Shown here: one piece after another, positions 1 through 64,000 of the stretch
Layout of the letters: each line of letters opens with the position of its first letter
Position numbering within the stretch: position 1 is the stretch's first letter
Assembly (NCBI GenBank): GCA_014728295.1
Contig: WJLW01000024.1
Location: forward strand, 35,272 to 99,271
Direction: 5' to 3'
Length of the DNA stretch: 64,000 nucleotides
Origin: Chitinivibrionales bacterium
Lineage (GTDB): Bacteria > Fibrobacterota > Chitinivibrionia > Chitinivibrionales > WJKA01
Program-made: the position numbers and the translations under genes
The notes under the pieces: generated by a model
The model's input: only the letters and a program-made list of their open reading frames with translations
What the model was told of the DNA's origin: nothing
Databases searched by the model: none

Positions 1-2
1 AT

Positions 3-1532
3 CTGGCAGCTTCGGCATTTGAGCAATTACCGGTCAAATTCACGAAATCGACATTGCGCGAGAAGTCTTTTGTACGCGCAGCCGAAAATTATAAGAAAAT
101 GAAAAAGTGGGAACTTGCCGCCGGCGCTTACGCAAAAGGCGCTCAGGCGATTCCCAAAGCCGATTTTGCTATTCCCAGTCTCTCCTCCGCCGCGGACTGT
201 TATGACTCGGCAGGCAATGCTGATATGGCCGGGAAAATGAATGAACTTATTTTCGAGCGCTATGCGGATGACTCGCGAGCACCGCAGGCATTGTATACCG
301 CCGGCTACATCTACGAAAAAGGCAAAATTTATCACAAAGCTATCAAGGCCTATCTGCTGCTTTCCGAGAAGTATCCTAAATCCGAATTTTCGGAAGATGC
401 AGGCTACTCAATCGGTATTTGCTATGAAAAACAGGACAAGTGGGCGGAAGCCGCCAATGCATTCATGGATTTTGCCAAGAAATTTGAAAATAAGGCGAAA
501 CAGGTTGAAGCACTTAAAAAGGCCGGCGACGCTTACAAGAAGGTCAATGATATCAAGGGCGCTGAAAACGCGTACTTGAGTGCAACGACGTTGTACGAAA
601 AATTTAAGAAAAAGGCCGAATTCAATATCGGCACTATTGCGAAAGCGTATGCGGAAGTTGGCGCCATTTACCAGAAAGAATATGCATCTGTCAAGTTGAC
701 CGGCCGCAGAGAAAGAGATGTAAAAAAGCAGGTAAAGGAAAAAGAAAAGGCGCTTAAGAAGGTGCTTGAGCAATATGCAAAAGCCATTGAAACCGGTGTT
801 GAAGACGCTGTGCTAAAATCAACCTGGCTAATTGGTCAGGCGTATGTTGACTTTGCCGAGGCGCTGGCGAATCAAAAGCTGTTTGGTTCGCAGGAGCAGC
901 GTATCGCATCGCGCATCAGAATCGTTTCAAGCCTTGAAAAATATTATGATAAAGCCCAGGAGAAATTTTACTGGAATATCAACAAAGCGCGCGAACAGAA
1001 TCTCACGGGTGAGTATATTGATAGATCAATAGAGTCCTTCATGGAAATGGCATATCGCAAGGGCCGTTTGTTTGAAATGGTAGGAGAAATTTTTGCGGGT
1101 GCCCCCATTCCACGCGGGCTGGCTCCGGAAGAAGAACGCGCCTATAAAGAAATTCTGGAAGAGAAGAAACTGGAAGCAATGGATAAATCTCTTCCTAAAT
1201 ATATCGGCGCAATGAAAGCCGCCTCAGATTTAGGTATTGCCAAAAGCTCCTATCTCGACAGTATTCGCAGCCGGATCAGCATAATCGATCCAACCTCGGA
1301 GTGGCTGACCAAGGAGATCACTGCCTGGACGCCGGATGCGTCGCCTGAAGCGAATGCAGCCACGGTTGAGGAAGGCGAAGTAAGCAAGTCTGTGGCTAAG
1401 GCTGAAGAGGCCCCGTCCAACGAGACGCGCGCTGATCCTACTAAAATGCATAATGAAATGAAAGATGAGCCTGACGATGATTCTGGTGAAAAAAAGAAGG
1501 AACGGCGCAAGAAAAGAAGGAAACGCAGATAA
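3..1532 (+). CDS. TPR-repeat protein, 5' end outside window
   Basis: The reading frame is open from the first bases of the window, so the listed ORF start (a TTG at 54) is probably internal and the gene is 5'-truncated by the window edge. The product is mostly helical, with successive tetratricopeptide-like units (for example ALYTAGYIYEKGKIYHKAIK and YSIGICYEKQDKWAEAANAF) over roughly the first 200 residues. A more irregular helical region follows, and the C-terminal tail is very charged and ends in KKKERRKKRRKRR. It lies 187 bp upstream of a TolQ-TolR-TolR-AgmX cluster on the same strand. TPR proteins accompany Agl/Glt-type motors in myxobacteria and similar clusters elsewhere, so a scaffold or periplasmic partner role is an inference. 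The exact function is not known. Confidence 0.8.
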   Translation: MAASAFEQLPVKFTKSTLREKSFVRAAENYKKMKKWELAAGAYAKGAQAIPKADFAIPSLSSAADCYDSAGNADMAGKMNELIFERYADDSRAPQALYTAGYIYEKGKIYHKAIKAYLLLSEKYPKSEFSEDAGYSIGICYEKQDKWAEAANAFMDFAKKFENKAKQVEALKKAGDAYKKVNDIKGAENAYLSATTLYEKFKKKAEFNIGTIAKAYAEVGAIYQKEYASVKLTGRRERDVKKQVKEKEKALKKVLEQYAKAIETGVEDAVLKSTWLIGQAYVDFAEALANQKLFGSQEQRIASRIRIVSSLEKYYDKAQEKFYWNINKAREQNLTGEYIDRSIESFMEMAYRKGRLFEMVGEIFAGAPIPRGLAPEEERAYKEILEEKKLEAMDKSLPKYIGAMKAASDLGIAKSSYLDSIRSRISIIDPTSEWLTKEITAWTPDASPEANAATVEEGEVSKSVAKAEEAPSNETRADPTKMHNEMKDEPDDDSGEKKKERRKKRRKRR

Positions 1533-1719
1533 AAAGCATCTTTTTTCACATATTTCCGGTAGCAGTCACCGATAACTCGGAAAGGAGCGCGCGGACTGAG
1601 GAGCAAAAAGATATGCTTTAAGTACACAATAAACCGTTTTGTCGCTTTAACTTTTTACTGCATGAAAAAAATTGTAACAAACACAATATTCAAACCGTTT
1701 TCCGTGAAAGGAGTTGAGG

Positions 1720-2340
1720 ATGCTAAAGTTCATCGTTGATGGTTTCAGATCACCTGGTTCATGGGTTATGTGGATCATCCTGTTACTTGCATTCGTCATC
1801 CTGGGTCTTATTATCGAGAGAGTCTGGTACCTGTTTCTTAAGTGCGGTACCGGAACAGGAACTTTTATGTCAGGAATCGCCAAATATCTTAAAGCTGGCG
1901 ATTATGAGAAAGCTATTAAGTATGCAACCTCTGTTAAGACGCCTTTGGCTAAAGGTGTAACGGCTATTCTGGAAAACCGTGGCAAAAGTGCAAAAGCGGT
2001 ACAGAAGGCAATTGACGAGGTATTCTTGACGGAAACCCCGAAGATCGGGCGTTTCATTCCGATTTTGAATACGCTTGCCAACCTTTCAACGCTCCTTGGT
2101 CTGACGGGTACCATCCTGGGCCTTATGATCGCCTTTGACGCTGTTGCCAATGTTCCTGCAGCACAAAGAGCTCAGGCGCTTGCTACCGGTATTTCGGTTG
2201 CTATGTCAACCACGCTTTTTGGACTTATCGTAGCCGTTCCCACCATGCTGGCCCATGGTCTTATCAGTGCAAAGTCTGATTCAGTCATCGAAGAGATGGA
2301 TGAGAAGACTGCGAAACTCGTTAACTTAATAGAAGAGTAA
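1720..2340 (+). CDS. MotA/TolQ/ExbB-family proton channel
   Basis: This 206-residue membrane protein has a first hydrophobic segment at about residues 10-35 (MWIILLLAFVILGLIIERVW). Two more lie in the C-terminal half (LANLSTLLGLTGTILGLMIAF and GISVAMSTTLFGLIVAVPTM), the classical three-helix TolQ/ExbB layout with the conserved GLTGTVxGxxxAF-type motif. I chose ATG 1720 over the listed TTG 1714 because AAAGGAG at 1707-1713 is correctly spaced for the ATG and abuts the TTG. The family forms the inner-membrane proton channel that energises TonB, TolA or gliding and secretion transducers. Two TolR/ExbD genes and an AgmX-like transducer follow directly, so it is probably the stator channel of that complex. 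AglR-like or ExbB-like cannot be decided by eye. Confidence 0.92.
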   Translation: MLKFIVDGFRSPGSWVMWIILLLAFVILGLIIERVWYLFLKCGTGTGTFMSGIAKYLKAGDYEKAIKYATSVKTPLAKGVTAILENRGKSAKAVQKAIDEVFLTETPKIGRFIPILNTLANLSTLLGLTGTILGLMIAFDAVANVPAAQRAQALATGISVAMSTTLFGLIVAVPTMLAHGLISAKSDSVIEEMDEKTAKLVNLIEE

Positions 2341-2368
2341 TAATCAAAGAATAACAAGGATTGTTGGA

Positions 2369-3160
2369 ATGGCAGCAAAGAAGAAGCTTGCAGCGGATGT
2401 AAAAGAGCTCAACCTGCAGCCGTTTATGTGTCTGATGGTTGTGCTTATTCCAATGCTTTTATTGTCGGCTGAGTTTGCTAAAATAGCGATTATCGATCTG
2501 AAATTGCCGGAAGCCCGCGGTTCGCAAACGCAAAAGACAGTAAAGAAACGTAAGCAGGAAGAAGAAAACAAGTTGTTGCTTACTGCCATAATAACAGACT
2601 CTGTTTTAACTCTTGGCGCAAAAGGTGGTTTCCTGCCCTCGCTCTTTTACAAAGAATTCCACAAATACATTGCAAAAGATGACGGTACGGAGACCATTGT
2701 TCCTTTTGATCCTTCTTCCGAAGAAAAGCCAAAGCATCCCAAAACGGGAAGACCGCTTGATATTTACGAGCGCTATGATATTCTGCTGTATGCCTGTGAT
2801 CAGGAATTTCAGAATATCAAAAAAGTGCTCTATACAAATTATGGCGAAATGTTGACCGATGCTCAGAACAAGCCTGTAGAGGAAGTATCGGTTGGCGATT
2901 CCGTATATGCTTTGAGCAATCCTCGAAGATTGATTGTTGTTAAGGACCCTTCTGAGTTTTCGCTCAAGAGCATGTCTGTATATGATGAGCTACGCAACAG
3001 ACTTATGAATGTAAAGGAACGGTTCAAAGAGGCCGACGATGGGGATGATATCATCATCGCGGCCGAGAATGAAGTCTTGTATGATAAGATTATCCAGATT
3101 ATGGATGCAGCAAGACTTGCCGATTTCCCCAACATCTCAATAGCGAAGCTAAGAGGTTAA
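2369..3160 (+). CDS. ExbD/TolR-like protein, long form
   Basis: This 263-residue protein has a short cytoplasmic N-terminus (MAAKKKLAADVKELNLQPF), then one transmembrane helix at about residues 20-45 (CLMVVLIPMLLLSAEFAKIA), as in ExbD/TolR. The periplasmic part is much longer than in standard family members, which are about 130-170 residues. Its C-terminus (DIIIAAENEVLYDKIIQIMDAARLADFPNIS) matches the usual ExbD C-terminal fold, in which a conserved strand and helix precede the end. The family's key helix Asp is not obvious: the LNLQPFMCLMVVLIPM region lacks the usual PLVD-type Asp. It may therefore not take part directly in proton flow. It stands one base from the next ExbD-like gene. Confidence 0.82.
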   Translation: MAAKKKLAADVKELNLQPFMCLMVVLIPMLLLSAEFAKIAIIDLKLPEARGSQTQKTVKKRKQEEENKLLLTAIITDSVLTLGAKGGFLPSLFYKEFHKYIAKDDGTETIVPFDPSSEEKPKHPKTGRPLDIYERYDILLYACDQEFQNIKKVLYTNYGEMLTDAQNKPVEEVSVGDSVYALSNPRRLIVVKDPSEFSLKSMSVYDELRNRLMNVKERFKEADDGDDIIIAAENEVLYDKIIQIMDAARLADFPNISIAKLRG

Positions 3161-3161
3161 T

Positions 3162-3665
3162 ATGCCTAAAAAACGTGGAAGATATGTAAAAGGTCCCAAA
3201 CGCGAAGGCTTGCAAATCACTTCCATGATGGACATGTTTACCATTATTCTAGTCTTTCTTCTCAAGCAGTTTTCTGCAGAGGGAAAAATCTTGACCAACG
3301 CGGACAATCTGGTGCTTCCCAACTCTTCTTCTAAAAAGAAGCCGAAGGATGTAACGCTCCAGATTGCGGTAACCAATGACATGATCCTGGTTGATAATGC
3401 ACCGGTTGTGCCGACTCAGATTATGCGTGATATCCCACAGGAGAACATGGACCAGTCAGATCCCAAGCTGGTTCAGACGCTTGCTGAGAATTTTGCGCAA
3501 GAAGAAGAGATGGTACGACTCGGCGCCCTTAACAAGGTTGAGGGCAAGGTCGTGATCCAGGTAGACAAGAATATGGAATTCGATGTTCTTTATAAAGTGA
3601 TGAATTCATGCGGCAAAGTAGGATATAATAATATGAACTTTGCAGTTATGGAAAGAGAAGGTTGA
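3162..3665 (+). CDS. ExbD/TolR-like protein
   Basis: This 167-residue ExbD/TolR family protein has a basic N-terminus, then LQITSMMDMFTIILVFLLKQF as the single transmembrane helix. The Asp in SMMDMFTIILVFLL is at the position of the protonatable Asp of TolR/ExbD. The C-terminal periplasmic domain ends in IQVDKNMEFDVLYKVMNSCGKVGYNNMNFAV, the canonical D-x-x-x-x-x-x-v-x-d-x-x-x-x-a-G-f-x-x-i-x-l-a-v pattern. The gene begins one base after the upstream ExbD-like stop, so the two are translationally linked. A pair of non-identical TolR proteins, one with and one without the Asp, resembles the AglQ/AglS arrangement of the myxobacterial motor. That parallel is inference. Confidence 0.88.
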   Translation: MPKKRGRYVKGPKREGLQITSMMDMFTIILVFLLKQFSAEGKILTNADNLVLPNSSSKKKPKDVTLQIAVTNDMILVDNAPVVPTQIMRDIPQENMDQSDPKLVQTLAENFAQEEEMVRLGALNKVEGKVVIQVDKNMEFDVLYKVMNSCGKVGYNNMNFAVMEREG

Positions 3666-3667
3666 GC

Positions 3668-5053
3668 GTGAAATATAAAGTTTTAATTCAAAAATGCTCA
3701 GAACCCGAACGAGCTGCGAAAATTGCCGAAGAAGTTGCCAAGCTCTCCGGAAGCAGTGTCGCTGTTGTAATAGCGGCTATTGTGCAAAAAACAGTCTGTA
3801 TTAAAAAAGAGGCTGAGGAAAGCGAAGCGCAGCGACTGAAGCAACAATTCGAAGCCGTGGGCGCTGAGGTGATTTTAGAAGAACTCGATATTCCTGAAGA
3901 AAAACCTGTTGCGGCACCTGCTCCGCCAGCGGCACCGGTTGCTGCAGCAGCAACAACTGCAAGCGCGCAGCCTCCGCCACAACCGGCGGCTCCTCAGCAG
4001 CCGGCAGCAGCTTCGCCAAAATCATACGATGATGATGAGTATGATGAAGACGAAGAACCGGGCCGCATACGCAGTCCTGAAGAATATTCTGAAATATTGA
4101 AAACGCGTAACGATATTTTTATTGTCGATCGCAGCAAAAAGATTCATGTTATTCAGGCGATCTGTTTTGTCTGCGCCCTGGTTGCCGGGTTCGTATTGAA
4201 TACCTATGAATATGCCGATGTAGCAACAGATTTTTTCGAAAAGATCCCCGAAGAGCGTGTCGCCAAGTTGGTTAAAGATCTTCCCGAAACACTTCAGAAG
4301 AAAAAAGAAGATGAAAAGAAGGAAGATATTAAAACCGATAAGAAAAAGCTCAAGCCGAAAAAGAAGAAAGGCGCGGGCGGTCGTACCGGTGGTGGCGGGG
4401 ATCCTCGCGCTCGGGTCACGCGCAAAGGCGTGCTCGGTATTATTTCCGGTCAGATCAAAGGAAAAACCGTTGCGTCTGCAGATGTATTCGGTAAAGGCGG
4501 ATTCGCTTCCGGCATCGATGCTATTTTGCAGGGTGTCGGCGGATTGAAAGCAGGCGGCAGCGGGGGTGTCGGGCGCAAAGGCGCAGCCGGTATCGGTTAC
4601 GGAGCCGGCTACGGAAGCGGTTTCGGCGGTGGCGGCGGTGGTATTGACGACCTCATCGGCGGCCTGATGGGTGGCGATGACGGCAGTGCGCTTGGCTTAA
4701 AAAAGCGCGGCAGCCTGAAAATCTCCGCTCCCAAGTTTGTTAAGGGTGGAGCCTTGACAGGCGGTAGAAGTATGGCCAGCATTCGCCGTGTTGTTATGCA
4801 GAACCTGGCGGCACTGAGGTATGCGTACAACAAGCGCTTGAGAGAAAAACCTGGACTTAAGGGAAAGATAACTGTAAAATGGGCTATTGATGAATTTGGT
4901 AAAGTCATTTTTGCCCAGGTTGTTTCATCCACAATCAAAGATTCCCAATTGGAAGCTACGGTTGTCAGCAAGATTAAACGCTGGGCATTTGGAAAAATCG
5001 ATAAACCCGGAGATGTTACGGAAGTCGTTTATCCATTTGTTTTCTCTCAATAG
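3668..5053 (+). CDS. TonB-like energy transducer with AgmX/PglI-type C-terminal domain
   Basis: The product has about 461 residues. I prefer GTG 3668 because GAGAAGG at 3655-3661 is six bases upstream; the TTG at 3662, which overlaps the previous stop, is the alternative. Domain order: an alpha/beta domain of about 75 residues; a Pro/Ala/Gln-rich linker; an acidic stretch; a single transmembrane helix at about residues 155-180 (VIQAICFVCALVAGFVLN); a Lys-rich then Gly-rich periplasmic linker (GGGGGG and similar); and a C-terminal domain of about 90 residues (KGKITVKWAIDEFGKVIFAQ) of the AgmX/PglI or TonB_C type. This is the layout of a protein that reaches from the inner membrane towards an outer-membrane partner, driven by the upstream TolQ/TolR channel. 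Its outer-membrane target is unknown; the next gene is a candidate. Confidence 0.85.
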   Translation: MKYKVLIQKCSEPERAAKIAEEVAKLSGSSVAVVIAAIVQKTVCIKKEAEESEAQRLKQQFEAVGAEVILEELDIPEEKPVAAPAPPAAPVAAAATTASAQPPPQPAAPQQPAAASPKSYDDDEYDEDEEPGRIRSPEEYSEILKTRNDIFIVDRSKKIHVIQAICFVCALVAGFVLNTYEYADVATDFFEKIPEERVAKLVKDLPETLQKKKEDEKKEDIKTDKKKLKPKKKKGAGGRTGGGGDPRARVTRKGVLGIISGQIKGKTVASADVFGKGGFASGIDAILQGVGGLKAGGSGGVGRKGAAGIGYGAGYGSGFGGGGGGIDDLIGGLMGGDDGSALGLKKRGSLKISAPKFVKGGALTGGRSMASIRRVVMQNLAALRYAYNKRLREKPGLKGKITVKWAIDEFGKVIFAQVVSSTIKDSQLEATVVSKIKRWAFGKIDKPGDVTEVVYPFVFSQ

Positions 5054-5119
5054 TTTTAAGTATATTACTGAGTGCACTTAAAAACAGGTCCTTTCCAACT
5101 TTACATGGGGGAGATGTAC

Positions 5120-6361
5120 ATGAGGAGAACCCTTGTATGCCTTGTTATTGGTTTAGTAGGATTGGTTGCTCATCTTAATGCAACTGATTCCCGTATTATT
5201 GCGCTAGGTCGGCATGATAATTTCTTCATGGATGACTACAGCATTTTTCGTAATCCTGCTAATATCAGCATCTACCCTAATTTACTTATAGGATCGGGTG
5301 GATACTTTGCGCAGGAAGATGATCCCGAAGAGCTTCAAAATACCGCTAATCCTGCACTCAAGCGAGTAAACAGAGATCCTGTCAGCCCATATGCCGGGGG
5401 GATCATTTCTTATTCGTTCAATCAGTCAACCGAAAGTGGCAGTCAGTATCCCATGTTCTCGATTGGCGCCGTTTTTAATCGGTATGATCGGTTTATGGAC
5501 TATTTGCTGCAGGATACCGAAGAATTCGCAGAAGCCTTTAGGGAAGATAGTGCGCTGATATTGCCTACTCCGGTCGGCAAATTCGATGTCCTTGCCGGCT
5601 GGGCTTTGAAGAACGGGTCGATGTTTGGCGTAGGAGCGTACCTTGCTTTTCAAAAAGAAAGCTACGGCACCCTTCCCAAAGAAATCGAATCAAGTCTTTT
5701 CCGCTTGAATCTTGGCGCAAATATTCCCGTGGCTCAAGCTATTGATTTTGAAGCATCGCTTGGGGTGGGCGGCATGAATTTGATAGGTGTAGATACGTCT
5801 GGCGGCACTCAGCAAATAAAAACCCTGGCCGACATCGGTGAAAGCGATTTTATTTTGAATGCAGACTTGCGTCTGTTCTCTGCGCTGGCGAGTATCAATG
5901 GAGAATTTGTCCCGCATTTCGGTTTGACCTACATAGATATTACCCAGTATGATATGTTTGAAGCCGAGTTCGGGTTGGGCGCCACGATCAACATAGATAA
6001 AGGATTTGGCTGGGCCGGACTTGACATTATCTATTTGCAGGAAGATAATGACGGTATTGGCGGCAGAATTAGCTTCGGATTGGAGAGAAATCTGCTCTGG
6101 GACTGGTTTTTGTTAAGAGCAGGTGTTTCAAAGAAGCTTATGTTTGTCGAAACAGCCGACGGCGATGGAAAATGGATCGAAAATGCCGAAGCGGATGCTT
6201 CTGATGATGACTTTCTGGGAATTGGCATTGGATTCAATGTTGAAAATCGCCTGAAGATCGATTGTGTTATCGCCGAAGATGTCTTTTATACCTTCACCAA
6301 CCTGATTTCAGCACCTCAGCATCATTTGCTGACGCGATTTTCAATCTCCTACAGTTTCTAG
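5120..6361 (+). CDS. Predicted outer-membrane beta-barrel protein
   Basis: I place the start at ATG 5120 (MRRTLVCLVIGLVGLVAHLNA), with GGGGGAG at 5107-5113 in good position. The ORF start at 5072 and the ATG at 5114 would put extra residues before a clear signal peptide. The mature protein is about 390 residues of alternating hydrophobic strands and Gly/Asp turns. It ends in LLTRFSISYSF, with a terminal aromatic residue as in outer-membrane barrels. The N-terminal DNFFMDDYSIFRNPANI region resembles PorV/FadL-like surface proteins of the FCB group, although the family is not certain. It is the last gene of the TolQR/AgmX operon, just before an intrinsic terminator, and may be the partner or cargo of that complex. 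Confidence 0.72.
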   Translation: MRRTLVCLVIGLVGLVAHLNATDSRIIALGRHDNFFMDDYSIFRNPANISIYPNLLIGSGGYFAQEDDPEELQNTANPALKRVNRDPVSPYAGGIISYSFNQSTESGSQYPMFSIGAVFNRYDRFMDYLLQDTEEFAEAFREDSALILPTPVGKFDVLAGWALKNGSMFGVGAYLAFQKESYGTLPKEIESSLFRLNLGANIPVAQAIDFEASLGVGGMNLIGVDTSGGTQQIKTLADIGESDFILNADLRLFSALASINGEFVPHFGLTYIDITQYDMFEAEFGLGATINIDKGFGWAGLDIIYLQEDNDGIGGRISFGLERNLLWDWFLLRAGVSKKLMFVETADGDGKWIENAEADASDDDFLGIGIGFNVENRLKIDCVIAEDVFYTFTNLISAPQHHLLTRFSISYSF

Positions 6362-6388
6362 CAGGAATCAAAAAATCATATACTATAC

Positions 6389-6418
6389 GGCGAGTGATAT
6401 CGGTCACTCGCCTTTTTT
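6389..6418 (+). terminator. Intrinsic (Rho-independent) terminator
   Basis: A perfect 9-bp stem, GGCGAGTGA paired with TCACTCGCC, encloses a 6-nt loop (TATCGG) and is followed immediately by TTTTTT. It lies 27 bp after the stop of the barrel gene and separates the motor operon from the ABC transporter operon. Confidence 0.93.
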
Positions 6419-6530
6419 ATTGTGCAAAGGGATGAAAAAAGCTCAGAGAAAATAGTATCTTATAGTGTTCTTAGAGCCAAAAATGATTATAAATGCCACC
6501 CATAAAACTTAATTGTGCAGGAGGAGGAGT

Positions 6531-7991
6531 ATGAAACTCAGCAAAATGTTTGCGGCAGCAATTGCGGTAGTACTGGGCATGAGCGGGTGCGCCCGGAAGA
6601 CGGATACGCCGACAATCACGATACTGCTCAGGATGATGCCCGCACAGGAAAGGTTTTTGCGCGATGAAATAGTGCCGGCCTTCGAGAAGGAGCATGATTG
6701 CAAGGTGCAAATAGCCAATTTTGATAATCAATGGGATATTGAAAGGCTCCTTAGGCTTGAAAATGAAAAGAAAAATCCCGAAATTGATATTGTAAAAACT
6801 CCCTTTGAAATGACAAGAGTACTCGTGGATAAGGGCTACATTCAGGAATTGACAACGGTAACCGATTCTCCAACGGCAATGCAGGATCTGGCCGAGTATC
6901 ATCAATTGGCGAGCGGGCTGGGATACATTGACGGAAAGCCTTTTTATATTCCCAGAAAGCTTGAATCCCGAATTCTGTTTTACCGTAAGTCAATGGTTGC
7001 CGACGCCATAGCCAAATATGCGGCGCATAAGCAGGATATCGACACACGCTTGAAAGCACTCAATGGGAAGGGGTTTCCTGCCGATTATCAGCTCGAAGCC
7101 GAACCGGGAGAATGGGATTTTTTTGACTTGTTTGCCGTGGGCCACATCTGGGCCAATGAAACATACAATGGAGTAAAAATGGGTCGCATTGCCCATCGGG
7201 GCGCCCCCTATGGGGGAACGGCGCTGTTTTTGATCGATCGTGCGTTACAACTGGGAGCATCCAAAGAAAAGATTCTCGAGTTTACTGCCGATGAGGTCTC
7301 TGAAATGTTTATGTGGGAGCATGTTTTCGTAAAAGAAGGGCTCTACAATATGAGCATGTGGCAGGACAAATGGAAAGGTTCGGATATATACAACGGAATC
7401 AAGGACGGAAAAGTTTTTCTTGCCTACCTTCAGCAAATTGACTGCTTCAATGTGCACGGGTGGGAGGACGATCTGGGAATGCCGGGTTACCTGCCGGAAA
7501 AAGGGGATATGGGGCTGGCTGTCGTGCCCCAGGCTGTTTCGCTTGATTTAAATGACGAAGGTGAGCCGCAGATCAGCGGTTCGCGTGCAATCTCTACCGG
7601 TGGATGGTGGTGGGGAATACCTCAAACGAGTTCACATAAGAGAATCGCATATAAACTGATACGCTACATAACCAACAAAGAAAATCAGGCAAATGAGTGT
7701 TCAAAGTTTGGAATGATTCCTGTACGTAAAGATCTGCTTGCCAATGTTCCAGAAGTGTTTGAGCAAGGCTGGGTTGGTGATATTTACCGGACATCCGTTG
7801 AGCAGTTGAAAATTAATGAGCTAACGACTGTGCCGCTCGTTGAAAACTATGCAGACGTAGCCAGGCGGTATGTTGACGCATGGCAGAAGCTTTGCATCGA
7901 GTATGATGAGCAAAAAGACGGAGAAATGAACGTGTCAACCATGAAAATGCGGCTTGCCAGCGATTTCGCAAGCTCGATGGAGACCCCGTAA
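6531..7991 (+). CDS. ABC transporter extracellular solute-binding protein (family 1, lipoprotein)
   Basis: The start is ATG 6531, preceded by AGGAGGAGGAG. The product of about 486 residues begins with a lipoprotein signal (MKLSKMFAAAIAVVLGMSGC), so the mature N-terminus is the lipidated Cys at about residue 20. The body has features of family 1 sugar-binding proteins: ITILLRMMPAQERFLRDEIVPAFEKEH at the start of lobe one, a GYLPEKGDMGLAVVPQ segment, and a C-terminal IAYKLIRYITNKENQ helix. It would capture a substrate, probably an oligosaccharide or other polyol-type compound, and deliver it to the two permeases encoded next. The substrate cannot be read from sequence. It is the first gene of a four-gene importer operon. 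Confidence 0.88.
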   Translation: MKLSKMFAAAIAVVLGMSGCARKTDTPTITILLRMMPAQERFLRDEIVPAFEKEHDCKVQIANFDNQWDIERLLRLENEKKNPEIDIVKTPFEMTRVLVDKGYIQELTTVTDSPTAMQDLAEYHQLASGLGYIDGKPFYIPRKLESRILFYRKSMVADAIAKYAAHKQDIDTRLKALNGKGFPADYQLEAEPGEWDFFDLFAVGHIWANETYNGVKMGRIAHRGAPYGGTALFLIDRALQLGASKEKILEFTADEVSEMFMWEHVFVKEGLYNMSMWQDKWKGSDIYNGIKDGKVFLAYLQQIDCFNVHGWEDDLGMPGYLPEKGDMGLAVVPQAVSLDLNDEGEPQISGSRAISTGGWWWGIPQTSSHKRIAYKLIRYITNKENQANECSKFGMIPVRKDLLANVPEVFEQGWVGDIYRTSVEQLKINELTTVPLVENYADVARRYVDAWQKLCIEYDEQKDGEMNVSTMKMRLASDFASSMETP

Positions 7992-8010
7992 CCGAAAACC
8001 TTGACACCCA

Positions 8011-8904
8011 ATGATTGCTTTCGGCCGAAAGCTTAAACTGCTAAAAAAAATGTGGCCGCTCATCCCGGCGGCCCTTTATCTGATTGGTTTTCTGGTAATC
8101 GTCTCCCTGTTTTTGCTGGGTTTGAGCTTGTCGGTTACCTCACGTGGCCAGACAACTTTTCCCGCGTTGCAAACGTATCAGGCGATATTCTCGGATAGTG
8201 AATTCTGGGTTGCACTTGTCAACTCAACCATATTCGTTATAATCGGCACACCCCTTGAATTACTTACCGGATTGATATTGGCAGTCATTTTATACAAGCG
8301 CTTTATCATGCGAAATGCCGTACGCAGCCTTTTGCTGATTCCTCTGGCGATACCGGCACTGGTAACTGCAATTTTGCTCTTGATTTTATTCGATTATCCA
8401 GGGGGCCACATCAACCATTTGCTGATGGGCAATTATTCTCTATTACCCGGAGTAATACAGCATCCGGTAAACTGGCGCGGCTCGACGCTTTTTGCGCTTG
8501 GTGTTTCTATGCTGGGCAAAATCTGGCGCGACATGCCAATATCGATGCTTATCATTATTGCCGGACTAAACGCGATCGATCCACTGCTCTTTGATGCGGC
8601 ACGAACGATGGGCGCTGGATGGCGCAAACAGCTTACCAGTGTTATCATCCCGCTGATATTGCCCTCTATCTCCGCAGTTTTACTGCTGAGATCAATTGAA
8701 ATGTGGAAGGAATTCATCTTTCCTTTTGTGCTGGCGGGAAGGTTTAACCTGCTGGGAACGTTGATTGAATTGTTTTATAACGACTGGAGTAATCCGCACA
8801 AGGCTGCCGCTGTTGCCGTAGTGCTTGTGGTTTGTATTTCCTTGACTGCCGTTGTGCTGTTTGTACTGACAGAACTTACCAGACGCTTGTTGACAGGACG
8901 TTGA
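8011..8904 (+). CDS. ABC transporter permease, MalF-like
   Basis: This 297-residue integral membrane protein has about six hydrophobic helices (the first is LIPAALYLIGFLVIVSLFLL). It carries the cytoplasmic EAA loop LFDAARTMGAGWRKQLTSVI followed by PLILPSISAV, through which MalF-type permeases contact the ATPase. It begins 19 bp after the binding-protein gene and is followed almost directly by a second permease. No large periplasmic domain is present, as is usual outside enterobacterial MalF. Confidence 0.9.
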   Translation: MIAFGRKLKLLKKMWPLIPAALYLIGFLVIVSLFLLGLSLSVTSRGQTTFPALQTYQAIFSDSEFWVALVNSTIFVIIGTPLELLTGLILAVILYKRFIMRNAVRSLLLIPLAIPALVTAILLLILFDYPGGHINHLLMGNYSLLPGVIQHPVNWRGSTLFALGVSMLGKIWRDMPISMLIIIAGLNAIDPLLFDAARTMGAGWRKQLTSVIIPLILPSISAVLLLRSIEMWKEFIFPFVLAGRFNLLGTLIELFYNDWSNPHKAAAVAVVLVVCISLTAVVLFVLTELTRRLLTGR

Positions 8905-8906
8905 AC

Positions 8907-9752
8907 GTGCATGCGCGTGTGTTATTCTTTAAGAATGTAAAAAAAAGCATATGGCTGCTTGCAATTCTCAGTGTGGTTCTGATGGTTGCCGTGCCGCTTT
9001 TTCTGCTTTTTAAGTATGCCGTGAGTGATATCAGCAGTATAAATACCGGCGGCAAGCCTATCCCGATCTGGCCGCATCAACCTACGCTGCAAAATTTTAT
9101 GTATCTGTTCTCGGACGGCCAGTTTTACAAGGTTATTCTTAACAGCTTAATCATAGCAAGCTCAACGGTGGGACTTTCAATGGTTCTGGGCGTACCGGCA
9201 GCATATGTACTCAGCAGGCACAATATTCCCCTGAAGCGAGCATTGCTGCTTGGATTGATATCAGTACGATTGTTTCCGGACATAGCATCGGTAATTCCGA
9301 TAACGGAATTTTTTATCCACATGAATGCTCACAACACATACTGGGGAGTGGTTATGGCGCATACGCTTCTGTCCCTTCCCTATGTCATCTTTATCGGCGT
9401 CAGCGCTTTTGAACCGATTCCCGTGGATCTTGAGCAGCAGGCAATGGTAATGGGGGCTAATCAGTTTCAAATCTTTTTTTTGATTCTACTCCCCCTGGCA
9501 ATACCCGGCCTGATTGCTGCGGGCATTTATACTTTTTTATTGTCATGGGATGAATTTATCTTTTCTTATTTTTTATTAGGATTAGGCAAGATATCTACCT
9601 TGACATTGTATTTAAAACAAAAACTTGCATATTCACCACCTCAGAATCTGCTTGCAACTATCTCGGTTTGCCTGAGCTTGCCGGTTATCATTTTTTCGCT
9701 GTTGCTGCAAAAGTATATGCAGGCAGGCATCACAACCGGTGCGGTAAAATAA
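8907..9752 (+). CDS. ABC transporter permease, MalG-like
   Basis: The listed ORF begins inside the preceding permease gene. The best starts are GTG 8907, with AGGA nine bases upstream, or TTG 8901, which overlaps the stop; I list 8907, giving about 281 residues. Six helices are predicted, the first being IWLLAILSVVLMVAVPLFLLF. The EAA loop is DLEQQAMVMGANQFQIFFLI followed by LPLAIPG. This partner permease forms the heterodimeric channel with the upstream MalF-like subunit. Start uncertain, family confident. Confidence 0.87.
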   Translation: MHARVLFFKNVKKSIWLLAILSVVLMVAVPLFLLFKYAVSDISSINTGGKPIPIWPHQPTLQNFMYLFSDGQFYKVILNSLIIASSTVGLSMVLGVPAAYVLSRHNIPLKRALLLGLISVRLFPDIASVIPITEFFIHMNAHNTYWGVVMAHTLLSLPYVIFIGVSAFEPIPVDLEQQAMVMGANQFQIFFLILLPLAIPGLIAAGIYTFLLSWDEFIFSYFLLGLGKISTLTLYLKQKLAYSPPQNLLATISVCLSLPVIIFSLLLQKYMQAGITTGAVK

Positions 9753-9767
9753 CAGACGTAATAAATC

Positions 9768-10892
9768 ATGGCTGACGTTCGTTTACATAATGTCACAAAG
9801 TTGTATAGCAAGCATACGGTAATTGAAAAATTGTGCCTTGACATAAAGCACGGTGAATTTCTTACATTGCTCGGCCCATCCGGATGCGGCAAGACCACTC
9901 TTCTGAGGATGATTGCCGGGCTGGAGGAAATCGACGGTGGGGAGCTCCTGATTGACGGAAAGAATTATACCAATGTACCGGCTCAACATCGCAAAATAGC
10001 AATGGTTTTTCAAAGCTATGCACTTTTTCCACATATGACGGTTCGGTCAAATATTCTTTTTGGCCTCAGAATCCAGAATCAGAGCCGCGCCTTAATGGAA
10101 GAAAAGCTCGATTGGGCGATGTCAATGCTGCATTTATGCGGCCTTGAGAATCGTCTACCCAGGGAAATTTCGGGAGGACAACGGCAAAGGGTGGCGCTTG
10201 CACGCGCTCTGGTACTTGATCCGGAGGTTTTGCTGCTCGATGAACCGCTGAGCAATCTCGATGCGGCACTACGTGAAACTGCCACCGATGAGCTGAAACG
10301 TATCCATCGTCAAGTCGGCAAGACCATAATTTATGTGACGCATAATCAGGTCGAGGCAATGACCATGAGTGGACGAATTGCATTGCTGAATGCCGGCAGG
10401 CTTGAACAGTTTGGTGAGCCGCGTATCGTTTATGATCATCCCAAATCGGTTTTTGCCGCAAAGTTTATCGGCAGTCCGGCAATGAATTTTTTCAACGGCG
10501 TGATAGCGGAACAGGGAGAGTCGGTCGGCATTGCAACAGATTTGGGATTTCTTTTACTTGACAAAGACCGAAGCACTCTGGTGCGGGCCATGATCGGCAA
10601 GGAGGTTACGGTTGGCATTCGGCCGCAAAATGTTTCCTACACTGAGCATCGCGCGGCCAGGAGGTTCACCGATACGTGCCTGGAGGTGACGGTCGAGCTT
10701 ATCGAAACAATGGGCGACCGGAGTCTGATTGTCGGCAAAAGCGACAGAGGTATCATTCTGCGCTTTTTAATAACACGGGAAGCCAACCTGGTGCTTGATC
10801 AAAAAGTGAAAGTCTTTATCGATGGCCGGCGCCTGCATTTGTTCGATGCGGATAATCAAATGAATATTTTCCAGGCGCATAATTTTTATTGA
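9768..10892 (+). CDS. ABC transporter ATP-binding protein, MalK/UgpC type
   Basis: This 374-residue nucleotide-binding subunit has Walker A GPSGCGKTT at about residues 37-45, the Q-loop in VFQSYALFPHMTV, ABC signature SGGQRQR, Walker B VLLLDEPLSNLD, and the switch His in YVTHNQVEAM. The last 130 or so residues form the TOBE-type regulatory domain (VTVGIRPQNVSYTEH) typical of the MalK/UgpC group that energises carbohydrate importers. It closes the operon; no sugar-metabolism gene follows, so the substrate remains open. Confidence 0.94.
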   Translation: MADVRLHNVTKLYSKHTVIEKLCLDIKHGEFLTLLGPSGCGKTTLLRMIAGLEEIDGGELLIDGKNYTNVPAQHRKIAMVFQSYALFPHMTVRSNILFGLRIQNQSRALMEEKLDWAMSMLHLCGLENRLPREISGGQRQRVALARALVLDPEVLLLDEPLSNLDAALRETATDELKRIHRQVGKTIIYVTHNQVEAMTMSGRIALLNAGRLEQFGEPRIVYDHPKSVFAAKFIGSPAMNFFNGVIAEQGESVGIATDLGFLLLDKDRSTLVRAMIGKEVTVGIRPQNVSYTEHRAARRFTDTCLEVTVELIETMGDRSLIVGKSDRGIILRFLITREANLVLDQKVKVFIDGRRLHLFDADNQMNIFQAHNFY

Positions 10893-11024
10893 ACCGCAGA
10901 GTATCGAGAGGAAGCAATCCCCTTGTTCGAGTGGAATTTTGCGTCTTACTTTTATTGCCCCTGCAATGAACCATACTTACCGGATACTCAATTTGCATTT
11001 GCTTTTTAGAAAGGATCTGGCGCT

Positions 11025-11399
11025 ATGCGATCGAATTACGGCTCGTTTCGAATGGTTATCGGGTTGCTGGTGGCCGGCAGCTTCATGGGCGCCGCCTGCA
11101 CCGGAGATTCTGACAAGACCGTCAAAAGCAAGCTCCGCGTTATTTTGAAAGGTGATCTAAAGGAGATTACCCATAGCATAAATTCGGCAGGCTTACTTGA
11201 TGAACCCCATTACAGGATAATAGAATATAAGAGATTCAGCGAGGGTAAATATACCGCGAAAGCTGTTGTCGATTTTTACTTTTTTAGAACGATCAATAAG
11301 AAAATAAGACGGAAATATCGCTATTATCGCCCGTTAGGGATGTGGGATCGATACTACAATGAGTATCAAACAATTATTGATTCGACCCTCAGCAAGTAG
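11025..11399 (+). CDS. Small putative lipoprotein of unknown function
   Basis: This 124-residue product starts at ATG 11025 behind AAAGGA. It has a hydrophobic N-terminal segment (RMVIGLLVAGSFMGAAC) ending in a GAAC lipobox. The rest is a small alpha/beta domain rich in basic and aromatic residues (KIRRKYRYYRPLGMWDRYYNEYQ). No family is recognised. Its last 41 bp overlap the start of the following TPR gene, so the two are probably co-translated. Confidence 0.7.
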   Translation: MRSNYGSFRMVIGLLVAGSFMGAACTGDSDKTVKSKLRVILKGDLKEITHSINSAGLLDEPHYRIIEYKRFSEGKYTAKAVVDFYFFRTINKKIRRKYRYYRPLGMWDRYYNEYQTIIDSTLSK

Positions 11400-12417
11400 A
11401 GTTGCCTGTCTCTTTGTTATAATTTCTCTCCTGATTCCCTGCTGTTTCGCGCAATCTTCCTTAAGCGGTTCAATGCATACCAATGCTCTGGGTTGCATTA
11501 ATCTCGTATTTAAAGAAGATTTCAAGGAGGCAGAGAAAAAAGCGAAAAGCTTGATTCGCGAAAATCCCGATCATCCGTCCGGCTACTTTTTCTACGCTTC
11601 GGTACTGAACTACTGGATGATTTACTATCAATCGACACGCAAAGAAAATCTCTTCTACCAGCAATGCGACCGAGCGATCGAGAAGGCTAACATATTGCTC
11701 AAAAAGAATAAGCATGACTACTGGGCGCTATTTTTCAAGGGCGGTGCGGAGGGCATCAAGGGTACCTATGAAGCAAGATTTGAGCGCTGGATTACTGCCT
11801 TTCGCAACGGCTGGAAGGGATACTCCTTGCTAAGCGAGCTTGCAGAGAAAAACAATAAGATTTTCGACGCCCATTACGGCCTGGGGAGTTACGAATACTG
11901 GCGCAGCAGCATGACCAAAAAACTCAAATGGATGCCCGGTATTGGTGATAAGCGGGCGGAAGGGATGCAAAAAATTAAAATTGCCATGTCAAGGGGCAAG
12001 TACACCCGGCTCACCGCACATGAGGAAATGATAAAAGTTTATCTCAATGAGAAGGCGTGGAGCAAGGCCGAGCAGCTATCGATTGACATGCTTGAAAAAT
12101 ATCCGGGAGCAGTGCTTTTCACCTGGTATCTGGCCGAAGCACAGTATCATCTGGGCAAGCTGGAAAAGGCGGAAGACAGGTACAAATACCTGCTGGGCCG
12201 TGTCGAAGCCGAATCATATGACAATCATTACAACGCAGCATTATGCCATTATTGGCTGGCAAAGATTTATTACAATCTGAAGCGATACACGCAATGCGTT
12301 GCTGAGTGCAACCGGATGCGGTACTACAAATTCACCGTGGATATACAAAAGCGCTTGGAGTCTGAACTGGCTGAGGCTGATAAATTGCGCAAGCAAGCTG
12401 AGCAGGCACGCAAATAA
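11359..12417 (+). CDS. Secreted TPR-repeat protein
   Basis: This 352-residue protein has an N-terminal signal (VACLFVIISLLIPCCFAQSS; the two Cys make a lipoprotein possible). Helical TPR-like units follow through the remainder, for example AKSLIRENPDHPSGYFFYAS, AEQLSIDMLEKYPGAVLF and HYWLAKIYYNLKRYTQCVAE. Such proteins usually act as periplasmic or outer-membrane-anchored interaction scaffolds. It overlaps the upstream lipoprotein gene by 41 bp and is followed by the tRNA-Thr gene. The partner is unknown. Confidence 0.82.
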   Translation: MSIKQLLIRPSASRVACLFVIISLLIPCCFAQSSLSGSMHTNALGCINLVFKEDFKEAEKKAKSLIRENPDHPSGYFFYASVLNYWMIYYQSTRKENLFYQQCDRAIEKANILLKKNKHDYWALFFKGGAEGIKGTYEARFERWITAFRNGWKGYSLLSELAEKNNKIFDAHYGLGSYEYWRSSMTKKLKWMPGIGDKRAEGMQKIKIAMSRGKYTRLTAHEEMIKVYLNEKAWSKAEQLSIDMLEKYPGAVLFTWYLAEAQYHLGKLEKAEDRYKYLLGRVEAESYDNHYNAALCHYWLAKIYYNLKRYTQCVAECNRMRYYKFTVDIQKRLESELAEADKLRKQAEQARK

Positions 12418-12486
12418 ACTTTTTTCCGAACCAAACTGTAACTGGCTCCAATCGCTGCGGATAATTATTTTTTGTACACTTTTTCA

Positions 12487-12558
12487 GCCGGGATGGCTCA
12501 GTGGTAGAGCAGCTGATTCGTAATCAGCAGGTCGGCGGTTCGAATCCGCCTCTCGGCT
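12487..12558 (+). tRNA. tRNA-Thr (anticodon CGT)
   Basis: A full cloverleaf can be drawn: acceptor GCCGGGA/TCTCGGC with one G-U pair, D-arm GCTC/GAGC, anticodon arm GCTGA-TTCGTAA-TCAGC giving anticodon CGT (reads ACG), variable AGGTC, and T-arm GGCGG-TTCGAAT-CCGCC. The discriminator base is T and CCA is not encoded. It stands alone between a TPR gene and tRNA-derived repeats that copy its 3' part downstream. Confidence 0.96.
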
Positions 12559-12629
12559 TAAGCTATAATATGCGGGTTCGAACCGCCGACCTGCGATATA
12601 ATAGATGCGGTTTGACCACGGAGCGTAGC
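12543..12629 (+). repeat. tRNA-derived 87-bp direct repeat, copy 1
   Basis: The first copy begins inside the tRNA, so its first 16 bases are the tRNA 3' end (AATCCGCCTCTCGGCT). It continues through an inverted T-arm copy and ends with GACCACGGAGCGTAGC. The same 87 bases recur 106 bp downstream with a single difference (C to T within AAGCTATAAT). Each copy contains two TATAAT hexamers, but no matching -35 element was found at the right distance. Confidence 0.92.
12572..12594 (-). repeat. Inverted copy of tRNA-Thr T-arm region
   Basis: Read on the minus strand these 23 bases equal tRNA bases 12527-12549 with one mismatch. The tRNA transcript could therefore fold back into a long hairpin that competes with the T-arm. 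A second identical inverted segment occurs at 12678-12700 in the next repeat copy. Confidence 0.9.
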
Positions 12630-12648
12630 GTAGTAGCGGGCAGTGCCC

Positions 12649-12735
12649 AATCCGCCTCTCGGCTTAAGTTATAATATGCGGGTTCGAACCGCCGACCTGC
12701 GATATAATAGATGCGGTTTGACCACGGAGCGTAGC
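12649..12735 (+). repeat. tRNA-derived 87-bp direct repeat, copy 2
   Basis: Near-identical copy of 12543-12629, separated from it by a 19-bp spacer (GTAGTAGCGGGCAGTGCCC). It includes a detached copy of the last 16 bases of tRNA-Thr. The remaining stretch to 12953 contains no gene I can support; the minus-strand ORFs listed there are translations of the repeats. Confidence 0.92.
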
Positions 12736-12953
12736 AACCTGCACATGCTATAACTGTTTGGCCCCCCAAAAAATAAATCCAATTGAAAAGCGTAATTTTG
12801 TCTGGGTTGATCGCGTACGCTCCAGCATACTCCTGAAAATCGGATTTGATGCGTGGATGCAGGTGGAATTCTGCCTTTTGCCACCGGCCGGAATGCAGAA
12901 TTCCCTTACGAAATAGCTAATCGATTTCTATTCCGTTGTGTATATTTACTGAT

Positions 12954-13505
12954 ATGAAAGAAACCTTGCTTAATCGAATGGAACACGAATTCAAACCGTT
13001 TCTGGTGGTTTCTGCAGCGGTATTGGTTGCACTGTTTGCCGCCTATCGCTATGGCATTCCGCAGTTGCATGAATACCTCGAAAATCGACAGAAACTTGTC
13101 TCATACAAGGAATTCATCTCTCAAAAAGATAATGAAGCTTCTATACGCGAATCTCTGAAAGCGCAGAATGACCGGCTGACCGCCAAACTCGAGGACATAT
13201 CCTATGGTCTGGCAAATGCCGAGGAAACACCCGACCTGCTCCAAATGCTGATAACCAAAGCACGTAATGCCGATATCTCTTTCACGCGTATTGAACCGGA
13301 AGCAAAAACCCACGGTACGGATTTCATACACTATCCGGTAATTCTTGAAATGAGCACGCGATTTCATTCGCTGGGCAAATTTATCGCGTCACTTGAAGAG
13401 ATGCCGCAGGTCGTGCGTGTTGATCGACTGAGCATCGGGGCGGAGGCGGCAAACAAAATCAATGTCTTGTTGAACATCACCTGCTTTTTTCAACTGGAAG
13501 CATAG
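12954..13505 (+). CDS. PilO/GspM-like inner-membrane protein of a type IV pilus or type II secretion system
   Basis: This protein of about 183 residues (ATG 12954 chosen; the listed TTG at 12936 adds six residues) has one N-terminal transmembrane helix (FLVVSAAVLVALFAAYRYGI). A coiled-coil-prone segment follows (ENRQKLVSYKEFISQKDNEA), then a C-terminal ferredoxin-like domain with the typical PilO elements: LLQMLITKARNADISFTRIEP, then ILEMSTRFHSLGKFIASLEEMPQVVRVDRL. It opens a compact operon with a PilP/GspC-like gene and pseudopilins. PilO and GspM both form part of the inner-membrane alignment complex, and the two are hard to tell apart by eye. Confidence 0.78.
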   Translation: MKETLLNRMEHEFKPFLVVSAAVLVALFAAYRYGIPQLHEYLENRQKLVSYKEFISQKDNEASIRESLKAQNDRLTAKLEDISYGLANAEETPDLLQMLITKARNADISFTRIEPEAKTHGTDFIHYPVILEMSTRFHSLGKFIASLEEMPQVVRVDRLSIGAEAANKINVLLNITCFFQLEA

Positions 13506-13512
13506 CACCTCT

Positions 13513-14007
13513 ATGGATAAGAAATTTTTACGCATACTTTTTATTGCCATACTGGGAATACTGTGGCTGGCCAGTGCCAACTATATTGTCAAACTTGCCG
13601 GTTCTGCAGGCTTGCCCGGAGGAGCCCGGTCCGATATCAATGAATCCATGTCTTTTTTGTCCGACAGCAGCATAGATTTAGCGTTAAACAGCAACAAGGT
13701 AGAATCAAAAGCGGCATATGAAGGCGATTTTGGCAATCCATTTCGGAGTCTGAATAAGAAAGCGTCCGCTCGTAATCCCCGCTATCCTTTTGCGCGCAAA
13801 ACCGAACCGGTGCGCGAAAAGCTGATTGCAAAGGGCATTCTTTACAAAAAAAAGAAACCGCTTGCAATTCTCGAAGATATACGGGGTAAAACGCATATTG
13901 TCGCTCGTGGAGATTCTATCGGCAACCAACAGGTTGACGATATCAAGGATAATTCAATAGTGATCAAGGATCACCGGGGTGAATATGAAATACCGGTGGG
14001 AGAATGA
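13513..14007 (+). CDS. PilP/GspC-like periplasmic linker protein
   Basis: This 164-residue product has an N-terminal anchor (ILFIAILGILWLASANYIV), a disordered stretch with the DFGNPFRSLNKK motif, and a small beta domain of about 60 residues at the C-terminus (KLIAKGILYKKKKPLAILED, then THIVARGDSIGNQQVDDI). This matches the homology-region fold of GspC/PilP that contacts the secretin. It lies 7 bp after the PilO-like gene and overlaps the next gene by about 23 bp. No secretin gene is in the window. Confidence 0.72.
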   Translation: MDKKFLRILFIAILGILWLASANYIVKLAGSAGLPGGARSDINESMSFLSDSSIDLALNSNKVESKAAYEGDFGNPFRSLNKKASARNPRYPFARKTEPVREKLIAKGILYKKKKPLAILEDIRGKTHIVARGDSIGNQQVDDIKDNSIVIKDHRGEYEIPVGE

Positions 14008-15622
14008 TAAACCGCAATCACTGCTGCAGTCGCTCTGTTCCACAAACGGGTCCGCACTTTACATTGTATTGATTTTTTCGGTGGTCGTATTCGTTGCCGG
14101 ATCAACCTACCTCTGGCGCCAGTTTGCTTATAGCCAGGAGTTTCAGAGGGAACCCAAGCAGCTTCAGGCGCTGCTCAATGCCCGGTCGGGCATCTGGAAA
14201 GGGCTGGAGATGCTCGAAGATACCACCCTTGAAGATACGCTGTCTACGATAGATGGATCCGAGGTTGGCTTTGGCGCCGGCCTGTTTGACGAAAGCGCAG
14301 ATTCTATAAATTTTTTGGAGGGCATGCTGACGCCCGACGGAACTCCCGTTGAGGTTCAGCCGTATCTGACGGATTCGTACGGCTATTGCGATGTCGCGCT
14401 TGTCAATCGTCGACTCAGACAGGAATTAACATCGGTGGGCCATTATGAGGACTACACCCAGCGCGTCAAGGTAATTATCGCTGGCCTGTTACCTTTTGGA
14501 CCCGATACGGTGCTGTATCATGAACATGGAACAGAACCGGCCGGTGGGATGATTGAAGGGCGGGTTGTGAGTGTGGGGCAATTGAGTACCACGATGCCGG
14601 GTACAGAGCTGGACAGTGCCTTGAAAATTCACAAAGGCGAGCTTTCCGAATATGTAAATTATCTCCAACAGGGCATAACCGATATCAGTGACACGCTGTT
14701 GCCGGACGTACCGCTTACCATACAGTATGCAGAGGATTTCGATAAGATTGTCGACGTTGTAAATGGTCCTCTCTTCATTGACGGAGGGATTTATGAGCTG
14801 GAACACAGATTCACACAGCCGGTGCTGGTGCTGGGGGATTTACAGATCACGGGCGACGTCAAACTGATCGATGCAGAATTTACCGTAACCGGTGAAGTGA
14901 AAATACTTGACGAATGCGCGTTCGAAAACGGATCAATTTTCTCGCAGGGAACCATATTCATAGGCAATAGTGCCTCTTTTTCGGGTGCGGCATTTGCGTT
15001 ATCGAAAATAATCGTATATGACGAAGCGTCGGTGCTTAATAGGAGCACATTAATATCGTATAAAAAAGCGAAGAATACCGCTACTAACAATAATGATACC
15101 GCAAATATAGCTGAAGCGGGATTTGCATCACTGTCGGAAGCAGCATCAACCGCTCTGGATACCACCGAAAAATTTCTCTCAATTGAGCTGGCAAATTCGG
15201 TGACCATGGACGGCGTGATCGTTGCTGTCGGAAAACCGGGCGGCGTCAAAATCGACCGGGGGGTTGTTATGAGCGGCGTCGTCTGGGCTGAGGGGATGGT
15301 TTGTCTGGAAGGAGAGTTCTATGGCGTTATGAAAGCTAAGCAGCTTTTCAATTGCCGGCCTGAGGCAATGACGGCACGCAATTCTCAACAATCATTTGCC
15401 TCGCAGGGGCAATATCAAAGCACCTTGATTCATGAAGACGGAGCTGCGCCCGATCCCGGTGGCCGGCCCCCGCCGGTTGATTCGAGCAAAGCAGGCGGCA
15501 GCACATCGAAACAATCCCCCAGCGAGTTGCTCGGATCGATTAGAGCGCTTTACCATGTGCGTGACTACTACCTGCCGTTCTTCATGGGTACGCGTTCGAT
15601 TATCGCCTGGCGGGAGCAGTGA
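13985..15622 (+). CDS. PilX/GspK-like protein with a bactofilin-like beta-helical region
   Basis: The product has about 545 residues; ATG 13985 is preferred over GTG 13979. One N-terminal membrane helix (SALYIVLIFSVVVFVAGSTYLW) precedes the phrase LNARSGIWKGLEML, where PilX/GspK-like minor pilins resume after the helix. Residues from about 255 to 360 are a run of short repeated strands (VLVLGDLQITGDVKLIDAEF, then TVTGEVKILDECAFENGSIF) that suggest a right-handed beta helix like polymer-forming bactofilins. A Pro/Gly/Ser-rich linker follows. There is no canonical prepilin peptidase site. It is placed between PilP-like and two true prepilin-like genes, so a role in pseudopilus assembly or surface display is inferred. 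Confidence 0.6.
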   Translation: MKYRWENDKPQSLLQSLCSTNGSALYIVLIFSVVVFVAGSTYLWRQFAYSQEFQREPKQLQALLNARSGIWKGLEMLEDTTLEDTLSTIDGSEVGFGAGLFDESADSINFLEGMLTPDGTPVEVQPYLTDSYGYCDVALVNRRLRQELTSVGHYEDYTQRVKVIIAGLLPFGPDTVLYHEHGTEPAGGMIEGRVVSVGQLSTTMPGTELDSALKIHKGELSEYVNYLQQGITDISDTLLPDVPLTIQYAEDFDKIVDVVNGPLFIDGGIYELEHRFTQPVLVLGDLQITGDVKLIDAEFTVTGEVKILDECAFENGSIFSQGTIFIGNSASFSGAAFALSKIIVYDEASVLNRSTLISYKKAKNTATNNNDTANIAEAGFASLSEAASTALDTTEKFLSIELANSVTMDGVIVAVGKPGGVKIDRGVVMSGVVWAEGMVCLEGEFYGVMKAKQLFNCRPEAMTARNSQQSFASQGQYQSTLIHEDGAAPDPGGRPPPVDSSKAGGSTSKQSPSELLGSIRALYHVRDYYLPFFMGTRSIIAWREQ

Positions 15623-15624
15623 TT

Positions 15625-16029
15625 ATGCGAATAGCAAGACGCAGTGGCTTGAGTGTTCTGGAAGTCTTAGTTGCCATGGCGATTTTGAGCGGGCTTCTGG
15701 TTGCAATCGCCGGCTACCTGTCGTCGGGGGATCGCTTCAGAGCCATGCGCAGCCGGCATTCATATACGGTCATCGCTGCTCAAAACCAAATCGAATACAT
15801 GCGCACCAATGCCGCGTATACCAAATATTTCGAAGATACGCTCTACGAAACAGCCATCAACAATCGAATCTATGAAGTCTCGCGCACGCGAATTTTATCC
15901 GAAGAAGACGCATATGGATTAGTTGATGAAGAACCCGAAACGTTGCATGAATATGAAATATCGGTTCGCCACATCGATTCAAATGCAAAACCATTGAAGG
16001 TAAGATTCATCCAGGGGTTTGGCAAATGA
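15625..16029 (+). CDS. Prepilin-like minor pseudopilin (PilV/GspI-like)
   Basis: The start is ATG 15625, eight bases after GGGAG; the listed GTG 15619 overlaps the upstream stop. This 134-residue protein shows a classical type III signal, MRIARRSG followed by LSVLEVLVAMAILSGLLV. Cleavage is expected after the Gly, with Glu at position +5 of the mature protein. The rest is a small C-terminal domain. It overlaps the next pseudopilin by four bases (ATGA). Confidence 0.85.
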   Translation: MRIARRSGLSVLEVLVAMAILSGLLVAIAGYLSSGDRFRAMRSRHSYTVIAAQNQIEYMRTNAAYTKYFEDTLYETAINNRIYEVSRTRILSEEDAYGLVDEEPETLHEYEISVRHIDSNAKPLKVRFIQGFGK

Positions 16030-16619
16030 TCTGTCGGGGCGGCATCAACACACTGTGCGGGAAGCGGCTTGGTTCACAACGAGGGTTTACCATTCTCGAA
16101 CTGGTTATGGCAGTGAGCATGAGCATGCTGGCCGTAGCTGTGATTTTTGCCGCATGGCGCTATTTTAGTGTGCATACCATCAGCAATCAACGGACAAGCA
16201 CGTTTAATGTCGAAGTTGACAGACTGGCAAAAAGCCTGGCCGGGCGCGTGCGAAGATCACCGGAAATTCTGGCCTGGAATGAAAGCGGCATTGCCTTTAT
16301 CGATCGCCATACGAATGATACGGTTGCACTGGCTTTTTACAACGATTCGCTCTATTTCGCAGAAAAAACAGTTAAACTGGCAAGCCATGGCGCCGGGATT
16401 GTGAAATTTGAAATAGAAAAAGTGTCCGAAGACAAACTTCTTGAGACCGCTAATCTCTTGCTCAAGTTTGCGCTGGGTGTGGAGGATGGCTATTCGAATA
16501 CCAGTGAAATCAGCGTGAATGTGATGGTTCTCAATCCGGGGGATGCGCTGAATTCCAGAGACGATCTGGCCTGGGATACAGAATGGTGGTACGATCTAGC
16601 TGATTCCTATTACTATTGA
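16026..16619 (+). CDS. Prepilin-like minor pseudopilin (PilW/GspJ-like)
   Basis: This 197-residue product has a prepilin signal at residues 19-41: RG followed by FTILELVMAVSMSMLAVAVIF, with the conserved +5 Glu. The C-terminal domain contains the GspJ/PilW-like pattern of a pilin body with a late beta sheet (FALGVEDGYSNTSEISVNVM). It starts at an ATGA overlap and ends the pseudopilin operon. Its last 24 bp overlap the 3' end of the convergent radical-SAM gene. Confidence 0.83.
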   Translation: MICRGGINTLCGKRLGSQRGFTILELVMAVSMSMLAVAVIFAAWRYFSVHTISNQRTSTFNVEVDRLAKSLAGRVRRSPEILAWNESGIAFIDRHTNDTVALAFYNDSLYFAEKTVKLASHGAGIVKFEIEKVSEDKLLETANLLLKFALGVEDGYSNTSEISVNVMVLNPGDALNSRDDLAWDTEWWYDLADSYYY

Positions 16620-17615
16620 AACATCAGCCTTGCACTGTGGGCAAATTGCTTTTTCTGAATTGTGGCTTTCGCTAATTTTGCTGAATTTGCACTTTGTCAC
16701 GTAGCCGTTGCGCATGATCAGCAACTCGTTGCAGGCGGGGCAGTGCGTGTTGGCCTTGTCTCCGGCAGGCATGTTGCCGATGTAGACAAAGTCAAGATGC
16801 TCGCGCGCACACGTCCAGGCGTCAAGCAGGGTTTTCTGTGCTGTTGCACGATGCGTCAGGTTGTAGCGTGGAAAATATCGTGAAATGTGCAGCGGAGTGT
16901 CACCGCCCAGGTTATGTGCAATATAGCGAGCGAGCTGCCGCACTTCATCTGCGGAATCATTTTCATCGGTGATGAGCAGGTTGGTAATTTCGAGATGACG
17001 TTTTTTTTTGATGGCTTCACAGGCCTGCAGGACCGGCCCGAGTGAGGCTTTGCACAATCGCCGGTAAAATGATTCCTGCATGGATTTGATGTCGATGTTG
17101 AATGCGTCAACTACCGACAATAAGTCGTTTAGTGGCTGCGGATTGTAGAAGCCGTTGCTGACCATGACATTTGCGAGCCCGCTTGCCTTGATGCGTGCTC
17201 CAACCGCCATGATCGTTTCGAACCAGATAAAGGGCTCCGAGTAGGTGTAGGCAATACCTGCCGAAGCGCTCTGTACGACCTGGTCGACTAGTGCATTAGG
17301 TGAAACTTCAGGGATGTGCCGGGGCTGCTGGGAGATGTCGCAGTTCTGGCAGAAAGCGCATTTGAACGTACAGCCGTTGGGGCCGGTCGAGTAGATGGAT
17401 GATCCGGGCAGGAAGTGGTACAATGGTTTTTTTTCGATCGGGTCGAGTGCTGTTGATACCGGTCGGCAATAATTCAGCGAGTGTAACGTCCCCCCGCGAT
17501 TGCCCCGGGTCAGGCAAATGCCGTTTTTGCCCGGCTGTATGCGACAATGGTGGGGGCATAATTCGCACAGCACAGCGTTATCGTGGGTGGCGGTGTACCA
17601 GGCGGCTTCTTTCAT
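16596..17615 (-). CDS. amrS: AmmeMemoRadiSam-type radical SAM enzyme (AmrS-like)
   Basis: I place the start at the internal Met (ATG ending at 17615; the ORF's GTG is three codons upstream), giving about 339 residues. The radical SAM cluster motif is CTFKCAFCQ (CxxxCxxC), preceded by the family signature YHFLPGSSIYSTGPNGC. The N-terminal CELCPHHCRI motif and C-terminal CPACNELL...CPQCKADV Cys pairs are typical of the AmrS group. The physiological reaction of this widespread family is not settled. The usual partners, a Memo homologue and an AMMECR1 domain protein, are not adjacent, so this is an orphan copy. Confidence 0.86.
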   Translation of the reverse strand: MKEAAWYTATHDNAVLCELCPHHCRIQPGKNGICLTRGNRGGTLHSLNYCRPVSTALDPIEKKPLYHFLPGSSIYSTGPNGCTFKCAFCQNCDISQQPRHIPEVSPNALVDQVVQSASAGIAYTYSEPFIWFETIMAVGARIKASGLANVMVSNGFYNPQPLNDLLSVVDAFNIDIKSMQESFYRRLCKASLGPVLQACEAIKKKRHLEITNLLITDENDSADEVRQLARYIAHNLGGDTPLHISRYFPRYNLTHRATAQKTLLDAWTCAREHLDFVYIGNMPAGDKANTHCPACNELLIMRNGYVTKCKFSKISESHNSEKAICPQCKADVSIVIGIS

Positions 17616-17686
17616 GACAATCACTATCGTTTATGGAGACGGCCTTTTGGAAAAATGCTTTGTGCTCATGCGGCGTGCAATCGCCT

Positions 17687-18364
17687 CTAAGTTCGCTCGA
17701 ATTTTGTCTTAACCCCAATGCGCTTGCAACAGGCGTAAATTGGACATTCGTTGCACCGGGGATTGAGCGGCGTGCACAGGTGCTGACCAAAAGACACGAA
17801 ATAGCTGTTAAACGTAATCCAGTATTTTTTGGGCATTTTCTTTCTTAGTGCCATTTCCGTTTCAAAGGGCGTGCCGGTTGAAACATACCCCAGCCGGTTT
17901 GAAATACGATGAACGTGAATGTCAACGCACACGGCCGGCTTGCCAAATGCGACGGCAACTACCAGATTGGCCGTTTTGCGCCCGACACCGGGCAGCCTCA
18001 CCAGCTCTTCGACCGTATCCGGAATTCTTCCCTGAAACCCGGTATGCAGCTCCTCAGGGAGCGCTTTGAGATATTTGGCCTTGTTTTTGTAGAAGCCGAC
18101 CGGAAAAATGATTTTCTCGATCTGTGTGAGAGACAGGTCGTGCAGATCTGCCGGTATCGTGACATGCTCGAACAATCGTTGTGATGCCCGGACGGTCGTT
18201 TCATCCTTCGTGCGGGCGCTGAGGATTGTCGAAACCAGTACTTTGAAGGGATTTTTTGTCTGGAACTGGATTAAATCGACAACCGGCATTTTGTGTTTGG
18301 CGAATTCTTTTTCAAGAATATCGTGAATCCGGTCTATGCTAACGATCGGCTTTTTCCGTTTCAT
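17687..18364 (-). CDS. nth: Endonuclease III
   Basis: This 225-residue base-excision DNA glycosylase/AP lyase removes oxidised pyrimidines. The helix-hairpin-helix is LPGVGRKTANLV, with the catalytic Lys in GRKTA. The catalytic Asp is in VCVDIHVHRISNRLG. The C-terminal [4Fe-4S] ligands are visible as CTPLNPRCNECPIYACC (C-x6-C-x2-C-x5-C). Length and order are normal for Nth. Its start overlaps the 3' end of the upstream barrel-like gene by 26 bp, so the two are co-transcribed. Confidence 0.96.
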   Translation of the reverse strand: MKRKKPIVSIDRIHDILEKEFAKHKMPVVDLIQFQTKNPFKVLVSTILSARTKDETTVRASQRLFEHVTIPADLHDLSLTQIEKIIFPVGFYKNKAKYLKALPEELHTGFQGRIPDTVEELVRLPGVGRKTANLVVAVAFGKPAVCVDIHVHRISNRLGYVSTGTPFETEMALRKKMPKKYWITFNSYFVSFGQHLCTPLNPRCNECPIYACCKRIGVKTKFERT

Positions 18365-19613
18365 CCGTTACTGGTTCCTTGCGGGGGGAGGGGGCGGTGC
18401 TGCGTGGTGATGGTGATGCTACCTCGATTTGCGGAGGTCTTTTACCTTTAAGTAGCTGAAATTCCAGTACGAACCTGTGGGAGAGAGAGGTGAGGGCTTT
18501 TGCGGAACCGGCCTGGGGATTGATATCAGATCTGACAATTCGTTCGCCGCCATCATAGAAATAGCCAAACCACTGTCCGGCGTAATAGATACCGGCTTCG
18601 ATTCCGGAAGCATTTTCAAGCCTTCTCAGGGAGGTCATCCCGATTCGCCAGCTTACACCTGCTCCAAAACCCAGAGCGTCTGAAGCATACCCGTCTGCCT
18701 GGGTACCGATTAACGTGTATACGCTTTTGTAGCCGCCCGGCATCGATCCCGGCATGTCTGCAGTAGTCTTCAATCGCACAATACTGAGCGGATGGACCCG
18801 GACACCGGCATTGATCGAGGTTACATCCGAATTGGTGATAGTGAAATATTTCGTGCTGATGTGTTGTTTGTAGGTTGCTCCCAGCGAAAACGAATAGAGC
18901 GTCAATCGCTGGCTGTATTCTACAAGCTGCTCGAAGGCGGTAGCGGTTCCCGGCAGGGTAATACTCGTGTCTACCTGTACCGAAGCGACAAAAGATTTGA
19001 GCATGAAGAAAAAGGTGGCATCAATGGACAGTCGCTGTTTTGTTGCTGCGTATGGCGTGTACGAAACAGCAATCGGGAAATTGATCGAATAGGCATCGGG
19101 CTGCTCACGTGCCCGGTACACAAACGCTACCGTGTCCGTCAGCGTATCCACACCCGCTATCCGGGAAAAAACAACAGAAGCCGGCAACGCAAAAGAACCC
19201 AATGAATCCGGCAGACCATCTTTCCACAAATCGAAAAGAGGAAAGCTGCCCAGAGACCATCCCGCACCGAATCCCCAGAACGGTTTCTGCCAGAATCGAT
19301 ACGAGGTGTCGGCGGCATAAACCGGTCCGCTTTCGCTCACCGCATCGCCGAGCGTGTCGTGCGCCTGTTTCGGGATTATCAGCAGGGAATCTTTGCCGTG
19401 GAGGCTATCCGCTGAAATTCGTGTTCCCGGCGAGTCTTCGACCGGCAGTGAATCTGCTTCGCCTTCCGATAACGCCACGGCAGATTCGCCCGGCATGACG
19501 TTGGTTGTATCGGCATGCGGGAGGTGGTCGGTGACTCTGCCGGCATGTTGCGCCGGCGCCGCGATCGTAAAGCACATCAGTATCAACCGGCTGTACGCTA
19601 TGAGTTCGGGCAT
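18339..19613 (-). CDS. Putative outer-membrane or secreted beta-rich protein
   Basis: This 424-residue protein has an N-terminal hydrophobic segment (LIAYSRLILMCFTIAAPAQ) that fits a signal peptide. About 80 residues of low-complexity Asp/Ser-rich linker follow, then a region of alternating strands with aromatic girdles (QKPFWGFGAGWSLGSFPLFD, KQRLSIDATFFFMLKSFVAS, GLTGL-like turns). The last part, SLSHRFVLEFQLLKG, resembles a closing strand and is followed by a charged tail rich in Pro and Ser. No family is recognised. It sits between the SpoIIE-type phosphatase gene and nth on the same strand. Confidence 0.62.
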   Translation of the reverse strand: MPELIAYSRLILMCFTIAAPAQHAGRVTDHLPHADTTNVMPGESAVALSEGEADSLPVEDSPGTRISADSLHGKDSLLIIPKQAHDTLGDAVSESGPVYAADTSYRFWQKPFWGFGAGWSLGSFPLFDLWKDGLPDSLGSFALPASVVFSRIAGVDTLTDTVAFVYRAREQPDAYSINFPIAVSYTPYAATKQRLSIDATFFFMLKSFVASVQVDTSITLPGTATAFEQLVEYSQRLTLYSFSLGATYKQHISTKYFTITNSDVTSINAGVRVHPLSIVRLKTTADMPGSMPGGYKSVYTLIGTQADGYASDALGFGAGVSWRIGMTSLRRLENASGIEAGIYYAGQWFGYFYDGGERIVRSDINPQAGSAKALTSLSHRFVLEFQLLKGKRPPQIEVASPSPRSTAPSPRKEPVTDETEKADR

Positions 19614-19614
19614 A

Positions 19615-20868
19615 TCAGTCTATCTCCACCACCACCAGGGTATAATCGTCTTCGTAGGTAAATTGTGATAATTGTTGCTTAATAGCCGGAATCACTTTGT
19701 CAAATTCAAACCGATTGCACTCTTGCAATATTTTTGCGAATTGACGATATCCAAGTACTTTATAATGCTTATCCTGTTGCCCCATTATTTCATATATACC
19801 GTCGGTGAAAAAGTAGAAACGTTCTCCTTTAGTGTAACGGTACCACTGTTGCTCGTATTCCGGATTGTCAATTATACCGACAAAGGTCCCCGCAGCCTCA
19901 AGTGTCGAGACCTTGTGTTCGGCATTCATTGCCAGAGGCTTGGGATGACCTGCCCGTGCGAAATTTATCGTTTTGTTGTGAATGTCAAAAATAGCCCAGA
20001 AGCATGTCAGATAATGATTGGTATTAATATTTGTGTTGAGATCTTTGTTCAAAATGCTGAGCAATTCGTGTGGCGGCATGATGCTCTTCGTGTGATTAAA
20101 AAGGGCCATTTTTGAAATAGTACCGATGAATGCCGAGGCCAGACCATGACCCGATGCATCGCCGATGAATAGGCCAATTTGGCTTTCGCTGAAACGAATA
20201 AAATCATACACATCTCCTCCAACCGCTTCAACCGGATGATACGTCGCGTCTATTTTCAAGCCGGGAACAACGGGGAGTTTTTGTGGCAGCAAGCCCAATT
20301 GTATTTGTCTGGCCAACTCCAATTCCTCTGAAGTCTTGACTTGCTCAATTTGCAGTCGTTTGGTTGTCTGTGCCAGATCAACATTTTGTTGTTCAAGCTC
20401 TATTTTCAATCGCTCGAGTTCGGTGATGTCGCGAACATTCTCTACGATTGCGTCGGATCTCACTTTTTGTTCGCTGAAAGGGTAGAACGTCAACGTTACA
20501 AAACCGGACCCGGGATTGCGCGGGTGCGGCGAGCGTTCCGCAAAACGCTTTGCTCCGGTATCCAAAACTTCGAGCATGCGACAATCTTCGCAGGGGGTTT
20601 TTCTCTCACGCAATACCTGGTAGCAACGTTTGTGCAATACCTCCCAATATGATTTTCCGACCAATTCTGTGTATGCCCGGTTGACTCGCAATATGCGGTA
20701 GTCGCTGTCGATAATTGCAAGCGGGTCGATGATTGAGTCGAATGCCGCTTCAAGGTGAAGCTTGCTTTTGTAAATAAGGTGCAACGGATATTTGCGGTAC
20801 AGGAAAACGCCCATTACGGCTGCAACCACTAAACCCGCACACAGCGTGTAAAATAATACCACAATCAT
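19615..20868 (-). CDS. PAS-domain SpoIIE/RsbU-type protein phosphatase (membrane-anchored)
   Basis: I start at ATG 20868, which forms an ATGA overlap with the tsaB stop; the listed ORF start lies inside tsaB. The product of about 417 residues has one transmembrane helix (VVLFYTLCAGLVVAAVMGVFLY). A PAS domain at about residues 40-150 (DSIIDPLAIIDSDYRILRVN) contains the Cys pair CEDC. A coiled coil comes next, then the PP2C-like SpoIIE domain beginning ELARQIQLGLLPQKLP. Metal-binding motifs are GGDVYDF, GDASGHG and FFTDGIYE. Enzymes of this type dephosphorylate anti-anti-sigma (STAS) proteins in partner-switching pathways. No STAS or RsbW gene is next to it, so the target is unknown. Confidence 0.9.
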   Translation of the reverse strand: MIVVLFYTLCAGLVVAAVMGVFLYRKYPLHLIYKSKLHLEAAFDSIIDPLAIIDSDYRILRVNRAYTELVGKSYWEVLHKRCYQVLRERKTPCEDCRMLEVLDTGAKRFAERSPHPRNPGSGFVTLTFYPFSEQKVRSDAIVENVRDITELERLKIELEQQNVDLAQTTKRLQIEQVKTSEELELARQIQLGLLPQKLPVVPGLKIDATYHPVEAVGGDVYDFIRFSESQIGLFIGDASGHGLASAFIGTISKMALFNHTKSIMPPHELLSILNKDLNTNINTNHYLTCFWAIFDIHNKTINFARAGHPKPLAMNAEHKVSTLEAAGTFVGIIDNPEYEQQWYRYTKGERFYFFTDGIYEIMGQQDKHYKVLGYRQFAKILQECNRFEFDKVIPAIKQQLSQFTYEDDYTLVVVEID

Positions 20869-21557
20869 GCAAGAGACGCTTTCGACATTTTTGTAAAATT
20901 TGGCATAGCCAGGTAACACGGCTCAATTGCAGACGGGAGGAGCCAGGGTGTATTCTTGTGTTGACTTGCACGAATACACCCCCAGCCGCGCTGCAGGCCC
21001 GACGTCTCGGCCCGCAAGACGCGTGGCGATTCGGCAAGAAAATCGAAACACGTGCTTTTGGCGTATCCCAGGATATCGATAATTATGCGGTCTTCGGGGC
21101 CGATGTGCTGTTTGAATTGGTCTCCATCGGTAAGGCGATCCGGGCTCAGGCGTTTGGTTTGCCCGTTGCTTCTCTCGAATCGGGCCCAGTAAATTGTGCC
21201 CTTGCGTGCATCAAAGGCAACGGTGAGAGGGCCATCTTCCGCAAGCGATGCGCAGGCGACACTCTGCAATGATGAAACACCCGCAACCTTCAGAGCGGTG
21301 TTGCAGGTGAAGCCCTTCACAAATGCAATCCCTATGCGCAGACCGGTGAACGATCCAGGCCCGATTGCCAGCGCGATATGCTTTATGCGATCCGCTCCAA
21401 CGCCGTGTGCATTGAGCATAAACGCCACGGCTTGCGTGATCTGTTCTGCATGTGAATTGCGAACATACCGTGAATAGGTTGCTATGAGTTGCCTCTCCGC
21501 GGCCAGGGCGATGCTTAATTCAACCGAAGATGTATCAATTCCCAGTATCAAGCTCAT
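20865..21557 (-). CDS. tsaB: tRNA threonylcarbamoyladenosine biosynthesis protein TsaB
   Basis: This 230-residue protein of the actin/HSP70-like fold begins MSLILGIDTSSVELSIAL and contains SHAEQITQ and GPGSFTGLRIG, the hallmarks of TsaB. It partners TsaD and TsaE to form t6A at position 37 of ANN-decoding tRNAs. TsaB keeps the fold but lacks the TsaD metal site. Neither tsaD nor tsaE is in the window. Its stop overlaps the phosphatase start by four bases. Confidence 0.93.
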   Translation of the reverse strand: MSLILGIDTSSVELSIALAAERQLIATYSRYVRNSHAEQITQAVAFMLNAHGVGADRIKHIALAIGPGSFTGLRIGIAFVKGFTCNTALKVAGVSSLQSVACASLAEDGPLTVAFDARKGTIYWARFERSNGQTKRLSPDRLTDGDQFKQHIGPEDRIIIDILGYAKSTCFDFLAESPRVLRAETSGLQRGWGCIRASQHKNTPWLLPSAIEPCYLAMPNFTKMSKASLA

Positions 21558-21587
21558 AGAAGCAATCCTGGTAGTTGCGCAGGATGG

Positions 21588-22610
21588 TTATCCGGCAAGT
21601 GCAGTGTGTATGAGTAGGTCAAGCAGTTCACGGTATGTCCCGCCCCGGGCCTGGAAAGCTTTGGGAACCAGGGAGTTCAGGGTCAGTCCAGGTATGGAAT
21701 TTGTCTCAAGAACATAGCAGATGTTTTCGGCCACGATGATATCGGTACGCGACAGACCTGCACATTCGAGCAGAACATGGGCTCTTCGTGCCGAACACTG
21801 AATGCGTTCCAACAGCTCCGGCGAACGGGGCGCGGGTACCAGCTCTTCACATGCGCCGGAATCGTATTTGGCTTCGTAGTCAAAAAAGGCAGATTTCCGG
21901 GGGCGAATTTCCACCACCGGCAGCACGTCAAGGCTGCCGTCGGGCCTTTCCAGTACGGGACACGAAAATTCTATTCCGGAAATAGTCGACTCGATGAGGA
22001 TTGCCTTGGCATGCTGCCGGTATTCGTCGAGCAAACTCTGCAGTTCGCCTCGATTCTCTGCTTTTCCCATCAGTTTGCTGGAGCCGGACTGTGGACATTT
22101 GACGAAGCAGGGATAGCCATGCCTGGCTTCCAGCGTATCGAGAGTATTTTCGGGACAACGTGGGCCGAATATTGACCAGGGGGGGGTGGCTAGTCCATTC
22201 TGCTCGTACAGGTATTTGCAGGCGATTTTATTCAGGGCGAGGGAGCTGGCGAACACGCCGGAACCGGTATAGGGTATGCCGATGGTTTCAAGATACCCCT
22301 GGATGCTGCCGTCTTCGCCGAACTCACCATGCAATGCCAGGAATGCAATGTCGCAGTCCTGCCAGACGTGCCTGGAATCGGCGGGGTGAAATGGTCCGCT
22401 GAAGCATGAAGAGGCATCCGGAGATGAAAATGCATCCGATGGAGGAATTTTATCCCGGCAGTCGCAACAGTAAAATTGCTTTGCCGGTGAAACAACCACG
22501 GCGCGCACGGCGTACGAGCCTGTATTCAGATGGGAGATGACCTGTTGCCCGGAAAGCAGTGATATGTCATGCTCGGCGGACGGTCCGCCCATCACGACTG
22601 CAACGTTCAT
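21588..22610 (-). CDS. ddl: D-alanine--D-alanine ligase
   Basis: This 340-residue ATP-grasp enzyme makes D-Ala-D-Ala for peptidoglycan. Recognisable are the N-terminal VVMGGPSAEHDISLLSG, HGEFGEDGSIQGYLE, the PYTGSGVFASSLALNK region, and the metal/substrate motif ETNSIPGLTLNS near the C-terminus. ATG 22610 is preceded by AGGAGAA. The insert around residues 45-85 (CCDCRDKIPPSDAFSSPDAS) is Cys- and Ser-rich and looks lineage-specific. It lies in a run of housekeeping genes between glyRS and tsaB. Confidence 0.94.
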   Translation of the reverse strand: MNVAVVMGGPSAEHDISLLSGQQVISHLNTGSYAVRAVVVSPAKQFYCCDCRDKIPPSDAFSSPDASSCFSGPFHPADSRHVWQDCDIAFLALHGEFGEDGSIQGYLETIGIPYTGSGVFASSLALNKIACKYLYEQNGLATPPWSIFGPRCPENTLDTLEARHGYPCFVKCPQSGSSKLMGKAENRGELQSLLDEYRQHAKAILIESTISGIEFSCPVLERPDGSLDVLPVVEIRPRKSAFFDYEAKYDSGACEELVPAPRSPELLERIQCSARRAHVLLECAGLSRTDIIVAENICYVLETNSIPGLTLNSLVPKAFQARGGTYRELLDLLIHTALAG

Positions 22611-22622
22611 GTGCTGTTCTCC

Positions 22623-24092
22623 TTACGGGGCCAATTTATCAAGCAGGTAATTGCGCGCATTATCAAGGCCGATGCGTTCCTGTTGCATCGAATCCCGTTC
22701 TCTGACGGTTATGGTATTATCTTCAAGTGTTTGCGAGTCGATTGTCAAGCAGTAGGGCGTACCTATTTCATCCTGACGGCGATAGCGGCGCCCCACGGCC
22801 CCGCTCTCGTCGTAAAAAACCCGAAAAAAGCGTTGCAGATCTGCGGTCAGCTTTCTGGCGATGTCATCCATTCCGTCGCGTTTGACAAGGGGCAATACTG
22901 CGGCTTTCATGGGCGCCAGGCGGGGGTGGAAATGCATGACCGTACGTTTTTCTTCTTTGCCGTCGGCGGCACCAATCTGCTCTTCGGCATAGGCCGCGCA
23001 GATCGCCGCCATGCAGGTGCGACTTGCCCCGATTGAGGTTTCGATTACATAGGGGAGGTAATGTTCTTTAGATGCGTCGTCGAAATACTTCAGCGTCTTG
23101 CCGGAGAACTCCTCATGACGCGACAGGTCAAAATCGGTACGGCTGTGAATGCCTTCCACCTCGCCGAAACCGAAGGGAAAATCAAATTCTAAATCATAGG
23201 CTGCTTTTGCGTAGTGGGCCAGTTTGTCGTGTTGGTGCCACTTGAGCTTGTTTGTGCTGAAGCCGAGGTTGAGAAACCAGTTCATCCGCTGCTCACGCCA
23301 ATATTCAAACCATTCGTCTTCGTCTCCTGGTTTGACGAAGAACTGCATTTCCATCTGCTCGAACTCGCGGGTGCGGAAGAGAAAGTTTTTCGTATTAATC
23401 TCATTGCGAAATGCTTTGCCGATCTGCGCAATGCCGAACGGCAGTTTTTGACGCGTGGAGTTGAGTACGTTGAAAAAATTGACGAAAATACCCTGCGCAG
23501 TTTCGGGACGAAGATAGACTACCGAAGAGGCATCTTCAAGCGGGCCAACGTGGGTTTTGAACATCAGATTGAACTGGCGTGCCGCAGTGAACGACTCGCC
23601 AGCGCCGCAGTTGGGGCAAGCGACCATGGTCGTTATGATTTTTTCAGCAATCTCATCATCTGCAATGCGCCGGGCGAATTCATCGACAACACGACTGTCC
23701 TGCTGCCGGCCTGCGAAAGCCTCCGGCTCCAGGGTGCGCAGAATTTTCTTTTTTGCCTTGAGCGCAAGCTCCTCGAGCAAAATGTCGAGGCGAAATCGCG
23801 CTTTGCACGATTTGCAGTCAACCATCGGGTCGGTAAAATTGGCTACGTGACCGGAAGCTTCCCAGACTTTGGGGTGCATGAGAATCGCGGCGTCGACGCC
23901 TTCGACATCGGCGCGCAGCGTCATGGCGCGCCACCACTCCTGTTTGAGGTTGTTAAGAAGCTCGACTCCCAGCGGGCCGTAATCCCAGCAGCCGTTCAGG
24001 CCGCCATAAATTTCACTGGATTGGAATACGAAGCCCCGCCTCTTGCACAACGATACGATCGTTGACATAAGATCGGGCTGATGCTTGCTCAT
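22623..24092 (-). CDS. glyQS: Glycyl-tRNA synthetase, dimeric class II type
   Basis: This 489-residue single-chain GlyRS begins with the typical IVSLCKRRGFVFQSSEIYGG. It contains motif 2, FRNEINTKNFLFRTREFEQ, and motif 3 around GASRTCMAAI. A Cys pattern in the insert (CKSCKARF, then CPNCG) may bind zinc, as in many bacterial alpha2 GlyRS. The C-terminal anticodon-binding domain (LAPMKAAVLPLVKRDGMDDI) is complete. This is not the heterotetrameric GlyQ/GlyS form. ATG 24092 is placed behind AAGGA. Confidence 0.95.
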   Translation of the reverse strand: MSKHQPDLMSTIVSLCKRRGFVFQSSEIYGGLNGCWDYGPLGVELLNNLKQEWWRAMTLRADVEGVDAAILMHPKVWEASGHVANFTDPMVDCKSCKARFRLDILLEELALKAKKKILRTLEPEAFAGRQQDSRVVDEFARRIADDEIAEKIITTMVACPNCGAGESFTAARQFNLMFKTHVGPLEDASSVVYLRPETAQGIFVNFFNVLNSTRQKLPFGIAQIGKAFRNEINTKNFLFRTREFEQMEMQFFVKPGDEDEWFEYWREQRMNWFLNLGFSTNKLKWHQHDKLAHYAKAAYDLEFDFPFGFGEVEGIHSRTDFDLSRHEEFSGKTLKYFDDASKEHYLPYVIETSIGASRTCMAAICAAYAEEQIGAADGKEEKRTVMHFHPRLAPMKAAVLPLVKRDGMDDIARKLTADLQRFFRVFYDESGAVGRRYRRQDEIGTPYCLTIDSQTLEDNTITVRERDSMQQERIGLDNARNYLLDKLAP

Positions 24093-24126
24093 AGATGATT
24101 CCTTGGGTTAATGTGTTCCGGGCCGA

Positions 24127-25095
24127 TCAGGCGCGGTGCTTTGCCATATTTTGCGCCAGGCGAGTCTTGATGGGCGTATGGGAGTCAATGGCAAAATCTT
24201 TACCGGTTATCATTTCGTACAGCCTGATGTAGCGGGACGACAATTCGACCACCAGATCGTCCGGGGCCGGGGGAAGCTCGGGATCATTATACGGATCGCA
24301 ATTGTCTTTGAACCATAGACGCAGAAATTCCTTGTCGATATTTTCGGGCTCTTTTCCTTCTGCGAATCTGGCTTCGTAGGATTCGGCCAGCCAGTATCGG
24401 GATGAATCGGGGGTGTGTATTTCGTCAATCAGGATCAGGTTGTCGCTTTCGTCAATGCCCAGCTCGTATTTGGTGTCGACGAGAATTAATCCGTGCTGCG
24501 CTGCAATTTCGGTTCCGCGCCGGAACAGCGCAAACGCTATTTCAGCCGCATTCTGCCAGACATCCTTTGGAAGAATGCCGCGATCGACAATCTCCCGGGC
24601 CGAAATCGACTCGTCATGCTCTTCGTCTTTGGTGGTAGGCGTAAGAATCGGCGCATCGAAGTTCTGATTTTTCACCATGCCGTCGGGCAGCACATTGCCG
24701 CATATATTGCGGACGCCGTTGCTGTATTGCGTCCATGCCGCGGTTGAGGTCGATCCGGTCAGGTAGCCGCGCATGACAAATTCGATGGGCAGGACCGTGC
24801 ATTTTTTGCCGATGGTAACATTGGGGTCGGGAATGTCAAGTACATGGTTGTTGACGATATCGGCCGTCTGTTCGAACCAGAACGCGGAAACCTGATTGAG
24901 CACCTGACCCTTGAAAGGGATGCTGGCCAGAACCCGGTCGAACGCGCTTTGCCGATCGGTAGTGATCAACGCAAGCCTGTCGCCCAGATCGTATATATCT
25001 CTGACTTTACCGACCTGGCGACCGGGCAGATCCAGGAAATCCGTCGTGGTGAGGCAGTTATTCAGATTGGTACGAATGATGTCTTTGGGGATCAT
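24127..25095 (-). CDS. purC: Phosphoribosylaminoimidazole-succinocarboxamide synthase (SAICAR synthase)
   Basis: This 322-residue enzyme of purine biosynthesis shows GKVRDIYDLGDRLALITTDR, AFDRVLASIPFKGQVLNQVS and EFVMRGYLTGS, plus the C-terminal SSRYIRLYEMITGKDF. The length is that of the longer, approximately 300-residue PurC class rather than the 240-residue E. coli class. ATG 25095 follows GGAAGG at good spacing. No other pur gene is adjacent. Confidence 0.95.
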   Translation of the reverse strand: MIPKDIIRTNLNNCLTTTDFLDLPGRQVGKVRDIYDLGDRLALITTDRQSAFDRVLASIPFKGQVLNQVSAFWFEQTADIVNNHVLDIPDPNVTIGKKCTVLPIEFVMRGYLTGSTSTAAWTQYSNGVRNICGNVLPDGMVKNQNFDAPILTPTTKDEEHDESISAREIVDRGILPKDVWQNAAEIAFALFRRGTEIAAQHGLILVDTKYELGIDESDNLILIDEIHTPDSSRYWLAESYEARFAEGKEPENIDKEFLRLWFKDNCDPYNDPELPPAPDDLVVELSSRYIRLYEMITGKDFAIDSHTPIKTRLAQNMAKHRA

Positions 25096-25191
25096 AATTT
25101 AAACCTTCCGCATTAAAAATCTTATCAAAAATGAGCTTGTAAAATAACTTTCGGCGCACCCGATTCCACGCTTTCCGACTTTGACTGCCAA

Positions 25192-26133
25192 TCAAAATAC
25201 CAGGGCGCGATTTGCAATATGCATCACTTGTGCCTTGTAGCTTCGCGCTGCTGCGGGGGAATTTTGCCTGAAATGGCGGATCGGGATATACTTTTGCAGT
25301 TCATACAGCAGGTAGAAAACCGTGCGAGTTTGAGCTGCGGCGCTATTGTCGCGGGCTGATCCGTACCCCTCCCAGAAGGCCGGTTCGGATATGCCGCAGT
25401 AATCAAGCACGGCAAATTCAATTTCGGGGTCGCCCCACACGGCCCGGTCCCAGTCGATCAGTCCGGCTACGCTGTTGTGCCTGTCAATTAGTATGTTCTC
25501 GGCCCACACGTCCATGTGCAGCAGTGAAGATTTTACCGGTCGGTCGAAGAGATGAATGTGGGTGGCCAGCAGCGATTTCATGTGATGGCCTTCCTCCGGG
25601 GAGTAGTGCCCGCTGGCTATGACGTCATCGATGAGTTTATGCCACATCAGATAGAACGCATCGATCCAGCTCCGTTGCGGAGGGTGAGGATGATGCTGGC
25701 CGACATAGCCGTAGCTCTCGGATGTCCGGCCGTGCGCCTGTCGCAGATAATTCCCGATTTCACTGAGCACGTTCGCTTTGGATGCCGGACGCTGACTCAA
25801 CGGGTCGCCGTAAATGCGCTCCATAATCAGATAATCGCTTTCAATCAGTTCATGCGATTCGTCGAATGCAAGTATGCGGGGAACCGGAATTGATGTTGTG
25901 TCGAGCAGCACCTGATGAATGCCGGGCTCCTGTTTCATCATGTTGCGCTCGTAGAACAGGCAGAATGTATCCTGGGGCGGAGCTATGCGCAGGACATATT
26001 CTGCATCCGGCGCGGTAACGAACCAGGAAGTGTTGAATCTGCCCGTCAGAATACGGCTGAAAACCAGCTCGTTTGGATCGTACGGGAGATGACGGGTGAT
26101 ACACTGTGTCAATATTGCGTCGCTGAAGGCCAT
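25192..26133 (-). CDS. Aminoglycoside phosphotransferase (APH)-family kinase
   Basis: This 313-residue product has the APH/choline-kinase fold: nucleotide loop region LVFSRILTGRFNTSWFVT, the catalytic motif LLHMDVWAENIL (HxDxxxxN) and the metal-binding IDWDRAVWGDPEIEFA. Families with these motifs phosphorylate small molecules or proteins. Nothing in sequence or neighbourhood points to antibiotic resistance. It lies alone on the minus strand between purC and a peptidase-like lipoprotein gene. Confidence 0.85.
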   Translation of the reverse strand: MAFSDAILTQCITRHLPYDPNELVFSRILTGRFNTSWFVTAPDAEYVLRIAPPQDTFCLFYERNMMKQEPGIHQVLLDTTSIPVPRILAFDESHELIESDYLIMERIYGDPLSQRPASKANVLSEIGNYLRQAHGRTSESYGYVGQHHPHPPQRSWIDAFYLMWHKLIDDVIASGHYSPEEGHHMKSLLATHIHLFDRPVKSSLLHMDVWAENILIDRHNSVAGLIDWDRAVWGDPEIEFAVLDYCGISEPAFWEGYGSARDNSAAAQTRTVFYLLYELQKYIPIRHFRQNSPAAARSYKAQVMHIANRALVF

Positions 26134-26261
26134 GCTGTCATTTTTCTTTAGATACCGGCTGCAGCCGATATCTCACAATATAAAAAGGGATCAATTCTGC
26201 CGGGAGCGAAATTGCGGGATGCTGTTGATCCTATGCAAAAAGCAAAGGCAAATCTGTTCGC

Positions 26262-27749
26262 CTACGGCAAGGTATCCGCAATGCCCCAAGCTCCGCTTTT
26301 CGCCATCCAGTTGAACGCCTGTTTCAAGGTGTCAAGCGGTACGGCGCCGGTTGCATCGATGAAATTGTGGTAAATATCACCGATATCCGCCCCCGATTCC
26401 CGTTCGATATGTTCGCGATACTCGCTCCAGGAGAATGCACCCCCCTCATGCTGCTGCACGAACGGGCCGATCACCTCATCGAGGGTCGAGTTTCCCGCGG
26501 TCGCCTGCATAATGCGGGTGTCAAGTAACATGTTGACTTGGGCGCCTTTCATGTAGATTAGCTTGCCGAAACTTGCGCCCTCTTCAAATAAATTGACGCG
26601 TGCATATTCGTCCGTCAATTTATACTTTTTGACTTCATCTCTGCCGGAATAATTTTGCGTGACCAGTTCGTCGATTACGGGAGGCAGTGCCGCAACTTCA
26701 TTGCGTTTGGCAATCAGGTATCCAAGATAGGTTGCCGTGCCTTCTTTCCACCAGGGCATATCGACATCGCCGGTACGCACACCAACCCAGGCATGCGCCA
26801 GCTCGTGGGCCAGAACCATATTGAAAACGTCGAGCGAATCGATATGCGGCGGATCCAGTTGCGTGAACGCGTACATGCCTTCAAGCCCGCCCTTGTTTGC
26901 ACCGCGCAGGATGACGGTTAGCGGGGCGTTGTCGATCGTGCCGAACGATGCGCTCAAATCACCGACAATCTCCGCAAAGTCGTCCGCTATCCGGCGCGCC
27001 AGGTCGCTGTCGATACTGATCGTTGGTTCGATTGACACAAAGCGAAACGCCTGCCCGTTGGCGGTGCGTTGCGAAAGGATTCGTGTATTGGCCTCACTGC
27101 GGTCGATGATTGCCGACATGGAAAAAAGCAGTTGATAAGGGTTGTCAAATGCAACTTGTTGCGGGTCACCCAGAAGCACAAGCTCGTCGGCAATATCCCA
27201 GAACACCTCCAGGTCGAAGGACGTGCGCCATATGTCAATTAAACCGGGGCTGGTGTAAGGAACGATGAACAGGTGGGCGCCCCTGATCCAGCCGCCGGTA
27301 GCCGACACTGCCGGGATACCCATGTAATCGCGCTGGGTGGCATAATTGAGCGTGACATGGTAGCTGATACGCACCGGCACCTCACGTGCTGCAAATGCAA
27401 ATGTCATGCTCGTAATGTTTCCGGTTCGTATGCTGTCGAAGGAAACTGATACCTTTTCATTCGCGCGATTGACTATTTTGATGTTATGAAAATTTCTTCC
27501 CGTTTGGTCAAGCATCGGGTTGTCCGCATACAGCGGCGGCACGATAAATCGCACGGAATCCCCCGCTGGCCGGGAGCCGAGCGTTGCCATAATCGAAATA
27601 CTGTCCCGCGGCAGCCCGGAAATAGAAACTCGATAGTGGATTCCGTCAGTCGGTGCGGTCCATGGGCCCGGCTCTGTCGGTTGCTGACTGCAGCCTATTA
27701 TGACAACTATCGGGAACGCACTGATCAAGCATTTATATCTAAAACGCAC
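26262..27749 (-). CDS. Lipoprotein with gluzincin-type metallopeptidase domain
   Basis: This 495-residue product starts at GTG 27749, with AAGG ten bases upstream. The signal sequence ends in a lipobox (PIVVIIGC). A beta-rich region follows to about residue 250, then the zinc motif LAHELAHAWVGV (HExxH) with the downstream WWKEGTATYLGY supplying the third ligand Glu, as in peptidase MA/M1-like gluzincins. The C-terminal helical part (GAFSWSEYREHIERESGADI) resembles the M1 helical domain. It is expected to sit on the outer or inner membrane facing the periplasm or surface. The substrate is unknown. Confidence 0.8.
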   Translation of the reverse strand: MRFRYKCLISAFPIVVIIGCSQQPTEPGPWTAPTDGIHYRVSISGLPRDSISIMATLGSRPAGDSVRFIVPPLYADNPMLDQTGRNFHNIKIVNRANEKVSVSFDSIRTGNITSMTFAFAAREVPVRISYHVTLNYATQRDYMGIPAVSATGGWIRGAHLFIVPYTSPGLIDIWRTSFDLEVFWDIADELVLLGDPQQVAFDNPYQLLFSMSAIIDRSEANTRILSQRTANGQAFRFVSIEPTISIDSDLARRIADDFAEIVGDLSASFGTIDNAPLTVILRGANKGGLEGMYAFTQLDPPHIDSLDVFNMVLAHELAHAWVGVRTGDVDMPWWKEGTATYLGYLIAKRNEVAALPPVIDELVTQNYSGRDEVKKYKLTDEYARVNLFEEGASFGKLIYMKGAQVNMLLDTRIMQATAGNSTLDEVIGPFVQQHEGGAFSWSEYREHIERESGADIGDIYHNFIDATGAVPLDTLKQAFNWMAKSGAWGIADTLP

Positions 27750-27849
27750 TTATGGTTGCCTTTCAAAAAAGTCAGCGTATCCGGCTTGCAATAACCCTTG
27801 AGTAATAATATAATTTCAAAGGCTATTCACATTTCCAGCAGACTGATTC

Positions 27850-28581
27850 ATGAGATACGCCATTGTATCCGACATTCACGGGAATAAAGAAGCCCTCCTG
27901 GCAGTAGTCAAGGACACTGAAAAGCGTCTGATCGACGAGGTAATCTGTCTAGGCGATGTCGTCGGCTATTATCCGGATCCGGAAGCCTGTATCGATATCG
28001 TCCGGGAGAGCACTTCTTCCTGCCTGGCGGGAAATCATGATTATGCTGCTATCGGGAGGGTGGATACCAAAACATTTACCTACTACGCCTATACGGCTAT
28101 GGAGTGGACAAAAAAGAATCTTTCCGAAAAATCAAAAGATTATCTTGCATCGTTGCCGCTGACCGTGCGGCGCGAAAATCTCTTTTTCAGCCACTCGTCT
28201 CCCTCGACCCGCGAGCCCTGGGCCTATGTTTTTCCGGACAGCGAACTGGCGGTGTATGAGGCATTCAGCGCGCTTACCTGTCAATTGAGTTTCATCGGCC
28301 ACACGCATTGGCCTTCAATCATGTATCAGGAAGACGAAAAAATTATTCTGCACTCCGATCATTCGATCGACATGAAAGATAACTGTTTTTATCTTGTCAA
28401 CGTAGGATCGGTCGGCCAGCCCCGTGATTTCGATCCGCGTTCCTGTTATGCAATTTTCGACAGTCGCCTCAGACGCATCGAGCTGGTAAGAGTCGAATAT
28501 GATTTTACCCTCACGCAAAGGAAAATTGTCGAGAATAATCTGCCGCTGTTCCTGGCCGAGCGCCTGGAAAAAGGCCGATAA
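27850..28581 (+). CDS. Metallophosphoesterase (calcineurin-like)
   Basis: This 243-residue protein has all the dimetal motifs: SDIHGN near the N-terminus, CLGDVVGYYPDP, AGNHDYA, FSHSSP and FIGHTHWPS. The absence of a signal peptide suggests a cytoplasmic phosphodiesterase or phosphatase of the YfcE/PrpE-like group. Substrate unknown. It is flanked by divergent and convergent single genes. Confidence 0.92.
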   Translation: MRYAIVSDIHGNKEALLAVVKDTEKRLIDEVICLGDVVGYYPDPEACIDIVRESTSSCLAGNHDYAAIGRVDTKTFTYYAYTAMEWTKKNLSEKSKDYLASLPLTVRRENLFFSHSSPSTREPWAYVFPDSELAVYEAFSALTCQLSFIGHTHWPSIMYQEDEKIILHSDHSIDMKDNCFYLVNVGSVGQPRDFDPRSCYAIFDSRLRRIELVRVEYDFTLTQRKIVENNLPLFLAERLEKGR

Positions 28582-28586
28582 CGAAT

Positions 28587-30485
28587 TTAGTCCGGCTGAC
28601 TTACCATAACTCCGTTTTCAAATTCACTTCTGGTAACAAGCTCTCCCTCTTCATCGTAAGTTCTGGTGACACCGATTTTAAGACCGTCGCGGTACTTCAT
28701 TGACGTTTGCACCTTTCCGTCGGGATAGTACCATACGAATTTGCCGTCTTTGCGTCCATCCCGGTATCCCATGCGAAAATGGCGTTGTCCGGATTCGTAG
28801 TAGCCGTGAATTGTCGATCGGTCATTGCGCTTGCTGCGGCTGATTTTTTCGCGAATGCCCCCGGTGCGATAATAGCTGATTTGATCACCGACCGATTTGC
28901 CGTTTACATAGGCGGCGAATTCCTTGAGGGCGCCGTTGGCGTAATATTCCTTGTATTCGCCTTCAAGAACGCCGTTTTTCACGTGCTTTATCGATTGCAA
29001 CTGGCCGTTTTCAAAGTAGCTTTTTACCATGCCCTGCTCTTTGCCGCTTTCGAAATAGACGATTTCCTTTATTTTTCCCGATTCATAATACGTTGTCGTC
29101 GGTCCCTGATTTACACCGTGTTTCATACTGGTTTCTTTGCGTATCTTGCCGCTTTTATAAAAGAGACGGGAGACACCTTCTGGCTGATCGAGCTTGTAGG
29201 TGATTCGTGCCCGTTTATTTCCATTTTCATAATAAAACAATGCCGTGCCGTTCAGCTTACCTTCTTCATACTGCGTTTTTTCGCGAATGGCACCGGTTGC
29301 ATAATACTTCAGCGCCGTGCCGACGGGAACGCCATCTTCAAAATGAATCGATTCCAGCAACTCTCCCTGGGGATGGTACACGCGCGTCGGGCCGTGCCGT
29401 AATCCGTTGTCAAAATCGATTTCCGACCGTATCCGGCCGTTACGATAATAGAGCCTGGCGGTGCCGTCCGGCCGATTGTCGACAAAGTCAAGTTCTCCGC
29501 GTACGCTTCCATTGGGGAAATAATAGACTGAATAACCGTTCCTGACGTCCTCCTTGTAACAGGCTTCCTCCATTTTGGAACCGTTTTCATAGTAGGTTGT
29601 GCGCACATCGCATTCGTCAAATGCCTCTTCGGGAATGTGCACGAGGTGCTTCTCGACCGTCTGGCGGGGTGTCGTAACGGTTGCTGTATCAACTGCCTGC
29701 AGGTCTTCCTCTTCGAAAATGTCGCCAAAATCAACAACTGACGTGTCGCGCTGCTCCGGCGCCGGTTTTTTGGGGATTGCCGGGAAGCCGATTATCTCAT
29801 AGACCATGCGGCGATAGGTTCGGGCCAGCGCGAAGGTGGAATCCGCTTCGAGCGCACGGGTATAGTGTTGCGCCGCCGTATCGAGCGCAACGCTGTCGTG
29901 TATGCCGCGGTGAGCATTGAGGCCTTTACCGAACCCGGCCAGCGCGGCGATATTTTGCGACCCATGCGATTCAACTTTATTGCGCACGTATTCTCCGAGC
30001 GGTACGTCCAGCACGCTGCAGATCGATTGAGTGAGTTCGTTGAGCACCGGCATGATCTCGGCGCCGCGCATAGGCACGTCGCGCTCGAACGTTCGAAAGA
30101 TAAGGCCTGATTCCGTATCAATTACCTTGGCTGAAATACGGCAGGTGTTAAGCGTAATGAGATATTGCCCTTTTATCGTCATGGAAATGCCGAACACATC
30201 ACCGGCCCGGCGCAGTTTGTCTTTGTCGATAATTTGGCTTTCTGCAGAATTGGTTGTTTCGATAAAATCGGCCAGTCTGGTTCTGTCAAGAACTTCAATG
30301 CCGGTTTCCTCAAGCTTGACACTGACCAGTTCGGCCAGTGCATACCCGAAACCGGGCCGCGCCTTGTCGGCAATCATGCTGGTAAAGGGAAGCACGGCAG
30401 TCGAAGTCGGTGTTGGGGATTGCCCGAACACGGTAGCCTTGATGCACACACTTGCTACCAGGGAAAATCGGATCATGCGTTTCAT
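28587..30485 (-). CDS. CsgG-like/MORN-repeat secreted protein
   Basis: The product has about 632 residues; I prefer ATG 30485 because it places the signal MKRMIRFSLVASVCIKATVFGQS at the N-terminus (GTG 30503 is the listed alternative). Residues up to about 150 form an alpha/beta domain like those in CsgG/TolB-N type lipoprotein regulators (TAVLPFTSMI, YALAELVSVKLEETGIEVLDR). After a linker, about a dozen MORN_2-type repeats of some 23 residues follow (YYENGNKRARITYKLDQPEG; YYESGKIKEIVYFESGKEQG). Repeats of this kind occur in YwqK-like proteins and many surface proteins of the FCB group. The function is unknown; a surface or ligand-binding role is plausible. Confidence 0.82.
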   Translation of the reverse strand: MKRMIRFSLVASVCIKATVFGQSPTPTSTAVLPFTSMIADKARPGFGYALAELVSVKLEETGIEVLDRTRLADFIETTNSAESQIIDKDKLRRAGDVFGISMTIKGQYLITLNTCRISAKVIDTESGLIFRTFERDVPMRGAEIMPVLNELTQSICSVLDVPLGEYVRNKVESHGSQNIAALAGFGKGLNAHRGIHDSVALDTAAQHYTRALEADSTFALARTYRRMVYEIIGFPAIPKKPAPEQRDTSVVDFGDIFEEEDLQAVDTATVTTPRQTVEKHLVHIPEEAFDECDVRTTYYENGSKMEEACYKEDVRNGYSVYYFPNGSVRGELDFVDNRPDGTARLYYRNGRIRSEIDFDNGLRHGPTRVYHPQGELLESIHFEDGVPVGTALKYYATGAIREKTQYEEGKLNGTALFYYENGNKRARITYKLDQPEGVSRLFYKSGKIRKETSMKHGVNQGPTTTYYESGKIKEIVYFESGKEQGMVKSYFENGQLQSIKHVKNGVLEGEYKEYYANGALKEFAAYVNGKSVGDQISYYRTGGIREKISRSKRNDRSTIHGYYESGQRHFRMGYRDGRKDGKFVWYYPDGKVQTSMKYRDGLKIGVTRTYDEEGELVTRSEFENGVMVSQPD

Positions 30486-30669
30486 GCTGGTGTTTCTGCT
30501 CACTTCAAATATCGTTATCTGACTACAATTGCCTTAATTATACAATACATGCCGGTATGCATACAGTGCTTGCCGTCACAATCTGAAAATGGTATACTCA
30601 AAAATCAGGCCGGGCGCATAAGCTGTGCACCCCGGCTGCTGTTTTGTGGGAATCAACCAAGGCGAGAGT

Positions 30670-31761
30670 ATGTCGATCGGCAATCGCACCTTTTTTACCG
30701 CAGAGCACATTCTGGCTCACAAAGGCAGTGCTCCGGCACAACTGGCCGAGCAGGTGGTATACTGTCTGGAACTGGTTGCCGAGCTGGTAGGGCAGGGGCT
30801 GGACTACCAGTTCAAAGGCGGTAATTCACTGCTGGTTATCTTGCAGGATCCGCAACGCTTTTCGATAGACGTCGATATAGCCACCGATGAGCCGCGGGAG
30901 AAAATTGAAACCTGCCTCTCATCGTTAACGGCGCTTTCGGACGTCTTTTCGCGCTGGGAACCGCGCAAACATAAAACCAAACCCTGGATCCCTCTTGCCA
31001 GCTACTACCTTTATTTCGATTCACGTTTCGTTGCGCCCGAAGATGCGTTTATCATGCTTGACGTTCAGCTCAGCAAAAGCCCCTACGCCACCGAGCCGAA
31101 AAAAATTCAATGCCGTCGTCTCTATACCGCAGACGTGAAGGTCAACGTACCCACACCCGGGGCCATCATCGGCGACAAGCTACTGACTCTGGGACCGTCA
31201 ACTCTAGGCATTCCGATTGGTAAAGGCAAAGATGCTCAGCGCATCAAGCATGCATTTGATGTGAGCCTGCTGCTGGAAACCGGGCCCGCAGCATCAGAAA
31301 TCAGAGAGAGTTTTTGCGCCTGCATCGGTCACGAGGAAGAAATTCAACAGCGAACCATTCCGATTGACGAGGTCGTATTCGATACGCTCAAGCTCTGCGC
31401 GAGCGTCGCCGGATTCGAACACAAACCTCAAGCAGATGCTGATCGCCTGCATCCCTATCTGTACGAAAACTGTATCGGACTGCCGGATTTTATGCCGCAT
31501 GTGTTTGCGCGACCCTACGACTGGGCCACTCTGCAGGTCGACTTTTCGCGCGTTGCCCTCGCCCTGTGCGCCGCACATGATGATAAGCTTGACGAACAGC
31601 AGTTTGCTCTGATGCTCGATCCGGTCTTTGAATCACACTCTCTTCACCTGATCGACGAGGGGATTTTGCATCATAATCAGCTCGCCCGGAATAACTGGGC
31701 GAAGGTCTGCAGCCGAATGGGTCGTCGCTTTGCCGAATTATCCCCCGTCCAGAGTGACTGA
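30670..31761 (+). CDS. AbiEii/nucleotidyltransferase-superfamily toxin-like protein
   Basis: The start is ATG 30670 behind AAGGCGAGAG; the ORF start at 30625 is not needed. The product of about 363 residues has the AbiEii-type nucleotidyltransferase motifs: FKGGNSLLVI followed by FSIDVDIAT (the GG...S-x-D-x-D metal motif). A later IIGDKLLTLGPSTLGIP, then KGKDAQRIKHAFDVSLLLE, matches the conserved EKL...K..R..FD.. part of AbiEii. In AbiE systems this protein is the type IV toxin that modifies nucleic acid. The usual AbiEi antitoxin gene is not upstream. A 53-residue ORF overlaps its stop instead. Confidence 0.84.
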   Translation: MSIGNRTFFTAEHILAHKGSAPAQLAEQVVYCLELVAELVGQGLDYQFKGGNSLLVILQDPQRFSIDVDIATDEPREKIETCLSSLTALSDVFSRWEPRKHKTKPWIPLASYYLYFDSRFVAPEDAFIMLDVQLSKSPYATEPKKIQCRRLYTADVKVNVPTPGAIIGDKLLTLGPSTLGIPIGKGKDAQRIKHAFDVSLLLETGPAASEIRESFCACIGHEEEIQQRTIPIDEVVFDTLKLCASVAGFEHKPQADADRLHPYLYENCIGLPDFMPHVFARPYDWATLQVDFSRVALALCAAHDDKLDEQQFALMLDPVFESHSLHLIDEGILHHNQLARNNWAKVCSRMGRRFAELSPVQSD

Positions 31762-31922
31762 TGAATACTATTCATACTATCGCGCAACTACGTCAGCAGG
31801 CGGCACACATCAAAAAGGCCGCCGGCTCCCGCCTCATCACCCGCCAGGAAGTCATCGTGCTTGCGGCCGAAGAGCTTGCACGAACTTATACCCGTGACGA
31901 AAAACGGGCTTCCGGCTCATGA
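31761..31922 (+). CDS. Small hypothetical protein (53 residues), AbiEii operon
   Basis: This gene is not in the ORF track. ATG 31761 shares its A with the TGA of the AbiEii-like gene, and its own TGA overlaps the ATG of the glycosyltransferase gene by four bases. The product, MNTIHTIAQLRQQAAHIKKA followed by AGSRLITRQEVIVLAAEELA and a short basic tail, is a two-helix-like small protein. No family is recognised. Its placement inside a tightly overlapping triplet makes it likely to be translated, and it is a candidate partner or antitoxin for the AbiEii-like protein. Confidence 0.68.
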   Translation: MNTIHTIAQLRQQAAHIKKAAGSRLITRQEVIVLAAEELARTYTRDEKRASGS

Positions 31923-33475
31923 ACGCTTCAACTGTCGATAAGACGCTGGTTGTATTGCCCAATAACCTGGGCGATGTCATCATGGCTACGCCTCTGCTCG
32001 AAGGGTTGCGGAAAAATCATGCGCCGGGATTCATTGCCTATCTGGTGGAAGAGGGATTCGAGGCGGGTCTTATCAATAATCCACATGTCGATACCATTAT
32101 CACCTTTCCTCGGCGGCACATACGCAATCTGCTGAATTCCGCCAATTGCCAGGAAGGCATCCAGGATCTGACCAGCACGCTCTATGGCATAGATGGATTG
32201 CAGTTCGATACGATTGTTAATCTCAGCCAGCATCCGTATGTTTCATACCTTGTCTCTGCAATTTACGCCCGCAACAGGATGGGACAGCATTTTCTGCTCG
32301 AAGGCAATCACGCCGTTGACGACGACTGGTCACAGTATCTTTATGCCGTCCCCTTTGCCCGAAGTTGCAACGACCTGCACGCAACGGATGTTTATCGGCG
32401 GATCGCCGGTGCTTGCGAGCATTGCGGCCGGGGAACCATTGTGCTGAGCAAAGATGAACTGCAAGATGCCGGCCGGCTTCTGGCCGAATGCGGCGTTCGG
32501 TCTGAAGCCACAAAACTCATGCTCTTTCAGCCCGGGGCCGCGATGGCGTCGAAGCGATGGGGCGTAGACTCCTTTGTAGCGCTTGGCCGCCGCCTGACGA
32601 ATGTGGGCTGGACCATTGGCGTGATGGGCGCACCATTTGAAAAAGAAGAAGCCGGCGCTATCGTCAACGGTATCGAGCAATCGGCCTTTTTGCTTGCCGG
32701 ACACACCTCATTTCGGCAGGCAATCGGGATAACGGCGCATGCCGGAGGCCTGGTAACCGGCGATACGGCACTGATGCATGCCGCAGCCGCATTGCAGACG
32801 CCGCTTTATGCGCTTTTCGGCTCCACGAGTCCTGTAGAAACCGGTCCTTACGCTTCCGGATGCTGGGTCTTCTCGGCAAGGTGCAAAAAGCGGCCGTGCT
32901 TCAGGGAGAGCTGCGACGCAATGAGTTGCATGAAGTCAATCGCCGCTGACGATGTGTTTCATTGCATTCACCATCAGGCTCCGCCCTCGGGTGCACGGTG
33001 TGACATATTTCGTACGGTTTTGGAACCAAACGGCGATTACAGCCTGATCCCCGTTGCCGGTGCAGAACAGTATTATGTGAACACGGCCGATGCGGTTATA
33101 CTCAGGTCGGCCTTTGAGGAGCACGTACAGGTAGCCCACCTGATAGATGAGCTGGACTTGCAGCAGACTTGCCGCAACGGCGGGCAATTGCTTGAGAAAC
33201 TGCATGCCATGATCGATCTCCTTCAGCAATTCACCGAAAGCAAAGACCGCAGCCATATCACCAACTTTGAGCATATGAAAGGCAGTCTCGAAACTCTGGA
33301 AGGAATCGGCGCGTTCTGGAAGGCGGTGCTCAATATTCGGCTCAACAGCATTACGCTGTGCGATCCGCTCCGGGCAATCACGGCATCATTGCAGGTTTGT
33401 CGGAGGACCGCCCGGCAGATCGAGCAGGCAATCGCCCCTCATACAGCTTCGATCGAAAGCTCAATCACGGAATAA
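31919..33475 (+). CDS. Glycosyltransferase family 9 (heptosyltransferase-like) with C-terminal extension
   Basis: This 518-residue protein has an N-terminal Rossmann-like domain starting TLVVLPNNLGDVIMATPLLEGLR, the signature of GT9 ADP-heptose:LPS heptosyltransferases. The second domain contains LFQPGAAMASKRWG (donor-binding), TGDTALMHAAAALQTPLYALFG and GSTSPVETGPY. GT9 enzymes are about 340 residues long. Here roughly 150 extra residues follow, mostly helical, with no recognised domain. It starts by ATGA overlap with the small ORF, so the AbiEii-like gene, the small protein and this transferase form one transcription unit. Confidence 0.86.
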   Translation: MNASTVDKTLVVLPNNLGDVIMATPLLEGLRKNHAPGFIAYLVEEGFEAGLINNPHVDTIITFPRRHIRNLLNSANCQEGIQDLTSTLYGIDGLQFDTIVNLSQHPYVSYLVSAIYARNRMGQHFLLEGNHAVDDDWSQYLYAVPFARSCNDLHATDVYRRIAGACEHCGRGTIVLSKDELQDAGRLLAECGVRSEATKLMLFQPGAAMASKRWGVDSFVALGRRLTNVGWTIGVMGAPFEKEEAGAIVNGIEQSAFLLAGHTSFRQAIGITAHAGGLVTGDTALMHAAAALQTPLYALFGSTSPVETGPYASGCWVFSARCKKRPCFRESCDAMSCMKSIAADDVFHCIHHQAPPSGARCDIFRTVLEPNGDYSLIPVAGAEQYYVNTADAVILRSAFEEHVQVAHLIDELDLQQTCRNGGQLLEKLHAMIDLLQQFTESKDRSHITNFEHMKGSLETLEGIGAFWKAVLNIRLNSITLCDPLRAITASLQVCRRTARQIEQAIAPHTASIESSITE

Positions 33476-34445
33476 ATTTGCGTATTCTCTCCCAGCCTGC
33501 GTCGGGTATCGTTGCGCCGATCACCTGGCAGACTTCATACCCGCAGGCCGAGCCCAGCTTACCGCATGTTTCCAGCGCATAGCCTTTTGCCAGACCATAC
33601 AAAAACCCCGATGCCCATAAATCCCCGGCTCCGGTTGTATCGATTGCGCTGCCGTCACCCATGATTTCGTTGCGAACCACTTCACTGCCGTGAGCTATGA
33701 AGCTGCCGCGCTTGCCTAGTTTCAGCACCGCATATTCGGCATGTTTGCGCAATGCAGCCAGCGTCTGCTGCTCATCATCCATGCCGGTAAAGGCGCGCGC
33801 TTCGTCCTCATTGGCAATCAAAATATCAACGTACTCATCAACCAGCTCGTCAAGGATTTCTTTATTGGCTTCAACGACCGTAAATGCAGCCAGGTCCAAG
33901 GAAACTTTTGCACCGGCCTGTTGTGCCGACTGCAGTGCCTTTTCTATAAGTGGCTTATTAAAGAGCAGATACCCCTCGATATGGACAATGGCCGTGCCGG
34001 AAAACATGTCCGGGCCGATCTCCTCTGCCTGGGCCTCGGATGCTGCGCCCAGAAAGGTAAACATTGTGCGTTGTGCGTCCGGGGTTATAACCGAAAGTAC
34101 GCGCCCGGTGGGAGAGTCGGTTTGCGCCAGAAATGGTTCGACATTGCTTTTTTTCAGGCTTCCCTCAAAGATATCGCCAAGCTCATCCCTGCCGCGTTTG
34201 CCGATGAAGCGTGCGTTGCCGCCCAATCTGCCTGCGCCGACTATAGTATTGCAGGCCGAGCCGCCCGCAACCGTCTCATATTCTTTGCCGGATTTCTGCA
34301 GTATTTCTGCTATGCGCTCGCTGTCGACCAGTGTCATGCCGCCCTTGGGGGCGTTGCAGCTCTTAAGAAACGCATCACTTTCCTGCAGAAGAATGTCAAC
34401 CAACGCCGACCCAATACCGGTAATTGCTTTGCTTGAGGAATTCAT
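33465..34445 (-). CDS. PfkB-family carbohydrate or nucleoside kinase
   Basis: This protein of about 326 residues uses Met 4 of the listed ORF as start, because AAGG in AAGGTGAGTCAC lies just upstream. Motifs: GIGSALVDILL at the N-terminus, AGGSACNTIVGAGRLGG as PfkB signature 1, and DTTGAGDLWASGFLYG as signature 2, with the catalytic Asp. The TPDAQRTMFTFLGAASEA segment is like adenosine-kinase-type members. Substrate is not determined: ribokinase, adenosine kinase and fructokinase are possible. The 3' end overlaps the convergent GT9 gene by 11 bp. Confidence 0.9.
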   Translation of the reverse strand: MNSSSKAITGIGSALVDILLQESDAFLKSCNAPKGGMTLVDSERIAEILQKSGKEYETVAGGSACNTIVGAGRLGGNARFIGKRGRDELGDIFEGSLKKSNVEPFLAQTDSPTGRVLSVITPDAQRTMFTFLGAASEAQAEEIGPDMFSGTAIVHIEGYLLFNKPLIEKALQSAQQAGAKVSLDLAAFTVVEANKEILDELVDEYVDILIANEDEARAFTGMDDEQQTLAALRKHAEYAVLKLGKRGSFIAHGSEVVRNEIMGDGSAIDTTGAGDLWASGFLYGLAKGYALETCGKLGSACGYEVCQVIGATIPDAGWERIRKFIP

Positions 34446-34717
34446 GTGACTCACCTTAGTGTTAATTGTTGCTTATTTTCCGGCCCAAAATATAGTATCT
34501 GACAACTTGCCGGTTTGTTTCCGGCGTAATGCGCAATTTCACAAAGTAATAATAATTGATCGAAAAATGACAAATTATGTGCAAAAAGAATGAATCCATA
34601 AATTTTAGCTGCGCTCCAAGACGCTTACTGCTATATTATAGCCTGCCCTCGAAAAATGACGTTGCTACTACTCGTGTTTGCCGCCGGAAGCGTATAACGG
34701 TTTTCAGGCTATGAGAA

Positions 34718-37330
34718 ATGTGCAGTAATCAAAATTCCAGAATGGCATACCTGCCGTTCGGGCGCGGATGGCTTTTAATTCTGTGCCTGGCAGTGGTGGT
34801 ATATGTCCCCAAAGCCGATGGGCTCAGTGGCATTGCAGTCAGCACGCGCTCGCAGGCAACCCATCCGCTCGGCCATCAGACGGGTGCAATCTATCGGCAT
34901 ATAATCAGTGATGACAGGCTCATCGATCGAACAGCACTCTATGCCGGTGACGATGCACGCGCGGCAACGATCAATCCATCGGGAACCCGGATTGCCTTTT
35001 TGAGACGCGATAATGCCTTATGCATGAAGTCGCTACGCAATCGTGGTGAGGTAATCATCCTGAAACACAACATAGACTGGAAAACCAGCATAGACTGGGC
35101 AGGCGACGAGTGGATTTATTTCATTAAGCGCCGGCAGCACCGCGATCTGATGCGGGTCAATGTCTTATCACGTACCGTTGAAAGGGTAGCGACATTTCCG
35201 TATGAAATCTATTGCATCAGTATTGCGCGTGAGGGCAAAGAGGGCGTTGCCGTTGCCAATAATAACGGGTGGAAGGTATATCTCTTTACGGTGCGCAGCG
35301 CCAAAGCTGTGATTATGGCTGAGGCGCCGGGCAATTGCGCTGCAATTTCACCGGACGGCTCGCACTTTTGCTCCAATGCCAGTACCCATGTGCAGGCCGG
35401 AATCCGGCTGTCGCAGCAAGACACGGCAGTTGCTTCCCTCAAACCGTTGCACAAAGAGGCCGGACACTACCTCAATCGCCTGGTCTGGTCGGCGAATTCG
35501 AAAAACTGGCTCAGCGCAACGCAAGGCGGCAATTCTAACGAAGGCGGGTACCGCAAGCAGGCTTTTCACAACCAGCTCATATACCATCGCAACGGCGCCA
35601 AAGCGGTGCAGGTGACGCATAATTCCAGGAGCAATCCCGGCTACGATGAAGGAAATGATTTCTGGGTTGGCAATCCGAACAATATTACCCTGCCCGCACC
35701 CATGCCGGCGCTTAGTCGCGATTCTCTGCATTTTCTTTCGGAGGCGGGGGATTCCGCCAATCCGCGCACTCAGCAGATCCTGCTTGGCAACTGCGGTGGA
35801 AAAGGAACCATTCTTCCGCCACTGACGACTCGCTGTGCAGCCCCCTGGTTGTCGGCGCGCGTCGAATCCAGCGACGATAGCATCTGGTGCCGGGTGAGCG
35901 TCAGGCGCGAAATCGCCGGAATGGGAAAGAGCGAAGCCCGCGTGATTCTTGAGGGTGACGGCATCGATCCGCACAGTTTTTATGTGGGCTACACGGTTAA
36001 TGGTTTGCCGGTTTTTACTTCTGCGGAAATTTTTCCAGAGTCCGCCTCGGTGCATCCTGGAGACACCTTATACTTTTCTGCCGTTGCCCGGGACCAAAAC
36101 GGGCGGACACTCCAGCAACAACCGTCGTTTAGCTGGCATTGTGACGGCAGTGGGAGCGTATCACCGAACGGCATGTTCGTGGCAGGCAAAAAAACAGGCA
36201 CGTACACCATCTCCGCACGTGCCCGGCAAAACTCGCATAAGCACGAAGCGACTGCGCTGCTGCATAACGCGCATACCCTGTTGCGGATAAATGCCGGCGG
36301 TAAAGCATGGAGAGATTGGATTGGCGCCGAGGATTTTGTCGAGAAGGGCGAACGGTTTGTCCATGTTGTGCAATCCGATACCGTCACGGAAGTACTGGGA
36401 TTGCCTGTTGATATCTGGCAATCGGCACTCGAGCACAATCCGGCGATACGCATTCCCGGCTCGCTGGTGAGCAAGGGTGCCTATCACGTTCGGCTGTACG
36501 TAGCAGATGAAGCAGGATCCGACCGGGTGATGAATATCTATGCCCGCAATGAGCTTATCGTTCCCTATTACCGGCTTGCCGGACTGGATACGTTGCAGGG
36601 TATAGAATTCGGCATCATCGAGTTTGAGCTTGCCGTTACCGACACGCACGGGCTCCTGCTGGAAATCGGAAAAGGCTACGGAAATGACGGGATTATCTCC
36701 GCGGTGGAAATTCTCGATAAAAGCCTTGCAGAACCGGCCCTGACACTGCTTGCGCCCAACGGCAGCGAGCGTGTTCGCCCCGGTGACAGTCTTGAGATTC
36801 GCTGGCAGGCCGATACCAACCGGGTGGATGCGGTTATGCTGTACTATTCGCTTGATAATGGCGCCAACTGGTCACTGCTCACTCCCAATCGGACGCTGGG
36901 TGCCAGCACCGACGGTCGCGGCCTGGGGAAATTTATTTGGCGCCTGCCGTATTCCGGAGCTCGCCGGCTCACGTCGAACGCATGCCGCGTCAAGGTGCAA
37001 CAGTATAATTCGTCACATCAGGACATGTCCGATAACGCGTTTGAAATTATGCGTGCTCAGGCGAGTGAGGATGAACACCCGGCGCCCGGTCCCTTTGGTG
37101 AGTTCGGGATCCATGTGCAAAAGCAGAATAACGTGGTTGCATCGGTTCCCTATGACGGTGGGCATAAAGTCTCGATTGTGGGCATTGACGGCAAGCATCA
37201 CAAAAGTATCAGCGGCAGCGGTCCCCGCAAGTATTTCCTCTCGGATGAAGTGACGACTTCGGGCATTTACCTGATAAAGCTGACTGCGGGCAATCACAAA
37301 GCTTCACGAATTGTGATGATAAGCAATTAG
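34718..37330 (+). CDS. Large secreted multidomain protein (propeller, Ig-like and malectin-like regions)
   Basis: This 870-residue protein has an N-terminal signal (GWLLILCLAVVVYVPKADG). The first 330 or so residues contain PD40/TolB-like propeller strands (ARAATINPSGTRIAFLRRDN; GNCAAISPDGSHFCSN). At about 430-510 there is an Ig-like domain of the Big type (VHPGDTLYFSAVARDQNGRT). Residues of about 515-660 are a malectin/CBM-like domain (LLRINAGGKAWRDWIGAEDF). A fibronectin/Kre9-like segment follows (LLAPNGSERVRPGDSLEIRW), and the C-terminus is of the FCB surface-sorting kind (TSGIYLIKLTAGNHKASRIV). A carbohydrate-binding surface role is inferred. ATG 34718 or 34742 could start it; neither has a strong ribosome site. 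Confidence 0.78.
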   Translation: MCSNQNSRMAYLPFGRGWLLILCLAVVVYVPKADGLSGIAVSTRSQATHPLGHQTGAIYRHIISDDRLIDRTALYAGDDARAATINPSGTRIAFLRRDNALCMKSLRNRGEVIILKHNIDWKTSIDWAGDEWIYFIKRRQHRDLMRVNVLSRTVERVATFPYEIYCISIAREGKEGVAVANNNGWKVYLFTVRSAKAVIMAEAPGNCAAISPDGSHFCSNASTHVQAGIRLSQQDTAVASLKPLHKEAGHYLNRLVWSANSKNWLSATQGGNSNEGGYRKQAFHNQLIYHRNGAKAVQVTHNSRSNPGYDEGNDFWVGNPNNITLPAPMPALSRDSLHFLSEAGDSANPRTQQILLGNCGGKGTILPPLTTRCAAPWLSARVESSDDSIWCRVSVRREIAGMGKSEARVILEGDGIDPHSFYVGYTVNGLPVFTSAEIFPESASVHPGDTLYFSAVARDQNGRTLQQQPSFSWHCDGSGSVSPNGMFVAGKKTGTYTISARARQNSHKHEATALLHNAHTLLRINAGGKAWRDWIGAEDFVEKGERFVHVVQSDTVTEVLGLPVDIWQSALEHNPAIRIPGSLVSKGAYHVRLYVADEAGSDRVMNIYARNELIVPYYRLAGLDTLQGIEFGIIEFELAVTDTHGLLLEIGKGYGNDGIISAVEILDKSLAEPALTLLAPNGSERVRPGDSLEIRWQADTNRVDAVMLYYSLDNGANWSLLTPNRTLGASTDGRGLGKFIWRLPYSGARRLTSNACRVKVQQYNSSHQDMSDNAFEIMRAQASEDEHPAPGPFGEFGIHVQKQNNVVASVPYDGGHKVSIVGIDGKHHKSISGSGPRKYFLSDEVTTSGIYLIKLTAGNHKASRIVMISN

Positions 37331-37543
37331 GGTGAGCACAATTAAACATTTTCACGCATGAGCTTTACACTTTCTCCTCCCCAATGTTAGAATAAGTTAT
37401 TGATTTCATTGTCCACGGCAAACGAAGACCGGCGCCGTTTGAGTTTTTCGTCAGGGCCGGAGACAAACCGTAACCTTGCACTCTTGTCGCGCGGATTTTA
37501 CTTTAGATATTTCTTTTTCCTAGCGAAAGGCAGATTCGCCTGA

Positions 37544-39442
37544 ATGGTTGGCAAGCGCAGAAAAAAAATAGGTGAGATTCTCCTCTCACAGGGACTCATA
37601 GCCCACGAGCAACTCCTGGAAGCTCTGGAAGAGCACAAGCGCACCGGGGTGAGTCTGGGCACCATCCTGGTAAAAAAAGGATTCATCAGTGAAGATGATC
37701 TCAGCGGTGTGCTGGGCCAGCAAATTCAGCTCGAGCACAAAAAACGCATTGGCGAGGTGCTGATCGATCAGGGCCTCATCACGCAGGAACAGCTCGAGGC
37801 GGGGCTGTTGCAGCAGAAAAAAACCGGATGGCGACTGGGCACCTGCCTGGTAAAACTGGGATTTATTACCGAAGAAAAACTGATTGACGCACTAAGCGCT
37901 CAGCTTGACATACAGCATGTTGTACTGGAGAATTTCTCGTTTAATAAAGATCTGCTCAAGCTCGTTCCCGAAGAGATGGTACGCAAATACAAAGTGATTC
38001 CGCTCTTCGAACGTGAAGGCGTGGTCACCTTTGCCATGGCCGACCCCACCAACCTGCGCACGGTCGACCATCTCAAATTCAAAACCGGCATGGAAGTCGA
38101 GCCGGTCATTGCCACCGAGCAGTCAATCATGCAGGCGGTCGACCGGTGCTACAGCGACAATCTCCAGGACATGACCGACCTGCTGGGTTCCCGCGTGGAA
38201 GGGACGCAGGATATCGAGGTTGTCAACGAGGCGGATGAAGATACCCGCATCACCGATGAAGAGGGGCAGCAGGTTGTCAAGATAGTCAACCTTATCGTCA
38301 ACCAGGCCGTACAGCAACGGGCTTCGGATATCCACCTCGAACCGCTTGAAAAATATGTGCGCCTGCGATACCGCATCGATGGTGAGTTGGTCGAGATGAA
38401 CCCGATTCCGCTGCAATTGCGCGCACAGATTACCTCGCGTATTAAAATCATGGCCGGCATGGACATTGCCGAACGTCGCAAGCCGCAGGACGGCCACTTT
38501 CAGATCCGCCATCAGGGACGTGAAATAGATTTGCGTGTATCAACCTTTCCGATCATGACCCGTAAACGCGGTGCAAATGAAAAAATTGTACTGCGTGTCA
38601 TCGATCAGTCGGGAAACCAGTTGGGGCTGGATCAGATCGGCTTCACGGCCGCTCATTTGCGCAATTTTGACGATGCCATCATAAAGCCCGACGGCATTTT
38701 GCTGGTTACCGGTCCTACCGGCAGCGGTAAATCATCCACGCTTTATGCGGCACTGCGCCGCCTGGGCATGCACTACGGAAACAAGAAGAATATCGTAACT
38801 ATGGAGGACCCGGTCGAATACGTGCTTGACGGTTTGGCACAGGGTCAGATAAATCCGAAAGCAGGTTTTACGTTCGCTGAGGGTATCCGGTCGATACTGC
38901 GGCAGGATCCCGACATCATCATGATTGGTGAGATGCGTGATTTTGAGACGTGTGAAATGGCTATCCAGGCTGCCCTCACCGGACACCTGGTTTTTTCCAC
39001 CCTGCATACCAATGATGCAGCCAGCGCCTATACCCGCCTGATGGATATGGGCATCGAGCCGTTTCTGATTGCTTCGACGGTCATCGCCGTACTGGCGCAA
39101 CGACTGGTGCGTCGACTATGTCAGCGTTGCATGGAGCCCTATGTGCCCGAACCCGAAGTGCTGCAAAAGCTGGGATTGCGTCCCGGACTGCAGCTCTATC
39201 GCGGTAAAGGCTGCAGCGCATGCAACAATTCCGGCTACAAGGGCCGGACCGGAATCTTTGAATTTTTGATTCCCGATCAGGAAATAGTGGCAATGGTTCT
39301 CAAACGTGCTTCATCAGATGAAATCAAGCGATACCTGCTTGGTTCGGGCGCCTTCGACTCGTTGCGGCGGGACGGCTTGCGAAAAGTCGTTGAAGGCATT
39401 ACCTCTCTGGAGCAGGTTTTGGGAGCCACACAAAATGAATAA
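37544..39442 (+). CDS. pilB: PilB/GspE-family assembly ATPase
   Basis: This 632-residue protein carries two N-terminal MshEN-type domains (KKIGEILLSQGLIAHEQLLE and KRIGEVLIDQGLITQEQLEA), known in this family as c-di-GMP-binding modules. The ATPase core has Walker A GPTGSGKSSTL near residue 390, Asp box TMEDPVEYVLDG, Walker B DPDIIMIGEMRD, and His box STLHTNDAA. The Zn-binding Cys pattern is CQRCMEPY...CSACNNSG. It powers type IV pilus or type II pseudopilus extension. The pil/gsp structural genes are elsewhere in the window. It overlaps pcrA by 8 bp. Confidence 0.93.
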   Translation: MVGKRRKKIGEILLSQGLIAHEQLLEALEEHKRTGVSLGTILVKKGFISEDDLSGVLGQQIQLEHKKRIGEVLIDQGLITQEQLEAGLLQQKKTGWRLGTCLVKLGFITEEKLIDALSAQLDIQHVVLENFSFNKDLLKLVPEEMVRKYKVIPLFEREGVVTFAMADPTNLRTVDHLKFKTGMEVEPVIATEQSIMQAVDRCYSDNLQDMTDLLGSRVEGTQDIEVVNEADEDTRITDEEGQQVVKIVNLIVNQAVQQRASDIHLEPLEKYVRLRYRIDGELVEMNPIPLQLRAQITSRIKIMAGMDIAERRKPQDGHFQIRHQGREIDLRVSTFPIMTRKRGANEKIVLRVIDQSGNQLGLDQIGFTAAHLRNFDDAIIKPDGILLVTGPTGSGKSSTLYAALRRLGMHYGNKKNIVTMEDPVEYVLDGLAQGQINPKAGFTFAEGIRSILRQDPDIIMIGEMRDFETCEMAIQAALTGHLVFSTLHTNDAASAYTRLMDMGIEPFLIASTVIAVLAQRLVRRLCQRCMEPYVPEPEVLQKLGLRPGLQLYRGKGCSACNNSGYKGRTGIFEFLIPDQEIVAMVLKRASSDEIKRYLLGSGAFDSLRRDGLRKVVEGITSLEQVLGATQNE

Positions 39443-41666
39443 TCCAGCCTTCGCCTCGGCGCTCGAGGCAATTGTCCTCAATGATGTTCAGAAAGAAGCT
39501 GTCGCCTGGGATCAGGGTCCGCAGTTGGTATTTGCAGGAGCCGGCACCGGCAAAACCAGAGTGCTGACCGCCAAAATAGCCTTTTTAATTCAGGACAAAA
39601 AAATTTATCCCAATCACATTTTCGCAGCGACCTTTACCAATAAGGCCGCGCGTGAGATGCGGGAACGGGTTGAAGCATTTATCGGCATTCCCTGCGAAGG
39701 CTTGTGGATCGGCACTTTCCATTCGTTGTGTGCACGTATACTGCGCAAAGAAGCAGCCCGGATGGGATATACCTCCAGCTTCTCCATTTATGACCGTGAT
39801 GATCAGATCCGGCAGGTGCGCAAAGTGCTCAAGGAAGAGGAGCTTGACGAAAAGAGCATGCCGCCGCGACAGGTACTGCACAGAATTTCGGGCCTCAAAA
39901 GCCGCTGCATTACGCCTGAAGAATACGATCAGGCTGCTAATAATTTTCTCGAGCGGCAGTTTTCCACCGTTTATACCACCTATTGCAAACAGCTTAAGAA
40001 GCAGAATGCAATGGATTTTGACGACCTGCTGGCCAACACCGTCTACCTCTTTCGCAGCCACGCCGACGTGCTCGAAGCGTATCGCACCTACTTCCACTAT
40101 GTGTTGGTTGACGAATACCAGGATACGAATATCGCCCAGTTCAAGCTGGTGCAGCGACTGGTCGGCAACCGGGGGAATATCTTCGTTGTCGGCGACGACG
40201 ATCAGAGCATCTACGGCTGGCGCGGCGCGCATATCGAAAACATTCTCAATTTCGAACGGCGGTTTCCCGGTACCCGCGTATGCAAGCTCGAACAAAATTA
40301 CCGCTCGACACAGTTGATCCTGGATTTTGCCAATGCGTTGATTTCGCACAATACCAATCGCTCCGACAAAAGCCTCTGGACTGCTGCCGGGGGCAAAGAC
40401 AAATGCAAGCTGATCTGCTACCGTGACGACCGCAACGAAGCCGACGGGGTGGCCCGGCACATTCAGGAACTGAACAAGGCGGGTATGTCTTATGGCACGA
40501 TGTGCGTGCTCTTTCGAACCAATGCACAGTCTCGTGTGTTCGAAGATGTTTTCCGGCGCGCGGGCATCGCCTATGTCCTGGTCGGTTCGGTAAGTTTCTA
40601 CGAGCGCAAAGAGATCAAAGATTGCCTGGCCTTTCTGCGCCTGCTGGTCAATCCGCAGGATGACATCTGCTTCGAGCGCATCATGAATGTCCCCGCCCGC
40701 GGTCTGGGTGATAAGGCCAAGGAGCAGTTGATGCTGCTGGCACTTGCGCGCAAATGCTCGTTGCTGCAGGCACTGCTGGCACATGATGCCGATGCCTTCA
40801 CCGGTCGTGCACGTAAAGGCTTTGCACAACTGCGCGAGCTTTTTGCCTCGGCGCTGGAATTCTACCGCGACGCTGTTGCCCCCGACGCCATGCTGGAATA
40901 CGTGCTTAAAGAGTCGGGCTATCTTGATATGTACGAAAGCGAGGGCTCCGAGGAAGCCGAGTCCCGTATCGAAAACGTAAACGAGCTGCTCAACACCCTG
41001 GCAATTTGGCACGAAGAAAATTCCGGAAAAGGCCTGGCCGATTTTCTCGAAGAAATCTCGCTGGTCACCGATGTTGACAAATGGAACCGTCAGGATGAGT
41101 CGGTCAACCTCATGACCATGCACTGTGCCAAAGGGCTGGAATTTGAGACCGTCTTTCTGGTGGGCCTCGAAGACGGCCTGCTGCCTTCCCAACAGAATAT
41201 CGACGATCCCGCCAAACTCGAAGAAGAACGGCGCCTGCTTTATGTCGGCGCAACCCGCGCCATGAAAAAGCTCTTTTGTTCCTATGTCGAACAGCGCTTT
41301 CGCTTTGGCAGCATTATGCCCATGCTTCCCTCCCGCTTTCTTGACGACATCCCCAAGTCGGTCTATGAATTTGAGCAAATTGACCTGTACACGACCGTCG
41401 CTGCGTTCGGGCAGCAGCCGCAGGCAAAAACAATCCCGCAAAAATCGCGCACCGTGCCCGGAGCCGGCGCTGCGCCAAAGTATGAGGATTATTCGCAGGA
41501 TGATGTGCATTATCGTATGGGACAGTATGTCGTGCATAAAACCTACGGACAGGGACGCATTGTCAATCTGAGCGGCTTTGGGGCCGATCTGCGCCTGACC
41601 GTTCTTTTTCAGGACGGTTCGCGCAAAAAGCTCATTGCCCGACTTGCCAAACTGGAGCTTGCCTGA
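39435..41666 (+). CDS. pcrA: UvrD/PcrA-type ATP-dependent DNA helicase
   Basis: ATG 39435 is chosen because homology begins at MNNPAFASALEAIVLNDVQKE; the listed ORF starts inside pilB. The product has about 743 residues. SF1A motifs: AGAGTGKT (I), DEYQDTN (II), DDDQSIYGWRGA (III), NYRST (IV), MTMHCAKGLEFETVF (V), and LLYVGATRAMKKL (VI). The C-terminal RMGQYVVHKTYGQGRIVNLS is the PcrA RNA-polymerase-binding tudor-like domain. It acts in nucleotide-excision repair and replication-transcription conflict resolution. The 8-bp overlap with pilB suggests co-transcription. Confidence 0.94.
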   Translation: MNNPAFASALEAIVLNDVQKEAVAWDQGPQLVFAGAGTGKTRVLTAKIAFLIQDKKIYPNHIFAATFTNKAAREMRERVEAFIGIPCEGLWIGTFHSLCARILRKEAARMGYTSSFSIYDRDDQIRQVRKVLKEEELDEKSMPPRQVLHRISGLKSRCITPEEYDQAANNFLERQFSTVYTTYCKQLKKQNAMDFDDLLANTVYLFRSHADVLEAYRTYFHYVLVDEYQDTNIAQFKLVQRLVGNRGNIFVVGDDDQSIYGWRGAHIENILNFERRFPGTRVCKLEQNYRSTQLILDFANALISHNTNRSDKSLWTAAGGKDKCKLICYRDDRNEADGVARHIQELNKAGMSYGTMCVLFRTNAQSRVFEDVFRRAGIAYVLVGSVSFYERKEIKDCLAFLRLLVNPQDDICFERIMNVPARGLGDKAKEQLMLLALARKCSLLQALLAHDADAFTGRARKGFAQLRELFASALEFYRDAVAPDAMLEYVLKESGYLDMYESEGSEEAESRIENVNELLNTLAIWHEENSGKGLADFLEEISLVTDVDKWNRQDESVNLMTMHCAKGLEFETVFLVGLEDGLLPSQQNIDDPAKLEEERRLLYVGATRAMKKLFCSYVEQRFRFGSIMPMLPSRFLDDIPKSVYEFEQIDLYTTVAAFGQQPQAKTIPQKSRTVPGAGAAPKYEDYSQDDVHYRMGQYVVHKTYGQGRIVNLSGFGADLRLTVLFQDGSRKKLIARLAKLELA

Positions 41667-41716
41667 TATACGCGTGTTGCCTATGTATTTTAATGCCGAA
41701 TTGAAAGGGGTGTCGT

Positions 41717-42004
41717 ATGATCACCGGAAAAGATGTTGAATATATCGCTAAGCTGGCGCGCTTGACGGTTGAAGAAGATGAGCAGGAACACTTTGCCGCA
41801 CAATTGAGCTCTATTCTTGAGTATATCGAACAGCTTAACCAGGCCGCTACCGATGACGTCCCGCCGACCGCCTTCGTTTCTCCCGAACATTCACCCATGC
41901 GTGAAGACAGCGAACAACCCTCCCTGTCACGTGAAGATGCCCTGCGCAACGCACCACTGCAGAAGCAGGGGCATTTTGCCGTCCCCAAAGTAATTTCTCA
42001 TTAA
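41717..42004 (+). CDS. gatC: Aspartyl/glutamyl-tRNA amidotransferase subunit C
   Basis: This 95-residue GatC begins MITGKDVEYIAKLARLTVEE and has the conserved FAAQLSSILEYIEQLN. Its C-terminal LREDxxxPSLSREDALRNAP-like section matches the family. GatC stabilises the GatAB amidotransferase that makes Gln-tRNA or Asn-tRNA. ATG 41717 follows GAAAGGGG. Subunits A and B are not next to it. Confidence 0.94.
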   Translation: MITGKDVEYIAKLARLTVEEDEQEHFAAQLSSILEYIEQLNQAATDDVPPTAFVSPEHSPMREDSEQPSLSREDALRNAPLQKQGHFAVPKVISH

Positions 42005-42027
42005 TCGCGCAAAAGCAAGGAAATCCT

Positions 42028-42783
42028 ATGTCCGGTAGGACAACTGAGCAGGGTATTCTGTGCGTTTTGCCGGCACGGTTTGCGTCGGTGCGTTTGCCCG
42101 GCAAACCGCTTCTTGAAGTCAAAGGAGTTCCGCTCATTATGTGGTCATATCGCAAAGCGCAAGCTGCCGGCGTCTTCGCCGAAGTTGTGGTGGCCACCGA
42201 TGATGAACGTGTTTGCAGATGCGTTTCAGACCATGGTGGAAAAGCGGTCATGACTTCGGCCAATCATGCGACCGGCACCGATCGCGTCAATGAAGTTGCC
42301 GCAATGCTCGCCTTTGGCTGGATTGTCAACCTGCAGGGAGACGAGCCGCTGCTGCCCGAAGCTGCTATTCGCAACTTTGCCGAACAGGTAGTTACCCTTG
42401 ATAATAATAGCTTGCTAACCAGTGTGTCGAATGCTACAATAAGAGAAAAAAATGACCCGAATTGCGTCAAAGCCGTGCTGAACGGACGCAACGAAGCGCT
42501 TTATTTCAGCCGTGCACCCATTCCTTTCGATCGGGGTGGGCAGCATAACCAGGCCTGGCGCCATACGGGTATTTACGGTTTCGGAAGGGAAGCTCTGGCA
42601 ACATTTTGCCAACTTCCGCGCGCAAATCTGGAGCAGCGCGAGCACCTTGAACAGTTGCGCGCGCTGGAACACGGCATGACCATTAAATGCCTGATACACG
42701 ATTACCGGGCATTTGGTATTGATACACCGGAAGATCTGCAGGTGTTTAAAGCACTTGTCAATAAGCAGCACCTTGAACCATAG
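42028..42783 (+). CDS. kdsB: 3-deoxy-manno-octulosonate cytidylyltransferase (CMP-Kdo synthetase)
   Basis: This 251-residue enzyme activates Kdo for lipopolysaccharide core synthesis. Family motifs are seen as LPARFASVRLPGKPL, VVATDDERV, GTDRVNEV, NLQGDEPLL, and the C-terminal GIDTPEDLQVF. It shows that the organism makes a Kdo-containing outer membrane. It lies 23 bp after gatC. Confidence 0.94.
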   Translation: MSGRTTEQGILCVLPARFASVRLPGKPLLEVKGVPLIMWSYRKAQAAGVFAEVVVATDDERVCRCVSDHGGKAVMTSANHATGTDRVNEVAAMLAFGWIVNLQGDEPLLPEAAIRNFAEQVVTLDNNSLLTSVSNATIREKNDPNCVKAVLNGRNEALYFSRAPIPFDRGGQHNQAWRHTGIYGFGREALATFCQLPRANLEQREHLEQLRALEHGMTIKCLIHDYRAFGIDTPEDLQVFKALVNKQHLEP

Positions 42784-42804
42784 CAACCGCCGGTAGCCAC
42801 CTAT

Positions 42805-44241
42805 ATGGGAAACAGCCTTCTCATCGTTGATGACGAAAAGTCCATTTGCGATATACTGAGTCAATATCTGCAACACGAAGGCTACAGCGTTGCCGTAGCA
42901 CGCTGCGCAGAAGAGGCCATGTCGATTATTGAACAGAATGAGCTCGATATGGTGCTCAGTGATATCAAAATGCCCGGCATGTCGGGTGTTGATCTGCTCA
43001 AGTGGATAAAAGAGAAAAATCGCAATCTGCCCGTACTGCTGACTACCGGTTTTCCGACGCTGGATACCGCCATCGAAGCATTGAAACTGGGCGCCTTCGA
43101 TTACCTCACCAAACCATTTCACCTCGAAGAAATCGGTGAAAAAATCAAGCGGGCCCTGGCCAGCCGCCAGTTGGAAGAGGAAAACCTGCTTTTCTCCAAG
43201 CTGGTCTCACTGCACGAAGTTACCAAGATTTTTTCCGCAACCCATAACCTGACCGAGCTTTACGAAAAAATCCTCAATTATTGCAGCAAGCTCAGTAAGG
43301 CCGACGGCGGCTCGTTGATGTTTTTCAACCATCAGGCGCAACTCGGGCTTGTCAAAGTGTACGGTGAAGAATTTCCCGACGCCTACTGGGAGCATCCGAT
43401 ATTTCAAACAATGGGAACGACCGTCAGCAAGGAAGGCGAGCCGCGGATCGTCTCGCGAAATGCTCCCAACGGCAATGACCATCCCGAATCGATGCAATCC
43501 TATATCGCCTTTCCGCTTAAAACCTATCAACGTGTCCTGGGCGTGCTCAATCTGGTGCGCAGGGCGCCGGGAACCGACTTCTCCGGTCTCGATCTGGAAA
43601 TCATCAACGTACTGGCGTCGCAGGCAACCATTGCCATCGAAAACGTGCGCCTGTATCAGAATATCAGAGACAACTATCTGAAAACCATCCGCGCCTTTGC
43701 CCTGGCGGTGGAAGCCAAAGATCGTTATACCCACGGGCATTCCGAAAATGTGATGAATTACACCGTGAAGCTGGCATCGCAGATGGGGCTGAATGATTCG
43801 GAAATCGAAAAAATCAAATATGCCGGGCTATTACACGATATTGGCAAAATTGGTGTCAGTGAACTCATCTTGAATAAACCGGGCAAGCTGACCGGCGCCG
43901 AATTCGAGGAAATCAAGCGGCATCCTGAGCTGGGCGCGCGTATCATCGCCGACGTACCGTTTTTAAAATCGCTGGTTCCCCTGATACTGCATCATCACGA
44001 ATTTTATAACGGCCTGGGCTATCCCGAAGGCATTGCCGGCGACGATATCCCCTATGGTGCACGGATTCTTGCGGTATGCGATTCCTTCGAGGCCATGACT
44101 TCCGACCGCCCGTATCGCACGGCCTTGAGCCGGGAAAAGGCATATAGCATTTTGATGGAGAATAAAGGCATTCAATTCGACCCGAATATTGTGGAAGTAT
44201 TTGCAGATATGATCAGTCAGGGCATCGTCAAGCCGGCATGA
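42805..44241 (+). CDS. REC-GAF-HD-GYP response regulator (c-di-GMP phosphodiesterase type)
   Basis: This 478-residue protein has a receiver domain at about 1-120, with acceptor Asp in MVLSDIKMPGMSG and Lys in YLTKPF. A GAF domain lies at about 140-290 (ILNYCSKLSKADGGSLMFFN), and the HD-GYP domain at about 295-478 has HSENVMNYT, LLHDIGKIG, HHHEFYNGLGYPEG and DSFEAMTSDRPYR. Proteins of this class degrade c-di-GMP under control of a sensor kinase. The window also holds a PilB with two MshEN domains, so the two may share the second messenger. The link is inference. It overlaps the comEA-like start by four bases. Confidence 0.93.
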   Translation: MGNSLLIVDDEKSICDILSQYLQHEGYSVAVARCAEEAMSIIEQNELDMVLSDIKMPGMSGVDLLKWIKEKNRNLPVLLTTGFPTLDTAIEALKLGAFDYLTKPFHLEEIGEKIKRALASRQLEEENLLFSKLVSLHEVTKIFSATHNLTELYEKILNYCSKLSKADGGSLMFFNHQAQLGLVKVYGEEFPDAYWEHPIFQTMGTTVSKEGEPRIVSRNAPNGNDHPESMQSYIAFPLKTYQRVLGVLNLVRRAPGTDFSGLDLEIINVLASQATIAIENVRLYQNIRDNYLKTIRAFALAVEAKDRYTHGHSENVMNYTVKLASQMGLNDSEIEKIKYAGLLHDIGKIGVSELILNKPGKLTGAEFEEIKRHPELGARIIADVPFLKSLVPLILHHHEFYNGLGYPEGIAGDDIPYGARILAVCDSFEAMTSDRPYRTALSREKAYSILMENKGIQFDPNIVEVFADMISQGIVKPA

Positions 44242-44696
44242 ATATGCGCAGAGTAACCTTTGCAACCCTTGTGGCAGCAGCGGTGATGTGGATCATCGTC
44301 TGGCAGCAACGGGCGCCGTCGCGTGAGGCAACCTACATCTCCCGGGCTGCAGTTACGCCCAAAACCGGCTCGGCGCCGCCCGAGTCTACCGGCACACCGC
44401 AGATCGAATCGCACAACGATGCTCTCCCCGCTTCCTTGCACACATCAGTTGATTCGACAGGCGATACGACTTCCGCTCCGCACACTTCGTCCAATCCCGC
44501 CCGGCAATGCGTCAACGTCAACACTGCCACCGCCGGGAGGTTAGAGGCGCTCAAAGGCATCGGTCCGGCAAAGGCTCAGCGCATTATTGCTCATCGGCAG
44601 GAACATGGGCCATTTGCACATCCCGACGACCTCATGGATGTCAAGGGGATCGGCCCTGCAACCGTGGCGAAGAATAAATCCCGCATTTGCTTTTGA
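44238..44696 (+). CDS. ComEA-like helix-hairpin-helix protein
   Basis: This 152-residue protein starts at the ATGA overlap with the HD-GYP gene. It has one N-terminal membrane anchor (FATLVAAAVMWIIVWQQ), a Ser/Thr/Pro-rich linker of about 60 residues, and the ComEA helix-hairpin-helix pair (NVNTATAGRLEALKGIGPAK and DLMDVKGIGPATVAKN). ComEA binds DNA on the periplasmic side during natural transformation. ComEC is not in the window, so DNA uptake remains a suggestion. It is followed by a 200-bp gap before pilM. Confidence 0.88.
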   Translation: MNMRRVTFATLVAAAVMWIIVWQQRAPSREATYISRAAVTPKTGSAPPESTGTPQIESHNDALPASLHTSVDSTGDTTSAPHTSSNPARQCVNVNTATAGRLEALKGIGPAKAQRIIAHRQEHGPFAHPDDLMDVKGIGPATVAKNKSRICF

Positions 44697-44900
44697 GCAC
44701 CCGGATGAGTCATTTTATAGCCGATTTTGCACCAGGCGGTGCACAATCAGGTGTTGGAAATCTATTTTATCTTTCGTCCGTGCTTTGACTCGTGCTTTCC
44801 TTTGATGAGAATCAGATGTATACAGGCCAGCGGGGCGGCGGGAGTTGAAGTACAGACATTTCAAAATGCTACTCTGACGTTTTCAAGCTCATGATATCCT

Positions 44901-45815
44901 ATGGCACAGGAAGCTCATGATGTGTATGGAATCGATTTTCGCAAAGATTTCATATTCATTGCTCAATTCTCGCCGGCGACAAATGCCATAACCAGCATTG
45001 CCATACAGCCGTTCAGTGACAGCACCGACGACTGGTGGAGCAAGATCAAATCCGAATTTCGCGAGGTCGTTGACAATGTCGACTTCAAGAGCCGGGACGT
45101 GGTATGCGCGCTGCCCGGCGAATGGGCGATAATCAAAAAGCTCATGCTCGACAGCGACGAAGAGGATGTTGAAAATGCGCTGTCATGGGAGATAAGCCAG
45201 CAAATTCTGGGCTCGCTTGACGATTACGCCTGTGACCATCTCAAGCTGGCCAGTTCTCTGGATAACAGTGTTGATAATTATCTTTCCGTCGCCTATCGTT
45301 GCGATTCCGTCAAACGCCTGACGGACCTTATGCGTCAATACAATCTGAACCAGATTGCCGCGGATCTGGATATCTTTGCCTTGATAAACGTTTATGAACT
45401 CAATTATCCCGACGAATCCTCGGTACCGGCCTATCTTATATACGGCGACTATGACAAAATCCTGATTGTGCTGGCCCAGAAAGATGTGTTCATCGATTTT
45501 GAATGCAGTGACTTTCGCTACGAAAACAGCAGCGCACAGGAGTGTGCGGCCGCCATCAAGCAGAGCAAATCAATTATTGCCCGATCCAATCCTCAACTGA
45601 GCCATGATTCGCTCAATACCTATCTGGCCGGACCTGTTTTCTCCGCCGATGAATATGTGGAAGCTGTCTTGCAGGAAGTGCCGCAGGCCGCGATACTCGA
45701 TCCGTTCAAGCGCATTAATTTTCATGCTCAGAACATCTCCGAGGAAGAGAAAAAGAAATATTCTCCGCAATTGGCGATTGCAGTCGGTCTTGCGGTCCGG
45801 GGGGGAACGGAATAA
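44901..45815 (+). CDS. pilM: PilM-like pilus assembly protein
   Basis: This 304-residue protein of the FtsA/actin-like fold begins with VYGIDFRKDFIFIAQFS and has VVCALPGEWAIIKKLML, DVENALSWEISQQI and LSVAYRCDSVKRLTDLM, the pattern of PilM or its GspL-cyto relative. The C-terminal part ends in SPQLAIAVGLAVRGGTE, the usual end of PilM. It is just upstream of a PilN-like gene, the normal partner. ATG 44901 has only a weak ribosome site. Confidence 0.82.
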   Translation: MAQEAHDVYGIDFRKDFIFIAQFSPATNAITSIAIQPFSDSTDDWWSKIKSEFREVVDNVDFKSRDVVCALPGEWAIIKKLMLDSDEEDVENALSWEISQQILGSLDDYACDHLKLASSLDNSVDNYLSVAYRCDSVKRLTDLMRQYNLNQIAADLDIFALINVYELNYPDESSVPAYLIYGDYDKILIVLAQKDVFIDFECSDFRYENSSAQECAAAIKQSKSIIARSNPQLSHDSLNTYLAGPVFSADEYVEAVLQEVPQAAILDPFKRINFHAQNISEEEKKKYSPQLAIAVGLAVRGGTE

Positions 45816-45819
45816 GCGT

Positions 45820-46740
45820 ATGATACGCATCAACCTGCTCAAGGAACAATCGCACAAGCGCCGCAAAAAGCTTGCTATACCCGGAAAACTGCTCGGTATT
45901 GCCGGCGGGATTGTCGCCGTGTGTATTCTGGGCGTCTCGGCAAAAGCCGTGTACGACCGGATGAACCGTCCCGCGCCGCCGGAGCCTGAATTGCCGAAAA
46001 CACACTACGATGTTTCGTCGCATCGCCATGCGCAGGCAACCGAAGATGTCGTGCAGGATTATAAAGTTACCGGCAAAGAAGCAAAACCGCAAAGCACGAT
46101 GACGCTGTCATATGCCGACATGTCCTACGAAGAAAAAGTCAATTACCAGGCCCTTTTTGCCTTGAAAGTATGCGACATTCTGATGCGGGCAACTTCAGCA
46201 GATGTCATGATTTACACCCTGGAGCTAATCGAATTCAAAAATGTGTATGTCGTCGGTATCTGCCCCACCAAAAAGCTGGTTTCGCAAATTCACTCCGCAC
46301 TGGAGCGAGAAAATCTCAAAGTGCTGCCCAAACCCAACTCCTTCATCCGCCCAAACCAGGACGGCGGCTATAAATTCGGGTTTTTATGCGAAGCTCACCT
46401 GGGCCTGGACCGCTCCGACGAGTTTGTGGATGTGTCGCTCTCGTCACTCACCTTTCGGGACGGTCTAAAGATGGCCTTGCGGCAGCTTAAAAAATATGCC
46501 GAGCAATGCGATGTCGCTTTTGCAACCGATTTTGAGCTGAAAAGCGCCGAAAAAGTGGCCACCTACCGGGAATTTATCTATTCGGTCAGGGGAACCGCTT
46601 CGTATGTCAACTTTGTCGCCCTGCTGCAGAAAATTTATGAGCAGCGCAAGATGTGGGCCTTCAAGCAGGTCAGCCTCAAGGCGCAAGCGCAAAATACCGT
46701 TGCCTTCGACGCCCATATACTTTTCGTTACCAAAGATTAG
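45820..46740 (+). CDS. PilN-like protein with PilO-like C-terminal domain
   Basis: ATG 45820 is chosen because MIRINLLKEQSHKRRKK is the PilN cytoplasmic tag that binds PilM; the listed start lies inside pilM. The product has about 306 residues. After one transmembrane helix (GIAGGIVAVCILGVSAKAVY), it has a linker and then two alpha/beta segments. The last 75 residues (YREFIYSVRGTASYVNFVAL and AFDAHILFVTKD) resemble the PilO/GspM periplasmic fold. A PilN-PilO fusion is therefore possible. The PilO-like gene at 12954 would then be a second copy for another machine. Confidence 0.75.
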   Translation: MIRINLLKEQSHKRRKKLAIPGKLLGIAGGIVAVCILGVSAKAVYDRMNRPAPPEPELPKTHYDVSSHRHAQATEDVVQDYKVTGKEAKPQSTMTLSYADMSYEEKVNYQALFALKVCDILMRATSADVMIYTLELIEFKNVYVVGICPTKKLVSQIHSALERENLKVLPKPNSFIRPNQDGGYKFGFLCEAHLGLDRSDEFVDVSLSSLTFRDGLKMALRQLKKYAEQCDVAFATDFELKSAEKVATYREFIYSVRGTASYVNFVALLQKIYEQRKMWAFKQVSLKAQAQNTVAFDAHILFVTKD

Positions 46741-46749
46741 TCACCGTCC

Positions 46750-47298
46750 ATGAAATTACGCATTGTAGCCGGATCGTTGCGCGGCCGCTATATCACTATC
46801 ACCGGTAAAGCCGCAAGGTGCCGGCCAACCCTTGCGCGAGTGCGTGAGGCAGTGGCAAATATCATCCGGGATGATCTGCCGGGTGCGACGGTGGCCGACG
46901 TCTGTGCTGGTACCGGTGCAATGGGCATCGAGTTTTTCAGCAGAGGCGCCGGGCGGGTGGATTTTGTCGAAAATGACAAGTATCTGGTACGCGCGCTTTA
47001 TCAAACGCTGGAATCATTCGGCATGCAGCAGCACTGCCGCGTTCCGGCCGCTGATCTGCACAAATTCATCTCCGCAAACACGTCAATGTATGATATCGCC
47101 TGGTATGATCCGCCCTATGACCGTGAGGAGTATCTGAAGATTCTGCCGCAATTGCTGCATATTCTCAAGCAGGATGGTATTTTACTGTTTGAGCGACGAC
47201 GTAAATCTATGAAAATGGATCTGCCCGACACCGGCATAATCCCCTGTGACGTGCGGGAATACGGCGGAACAATTGTAGAAATGTATAGAAAATCATGA
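46750..47298 (+). CDS. rsmD: 16S rRNA (guanine(966)-N(2))-methyltransferase
   Basis: This 182-residue enzyme has the family start MKLRIVAGSLRGRYI, the AdoMet site VADVCAGTGAMGIEFFSRGA, VENDKYLV, and the catalytic motif DIAWYDPPYDREEY (DPPY). It modifies G966 of 16S rRNA. It is followed by coaD, the common rsmD-coaD order in bacteria. Confidence 0.94.
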   Translation: MKLRIVAGSLRGRYITITGKAARCRPTLARVREAVANIIRDDLPGATVADVCAGTGAMGIEFFSRGAGRVDFVENDKYLVRALYQTLESFGMQQHCRVPAADLHKFISANTSMYDIAWYDPPYDREEYLKILPQLLHILKQDGILLFERRRKSMKMDLPDTGIIPCDVREYGGTIVEMYRKS

Positions 47299-47317
47299 AT
47301 TACGCCGGGAGGTAAGC

Positions 47318-47818
47318 ATGCCGGTAGCACTCTATCCCGGCACATTTGATCCGATTACCTATGGGCACATCGACATCGCCAAGCGCGCATCCAAGATGTT
47401 CAACAAAGTATATGCCGTCGTTGCCGATAATCCCAACAAAAATCCGCTCTTTACCGTTGAGGAACGCCTGGACATGGCTCGCGCCGCACTGGAAGGCATT
47501 AAAAAAATCGAAGTGATTCGCTACAACGGACTCATCGTCAATTGCCTGGATGAATACGAAGCAACCTCGATCATTCGCGGCCTGCGCGCTCTGTCAGATT
47601 TTGAATACGAATTTCAAATGGCCTTCACCAACCGCAACATGAACAAAGCTGCCGAAACGGTTTTTCTCATGCCCAACGAAAAGTATACCTACCTCAACTC
47701 GACCATGGTCAAGGAAATTGCCAAACTCCAGGGCGATATCGGCAAGTTTGTGCCCGAATTTGTGAAAGAGAAAGTTGAGGCGAAAATCAGGAAGTTGAGA
47801 CGAAAGAAGCTGGTTTAA
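47318..47818 (+). CDS. coaD: Phosphopantetheine adenylyltransferase
   Basis: This 166-residue enzyme catalyses the penultimate step of CoA synthesis. Signature YPGTFDPITYGHIDIAKRA with the HxGH-type motif is at the N-terminus, and IIRGLRALSDFEYEFQMA, NRNMNKAAETVFLMPNEKYT and STMVKEIA follow. The usual ISSSLVKE has become LNSTMVKE, a conservative variant. ATG 47318 is behind GGGAGG. Confidence 0.95.
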   Translation: MPVALYPGTFDPITYGHIDIAKRASKMFNKVYAVVADNPNKNPLFTVEERLDMARAALEGIKKIEVIRYNGLIVNCLDEYEATSIIRGLRALSDFEYEFQMAFTNRNMNKAAETVFLMPNEKYTYLNSTMVKEIAKLQGDIGKFVPEFVKEKVEAKIRKLRRKKLV

Positions 47819-47833
47819 TCGTAATAGCTTACT

Positions 47834-48658
47834 ATGATGATGAATCCCGGAAGAAAAATCTCACCTGCCGTTAAGTGGCTGCTGATCGTCAATATCGGTG
47901 TTTATGTTATTCAGATCGCACCGGTCATTGGCAACTATGTGACGTGGTTTGGATTGCTCAATCCTGCGCTGGTTTTTACCCGGGGACATGTTTGGCGCCT
48001 GGTGACCTATATGTTCCTGCACAGCACCTCGATCTTCCATATCCTGTTCAACATGCTGGCCCTGTGGATGTTTGGTGTCGATCTTGAAAACAAATGGGGG
48101 ACCAGACGATTTGCCTATTTCTATTTCATTGGCGGGGTGGGGGCCGGACTATTCAGCGTGATCATGTGGGATTATCCGATCATCGGAGCATCAGGTGCTA
48201 TCCTTGCCACTCTGACTGCCTACGCCTACTATTTTCCGCATCGGCAGATACTGTTGTTTTTCATCTTCCCCGTGCCGATACGCATTGCTGTCATAATCTT
48301 TGGCGCTATATCGATTATGGGAGCGATGCAGGGAACGGGCGGGATTGCCCACATCACTCACCTGGGCGGAATCGTTGTCGCATTGCTGTACCTGAAATTC
48401 TACGGCCAGGTGGTGAACCTGTTCACTCATATCGATGACCTCAACCGTGAAAAGTGCCAACGCAGGGCCGCCGAAGATAGCCTGCGCCGCGACCGCTACT
48501 TCGAAGCGACTATCGATCCCATTCTCAAAAAAATCTCCGAATCCGGCATGGAATCGCTTACACGCCAGGAAAAAAAAACGCTCGAAAAGGCCTCAAAATC
48601 CGATAAAGAACGCATCAAAAAACGTAAAATCGTACCCTTCAACATATTCAAATCCTGA
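47834..48658 (+). CDS. Rhomboid-family intramembrane serine protease
   Basis: This 274-residue protein has six hydrophobic segments. The conserved His-Asn pair lies in FHILFNMLALWMFG, the nucleophile motif GASGAILATL is in the fourth helix, and the catalytic His is in IAHITHLGGIV. Its C-terminal 70 residues are a charged cytoplasmic tail (ESLTRQEKKTLEKASKSDKE) typical of bacterial soluble-tail rhomboids. Substrate unknown. Confidence 0.9.
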   Translation: MMMNPGRKISPAVKWLLIVNIGVYVIQIAPVIGNYVTWFGLLNPALVFTRGHVWRLVTYMFLHSTSIFHILFNMLALWMFGVDLENKWGTRRFAYFYFIGGVGAGLFSVIMWDYPIIGASGAILATLTAYAYYFPHRQILLFFIFPVPIRIAVIIFGAISIMGAMQGTGGIAHITHLGGIVVALLYLKFYGQVVNLFTHIDDLNREKCQRRAAEDSLRRDRYFEATIDPILKKISESGMESLTRQEKKTLEKASKSDKERIKKRKIVPFNIFKS

Positions 48659-48668
48659 AGCCCACATT

Positions 48669-49466
48669 ATGAATGTCCTGTTACGCTACGAGTTCTGGTT
48701 AGTTGCCGTTTCTCTGGTGATGATCCTGCTGGAAAGAATATTTGCCTATCGCAGGCAACCCTTCTTGCGTCCGCAGCTAGGACAAGACATTTTCTGGCTT
48801 TTGTTCAACGGCATGGTGTGGGGATACATTTCCGCATTTTTTTTCAACTCCGTTCCCGGAGTTGCGGGCGGATCATTGCATGCATCCCTGGCGAATTTTG
48901 CCGGTGCTTTTCGAAGCCTCAGCCGGCTCCCCTTCATCGTGCAGGCATTACTGTTTCTGGTAGCCGCCGATTTCATCGAATGGCTCGTGCATAATGCCCT
49001 GCATCGCATCGACGCTCTCTGGAAAATCCACCGCGTCCATCACTCCGTGAAAACAATGGACTGGATCTGCAACTTCCGCTTTCACTGGGGCGAAAATATC
49101 GTTTACAAAAGCATCAAATTCCTGCCTCTGGCGCTGCTGGGTGCCAAGTGGGAAGCTATCCTGATTGCCGCGGTGATTTCCATGACGGTGGGATTTCTGA
49201 ATCATTCCAATATCAATGTCTCCTGGGGACCCCTGCGCTACATTTTCAACTCCGCCAACATGCACCTCTGGCACCACGATAAATTTCCCGATAAACCTGC
49301 AGGGTATAATTTTGCAGTCGTCTTCAGTCTCTGGGACTGGCTCTTCGGCACCGCCCTCTTTCCCGATCATCCCCCGAAAGAAATCGGCTATGAAGGCGAA
49401 GAATGGCTTCCGCAGAATTTACTGTGGCGATTCTTCGTGCCGTTTAAGGAACGAGCCAACGCGTAA
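48669..49466 (+). CDS. Sterol desaturase/fatty acid hydroxylase-family membrane protein
   Basis: ATG 48669 is the real start, 10 bp after the rhomboid stop; the listed ORF extends into the preceding gene in another frame. The product has about 265 residues. There are four hydrophobic helices and the three His boxes of the di-iron hydroxylase family: LVHNALHRI, HRVHHSV and HLWHHDKFPD. Members hydroxylate or desaturate lipid chains and need oxygen, which sits oddly beside the anaerobic enzymes in this window. Substrate unknown. Confidence 0.88.
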   Translation: MNVLLRYEFWLVAVSLVMILLERIFAYRRQPFLRPQLGQDIFWLLFNGMVWGYISAFFFNSVPGVAGGSLHASLANFAGAFRSLSRLPFIVQALLFLVAADFIEWLVHNALHRIDALWKIHRVHHSVKTMDWICNFRFHWGENIVYKSIKFLPLALLGAKWEAILIAAVISMTVGFLNHSNINVSWGPLRYIFNSANMHLWHHDKFPDKPAGYNFAVVFSLWDWLFGTALFPDHPPKEIGYEGEEWLPQNLLWRFFVPFKERANA

Positions 49467-49634
49467 GACTGGAGAAGCAAGAGCAAGCTCGAAGAGTTGG
49501 ATAGAGCTGAATTATTGCTTTTTTCGAACCGGGAATGCTCAGGCTCACGCAGAACCAAAACAATTTTGTGGTATTTTTTCCTTTCCCATAACAGTCACCA
49601 GTCTCTTGGTCCGAAGAGCGTGACGCACAGCAAC

Positions 49635-50639
49635 TCATTCTTCGAAGTACTCGAAAGCATCGATGATGTCAAGATATGCGCCGTCGAAACCACTCGCTAT
49701 TATCTTGTCGAGGTAGGCACTGTCCGAGCCGAAGATGACCGCCTGCCAGTCCTGATCCCAGTACCGGACCTTGTAATTGCCTTCCCAGTCGGGATTTTCT
49801 GCTTCGATGAATGCCGGTGAACCAGCCCCCCAGCCGGACTTCCAGTAGTAACGGTAATCTTCCGCTTCACCGACACTCATGTAACAGAGCACTAAACGGG
49901 TACCACCGTTGGCTTTGGTTTTGAGCAGCGCCATATCGGATGATGTGATCGGGGTGGTTTCGTTATAGAACAGGTCGATAATAAGCACATCATAGTTAGT
50001 TGCTGCCAATGCCGCGACAAAGGTATCCTTCGAAGCAAAGTTTGTTGTAGGATCAAGCAAATAGAGGAAATTCTCAGCGTCCGCGAGACTGGAAACATTC
50101 GAACTGTTCACCTTAGGCGGCGCAGCCGGATGATCAGGTATGTTGTTGAGATCGCGCTCATCGGCAGCAAATGAGATGTATCCTTTGGCTGCGTTTTGTG
50201 AATAAGAATTGTCCATCTTCGTGATAGTCCGGCAGTAATCGGTGACAAGAATTGTTACGCCGTAGTTGCCTGCAGTGTCAAGGAATGCCGAGATCCACTC
50301 CCGTTCCGACGCCGGGGTGGATTCATCATCGCTGTTATACCCGTAGAAGAGATCTTCTCGCCCAATACCGTCAATGGCCCCAAGATAGACCACATCGGCG
50401 GGACCATCCTCGTTGCCGTCGGTAGTGGTTAATTCCTGCCCGTTTTGAGGAACTACAAAGAAATCGGACTTTTTCCCTTTGGCGTAGGAACTGATTGCCT
50501 GCACAAAACCACGCATTTCCTGACGATAGTTCTTCCCGGAAGAGCCGGCGGAAACCGATTGCTCATCATCTGAGCACCTGGTCAGTACCAGACACAGAAG
50601 AACGCCTACGATTACCGATGGAAAGTTTTTCACAGCCAA
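49635..50639 (-). CDS. Lipoprotein, GH114/TM1410-like (endo-alpha-1,4-polygalactosaminidase family)
   Basis: This 334-residue protein has a lipoprotein signal (FPSVIVGVLLCLVLTRC). The body is a predicted TIM barrel whose last part, RLVLCYMSVGEAEDYRYYWK and IIASGFDGAYLDIIDAFEYF, is the hallmark of the GH114/TM1410 group. GH114 enzymes cleave galactosaminogalactan-type polymers; the glutamate in SVGEAEDYR and the aspartates of DGAYLDIID are likely catalytic. It shares these features with the protein at 52758-53960. Activity is unproven in this subgroup. Confidence 0.85.
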   Translation of the reverse strand: MAVKNFPSVIVGVLLCLVLTRCSDDEQSVSAGSSGKNYRQEMRGFVQAISSYAKGKKSDFFVVPQNGQELTTTDGNEDGPADVVYLGAIDGIGREDLFYGYNSDDESTPASEREWISAFLDTAGNYGVTILVTDYCRTITKMDNSYSQNAAKGYISFAADERDLNNIPDHPAAPPKVNSSNVSSLADAENFLYLLDPTTNFASKDTFVAALAATNYDVLIIDLFYNETTPITSSDMALLKTKANGGTRLVLCYMSVGEAEDYRYYWKSGWGAGSPAFIEAENPDWEGNYKVRYWDQDWQAVIFGSDSAYLDKIIASGFDGAYLDIIDAFEYFEE

Positions 50640-50653
50640 CTCCTTTTAGAAAT

Positions 50654-52738
50654 TTACAACCACGGTTTAATTGAATCCCAGTTCTGCTTGACAAGGTCCC
50701 GCATTTCCTTGGGAGTCACTTTCAGATTATTCTCCCACAGAGATTTTTCAAAATCGGCCACAGCGACATTTCTGGGCATGCAGATATTGGTGAAACATTT
50801 TGTGCTTGCTTTGCACAAGTTCACGCAATCTACTGCAGTCTTGCCGAACATATAGCTGTCATGACACACCTGACCGAATGCCAGTACGGTTTTGAGCCCC
50901 TGACACTGAAGCATCTCGACTGTCGGTACTCCCTGTTTGGGACACCATTTGCACATAGCTTCATCTTTCAGGTACGTCCCGATTTGCTTGACCATCCCCT
51001 TAACGGGCTCCGGAACGTAGATCCCCAAAGCGGCGACCGCCCTCGACTTGGCCATTGCCTGGTTTATACCGGATGGTGCAGCCTCCATCGCAGTTATCGA
51101 TGCGCCCATTGCAAGGAATAATGCTGCCGACTGCCACCATATGCGGTTCGAATCGGCATACAGGGCTACCGCAATGAGGTCGTCCCACGTTTTGATATGC
51201 GCATCTTCCAGAGCAAACCACAGGTGGTTGAAACAGTCCCGGTATATGTCACAAAACAGGATATGAAGCGAGTCGATTGCGGCAGAGGGAGTGGACGGAT
51301 AAATGTCCGCAATGAATTCTTTCTCTGTTTGCACGCCGGTTACAAAATGGAAAGCCGTATGCGGATCCCAACTCGAATCTGCTCCGTTGGTCGTATCGGG
51401 TATGATATTGCGCACACTGATGGTAGCAGAGTCCGTAATCCATTGCACAGGCATAAAATCCGCCCGGAATGAAACGACCCCTACGACTTCGCTGTTTTGA
51501 TCCTCAAATATGATGTGATTTGGCACAGTCAGACCATTATCCCGATACCCCATGACATGGATGTATGAACCGTCATCGCAACGAAACCACCACAACAGAT
51601 CGGAACTGGTATCCGGATTGGATGCAATATGATATGCTTGCATATCGGAGGGAACAGACCCAACGGTCTTGTCGTCGATAACCGCTTTGATCAAATGCAT
51701 GCCATCCCAGACGACAGGCCCCCAACCGGGAACAAGAATGGTGTAGAGTGAGTCACCGGAAACGTCTCTTTCACGCAAACCGATGCAGTCGTCTACGTTC
51801 CCGCAAATAAACTGTGTATCGGCCATGTTGCCGACACTCCAGATTGGGTACTTGTTGGTAAGCATCTCAAGACTTCCGGGGATGTACTGGATCCCTGTTT
51901 TCCAATAGGGGTCACCCCCGAGCCCCGGAGCGATTGACGATTCAAAGATTGAGAATTGCATGCTGCCGTTCCAGCAGTCGATGACTGCGCAGTTACTTGA
52001 TCCCCAATCGGTACCAAGGGAATGGGCACGCGATGAATCATCAAGCACCATCAAAAGGTCGTTTGCTATAGTAAACCAGTAGTTGCCCGTGCCGCCGTTG
52101 GAGTCTTCACCGCGAACGTTCCACAGGGTGAATGAATCGACAACAGCCGAATCGACCACTTCAAGTGCCCACCAGGTGTTGAACCAGGTATCCATCCAGA
52201 CCCAACTATTGCCGACAGCCATCGGCCAGAACTCATCGATTGCCCTGCCGGGTGTGTCGGCAGGAATGATAACCTCTATGTAAAGGCTTGTATCTCCGCC
52301 ATTTGAAGCAATGGTAAACGTGTCACGGTATACGCCGGGTGCCATGGCGCTGCGGTCTATTTTGAGCGACACCCGACTATCCCCGGTATCGCTTCTTGGT
52401 GTCATTTCCATCCAGGAAGGCGATCGTATATCCCAAAACAGAGAGCCGGAGCTGTCATTGGAAATCCAAAAACTGGTTGAGTCTCGCCAGGTACTCCAAT
52501 CCCAAGTTCCGATAAAATAAACGTCCAGAGCCTGGGTTACCGTGTATGAAGGAAGCGAATGCTGCAGTGTCGAATCCACAGAACCGCTGTTAATAGTTGT
52601 TGTATCACTATCGAGCGGCTGACCGGAGGGAGTTGCAGGATTTCCCGTATCTTTTGAACACATCATCAGAGGCAGCAGGGAAAGCGCCGCAAAAAGAGAC
52701 CAAAGCAGAACAGGAAAAAATCGTATGCGCTTACCCAT
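50654..52738 (-). CDS. Large putative lipoprotein with BACON-like domain
   Basis: This 694-residue protein begins with a lipoprotein signal ending LLPLMMC. At about residues 90-165 is a BACON/Ig-like domain (LFWDIRSPSWMEMTPRSDTG, then YRDTFTIASNGGDTSLYIEV). The central part is rich in Trp and Asp and has no recognised domain. The C-terminal 110 residues hold about ten Cys (CKWCPKQG; CHDSYMF; CVNLCKASTKCFTNICMP) and probably form disulfides. It lies 14 bp from one GH114-like lipoprotein gene and 19 bp from the other, so all three are probably one operon acting on an extracellular polymer. Confidence 0.68.
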   Translation of the reverse strand: MGKRIRFFPVLLWSLFAALSLLPLMMCSKDTGNPATPSGQPLDSDTTTINSGSVDSTLQHSLPSYTVTQALDVYFIGTWDWSTWRDSTSFWISNDSSGSLFWDIRSPSWMEMTPRSDTGDSRVSLKIDRSAMAPGVYRDTFTIASNGGDTSLYIEVIIPADTPGRAIDEFWPMAVGNSWVWMDTWFNTWWALEVVDSAVVDSFTLWNVRGEDSNGGTGNYWFTIANDLLMVLDDSSRAHSLGTDWGSSNCAVIDCWNGSMQFSIFESSIAPGLGGDPYWKTGIQYIPGSLEMLTNKYPIWSVGNMADTQFICGNVDDCIGLRERDVSGDSLYTILVPGWGPVVWDGMHLIKAVIDDKTVGSVPSDMQAYHIASNPDTSSDLLWWFRCDDGSYIHVMGYRDNGLTVPNHIIFEDQNSEVVGVVSFRADFMPVQWITDSATISVRNIIPDTTNGADSSWDPHTAFHFVTGVQTEKEFIADIYPSTPSAAIDSLHILFCDIYRDCFNHLWFALEDAHIKTWDDLIAVALYADSNRIWWQSAALFLAMGASITAMEAAPSGINQAMAKSRAVAALGIYVPEPVKGMVKQIGTYLKDEAMCKWCPKQGVPTVEMLQCQGLKTVLAFGQVCHDSYMFGKTAVDCVNLCKASTKCFTNICMPRNVAVADFEKSLWENNLKVTPKEMRDLVKQNWDSIKPWL

Positions 52739-52757
52739 TAGTGTCCTCTACCTCCCC

Positions 52758-53960
52758 CTATTCGAAATACGGCGGCGTTGTTGTTAATTGGGACAACGAG
52801 CGCCTGGTACAATAGGGAACGAAGCCGGTCCCTGGCGCCGTTGACTCATACACATCATCCGCATTGACCAACGCGTACTCGCAGACAAACACCGCAATCC
52901 CCGCTTGCTTGTATGCCGGCAGCCACGTCTCAAGAACGGGACCATACCAATCGGCCCCAAGCTTCTCCCGTGCACTGATATCGTATCCATTGGCATCGTC
53001 CCATTCGGAGTCGCCCCACCCCTCCCACCAGGCGCCTTCTTCGGCAATGCCATCAATTACAGTAAAACGTCGTGGGTCACTCGATTCCGCAAGGTCGGGT
53101 GCATTCTGTTGGATGACAATCCACTCATCCGGGTTGCGCCCCAATGCTACGAATCTATTTCGGCCATACTCGCGCATGGCTTCAATCAGGTCTAACATGG
53201 CCGTCACCGGGTCAATACCTTCCGCATTGGCGGCGGCAATCACCGACTCATCACTGAATGCCTCGACCCAGTCCAGGTATATTCCGTCAAATCCATCCGT
53301 GATAACTTCATCAACGATGCTGCCGTAGCCGGCGCCGCCGTTTTCCACCGATGAGTCCACCACAACAGAGTCTTGTTGCCACACAAATCCACCATCAACG
53401 ACGATCTTGTGCCAATCACTGTGCCAATAAGCAACCGGAAAATTTCCGACCCATTCAGGATCGTGAGTGATTATCCACTCTGGCCAATCTGCGGGCTTTG
53501 ACTCTTTGGAGGGATCCCACTGGCTTTTCTTGGACCATTTCCAGTACCATCGCCAATCCTCTGCCTGTCCGATGTCGATGTAGGCGATTACCATCTTTCG
53601 ATTCACCTCATTTGCCCCGGCCGATTCTTTGAGGGCCGAAACCAAAGCCGCGGTGTTAAATGCGCGCGTTGTCTCGTCGTCGTGAACAGTTCGTGTTGGT
53701 TCGAGTACCAGCATTTCATAGCGACATCGCTCCAGTTCCTCTACATTCCCGGGAACATCTTGAATAACATACGCCCAGTATTCAATCTCAGAAATATCAA
53801 GTGCCGGCGCGGTTGCCACGACTGGTGAAGGGAAAAGTGCATCATGACTTCTGTCTTCTGGCGGCGCTGGATTTTGTAATCCATTTTCCGTACAGAAACA
53901 GATTAACAAAGCTATTGCCGAAAAAACACGAACAACATTTTTCATCGCTTTGAGTATCAA
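52758..53960 (-). CDS. Lipoprotein, GH114/TM1410-like (second paralogue)
   Basis: This 400-residue protein starts at TTG 53960, supported by GGAAGG seven bases upstream; the in-frame ATG 15 bases on lacks a ribosome site. Its signal ends in a lipobox (AIALLICFC). GH114-type segments are KMVIAYIDIGQAEDWRWYWK and GFDGIYLDWVEAFSDE, followed by VIQQNAPDL and a C-terminal AGIAVFVCEYALV strand. It is more complete than the paralogue at 49635. It is likely a surface glycosidase-like protein. Confidence 0.86.
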   Translation of the reverse strand: MILKAMKNVVRVFSAIALLICFCTENGLQNPAPPEDRSHDALFPSPVVATAPALDISEIEYWAYVIQDVPGNVEELERCRYEMLVLEPTRTVHDDETTRAFNTAALVSALKESAGANEVNRKMVIAYIDIGQAEDWRWYWKWSKKSQWDPSKESKPADWPEWIITHDPEWVGNFPVAYWHSDWHKIVVDGGFVWQQDSVVVDSSVENGGAGYGSIVDEVITDGFDGIYLDWVEAFSDESVIAAANAEGIDPVTAMLDLIEAMREYGRNRFVALGRNPDEWIVIQQNAPDLAESSDPRRFTVIDGIAEEGAWWEGWGDSEWDDANGYDISAREKLGADWYGPVLETWLPAYKQAGIAVFVCEYALVNADDVYESTAPGTGFVPYCTRRSLSQLTTTPPYFE

Positions 53961-54433
53961 ATTTGCACCTTCCCTTACATTTAAATTCCTGCACCTGCGA
54001 ATCGTTGCGCCTTTAGTACACCAGAGTGGCGGCTAAACAACTCTAGTGTAGTGCCAACAGAACCGCCCTTGGGTTGTCAGGAGATGTTCTTCTGGCGTTT
54101 TCTACTATTCACCTCTCAATTTTTCTTTGGGTGGCGATTTTTTTTAATACTTAATGCGATAATGCCTCGAATAAAAGTATTATCCAAACTTTTCGGATCA
54201 TTAGTATCCTTAGTTGGCCATCAAGTTACGGACAAAACGGTCATGAGGATCCGATATGTTTTGTTTTTCATATCGACAAAATACGTTTTGGCCGACGTCC
54301 CGCGGCACGGCGAAGTTGGGGCGTCAATTTGTCGAATGCCAAAGGCGGTACTCCGCCCGGCGCGTGCTTTATGTGTCGACCGATGTTCTCGTGGGAATAC
54401 TCTACTTCCAAGCCGGTGCCCTCTTTCGCCTGA
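53961..54433. other. Intergenic region without a supported gene
   Basis: About 470 bp between the GH114-like gene and the broken histidine kinase gene. ORFs here, such as the 166-residue plus-strand frame from 54051, run into the kinase gene on the opposite strand and show no recognisable domain. No tRNA, strong hairpin or repeat was seen. Confidence 0.6.
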
Positions 54434-55850
54434 TTACCTCGTCAAAGCTTCCTCTATTGCCTTTGCCAGTGTGGCACTCCGGTATGGCTTCTCCATCTTG
54501 CCCGCAAACCCATATTGCTCAGGATGTGAAAGTACAGGGCTGTCCGCATAGCCGCTTGCCACTATGCCGGCCACGCTCTTGTCTATCTCTCTTATTGCCC
54601 GCATGGTTTCTTCTCCTCCCATGCCACCCGGAATGGTGAGGTCAAGCAGTACTATATCAATGGCATTCCCGCTGTTCATATATTCCCTGAATACGTCAAT
54701 GGCCTCTTCGCCGTCACGCGTACAGACCACATCAAATCCAAGCAGTTCAAGCATTCCCTGCGCAACATCCCTCATTACCTCCTCATCATCCATAACCAGT
54801 ATGCGTCCGCCGATCTTTCGCGCTTGCCCACCCTCATCCGGTGCTGTCGCAAGGGCTGCACTCCCGGCCGGCAGGTAGATGGTGACTGTTGTCCCTGCTC
54901 CAACCTGTGAGTCAATCAGAATAACACCGTCATGCTTGCGGACAATGGAGTAGGACGTAGACATCCCCAGGCCTGAACCAGTGTCCTTGGTGGTGAAGAA
55001 CGGATCGAAAATCTTGCTAATGAGAGTATCCGGTATTCCAACGCCGTCATCCTTGATGGCGATTTTGAGGAACTCACCCGATTCAAGACCATGAATCTCT
55101 CCTGTCTTCACTGTACAGTTTTCTACTGATACTTGTAGCTTTCCTCCCGACGGCATTGCCTGCCGGGCGTTTATCATCACATTGTTGAATACCTGGCAGA
55201 GCTGGTTGTCGTCTGCTTCGATGGTGGACACCTCTGGCGCAATGTTAATCGAATAATCGATACTTGAGCCGCTCAGGGAAAGCTGTTGTGATTGTTCCAG
55301 TACCCGGGAAATATCTACCTGTTTCTTGCGGGGGGCACCGCCCTTGGAGAATGTGAGCAACTGCTGGGTAAGGTCTTTTGCTCTTTCCAGAGCCCCGATG
55401 CCTCTTCCCAGATATCGGCTGACACGTTCTCCATCATCGATAGCTTTAAGGGCCAGGTCGATATTGCCGAATATGCCCCCAATTTTCATGACACAGCCAG
55501 TTCCCGCATTCCAATGCTTCACGATTGTCGCTGGTGTTGCATAGCTCTCGTGATGCGTTGTCCATGAACGAGCACCACTCAGAAACAAACGAGCCGAAGG
55601 CGTAATCCCCGTTCTTTTCATACACAGCCACCGATGTGTCCAGAAGAGCCATAATATCTTCGGACAGCATTTGGAGCATTTCCCGTCCTACGCTGTCCAG
55701 TATGGTTCGTTCGGCATTGAGCTCTGTAATGTCACCGTAGGTTGTAGGTTTTGATGGGGCGGGTCCATGGGCCTCGTCCTCCAGAAGCCAGGCAACGTCG
55801 TGGAGGTTGCCTTTGTGCTCTTTTGCTGCATCAATACTTTGCCTTGTCAT
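54434..55850 (-). pseudogene. Hybrid histidine kinase (PocR ... HATPase-REC) broken by internal deletion
   Basis: Two ORFs in different frames form one gene. The upstream part (start ATG 55850 behind AGGAG) holds a truncated PocR sensor domain, YGDITELNAERTILDSVG through NREALECGNWLCHENW, where intact homologues continue for about 60 more residues. The downstream frame resumes at GGIFGNIDLALKAI, a part just after the phospho-acceptor His of the HisKA domain. It has N box NVMINARQAMP, DDGVGIP and GSGLGMSTS, then a receiver domain with DIVLLDLTIPG. The rest of PocR, any PAS domains and the HisKA His are therefore missing, and the frame changes at about 55476-55488. A partial protein may still be made. 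Confidence 0.8.
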
Positions 55851-56300
55851 AGGGCTTCACTCCTAACTTTTCTTTAGGTACGGGCTCCTACGAATTTCTG
55901 TGGTGAAAGCACAAAATGGTTGCCCCGGCTTCTTCTTTGTCTTCATTTCATGCATTTTGCCCGCTTCTTCAAGCCAGCCTACAGGACGAAGGCTGGCGCT
56001 GTTCTGCCTTGTGTTTGTCACGGTCGCTATGCTATTTTTCTACTCATAAAATCGTTCTTCCCACGCCACAAACCAAGGAGTTGCCTGAACGCGACGCATA
56101 CAGGATAAGACCGGTCTGGTAGTGTCCATGTCTGCAAGGTAAACCAACGATGCGAAATCCCACCTCTTGTGCCCGTTCGGGCGTGCTTCATTTCTCCTTT
56201 CCGCCTTATACAGTTTGCTATACCGACTATCCGATTATTCTTGAATTGATAGATTTCTGTCTGTTTTCCTATCTCAAATCTCAACCGAAAGGTGGTCGGC
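55851..56300. other. Intergenic region between kinase pseudogene and reductase genes
   Basis: About 450 bp between divergent genes. It must carry promoters for both sides, but none was identified with confidence. One perfect 8-bp inverted repeat occurs (GCCAGCCT at 55973-55980 with AGGCTGGC at 55990-55997) and has no T-run, so it is not a terminator. The small ORFs listed here show no family features. Confidence 0.55.
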
Positions 56301-57590
56301 ATGTCCGAAGCAACTGTTGATTATCGTCCCATGTGGACAAGTCTGGGGCTCAACCTCGATGCTCATGACGCTCTGCTCGGCGTTTTGTCAAAGGCGTATG
56401 GTGACATCTTCATGTCACAGAAGAATCGTCCCGAAGGAATGGCGTACTTCGATTTCGTTATGTCGGAAATTCATGGCCTTCGCATCAAGGAATTAATGGA
56501 TGCCAAAGCGAAAGGTCGCAAGGTGATAGGCACGTATTGCACATTCGTACCCGAAGAACTGGTGCTTGCGGTCGATTGCATCATGGTCGGTCTTTGTGCT
56601 GGGGCAGACTTCGCGGTCGATGAAGTCGAGAAGCTCCTTCCACGCAATACATGCGCGCTCATCAAGTCCACCTTCGGTTTCAAGCTCGGGCAAGTTTGCC
56701 CATATCTCGAAGCTTGCGACATGGTGATTGGAGAGAATACGTGCGACGGAAAGAAGAAAGCCTACGAGATTCTTGACCGGTTGATACCCAATTTCTACGC
56801 CATGGATATGCCTCAAATGAAGAGTGGCGAAGGGAAGGGACTTCTTCGTGCCGAATATGTGAAACTGAAGGAGCAACTTGAGAACCTGAGCGGTAGAAGA
56901 ATCACGCCAGGAGCGCTGAAGAAAGCAATTGGAACGGTCAATAGAAAAAGACAGGCTGTGCAACGACTCGCCCGGCTGCGGGCGGCAGACCCGGCGCCCA
57001 TTTCCGGTCTTGACAGCCTTCTCGTCAATCAGGTCTTCTTTTACGATAATCCCGAGAGATTTACCGATTCCGTCAACAAGATATGCGATGAACTTGAGAC
57101 GAGAGCCAAAGCACATGAAGGCGTCAAACCCAAGGGCACAAAGCGGCTGTTGATGACAGGCTGTCCCATGGCTGTACCAAACTGGAAAGTTCCTGCCGTT
57201 GTCGAGAGTTTGAATGCAGTAGTCGTCGGAGAAGAGTCATGCGTTGGCGAACGCGGAAGCAGAGGCTGCGTTGATAATTTCGCTGGAGATGTCGACGGGC
57301 TGATTGATGCGATTGTTGAGAGATACCTCGAAATCGACTGTGCTATCTTCACACCGAATATGGAACGTTTGGAACATATCAAGGAAATGGCGAAGGAATA
57401 CAAGGTCGACGGAGTTGTGCTGTATGGTTTGAATTTCTGCTCGCCGTATCTCATTGAGGCGCTGGATGTAGAAAAAGAGCTCGAAAGGGCCGGGATTCCA
57501 GCCATCCGTATTGAAACCGACTACAGCCAGGAAGACACCGGGCAGATAAAGACCCGAATAGAGGCTTTCATAGAACGGTTGAGCGACTGA
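56301..57590 (+). CDS. Double-cubane-cluster anaerobic reductase (HgdB/DCCP-like)
   Basis: ATG 56301 is preceded by GAAAGGTGG, giving about 429 residues. The protein is of the 2-hydroxyacyl-CoA dehydratase component family. Conserved Cys are in GTYCTFVPEELVLA, VCPYLEACDMVIGENTC, MTGCPMAVPN, ESCVGERGSRGCVD and LNFCSPYL, the set seen in double-cubane [8Fe-9S] proteins. Such proteins are reduced by an ATP-driven activase and can reduce small molecules such as acetylene; natural substrates are not known. It is single-subunit, unlike true dehydratases. The activase gene follows directly. Confidence 0.88.
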   Translation: MSEATVDYRPMWTSLGLNLDAHDALLGVLSKAYGDIFMSQKNRPEGMAYFDFVMSEIHGLRIKELMDAKAKGRKVIGTYCTFVPEELVLAVDCIMVGLCAGADFAVDEVEKLLPRNTCALIKSTFGFKLGQVCPYLEACDMVIGENTCDGKKKAYEILDRLIPNFYAMDMPQMKSGEGKGLLRAEYVKLKEQLENLSGRRITPGALKKAIGTVNRKRQAVQRLARLRAADPAPISGLDSLLVNQVFFYDNPERFTDSVNKICDELETRAKAHEGVKPKGTKRLLMTGCPMAVPNWKVPAVVESLNAVVVGEESCVGERGSRGCVDNFAGDVDGLIDAIVERYLEIDCAIFTPNMERLEHIKEMAKEYKVDGVVLYGLNFCSPYLIEALDVEKELERAGIPAIRIETDYSQEDTGQIKTRIEAFIERLSD

Positions 57591-57591
57591 C

Positions 57592-58341
57592 ATGGAAAGC
57601 CTTGGAATTGACATTGGCTCAAGAACAATCAAAAGCGTCTTGCTGAGTGATGGCGAAATTCAGGAATGGGAGGTAGTTGAGCCTACCTCCCGTCCGGCTG
57701 AAACAGCCCGCCGTTTTCTCGCGAAGTATGGCAGTATTCCAGTCGTGGCAACGGGCTATGGCAGAAACCTGCTGGAAATCGAAGATGTTCCTTCCGTGAC
57801 TGAAATAAAAGCCTGCGCACGGGGGATTCGCCATTATTCTACGGATGCGTGTACCATTCTTGATATCGGTGGTCAGGATTTGAAAGCCATCCAGTTGGAT
57901 GCAAGCGGAAGAATTGCCAAGTTCGAAATGAACGACCGGTGTGCCGCCGGAACTGGGCAGTTTCTCGAAATCATGGCCGACAAGCTGGGCTTCCCCGTGG
58001 CAGACTTTGGCAGCGCAGCCCAAAACGGGGCGGCAGGGATTAGTATCAGCCCGGTCTGTACCGTGTTTGCGGAATCAGAAGTCATCGGTCTTCTCAACAA
58101 GGGCACACCACCAAACGACATCGCACTGGCTGTTCATCAAAGCGTGGTCAAGAAGATAGCCGGCATGTACAAGCGGTTGAGCACCTCAAACGATACCGTT
58201 CACATCGTTGGTGGCGGGGCCATGAATACATGCGTAAAGGAATTGCTGGAAGATGAGCTTCTGGTCAAGGTTCATGTCCCGGCCAATCCCCAGATTGTTG
58301 TTGCTTTGGGCGCAGCTGTGATTGCTTCCCAAGGTACTTGA
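57592..58341 (+). CDS. Acyl-CoA dehydratase activase/DCCP reductase (HgdC-like ATPase)
   Basis: This 249-residue ASKHA-fold ATPase begins one base after the upstream stop. Nucleotide-binding loops: LGIDIGSRTIKSVLL, ILDIGGQDLKAIQL and HIVGGGAMN. The homodimer's bridging [4Fe-4S] cluster ligands are the Cys in NDRCAAGTGQFLE and SPVCTVFAESEVIG. It couples ATP hydrolysis to low-potential electron transfer to the partner. Ferredoxin or flavodoxin donors are not encoded nearby. Confidence 0.92.
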   Translation: MESLGIDIGSRTIKSVLLSDGEIQEWEVVEPTSRPAETARRFLAKYGSIPVVATGYGRNLLEIEDVPSVTEIKACARGIRHYSTDACTILDIGGQDLKAIQLDASGRIAKFEMNDRCAAGTGQFLEIMADKLGFPVADFGSAAQNGAAGISISPVCTVFAESEVIGLLNKGTPPNDIALAVHQSVVKKIAGMYKRLSTSNDTVHIVGGGAMNTCVKELLEDELLVKVHVPANPQIVVALGAAVIASQGT

Positions 58342-58874
58342 TCATCTTCTCTGGTTCTCTCGCCCGGTACGATGACGGGCGCTCTTGCGGGCACGATCCT
58401 TCTGTCTGCTCTGGAATCCCAATTCTGTCTTAAGCCGGTTCTCTATAATTAATCAAGCCTGTTCAATTGCAGCCAACGATTTGCTCCACCGCCCGAAGTT
58501 TGCGATACAAAGTGAAGAAAATTTAGGGCTGGCGCTGTTGTACGATGTGCGGCTACAATATCAAGACGGAGTGGCGTTTGAACGGGCTACGATGAGATTG
58601 TGCCGCCAGGAACGGCGGCGACTACTGTTTTCTTTCACACATGCAAGAGCACGTCCTGAAGAACGTGCCACACGCTTCTTGTTCTTATCAATGTCACACT
58701 GAAAAATAGATCTTCACACATGGGCAGGGCACCCGCGCGCTATGCGAAGTGCCTGTGTTGCGCCTGCGGCGGGCATTTTGTATAGCGGCTGTTGTGCGTT
58801 GAACCACAAGCATCTGCCGATATTGAATACATTCATGACGCTACGCCTGGACGGCGTAGCTATTTATAGGGTAA
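58342..58874. other. Non-coding stretch with hairpins and left arm of an inverted repeat
   Basis: About 530 bp with no supported gene. Two short perfect stems occur: GCCCG/CGGGC at 58362-58380, and GCTACGCC/GGCGTAGC at 58840-58860. Neither is followed by a T-run. AACCACAAGCATCTGCC at 58802-58818 is the left arm of a 17-bp inverted repeat completed at 59631-59647. The composition changes from mid-GC to clearly AT-rich at about 58860. Confidence 0.6.
58802..58818 (+). repeat. 17-bp inverted repeat, left arm
   Basis: AACCACAAGCATCTGCC. Its exact reverse complement GGCAGATGCTTGTGGTT lies at 59631-59647. The pair brackets the AT-rich PIN-domain module. Confidence 0.85.
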
Positions 58875-59045
58875 TTAATGGGCTTTTTCTTGTTTCTCAG
58901 TTTTTAGAAACTTATGATTTACTCTTTGGGCAATTTTTTCATTTAATTCACGATATTTTCGAATATCACCCTTTGATTCTTCAAATAGTCTTTTTTGAAC
59001 TTGGTTTTTTTTATCTACCAATGGATCTTCAAATGGTAATATCAT
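58875..59045 (-). CDS. Small hypothetical protein (56 residues) downstream of PIN-domain toxin
   Basis: This gene is not in the ORF track. It starts at ATG 59045, four bases after the PIN gene stop, and ends at TAA 58875-58877. The product MILPFEDPLVDKKNQVQKRL followed by FEESKGDIRKYRELNEKIAQ and a basic end is very charged and helical. Its AT-rich composition matches the PIN gene. It is a candidate antitoxin or accessory protein, though antitoxins more often precede the toxin. No VapB-like DNA-binding motif is visible. Confidence 0.62.
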   Translation of the reverse strand: MILPFEDPLVDKKNQVQKRLFEESKGDIRKYRELNEKIAQRVNHKFLKTEKQEKAH

Positions 59046-59048
59046 ATT

Positions 59049-59528
59049 TCACTCTGTTTCGTTAAATAGTTCTAACGGGGTAATAATTTTTGGTGTAGCT
59101 AATCCAAGCTTACCATTTGTGACTCGGATGTGCTGGTCTTTATTAGCATTTGCCAGATGATTACAATTCCAAGTGAGTAAATAATCAATTTTGTGATATG
59201 AGGCCATCGCTAAATGAAATGCATCTCCGAATGAACCTCTGGGCATCACGTATTCTTTTATATAAACTTCGGCAATGCCATCAATTTCCTCATAATATTC
59301 AAGCTGAAAGATTCCATTAAGCAAATTGAGTATATTACCCTTATTAGGGTAATCACCCTGGTCTAATTCAGTTATTGTAAAAAATGAAGTATATAAATCA
59401 AAATGAATTCTTTGTGTATCCCACCATCTTTTTGTAGTCAAGATAAATGCTTGAATAGATTCTCGTTCATCATAATAATGACTGGGAATCGTAGTATCTA
59501 AATACACCGATTTTATTTGTTCAGACAT
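59049..59528 (-). CDS. PIN-domain protein (VapC-like nuclease)
   Basis: This 159-residue PIN-domain protein begins MSEQIKSVYLDTTIPSHYYD, in which the first acidic residue (VYLDTTIPS) is the conserved Asp. Further acidic residues lie in TITELDQGDY and GSFGDAFHLAMASYHKIDYLLTWNCNHL, the diagnostic D-AxHLA...DYLLTWN pattern. Such proteins are Mg-dependent RNases of VapBC toxin-antitoxin pairs. No antitoxin gene is upstream; a small gene overlaps the transcription unit downstream. The gene is clearly more AT-rich than the flanks, a sign of transfer. Confidence 0.86.
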   Translation of the reverse strand: MSEQIKSVYLDTTIPSHYYDERESIQAFILTTKRWWDTQRIHFDLYTSFFTITELDQGDYPNKGNILNLLNGIFQLEYYEEIDGIAEVYIKEYVMPRGSFGDAFHLAMASYHKIDYLLTWNCNHLANANKDQHIRVTNGKLGLATPKIITPLELFNETE

Positions 59529-59630
59529 ATAAATACCAAAATTAGAAACTAAACAACTTAAATAAGATTAAATCGCAAAATACATTTTTTCTGGCAACCA
59601 TGGATGGTTTCCTCCATTTTGATAATTTAA

Positions 59631-59647
59631 GGCAGATGCTTGTGGTT
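59631..59647 (-). repeat. 17-bp inverted repeat, right arm
   Basis: GGCAGATGCTTGTGGTT, the reverse complement of 58802-58818. It abuts the group II intron-like remnant. Confidence 0.85.
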
Positions 59648-59669
59648 TTGCAAACACCGGGTAAGAAGA

Positions 59670-59740
59670 AGGCTTTTCAGCCTCCCCCTCCCCTCAGAAC
59701 TGTGCATGACAGTTTCCCATCACACAGCTCAAGCACCTGT
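59670..59740 (-). mobile_element. Probable group II intron remnant
   Basis: Read on the minus strand, this has GCTGTGTGATGGGAAACTGT followed by CATGCACAGTTCTGAGGGGA and the hairpin AGGCTGAAAAGCCT with a GAAA tetraloop. This block is familiar from bacterial group II introns near the maturase ORF. No reverse transcriptase ORF or full intron domains remain. It lies about 60 bp beyond the point where res homology ends, so an intron insertion followed by deletion may have removed the res 3' end. Identification is from memory of the motif only. Confidence 0.45.
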
Positions 59741-59789
59741 AAAGCAGTTTTATTCTAAAAACCACCCGGACTCCTCGATAAAGTGCCCA

Positions 59790-61603
59790 TCAATATTTAC
59801 CTACATGCATCAAACCAAGGGTACTGACACGCCAGCAGTCCCAGCCTTCGACAAATTTCTTTGATCCAATAAGCAGGTTTACCGCAGACGAGGAATCCTT
59901 AACGGAATCAAAGGTCGCTTCGGAAAAATCGCTATCCTCAACAGACAGTGATAAACCATCCTGCTTGGCCACGCCTTCAATGTGATCCGCAAGTGCTTTG
60001 GCATCGCCAACGTTAATCAGGCCAAAAGGCGTTTCTGATGTACCGACTCGCAAAGCAATTTCACCGGATTCACCTTTTACGCGTTCAAGGGCCAGATGTC
60101 CGCCGATGTTTGTATTGAATAGGCGCTGCAGGATATTTTTGTAAAGGTCATCATAGGAGAGCCCAGCATTTATTGTTTTAGCCAGCCATGTAAATGGGCC
60201 CTCAAAAATATTTACGCCGTTGCTGTCCAACAGGCCTGTGTCCTGTCCGTTTTCGGTCAGAATTTCCTTCATTCGCTTGCAGGCTTTATCTTTGCTCGAG
60301 AGGAAGTCGGCAATAAATACGATGATCTGGGCAACATCGGTAGCAACAATCTGTTCATCCTTTCCAAGTTTGCCACCGGTTACGGTGCTCCCCACAAATA
60401 CCCATAGTGGCTTCTCAATATTAAAAGGATGCAATGCCTGGCTCTTGTCCTCATAGATATCAAGCTGCTGATAGAATTTGAGCAGACAGGCGGTTAAGTA
60501 GACGGCTTTTGTCTCATCAAATGATTCCGGCATGTTAAGAATCTGGTAGTCTTTGCCGAAGCCATCCTCATAAAACCAACGGTATGAGTAGTCGAAAACC
60601 ACCGTTTTTGCATAGTCGTCTTCGTTACCCGTACCGGAAACGGCCTGATCAAAGGCTGCTGAGCATTCGAAGGTAAATCCTTTTTCACACAGCATGGCGC
60701 GGTTTTTAAACCATGCGTTTTCATCGACCTTGGCATTTTTCCCTGAGAGGCCGCGATGTCCTTCGTCAACAAGCAGCAAGTTCTGATCGCCAAGACTGCG
60801 TGTTGCAATCGTATTCGGACCTTCCTTGTCACCCAGCTTGGTAATTTCCAGAACATCCACTCTGGAAAGCCCTTGAGCCTGCGTGAACAGACTGTGGCCT
60901 TCCTTTGAAAAATTAGATGCTCCAATATTACTTTCAGAAAACTCGGCAATATGTTGTTCGCTCAATCGCTCATTCGGTGAAATCAGTACAACCCGGGAGA
61001 GATCCTTCTCCTTGCCCTGTTTTTTTGAGTAGTGCTTGTACTGCATATAGTTGACATGCATCAGCAGTGTCTTTCCGGAACCGGTGGCATTCTGCAAAGA
61101 GAGCTTGTTCAGCTCATCTTCATTGAAATAATCCATATCGGCATATTCCGGCCAGCGGCTGTTAAACCGGTCAACATACTCATTTAACGCTGCGAGCAAA
61201 GACTCCCGGTCGCTGAAATATCGGTCGAGATAGATTTCAACAAACAGAAGCGAAAGCCACTGCTAATACTTCCAGGTGACTGGGCGATGACGTTTGGCAT
61301 TAATCGCCTGGGTGTGGTGGACAATGTTTTCCTCATACGCGAGCAGTTGCGCTTTGCTCAGTTCCGTTACATCATCCCAAAAGAGGTTACTGTTAACCAG
61401 TGCATGGTAAAAGTTATGCAGATTGTCTTTGTCCAAGCCTTCCAGCCTATGATCACGAATAGGTTCAGCAAGTTTGTGAAAAGTACGCTTTTTTGCGCCT
61501 TCCCGAAGCGGATCAATGCCGAACAAGCTCATCAGCCATTGATTCAGAAGAAGCTTGTCTCTGAATTATGCTGCTTTGGTCCTTTGGATTTGCGTGTAGC
61601 CAC
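59790..61603 (-). pseudogene. res: Type III restriction enzyme Res subunit, degraded
   Basis: Start would be the GTG overlapping the rhuM stop (GTGGCTACACGC). Homology then needs a frame change before the segment DKLLLNQWLMSLFGIDPL, continues to RPVTWKY, meets an in-frame TAG at 61263-61265, and resumes QWLSLLFVEIYLDRYF in the same frame. The helicase core has Walker A NATGSGKT and DEAD-like box LLVDEGHRG. It ends SKKFVEGWDCWRVSTLGLMHV plus three residues, before motif VI and the nuclease domain. Intact Res is about 900 residues. With three lesions this copy is not functional as a restriction enzyme. Confidence 0.88.
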
Positions 61604-62688
61604 TATTTATCCCCCTCTTTTTGGGAGGCTTCGAGTTTTTGTATCATCCGGTCGAAGTCACTTTCAAACAAACGGTCCTGTACAATCCGATATTTTTCAA
61701 ATTCAGTCTCCGCATGTGTTTTTGCCAGCTCTGCGCTAACTCTGCCGGCATCATTGAGAATCTCTCGATCCCATAGTTTCAAAAATCCGGCTAACCTCTT
61801 TTCCCAATCTGCCATGGACATGGGTATTTTGCGCATCGCCTGAATTTCAGCCATATCCAGGTACGCAGAAACTATGCGTTGCATTTGGCTAAGTTCAAAT
61901 TCCGTGAGATAGTTCTTTGCAATCGACACATCGAATTTATGAATCTTTCCCCGGGGAGCGCCATCCCAATTGGTAAGTCCCATATGATTTTTTTGATGGT
62001 CGGCACGGTATATTATCACCTCAGCTGCAGTATTGCCATAAATCGCATAGTGCAATTTATTTTGAACAGCGGCAAAAAAGCGTTCGGTAGCAGTTGCAGA
62101 TGGGTCATAGTCCAGCGCTGTGGCATAAATGTCAGTGATTTTCTGATAAAATTTACGCTCCGACAAACGAATTTCCCGAACTTTTTCCAATTGGCGTTCG
62201 AAAAATTCATCCGTCAACGTTCCACCATTTTTTAACCGCTCAACATCCATGGTCCAGCCTTGGATGGTATAGTCTTTTACGATTTGATTCGCCCATTTGC
62301 GAAACTGAACAGCCCGTTCATTTTCAATTTTAAAACCAACCGCAATGATGGCCTGCAGGTTGTAGTGGTTAGTTTTGTAGGTTTTTCCGTCCGAAGCAGT
62401 TATTAAGTATTTCTTAATAACTGCTTCCTGCTCCAATTCATTATCTGAAAATAGCCGTTTCAAGTGCTGATTTATAGCTGAAACCGAAACATCATACAGA
62501 GTTGCCATAAGCTTTTGGGTAAGCCATATATTTTCGTCTTCATAGCGCATTTCAACGCTTGTCTCTGAGCTACCCGTTGCAGCAACAAAAGACAAGTATT
62601 CGGCAGTTGAAGATCGGATAAGCTCGGTTTTCCCCTTTGAGCGCTGCCTGTGGCTTGCTTTCGTATGCTTGATTTTTTTTTCAGCCAT
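61603..62688 (-). CDS. rhuM: RhuM-family protein
   Basis: ATG 62688 is chosen: it overlaps the mod fragment stop (TAATG) and has GGAG eight bases upstream, giving about 361 residues. It has the RhuM signature [25 protein letters not shown] near the N-terminus, followed by [19 protein letters not shown] and a long helical C-terminus. RhuM was first named in Salmonella SPI-3; its function is unknown. It is often encoded inside restriction-modification operons, as here between mod and res. The frame is intact, unlike its two neighbours. Confidence 0.88.
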
Positions 62689-63757
62689 TATGCTGCTCCT
62701 CCTACGTCCCACATTCTTTTATGGAACTCCTCTTCAATACGGCGCACCTTCCAGTTTTCATCATCTTTTCTCAGATTGGGCAGGTTATTGGAGCCGTTGA
62801 CATAGATGGTGTCGTATTCAAAGTCGCGGGTTGAAATACGGTATTTCTCGAACCACTCGTCCAGCATCAGGTTGTCTTTTTCCAGATTGCCGGTGAGCTT
62901 ACGCCACACAATCAGCACACGCTCTTTCTGTCCGTTGGCCCAATAACATCGTTTAAAAAATTAGCCCCATTGGTACCTGCGTTATATTTTTTGTCAGTCC
63001 AGCTACTGAATAAAGCTGTTTTCTTTTCACCATGTTCAATTAGTTGGTAAATGGTAAAATTGGAACTGCATTTCAATTTACCAGCTTCTGCAAGCTTCTT
63101 GCCTGTCTCAAATGCATTTCGCCAGACTCTTTCTGTATTCCCTTTGCCTATCGGATAGACACGCTTGTACCCATCCTGTGTACCCTCAGTGGGAAAGTTT
63201 TTTGCATTCCTTTCCGGCGGCTTCTCAATACCCACAACAGAATAGTTTTCGGGGTTAACAAGGATTGCGTAAAAACTGTTTGGTCGTCCATATCTAAAAC
63301 TACTTTCAGCTGTTCCACTGCGTTTATATGGTCTTTCCTCAACATCGTCATTGACTGCTCTGCCTACTAATGTTCTATCTGAATCTTTATCAACCATCGC
63401 GAGCATATACTCATGGGTATTGGCCAAGGTAACGGCCTTTCCGCCTTGTGGATGATGATTGATGACAATCATTTCCCTCCTGAAAGGCAAATGTGTATCA
63501 ATCATTTCGCACAGAGGCACCATTTCATAGTCATCTATTGCAATGTAATAGACAAAATCAACTGCAAGTAACGGGCAGCTCAGATTAATTCGATTCTCCA
63601 TAAGGGAAAGCCATGCGGAAGAATCAAACACATTTTTATAGAGAATCTTAGAGTCTCCAGTGTTGTATGGAGGATCAATGTACAAACACTTGACTTGTTC
63701 TTTGAATCTCTGCTGCAAAATGTTCAAAGCCTGAACACAGCCATCCCATAGGATTAC
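62688..63757 (-). pseudogene. mod: Type III DNA methyltransferase Mod subunit, degraded
   Basis: Two frames form the remains of one gene. The upstream one holds VQALNILQQRFKEQVKCLYI followed by DPPYNTGDSKILYKN, which includes the catalytic DPPY motif of N6-adenine or N4-cytosine methylases, and runs to FLNDVIGP. The second frame resumes at NGQKERVLIVWRKLTGNLEK and ends in the typical Mod C-terminus ([31 protein letters not shown]). The part between, with the AdoMet motif FAGSGTT, is missing. The 5' end is also lost, homology fading at the IS edge near 63757. The gene therefore cannot make an active methylase. Confidence 0.88.
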
Positions 63758-64000
63758 ACTGAACTATTGACAAAAAGGGTTGGATGGTAACATGTTTTGA
63801 TAGTAAACAAATTAGCTCAAAACAAGGAGAGTTACCATGAATCCAACCCGTCATTAATTTACATTACTGAAGCAGGTCATGGATATTATTCCTCAAAATC
63901 TGGTTTCTAAGCTTGCCCGTAAACATGAAGTCGATAAAAAGAGTCGCAGTTTTCGCCCTTGGAGCCATGTGGCATCAATGGTTTTTGCACAGCTTTCTCA
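63758..64000 (+). mobile_element. Insertion sequence (IS4-like), left end; continues beyond window
   Basis: The element begins around 63757-63766, where mod homology stops; the exact terminal repeat could not be fixed because the other end is outside the window. It includes a possible -35 TTGACA at 63767-63772 and the start of a transposase gene. The orientation is opposite to mod. Confidence 0.6.
63837..64000 (+). pseudogene. Transposase N-terminus (IS4 family, DUF4372-like) with early stop
   Basis: ATG 63837 is behind AAGGAGAG at ideal spacing. It reads MNPTRH, then a TAA stop, then FTLLKQVMDIIPQNLVSKLA, which resumes in the same frame and continues SFRPWSHVASMVFAQLS to the window end. That resembles the start of IS4-type transposases with a DUF4372 domain. 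The stop after six codons would prevent translation from this start, unless a downstream codon is used. The 3' part is outside the window. Confidence 0.6.

Follow-up and report, generated by a model that had tools for sequence, protein, structure and literature searches.

An operon of Chitinivibrionales that joins an AbiEii-like nucleotidyltransferase, a new family of small proteins and an extended GT9 glycosyltransferase

Members of the AbiE family are known for their role in defence, and enzymes of the GT9 family are able to alter phage receptors. The known AbiEii/MenT toxins modify tRNA (PMC10435456, PMC7725324), and the MenA1 antitoxin of M. tuberculosis is a 7.4-kDa protein in which a single helix is enough for antitoxicity (PMC11375011). 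In the literature searched on AbiEii together with a glycosyltransferase or as an orphan, and on DUF6577, the arrangement presented here was not found described.

The window is a stretch of 64,000 nucleotides from a 5.3-Mb metagenome-assembled genome (MAG) of 134 contigs, which belongs to the Fibrobacterota order Chitinivibrionales. The named GTDB relatives used for comparison were Chitinivibrionales and Chitinispirillaceae of the same phylum; all of the compared genomes are MAGs, several of them incomplete and with contig breaks. An AbiEii-like ORF, a 53-aa ORF and a GT9 ORF lie in a row on the + strand of the window. As an earlier note on this DNA had stated, the genes overlap, by 1 nt at TGATG (31759–31763) and by 4 nt at ATGA (31919–31922), and no AbiEi adjoins the AbiEii-like gene. 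The upstream gene is divergent. The features are as follows:

30670..31761, + strand: AbiEii/DUF1814-family nucleotidyltransferase, 363 aa, first gene of the operon (PF08843, PADLOC PDLC02299)
30811..30876, + strand: nucleotidyltransferase motif I of the AbiEii-like protein, FKGGNSLLVILQDPQRFSIDVD (G50 G51 ... S65, D67xD69)
31165..31269, + strand: second conserved block of the AbiEii-like protein, IIGDKLLTLGPSTLGIPIGKGKDAQRIKHAFDVSL (K170, K185–K187, K193, D197)
31761..31922, + strand: 53-aa protein of a new family (profile, alignments, model, dN/dS)
31919..33475, + strand: GT9 (heptosyltransferase-fold) glycosyltransferase, 518 aa (PF01075, alignment, model)
32966..33475, + strand: C-terminal extension of the GT9 protein, about 165 residues (alignment of 17 orthologues, model)

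A MORN_2-repeat protein with a weakly FlgO-like N-terminus is encoded at 28590–30503 (− strand), divergent from the operon, and has the same position in G001.

The 53-residue ORF, which the earlier note had proposed as a new protein, is real. Homologous ORFs of 50–66 aa were found directly upstream of nearly all long GT9 orthologues in the loci of relatives; in G012, the GT9 fragments are on contigs other than that of the small gene, and in G016, masked bases precede GT9 and a separate contig carries the small gene. A profile built from 18 small ORFs matched exactly 19 of the 40 genomes of the order, all of them with a long GT9, at E-values of 1e-9 to 1e-24. Thus, the ORF is conserved outside its source genome, and the profile matches (best E 7e-24) together with a dN/dS of about 0.3 in two within-genus pairs rule out a chance reading frame. 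The AlphaFold2 model (pLDDT 91.4) has three helices (residues 3–20, 28–41 and 45–51). The conserved tail reads (E)I-A/S-RT-x-T-x-x-E, in which T44 and E47 are invariant, and conservation runs along helices 2 and 3, as in a folded domain. No Pfam or NCBIfam family was matched by the protein, and PDB sequence and fold searches gave nothing significant. Two marginal candidates, Pfam tRNA_anti-like (E 0.08) and NCBIfam TprA (17 bits, where the cut-off is 150), were rejected because they appeared in only one of 16 members. Based on these comparisons, the 53-aa ORF is a genuine, previously undescribed protein family.

The partner of this protein was sought by counting co-occurrence over the 40 genomes of the order; it should be noted that the Fisher tests ignore shared ancestry. 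The small ORF and the extended GT9 were found together in 19 genomes, singly in none and were both missing from 21 (p 8e-12, ancestry ignored). For the small ORF and AbiEii, the corresponding counts were 12 genomes with both, 7 with the small ORF alone, 12 with AbiEii alone and 9 with neither; AbiEii was thus present in 12/19 genomes with and 12/21 without the small ORF (p 0.76, again regardless of ancestry). An obligatory link to the nucleotidyltransferase of the MenAT1 kind was therefore not found for the small gene. Judged by gene content, its partner is GT9, and AbiEii is distributed independently. Genomes that have both AbiEii and the cassette nearly always carry them side by side, which leaves room for some link to AbiEii.

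These counts bear on the proposal that AbiEii and the small protein form a new two-component system. The corresponding mechanism would make the helical 53-aa protein a miniature antitoxin of the nucleotidyltransferase in a MenA1-like toxin–antitoxin unit. The TGATG coupling with AbiEii, the helical model, the sufficiency of one helix in MenA1 (PMC11375011) and the conserved serine of motif I are consistent with it. However, 12 of the 24 genomes with AbiEii have no small ORF, 7 of the 19 with the small ORF have no AbiEii, the pairing of the small ORF with GT9 is perfect and AbiEii descends vertically. The two-component system is thus not supported, and the antitoxin role appears quite unlikely.

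The GT9 ORF matches PF01075 with 106 bits (E 2e-30). Its model (pLDDT 89.7) has a GT-B fold, with 3tov, 1psw and WaaC (2gt1/6dfe) as the best PDB matches. Residues D19, K212, E241 and D282 are invariant among the aligned orthologues; from general knowledge of WaaC, we take them to be of the catalytic type. The protein thus has three traits of GT9 heptosyltransferases, the GT-B fold, the GT9 profile and the conserved D/K/E/D set. As the GT9 domain stops close to residue 350, the protein has about 165 additional residues, slightly more than the 150 first estimated. This extension was modelled as a beta hairpin followed by a four-helix region and has the motif GIxAFWxALLNIRLNSI, with N472, L475, N476 and S477 invariant in 17 aligned orthologues. 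A search of 61 relatives for GT9 yielded long orthologues of about 500 aa, and a GTDB scan with the N-terminal domain gave only 18 loci, 17 of them with Fibrobacterota-type names and one labelled just "bacterium". Two mirror-image GT9 loci with identical scores (L130 and L131) lie on one 18,984-bp contig (JAAYPC010000065.1, G029:C187) and are probably an assembly palindrome.

A recurrent gene order across families is AbiEii, small ORF, GT9 and a Zn-ribbon SAM methyltransferase (Methyltransf_23). The fourth gene was invisible to the earlier note because it is on another contig of the window genome (C119; L117 826–1560). All 19 cassette genomes have the methyltransferase, which is tied to the cassette (p 0.0002) and not significantly to AbiEii (p 0.3). 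In the cassette-less G005, G015, G033 and G034, AbiEii adjoins the methyltransferase gene, and in G010 the two are separated by one unrelated ORF. G004, of the same genus as G010, has the full order of four genes. In another genus, G030 has the small ORF, GT9 and the methyltransferase, and G035 has only AbiEii at the same place. The small ORF and GT9 are missing together in both within-genus comparisons and therefore move as one cassette. In place of AbiEii, a radical-SAM/BATS gene lies upstream of the cassette in G003 and a DUF362 ferredoxin-like gene in G030.

The AbiEii-like ORF matches Pfam PF08843 with 53.7 bits (E 3.6e-14) and PADLOC PDLC02299 with 160.8 bits (E 1.3e-47); phmmer found no match for it in the PDB. 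When 151 relatives were searched with the window protein, about 24 genomes, from the order and its closest neighbours, proved to have a conserved orthologue. Motif I, including its serine, and the second block are kept in the operon-type copies, so the enzyme is probably intact and active. The DUF6577-paired copies match motif I as FKGGtsL...R.S.DiDi. DUF6577 is directly upstream in all nine distant homologues checked (six from Fibrobacteraceae, three from Bacteroidota plasmids). An upstream profile scan detected it only at the six loci from Fibrobacteraceae and, wherever the sequence ahead of an operon-type copy could be read, at no such copy; the genes before these copies are mostly divergent. 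Its profile, PF20217, has hits in only 2/40 genomes of the order, none of them next to an operon-type copy. G037 has both types: DUF6577 (C282:499–1107) beside a second AbiEii homologue (C282:1170–1811), and an operon-type copy on C97 without DUF6577.

In the tree, the 24 operon-type copies group in a single clade, apart from the DUF6577-paired copies (support 100/100); within it, the largest host family (16 copies) is monophyletic, and family labels change near the minimum number of times. Instead of the patchy, mobile distribution expected of type IV AbiE, descent follows host families and the operon is conserved across genera. A nucleotidyltransferase with motif I is present, as in type IV AbiE, and an adjacent cognate antitoxin (AbiEi or DUF6577) is absent. 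The protein is, as far as gene neighbourhoods tell, not part of a type IV toxin–antitoxin unit. An ordinary type IV pair does occur on contig C116 of the same genome (L001 1444–2921), where a conventional AbiEii is overlapped by an adjacent AbiEi_4-like gene, so a solitary AbiEii is not a genome-wide habit. The suggestion of a domesticated toxin is supported by the intact catalytic motifs, the missing DUF6577-type partner, the single clade following host families and the conserved operon, and the protein would then be non-toxic. By eye, the operon-type AbiEii of G041 overlaps the end of an elongation factor P-like gene (L081 1537–3284).

Further genes point to the pathway in which the cassette may act. 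A CgeB-like glycosyltransferase (Glyco_trans_1_2; E<1e-15) was found in 15/19 cassette genomes and in 0/21 others. In Chitinivibrionales, its gene is away from the cassette and, in several contexts, beside a PfkB-family sugar kinase; the two overlap on contig C47 of the window genome (L165 5421–7330), and by eye the pair recurs in G001, G003, G004 and G019. In the outgroups G041 and G043, the gene directly before a GT9 relative encodes a CgeB-like transferase that ends in a tail similar to the small protein. The similarity is weak and was noticed post hoc; the two tails rank 1 and 2 of 256 C-terminal tails (E 0.005 and 0.014). The tail-bearing genes are L052 314–1492 and L054 399–1496, and the adjoining GT9 relatives have a further C-terminal stretch.

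The rfaE domain II gene (ADP-heptose synthesis) is present in 16/19 cassette genomes and 8/21 others (p 0.004, ancestry ignored). In the window genome (G000), it is divergent from a gene for a 398-aa flagellin (contig C93, L177 2931–4962). By listed coordinates, similar neighbours seem to be present in G001, G002, G003, G027, G029 and G031. An HPr-kinase-like gene, a radical SAM protein gene and an S24/S26 peptidase-like gene lie in a row at L177 5054–7723 (by eye), which looks like a peptide-modification locus. Of the 40 genomes of the order, 38 encode flagellin; the exceptions, G010 and G035, also lack the cassette, which G004 and G030 of the same genera have. There is no flagellin gene in the operon, and flagellin presence does not separate genomes with and without the cassette (p 0.49). 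Since 19 flagellin-bearing genomes have no cassette and rfaE is kept in the flagellin-less G010 and G035, a flagellar target is only suggested. A link of the operon to a heptose glycan, be it on LPS or on flagellin, is plausible.

Based on the above results, the locus is probably a glycan-modification operon in which the small protein serves as an accessory module of GT9 and a domesticated AbiEii is inherited vertically. Family identities, the perfect pairing of the small ORF with GT9, antitoxin absence, the single clade and operon conservation are established from sequence. We suggest the following mechanism. The 53-aa protein would be a dedicated module of the long GT9, probably a subunit for activation or docking. 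Most likely, GT9 takes a heptose-type sugar from a presumed donor and attaches it to a surface acceptor, of which flagellin may be the best single candidate, and it would work together with the CgeB-like glycosyltransferase and the Zn-ribbon methyltransferase. The AbiEii-like nucleotidyltransferase would be a domesticated, catalytically intact enzyme that descends within the operon without the DUF6577-type antitoxin of its relatives.

A bolder form of this scheme is a tentative possibility: the nucleotidyltransferase may itself have become part of glycoconjugate synthesis, where it might, for example, nucleotidylate a flagellar or surface glycan or a glycoprotein. It would act alongside a new class of GT9 in obligate pairing with a mini-subunit that stems from a CgeB-like glycosyltransferase or is fused to one. 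It is also conceivable, though rather improbable, that AbiEii and the methyltransferase serve some other function, RNA modification for instance, and are only incidentally co-transcribed with the small ORF and GT9. Their adjacency in four cassette-less genomes, the tRNA-modifying activity of known AbiEii/MenT enzymes (PMC10435456, PMC7725324) and the overlap with the EF-P-like gene in G041 agree with this, whereas the tie of the methyltransferase to the cassette rather than to AbiEii and the recurrence of the four-gene order across families argue against it.

The strict pairing with a glycosyltransferase could also mean that GT9 glycosylates the small protein, which would then be its substrate (an acceptor, RiPP-like, or a carrier) and not a subunit. 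The invariant Thr44 within the conserved C-terminal motif, the nearby methyltransferase and the radical-SAM (BATS) gene upstream in G003 would fit. However, helices 2 and 3 are conserved like a folded domain without leader/core organisation, and the similar stretch in G041 and G043 is a glycosyltransferase tail, more like a docking module; we consider an acceptor unlikely. The notion of an abortive-infection phage-defence set linked to LPS can draw on the PADLOC match of AbiEii, the standing of its family in defence and the effect that GT9 enzymes can have on phage receptors. It finds no support otherwise: the antitoxin is missing, AbiEii descends with host families, and PADLOC returned no match for the small protein or GT9. 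This reading is very improbable.

The probable glycan-modification operon thus provides a clear example, at the level of sequence, of a protein from an abortive-infection toxin family that was long kept without an antitoxin and is tied to surface glycan genes. It also adds a new family of small proteins that have a glycosyltransferase as their partner. It raises the question of what AbiEii-type nucleotidyltransferases do besides killing, and it warns that labelling AbiEii genes as defence from a profile alone is unsafe.

Compared with type IV AbiE systems (AbiEi/AbiEii; MenAT), the operon protein shares the nucleotidyltransferase family and an intact motif I (GG...DxD) but has no AbiEi, AbiEi_4 or DUF6577, stands in a fixed operon with glycan genes and descends by host family. 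Its closest homologues found outside the operon clade are the DUF6577–AbiEii pairs of Fibrobacteraceae (L028–L033) and of Hymenobacter and Bernardetia plasmids (L136–L138), with about 28–37% identity to the window protein; these form a separate, more divergent group with DUF6577 directly upstream, which the operon-type copies lack. The operon GT9 has the GT-B fold and catalytic-type residues in common with WaaC/WaaF (2gt1, 6dfe, 1psw) and the Veillonella GT9 (3tov), but differs from them in its small partner gene, which is obligate, and in a conserved helical extension of 165 residues at the C-terminus. The TibC-type protein heptosyltransferase (4rap, 4rb4) is a weaker fold match, a fold neighbour only, with 12–13% identity and a different extension. 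Finally, CgeB-like Glyco_trans_1_2 glycosyltransferases co-occur with the cassette, and directly before GT9 in G041 and G043 they have a tail resembling the 53-aa protein, whereas the small protein of Chitinivibrionales is a separate protein and the CgeB-like gene lies elsewhere in the genome.
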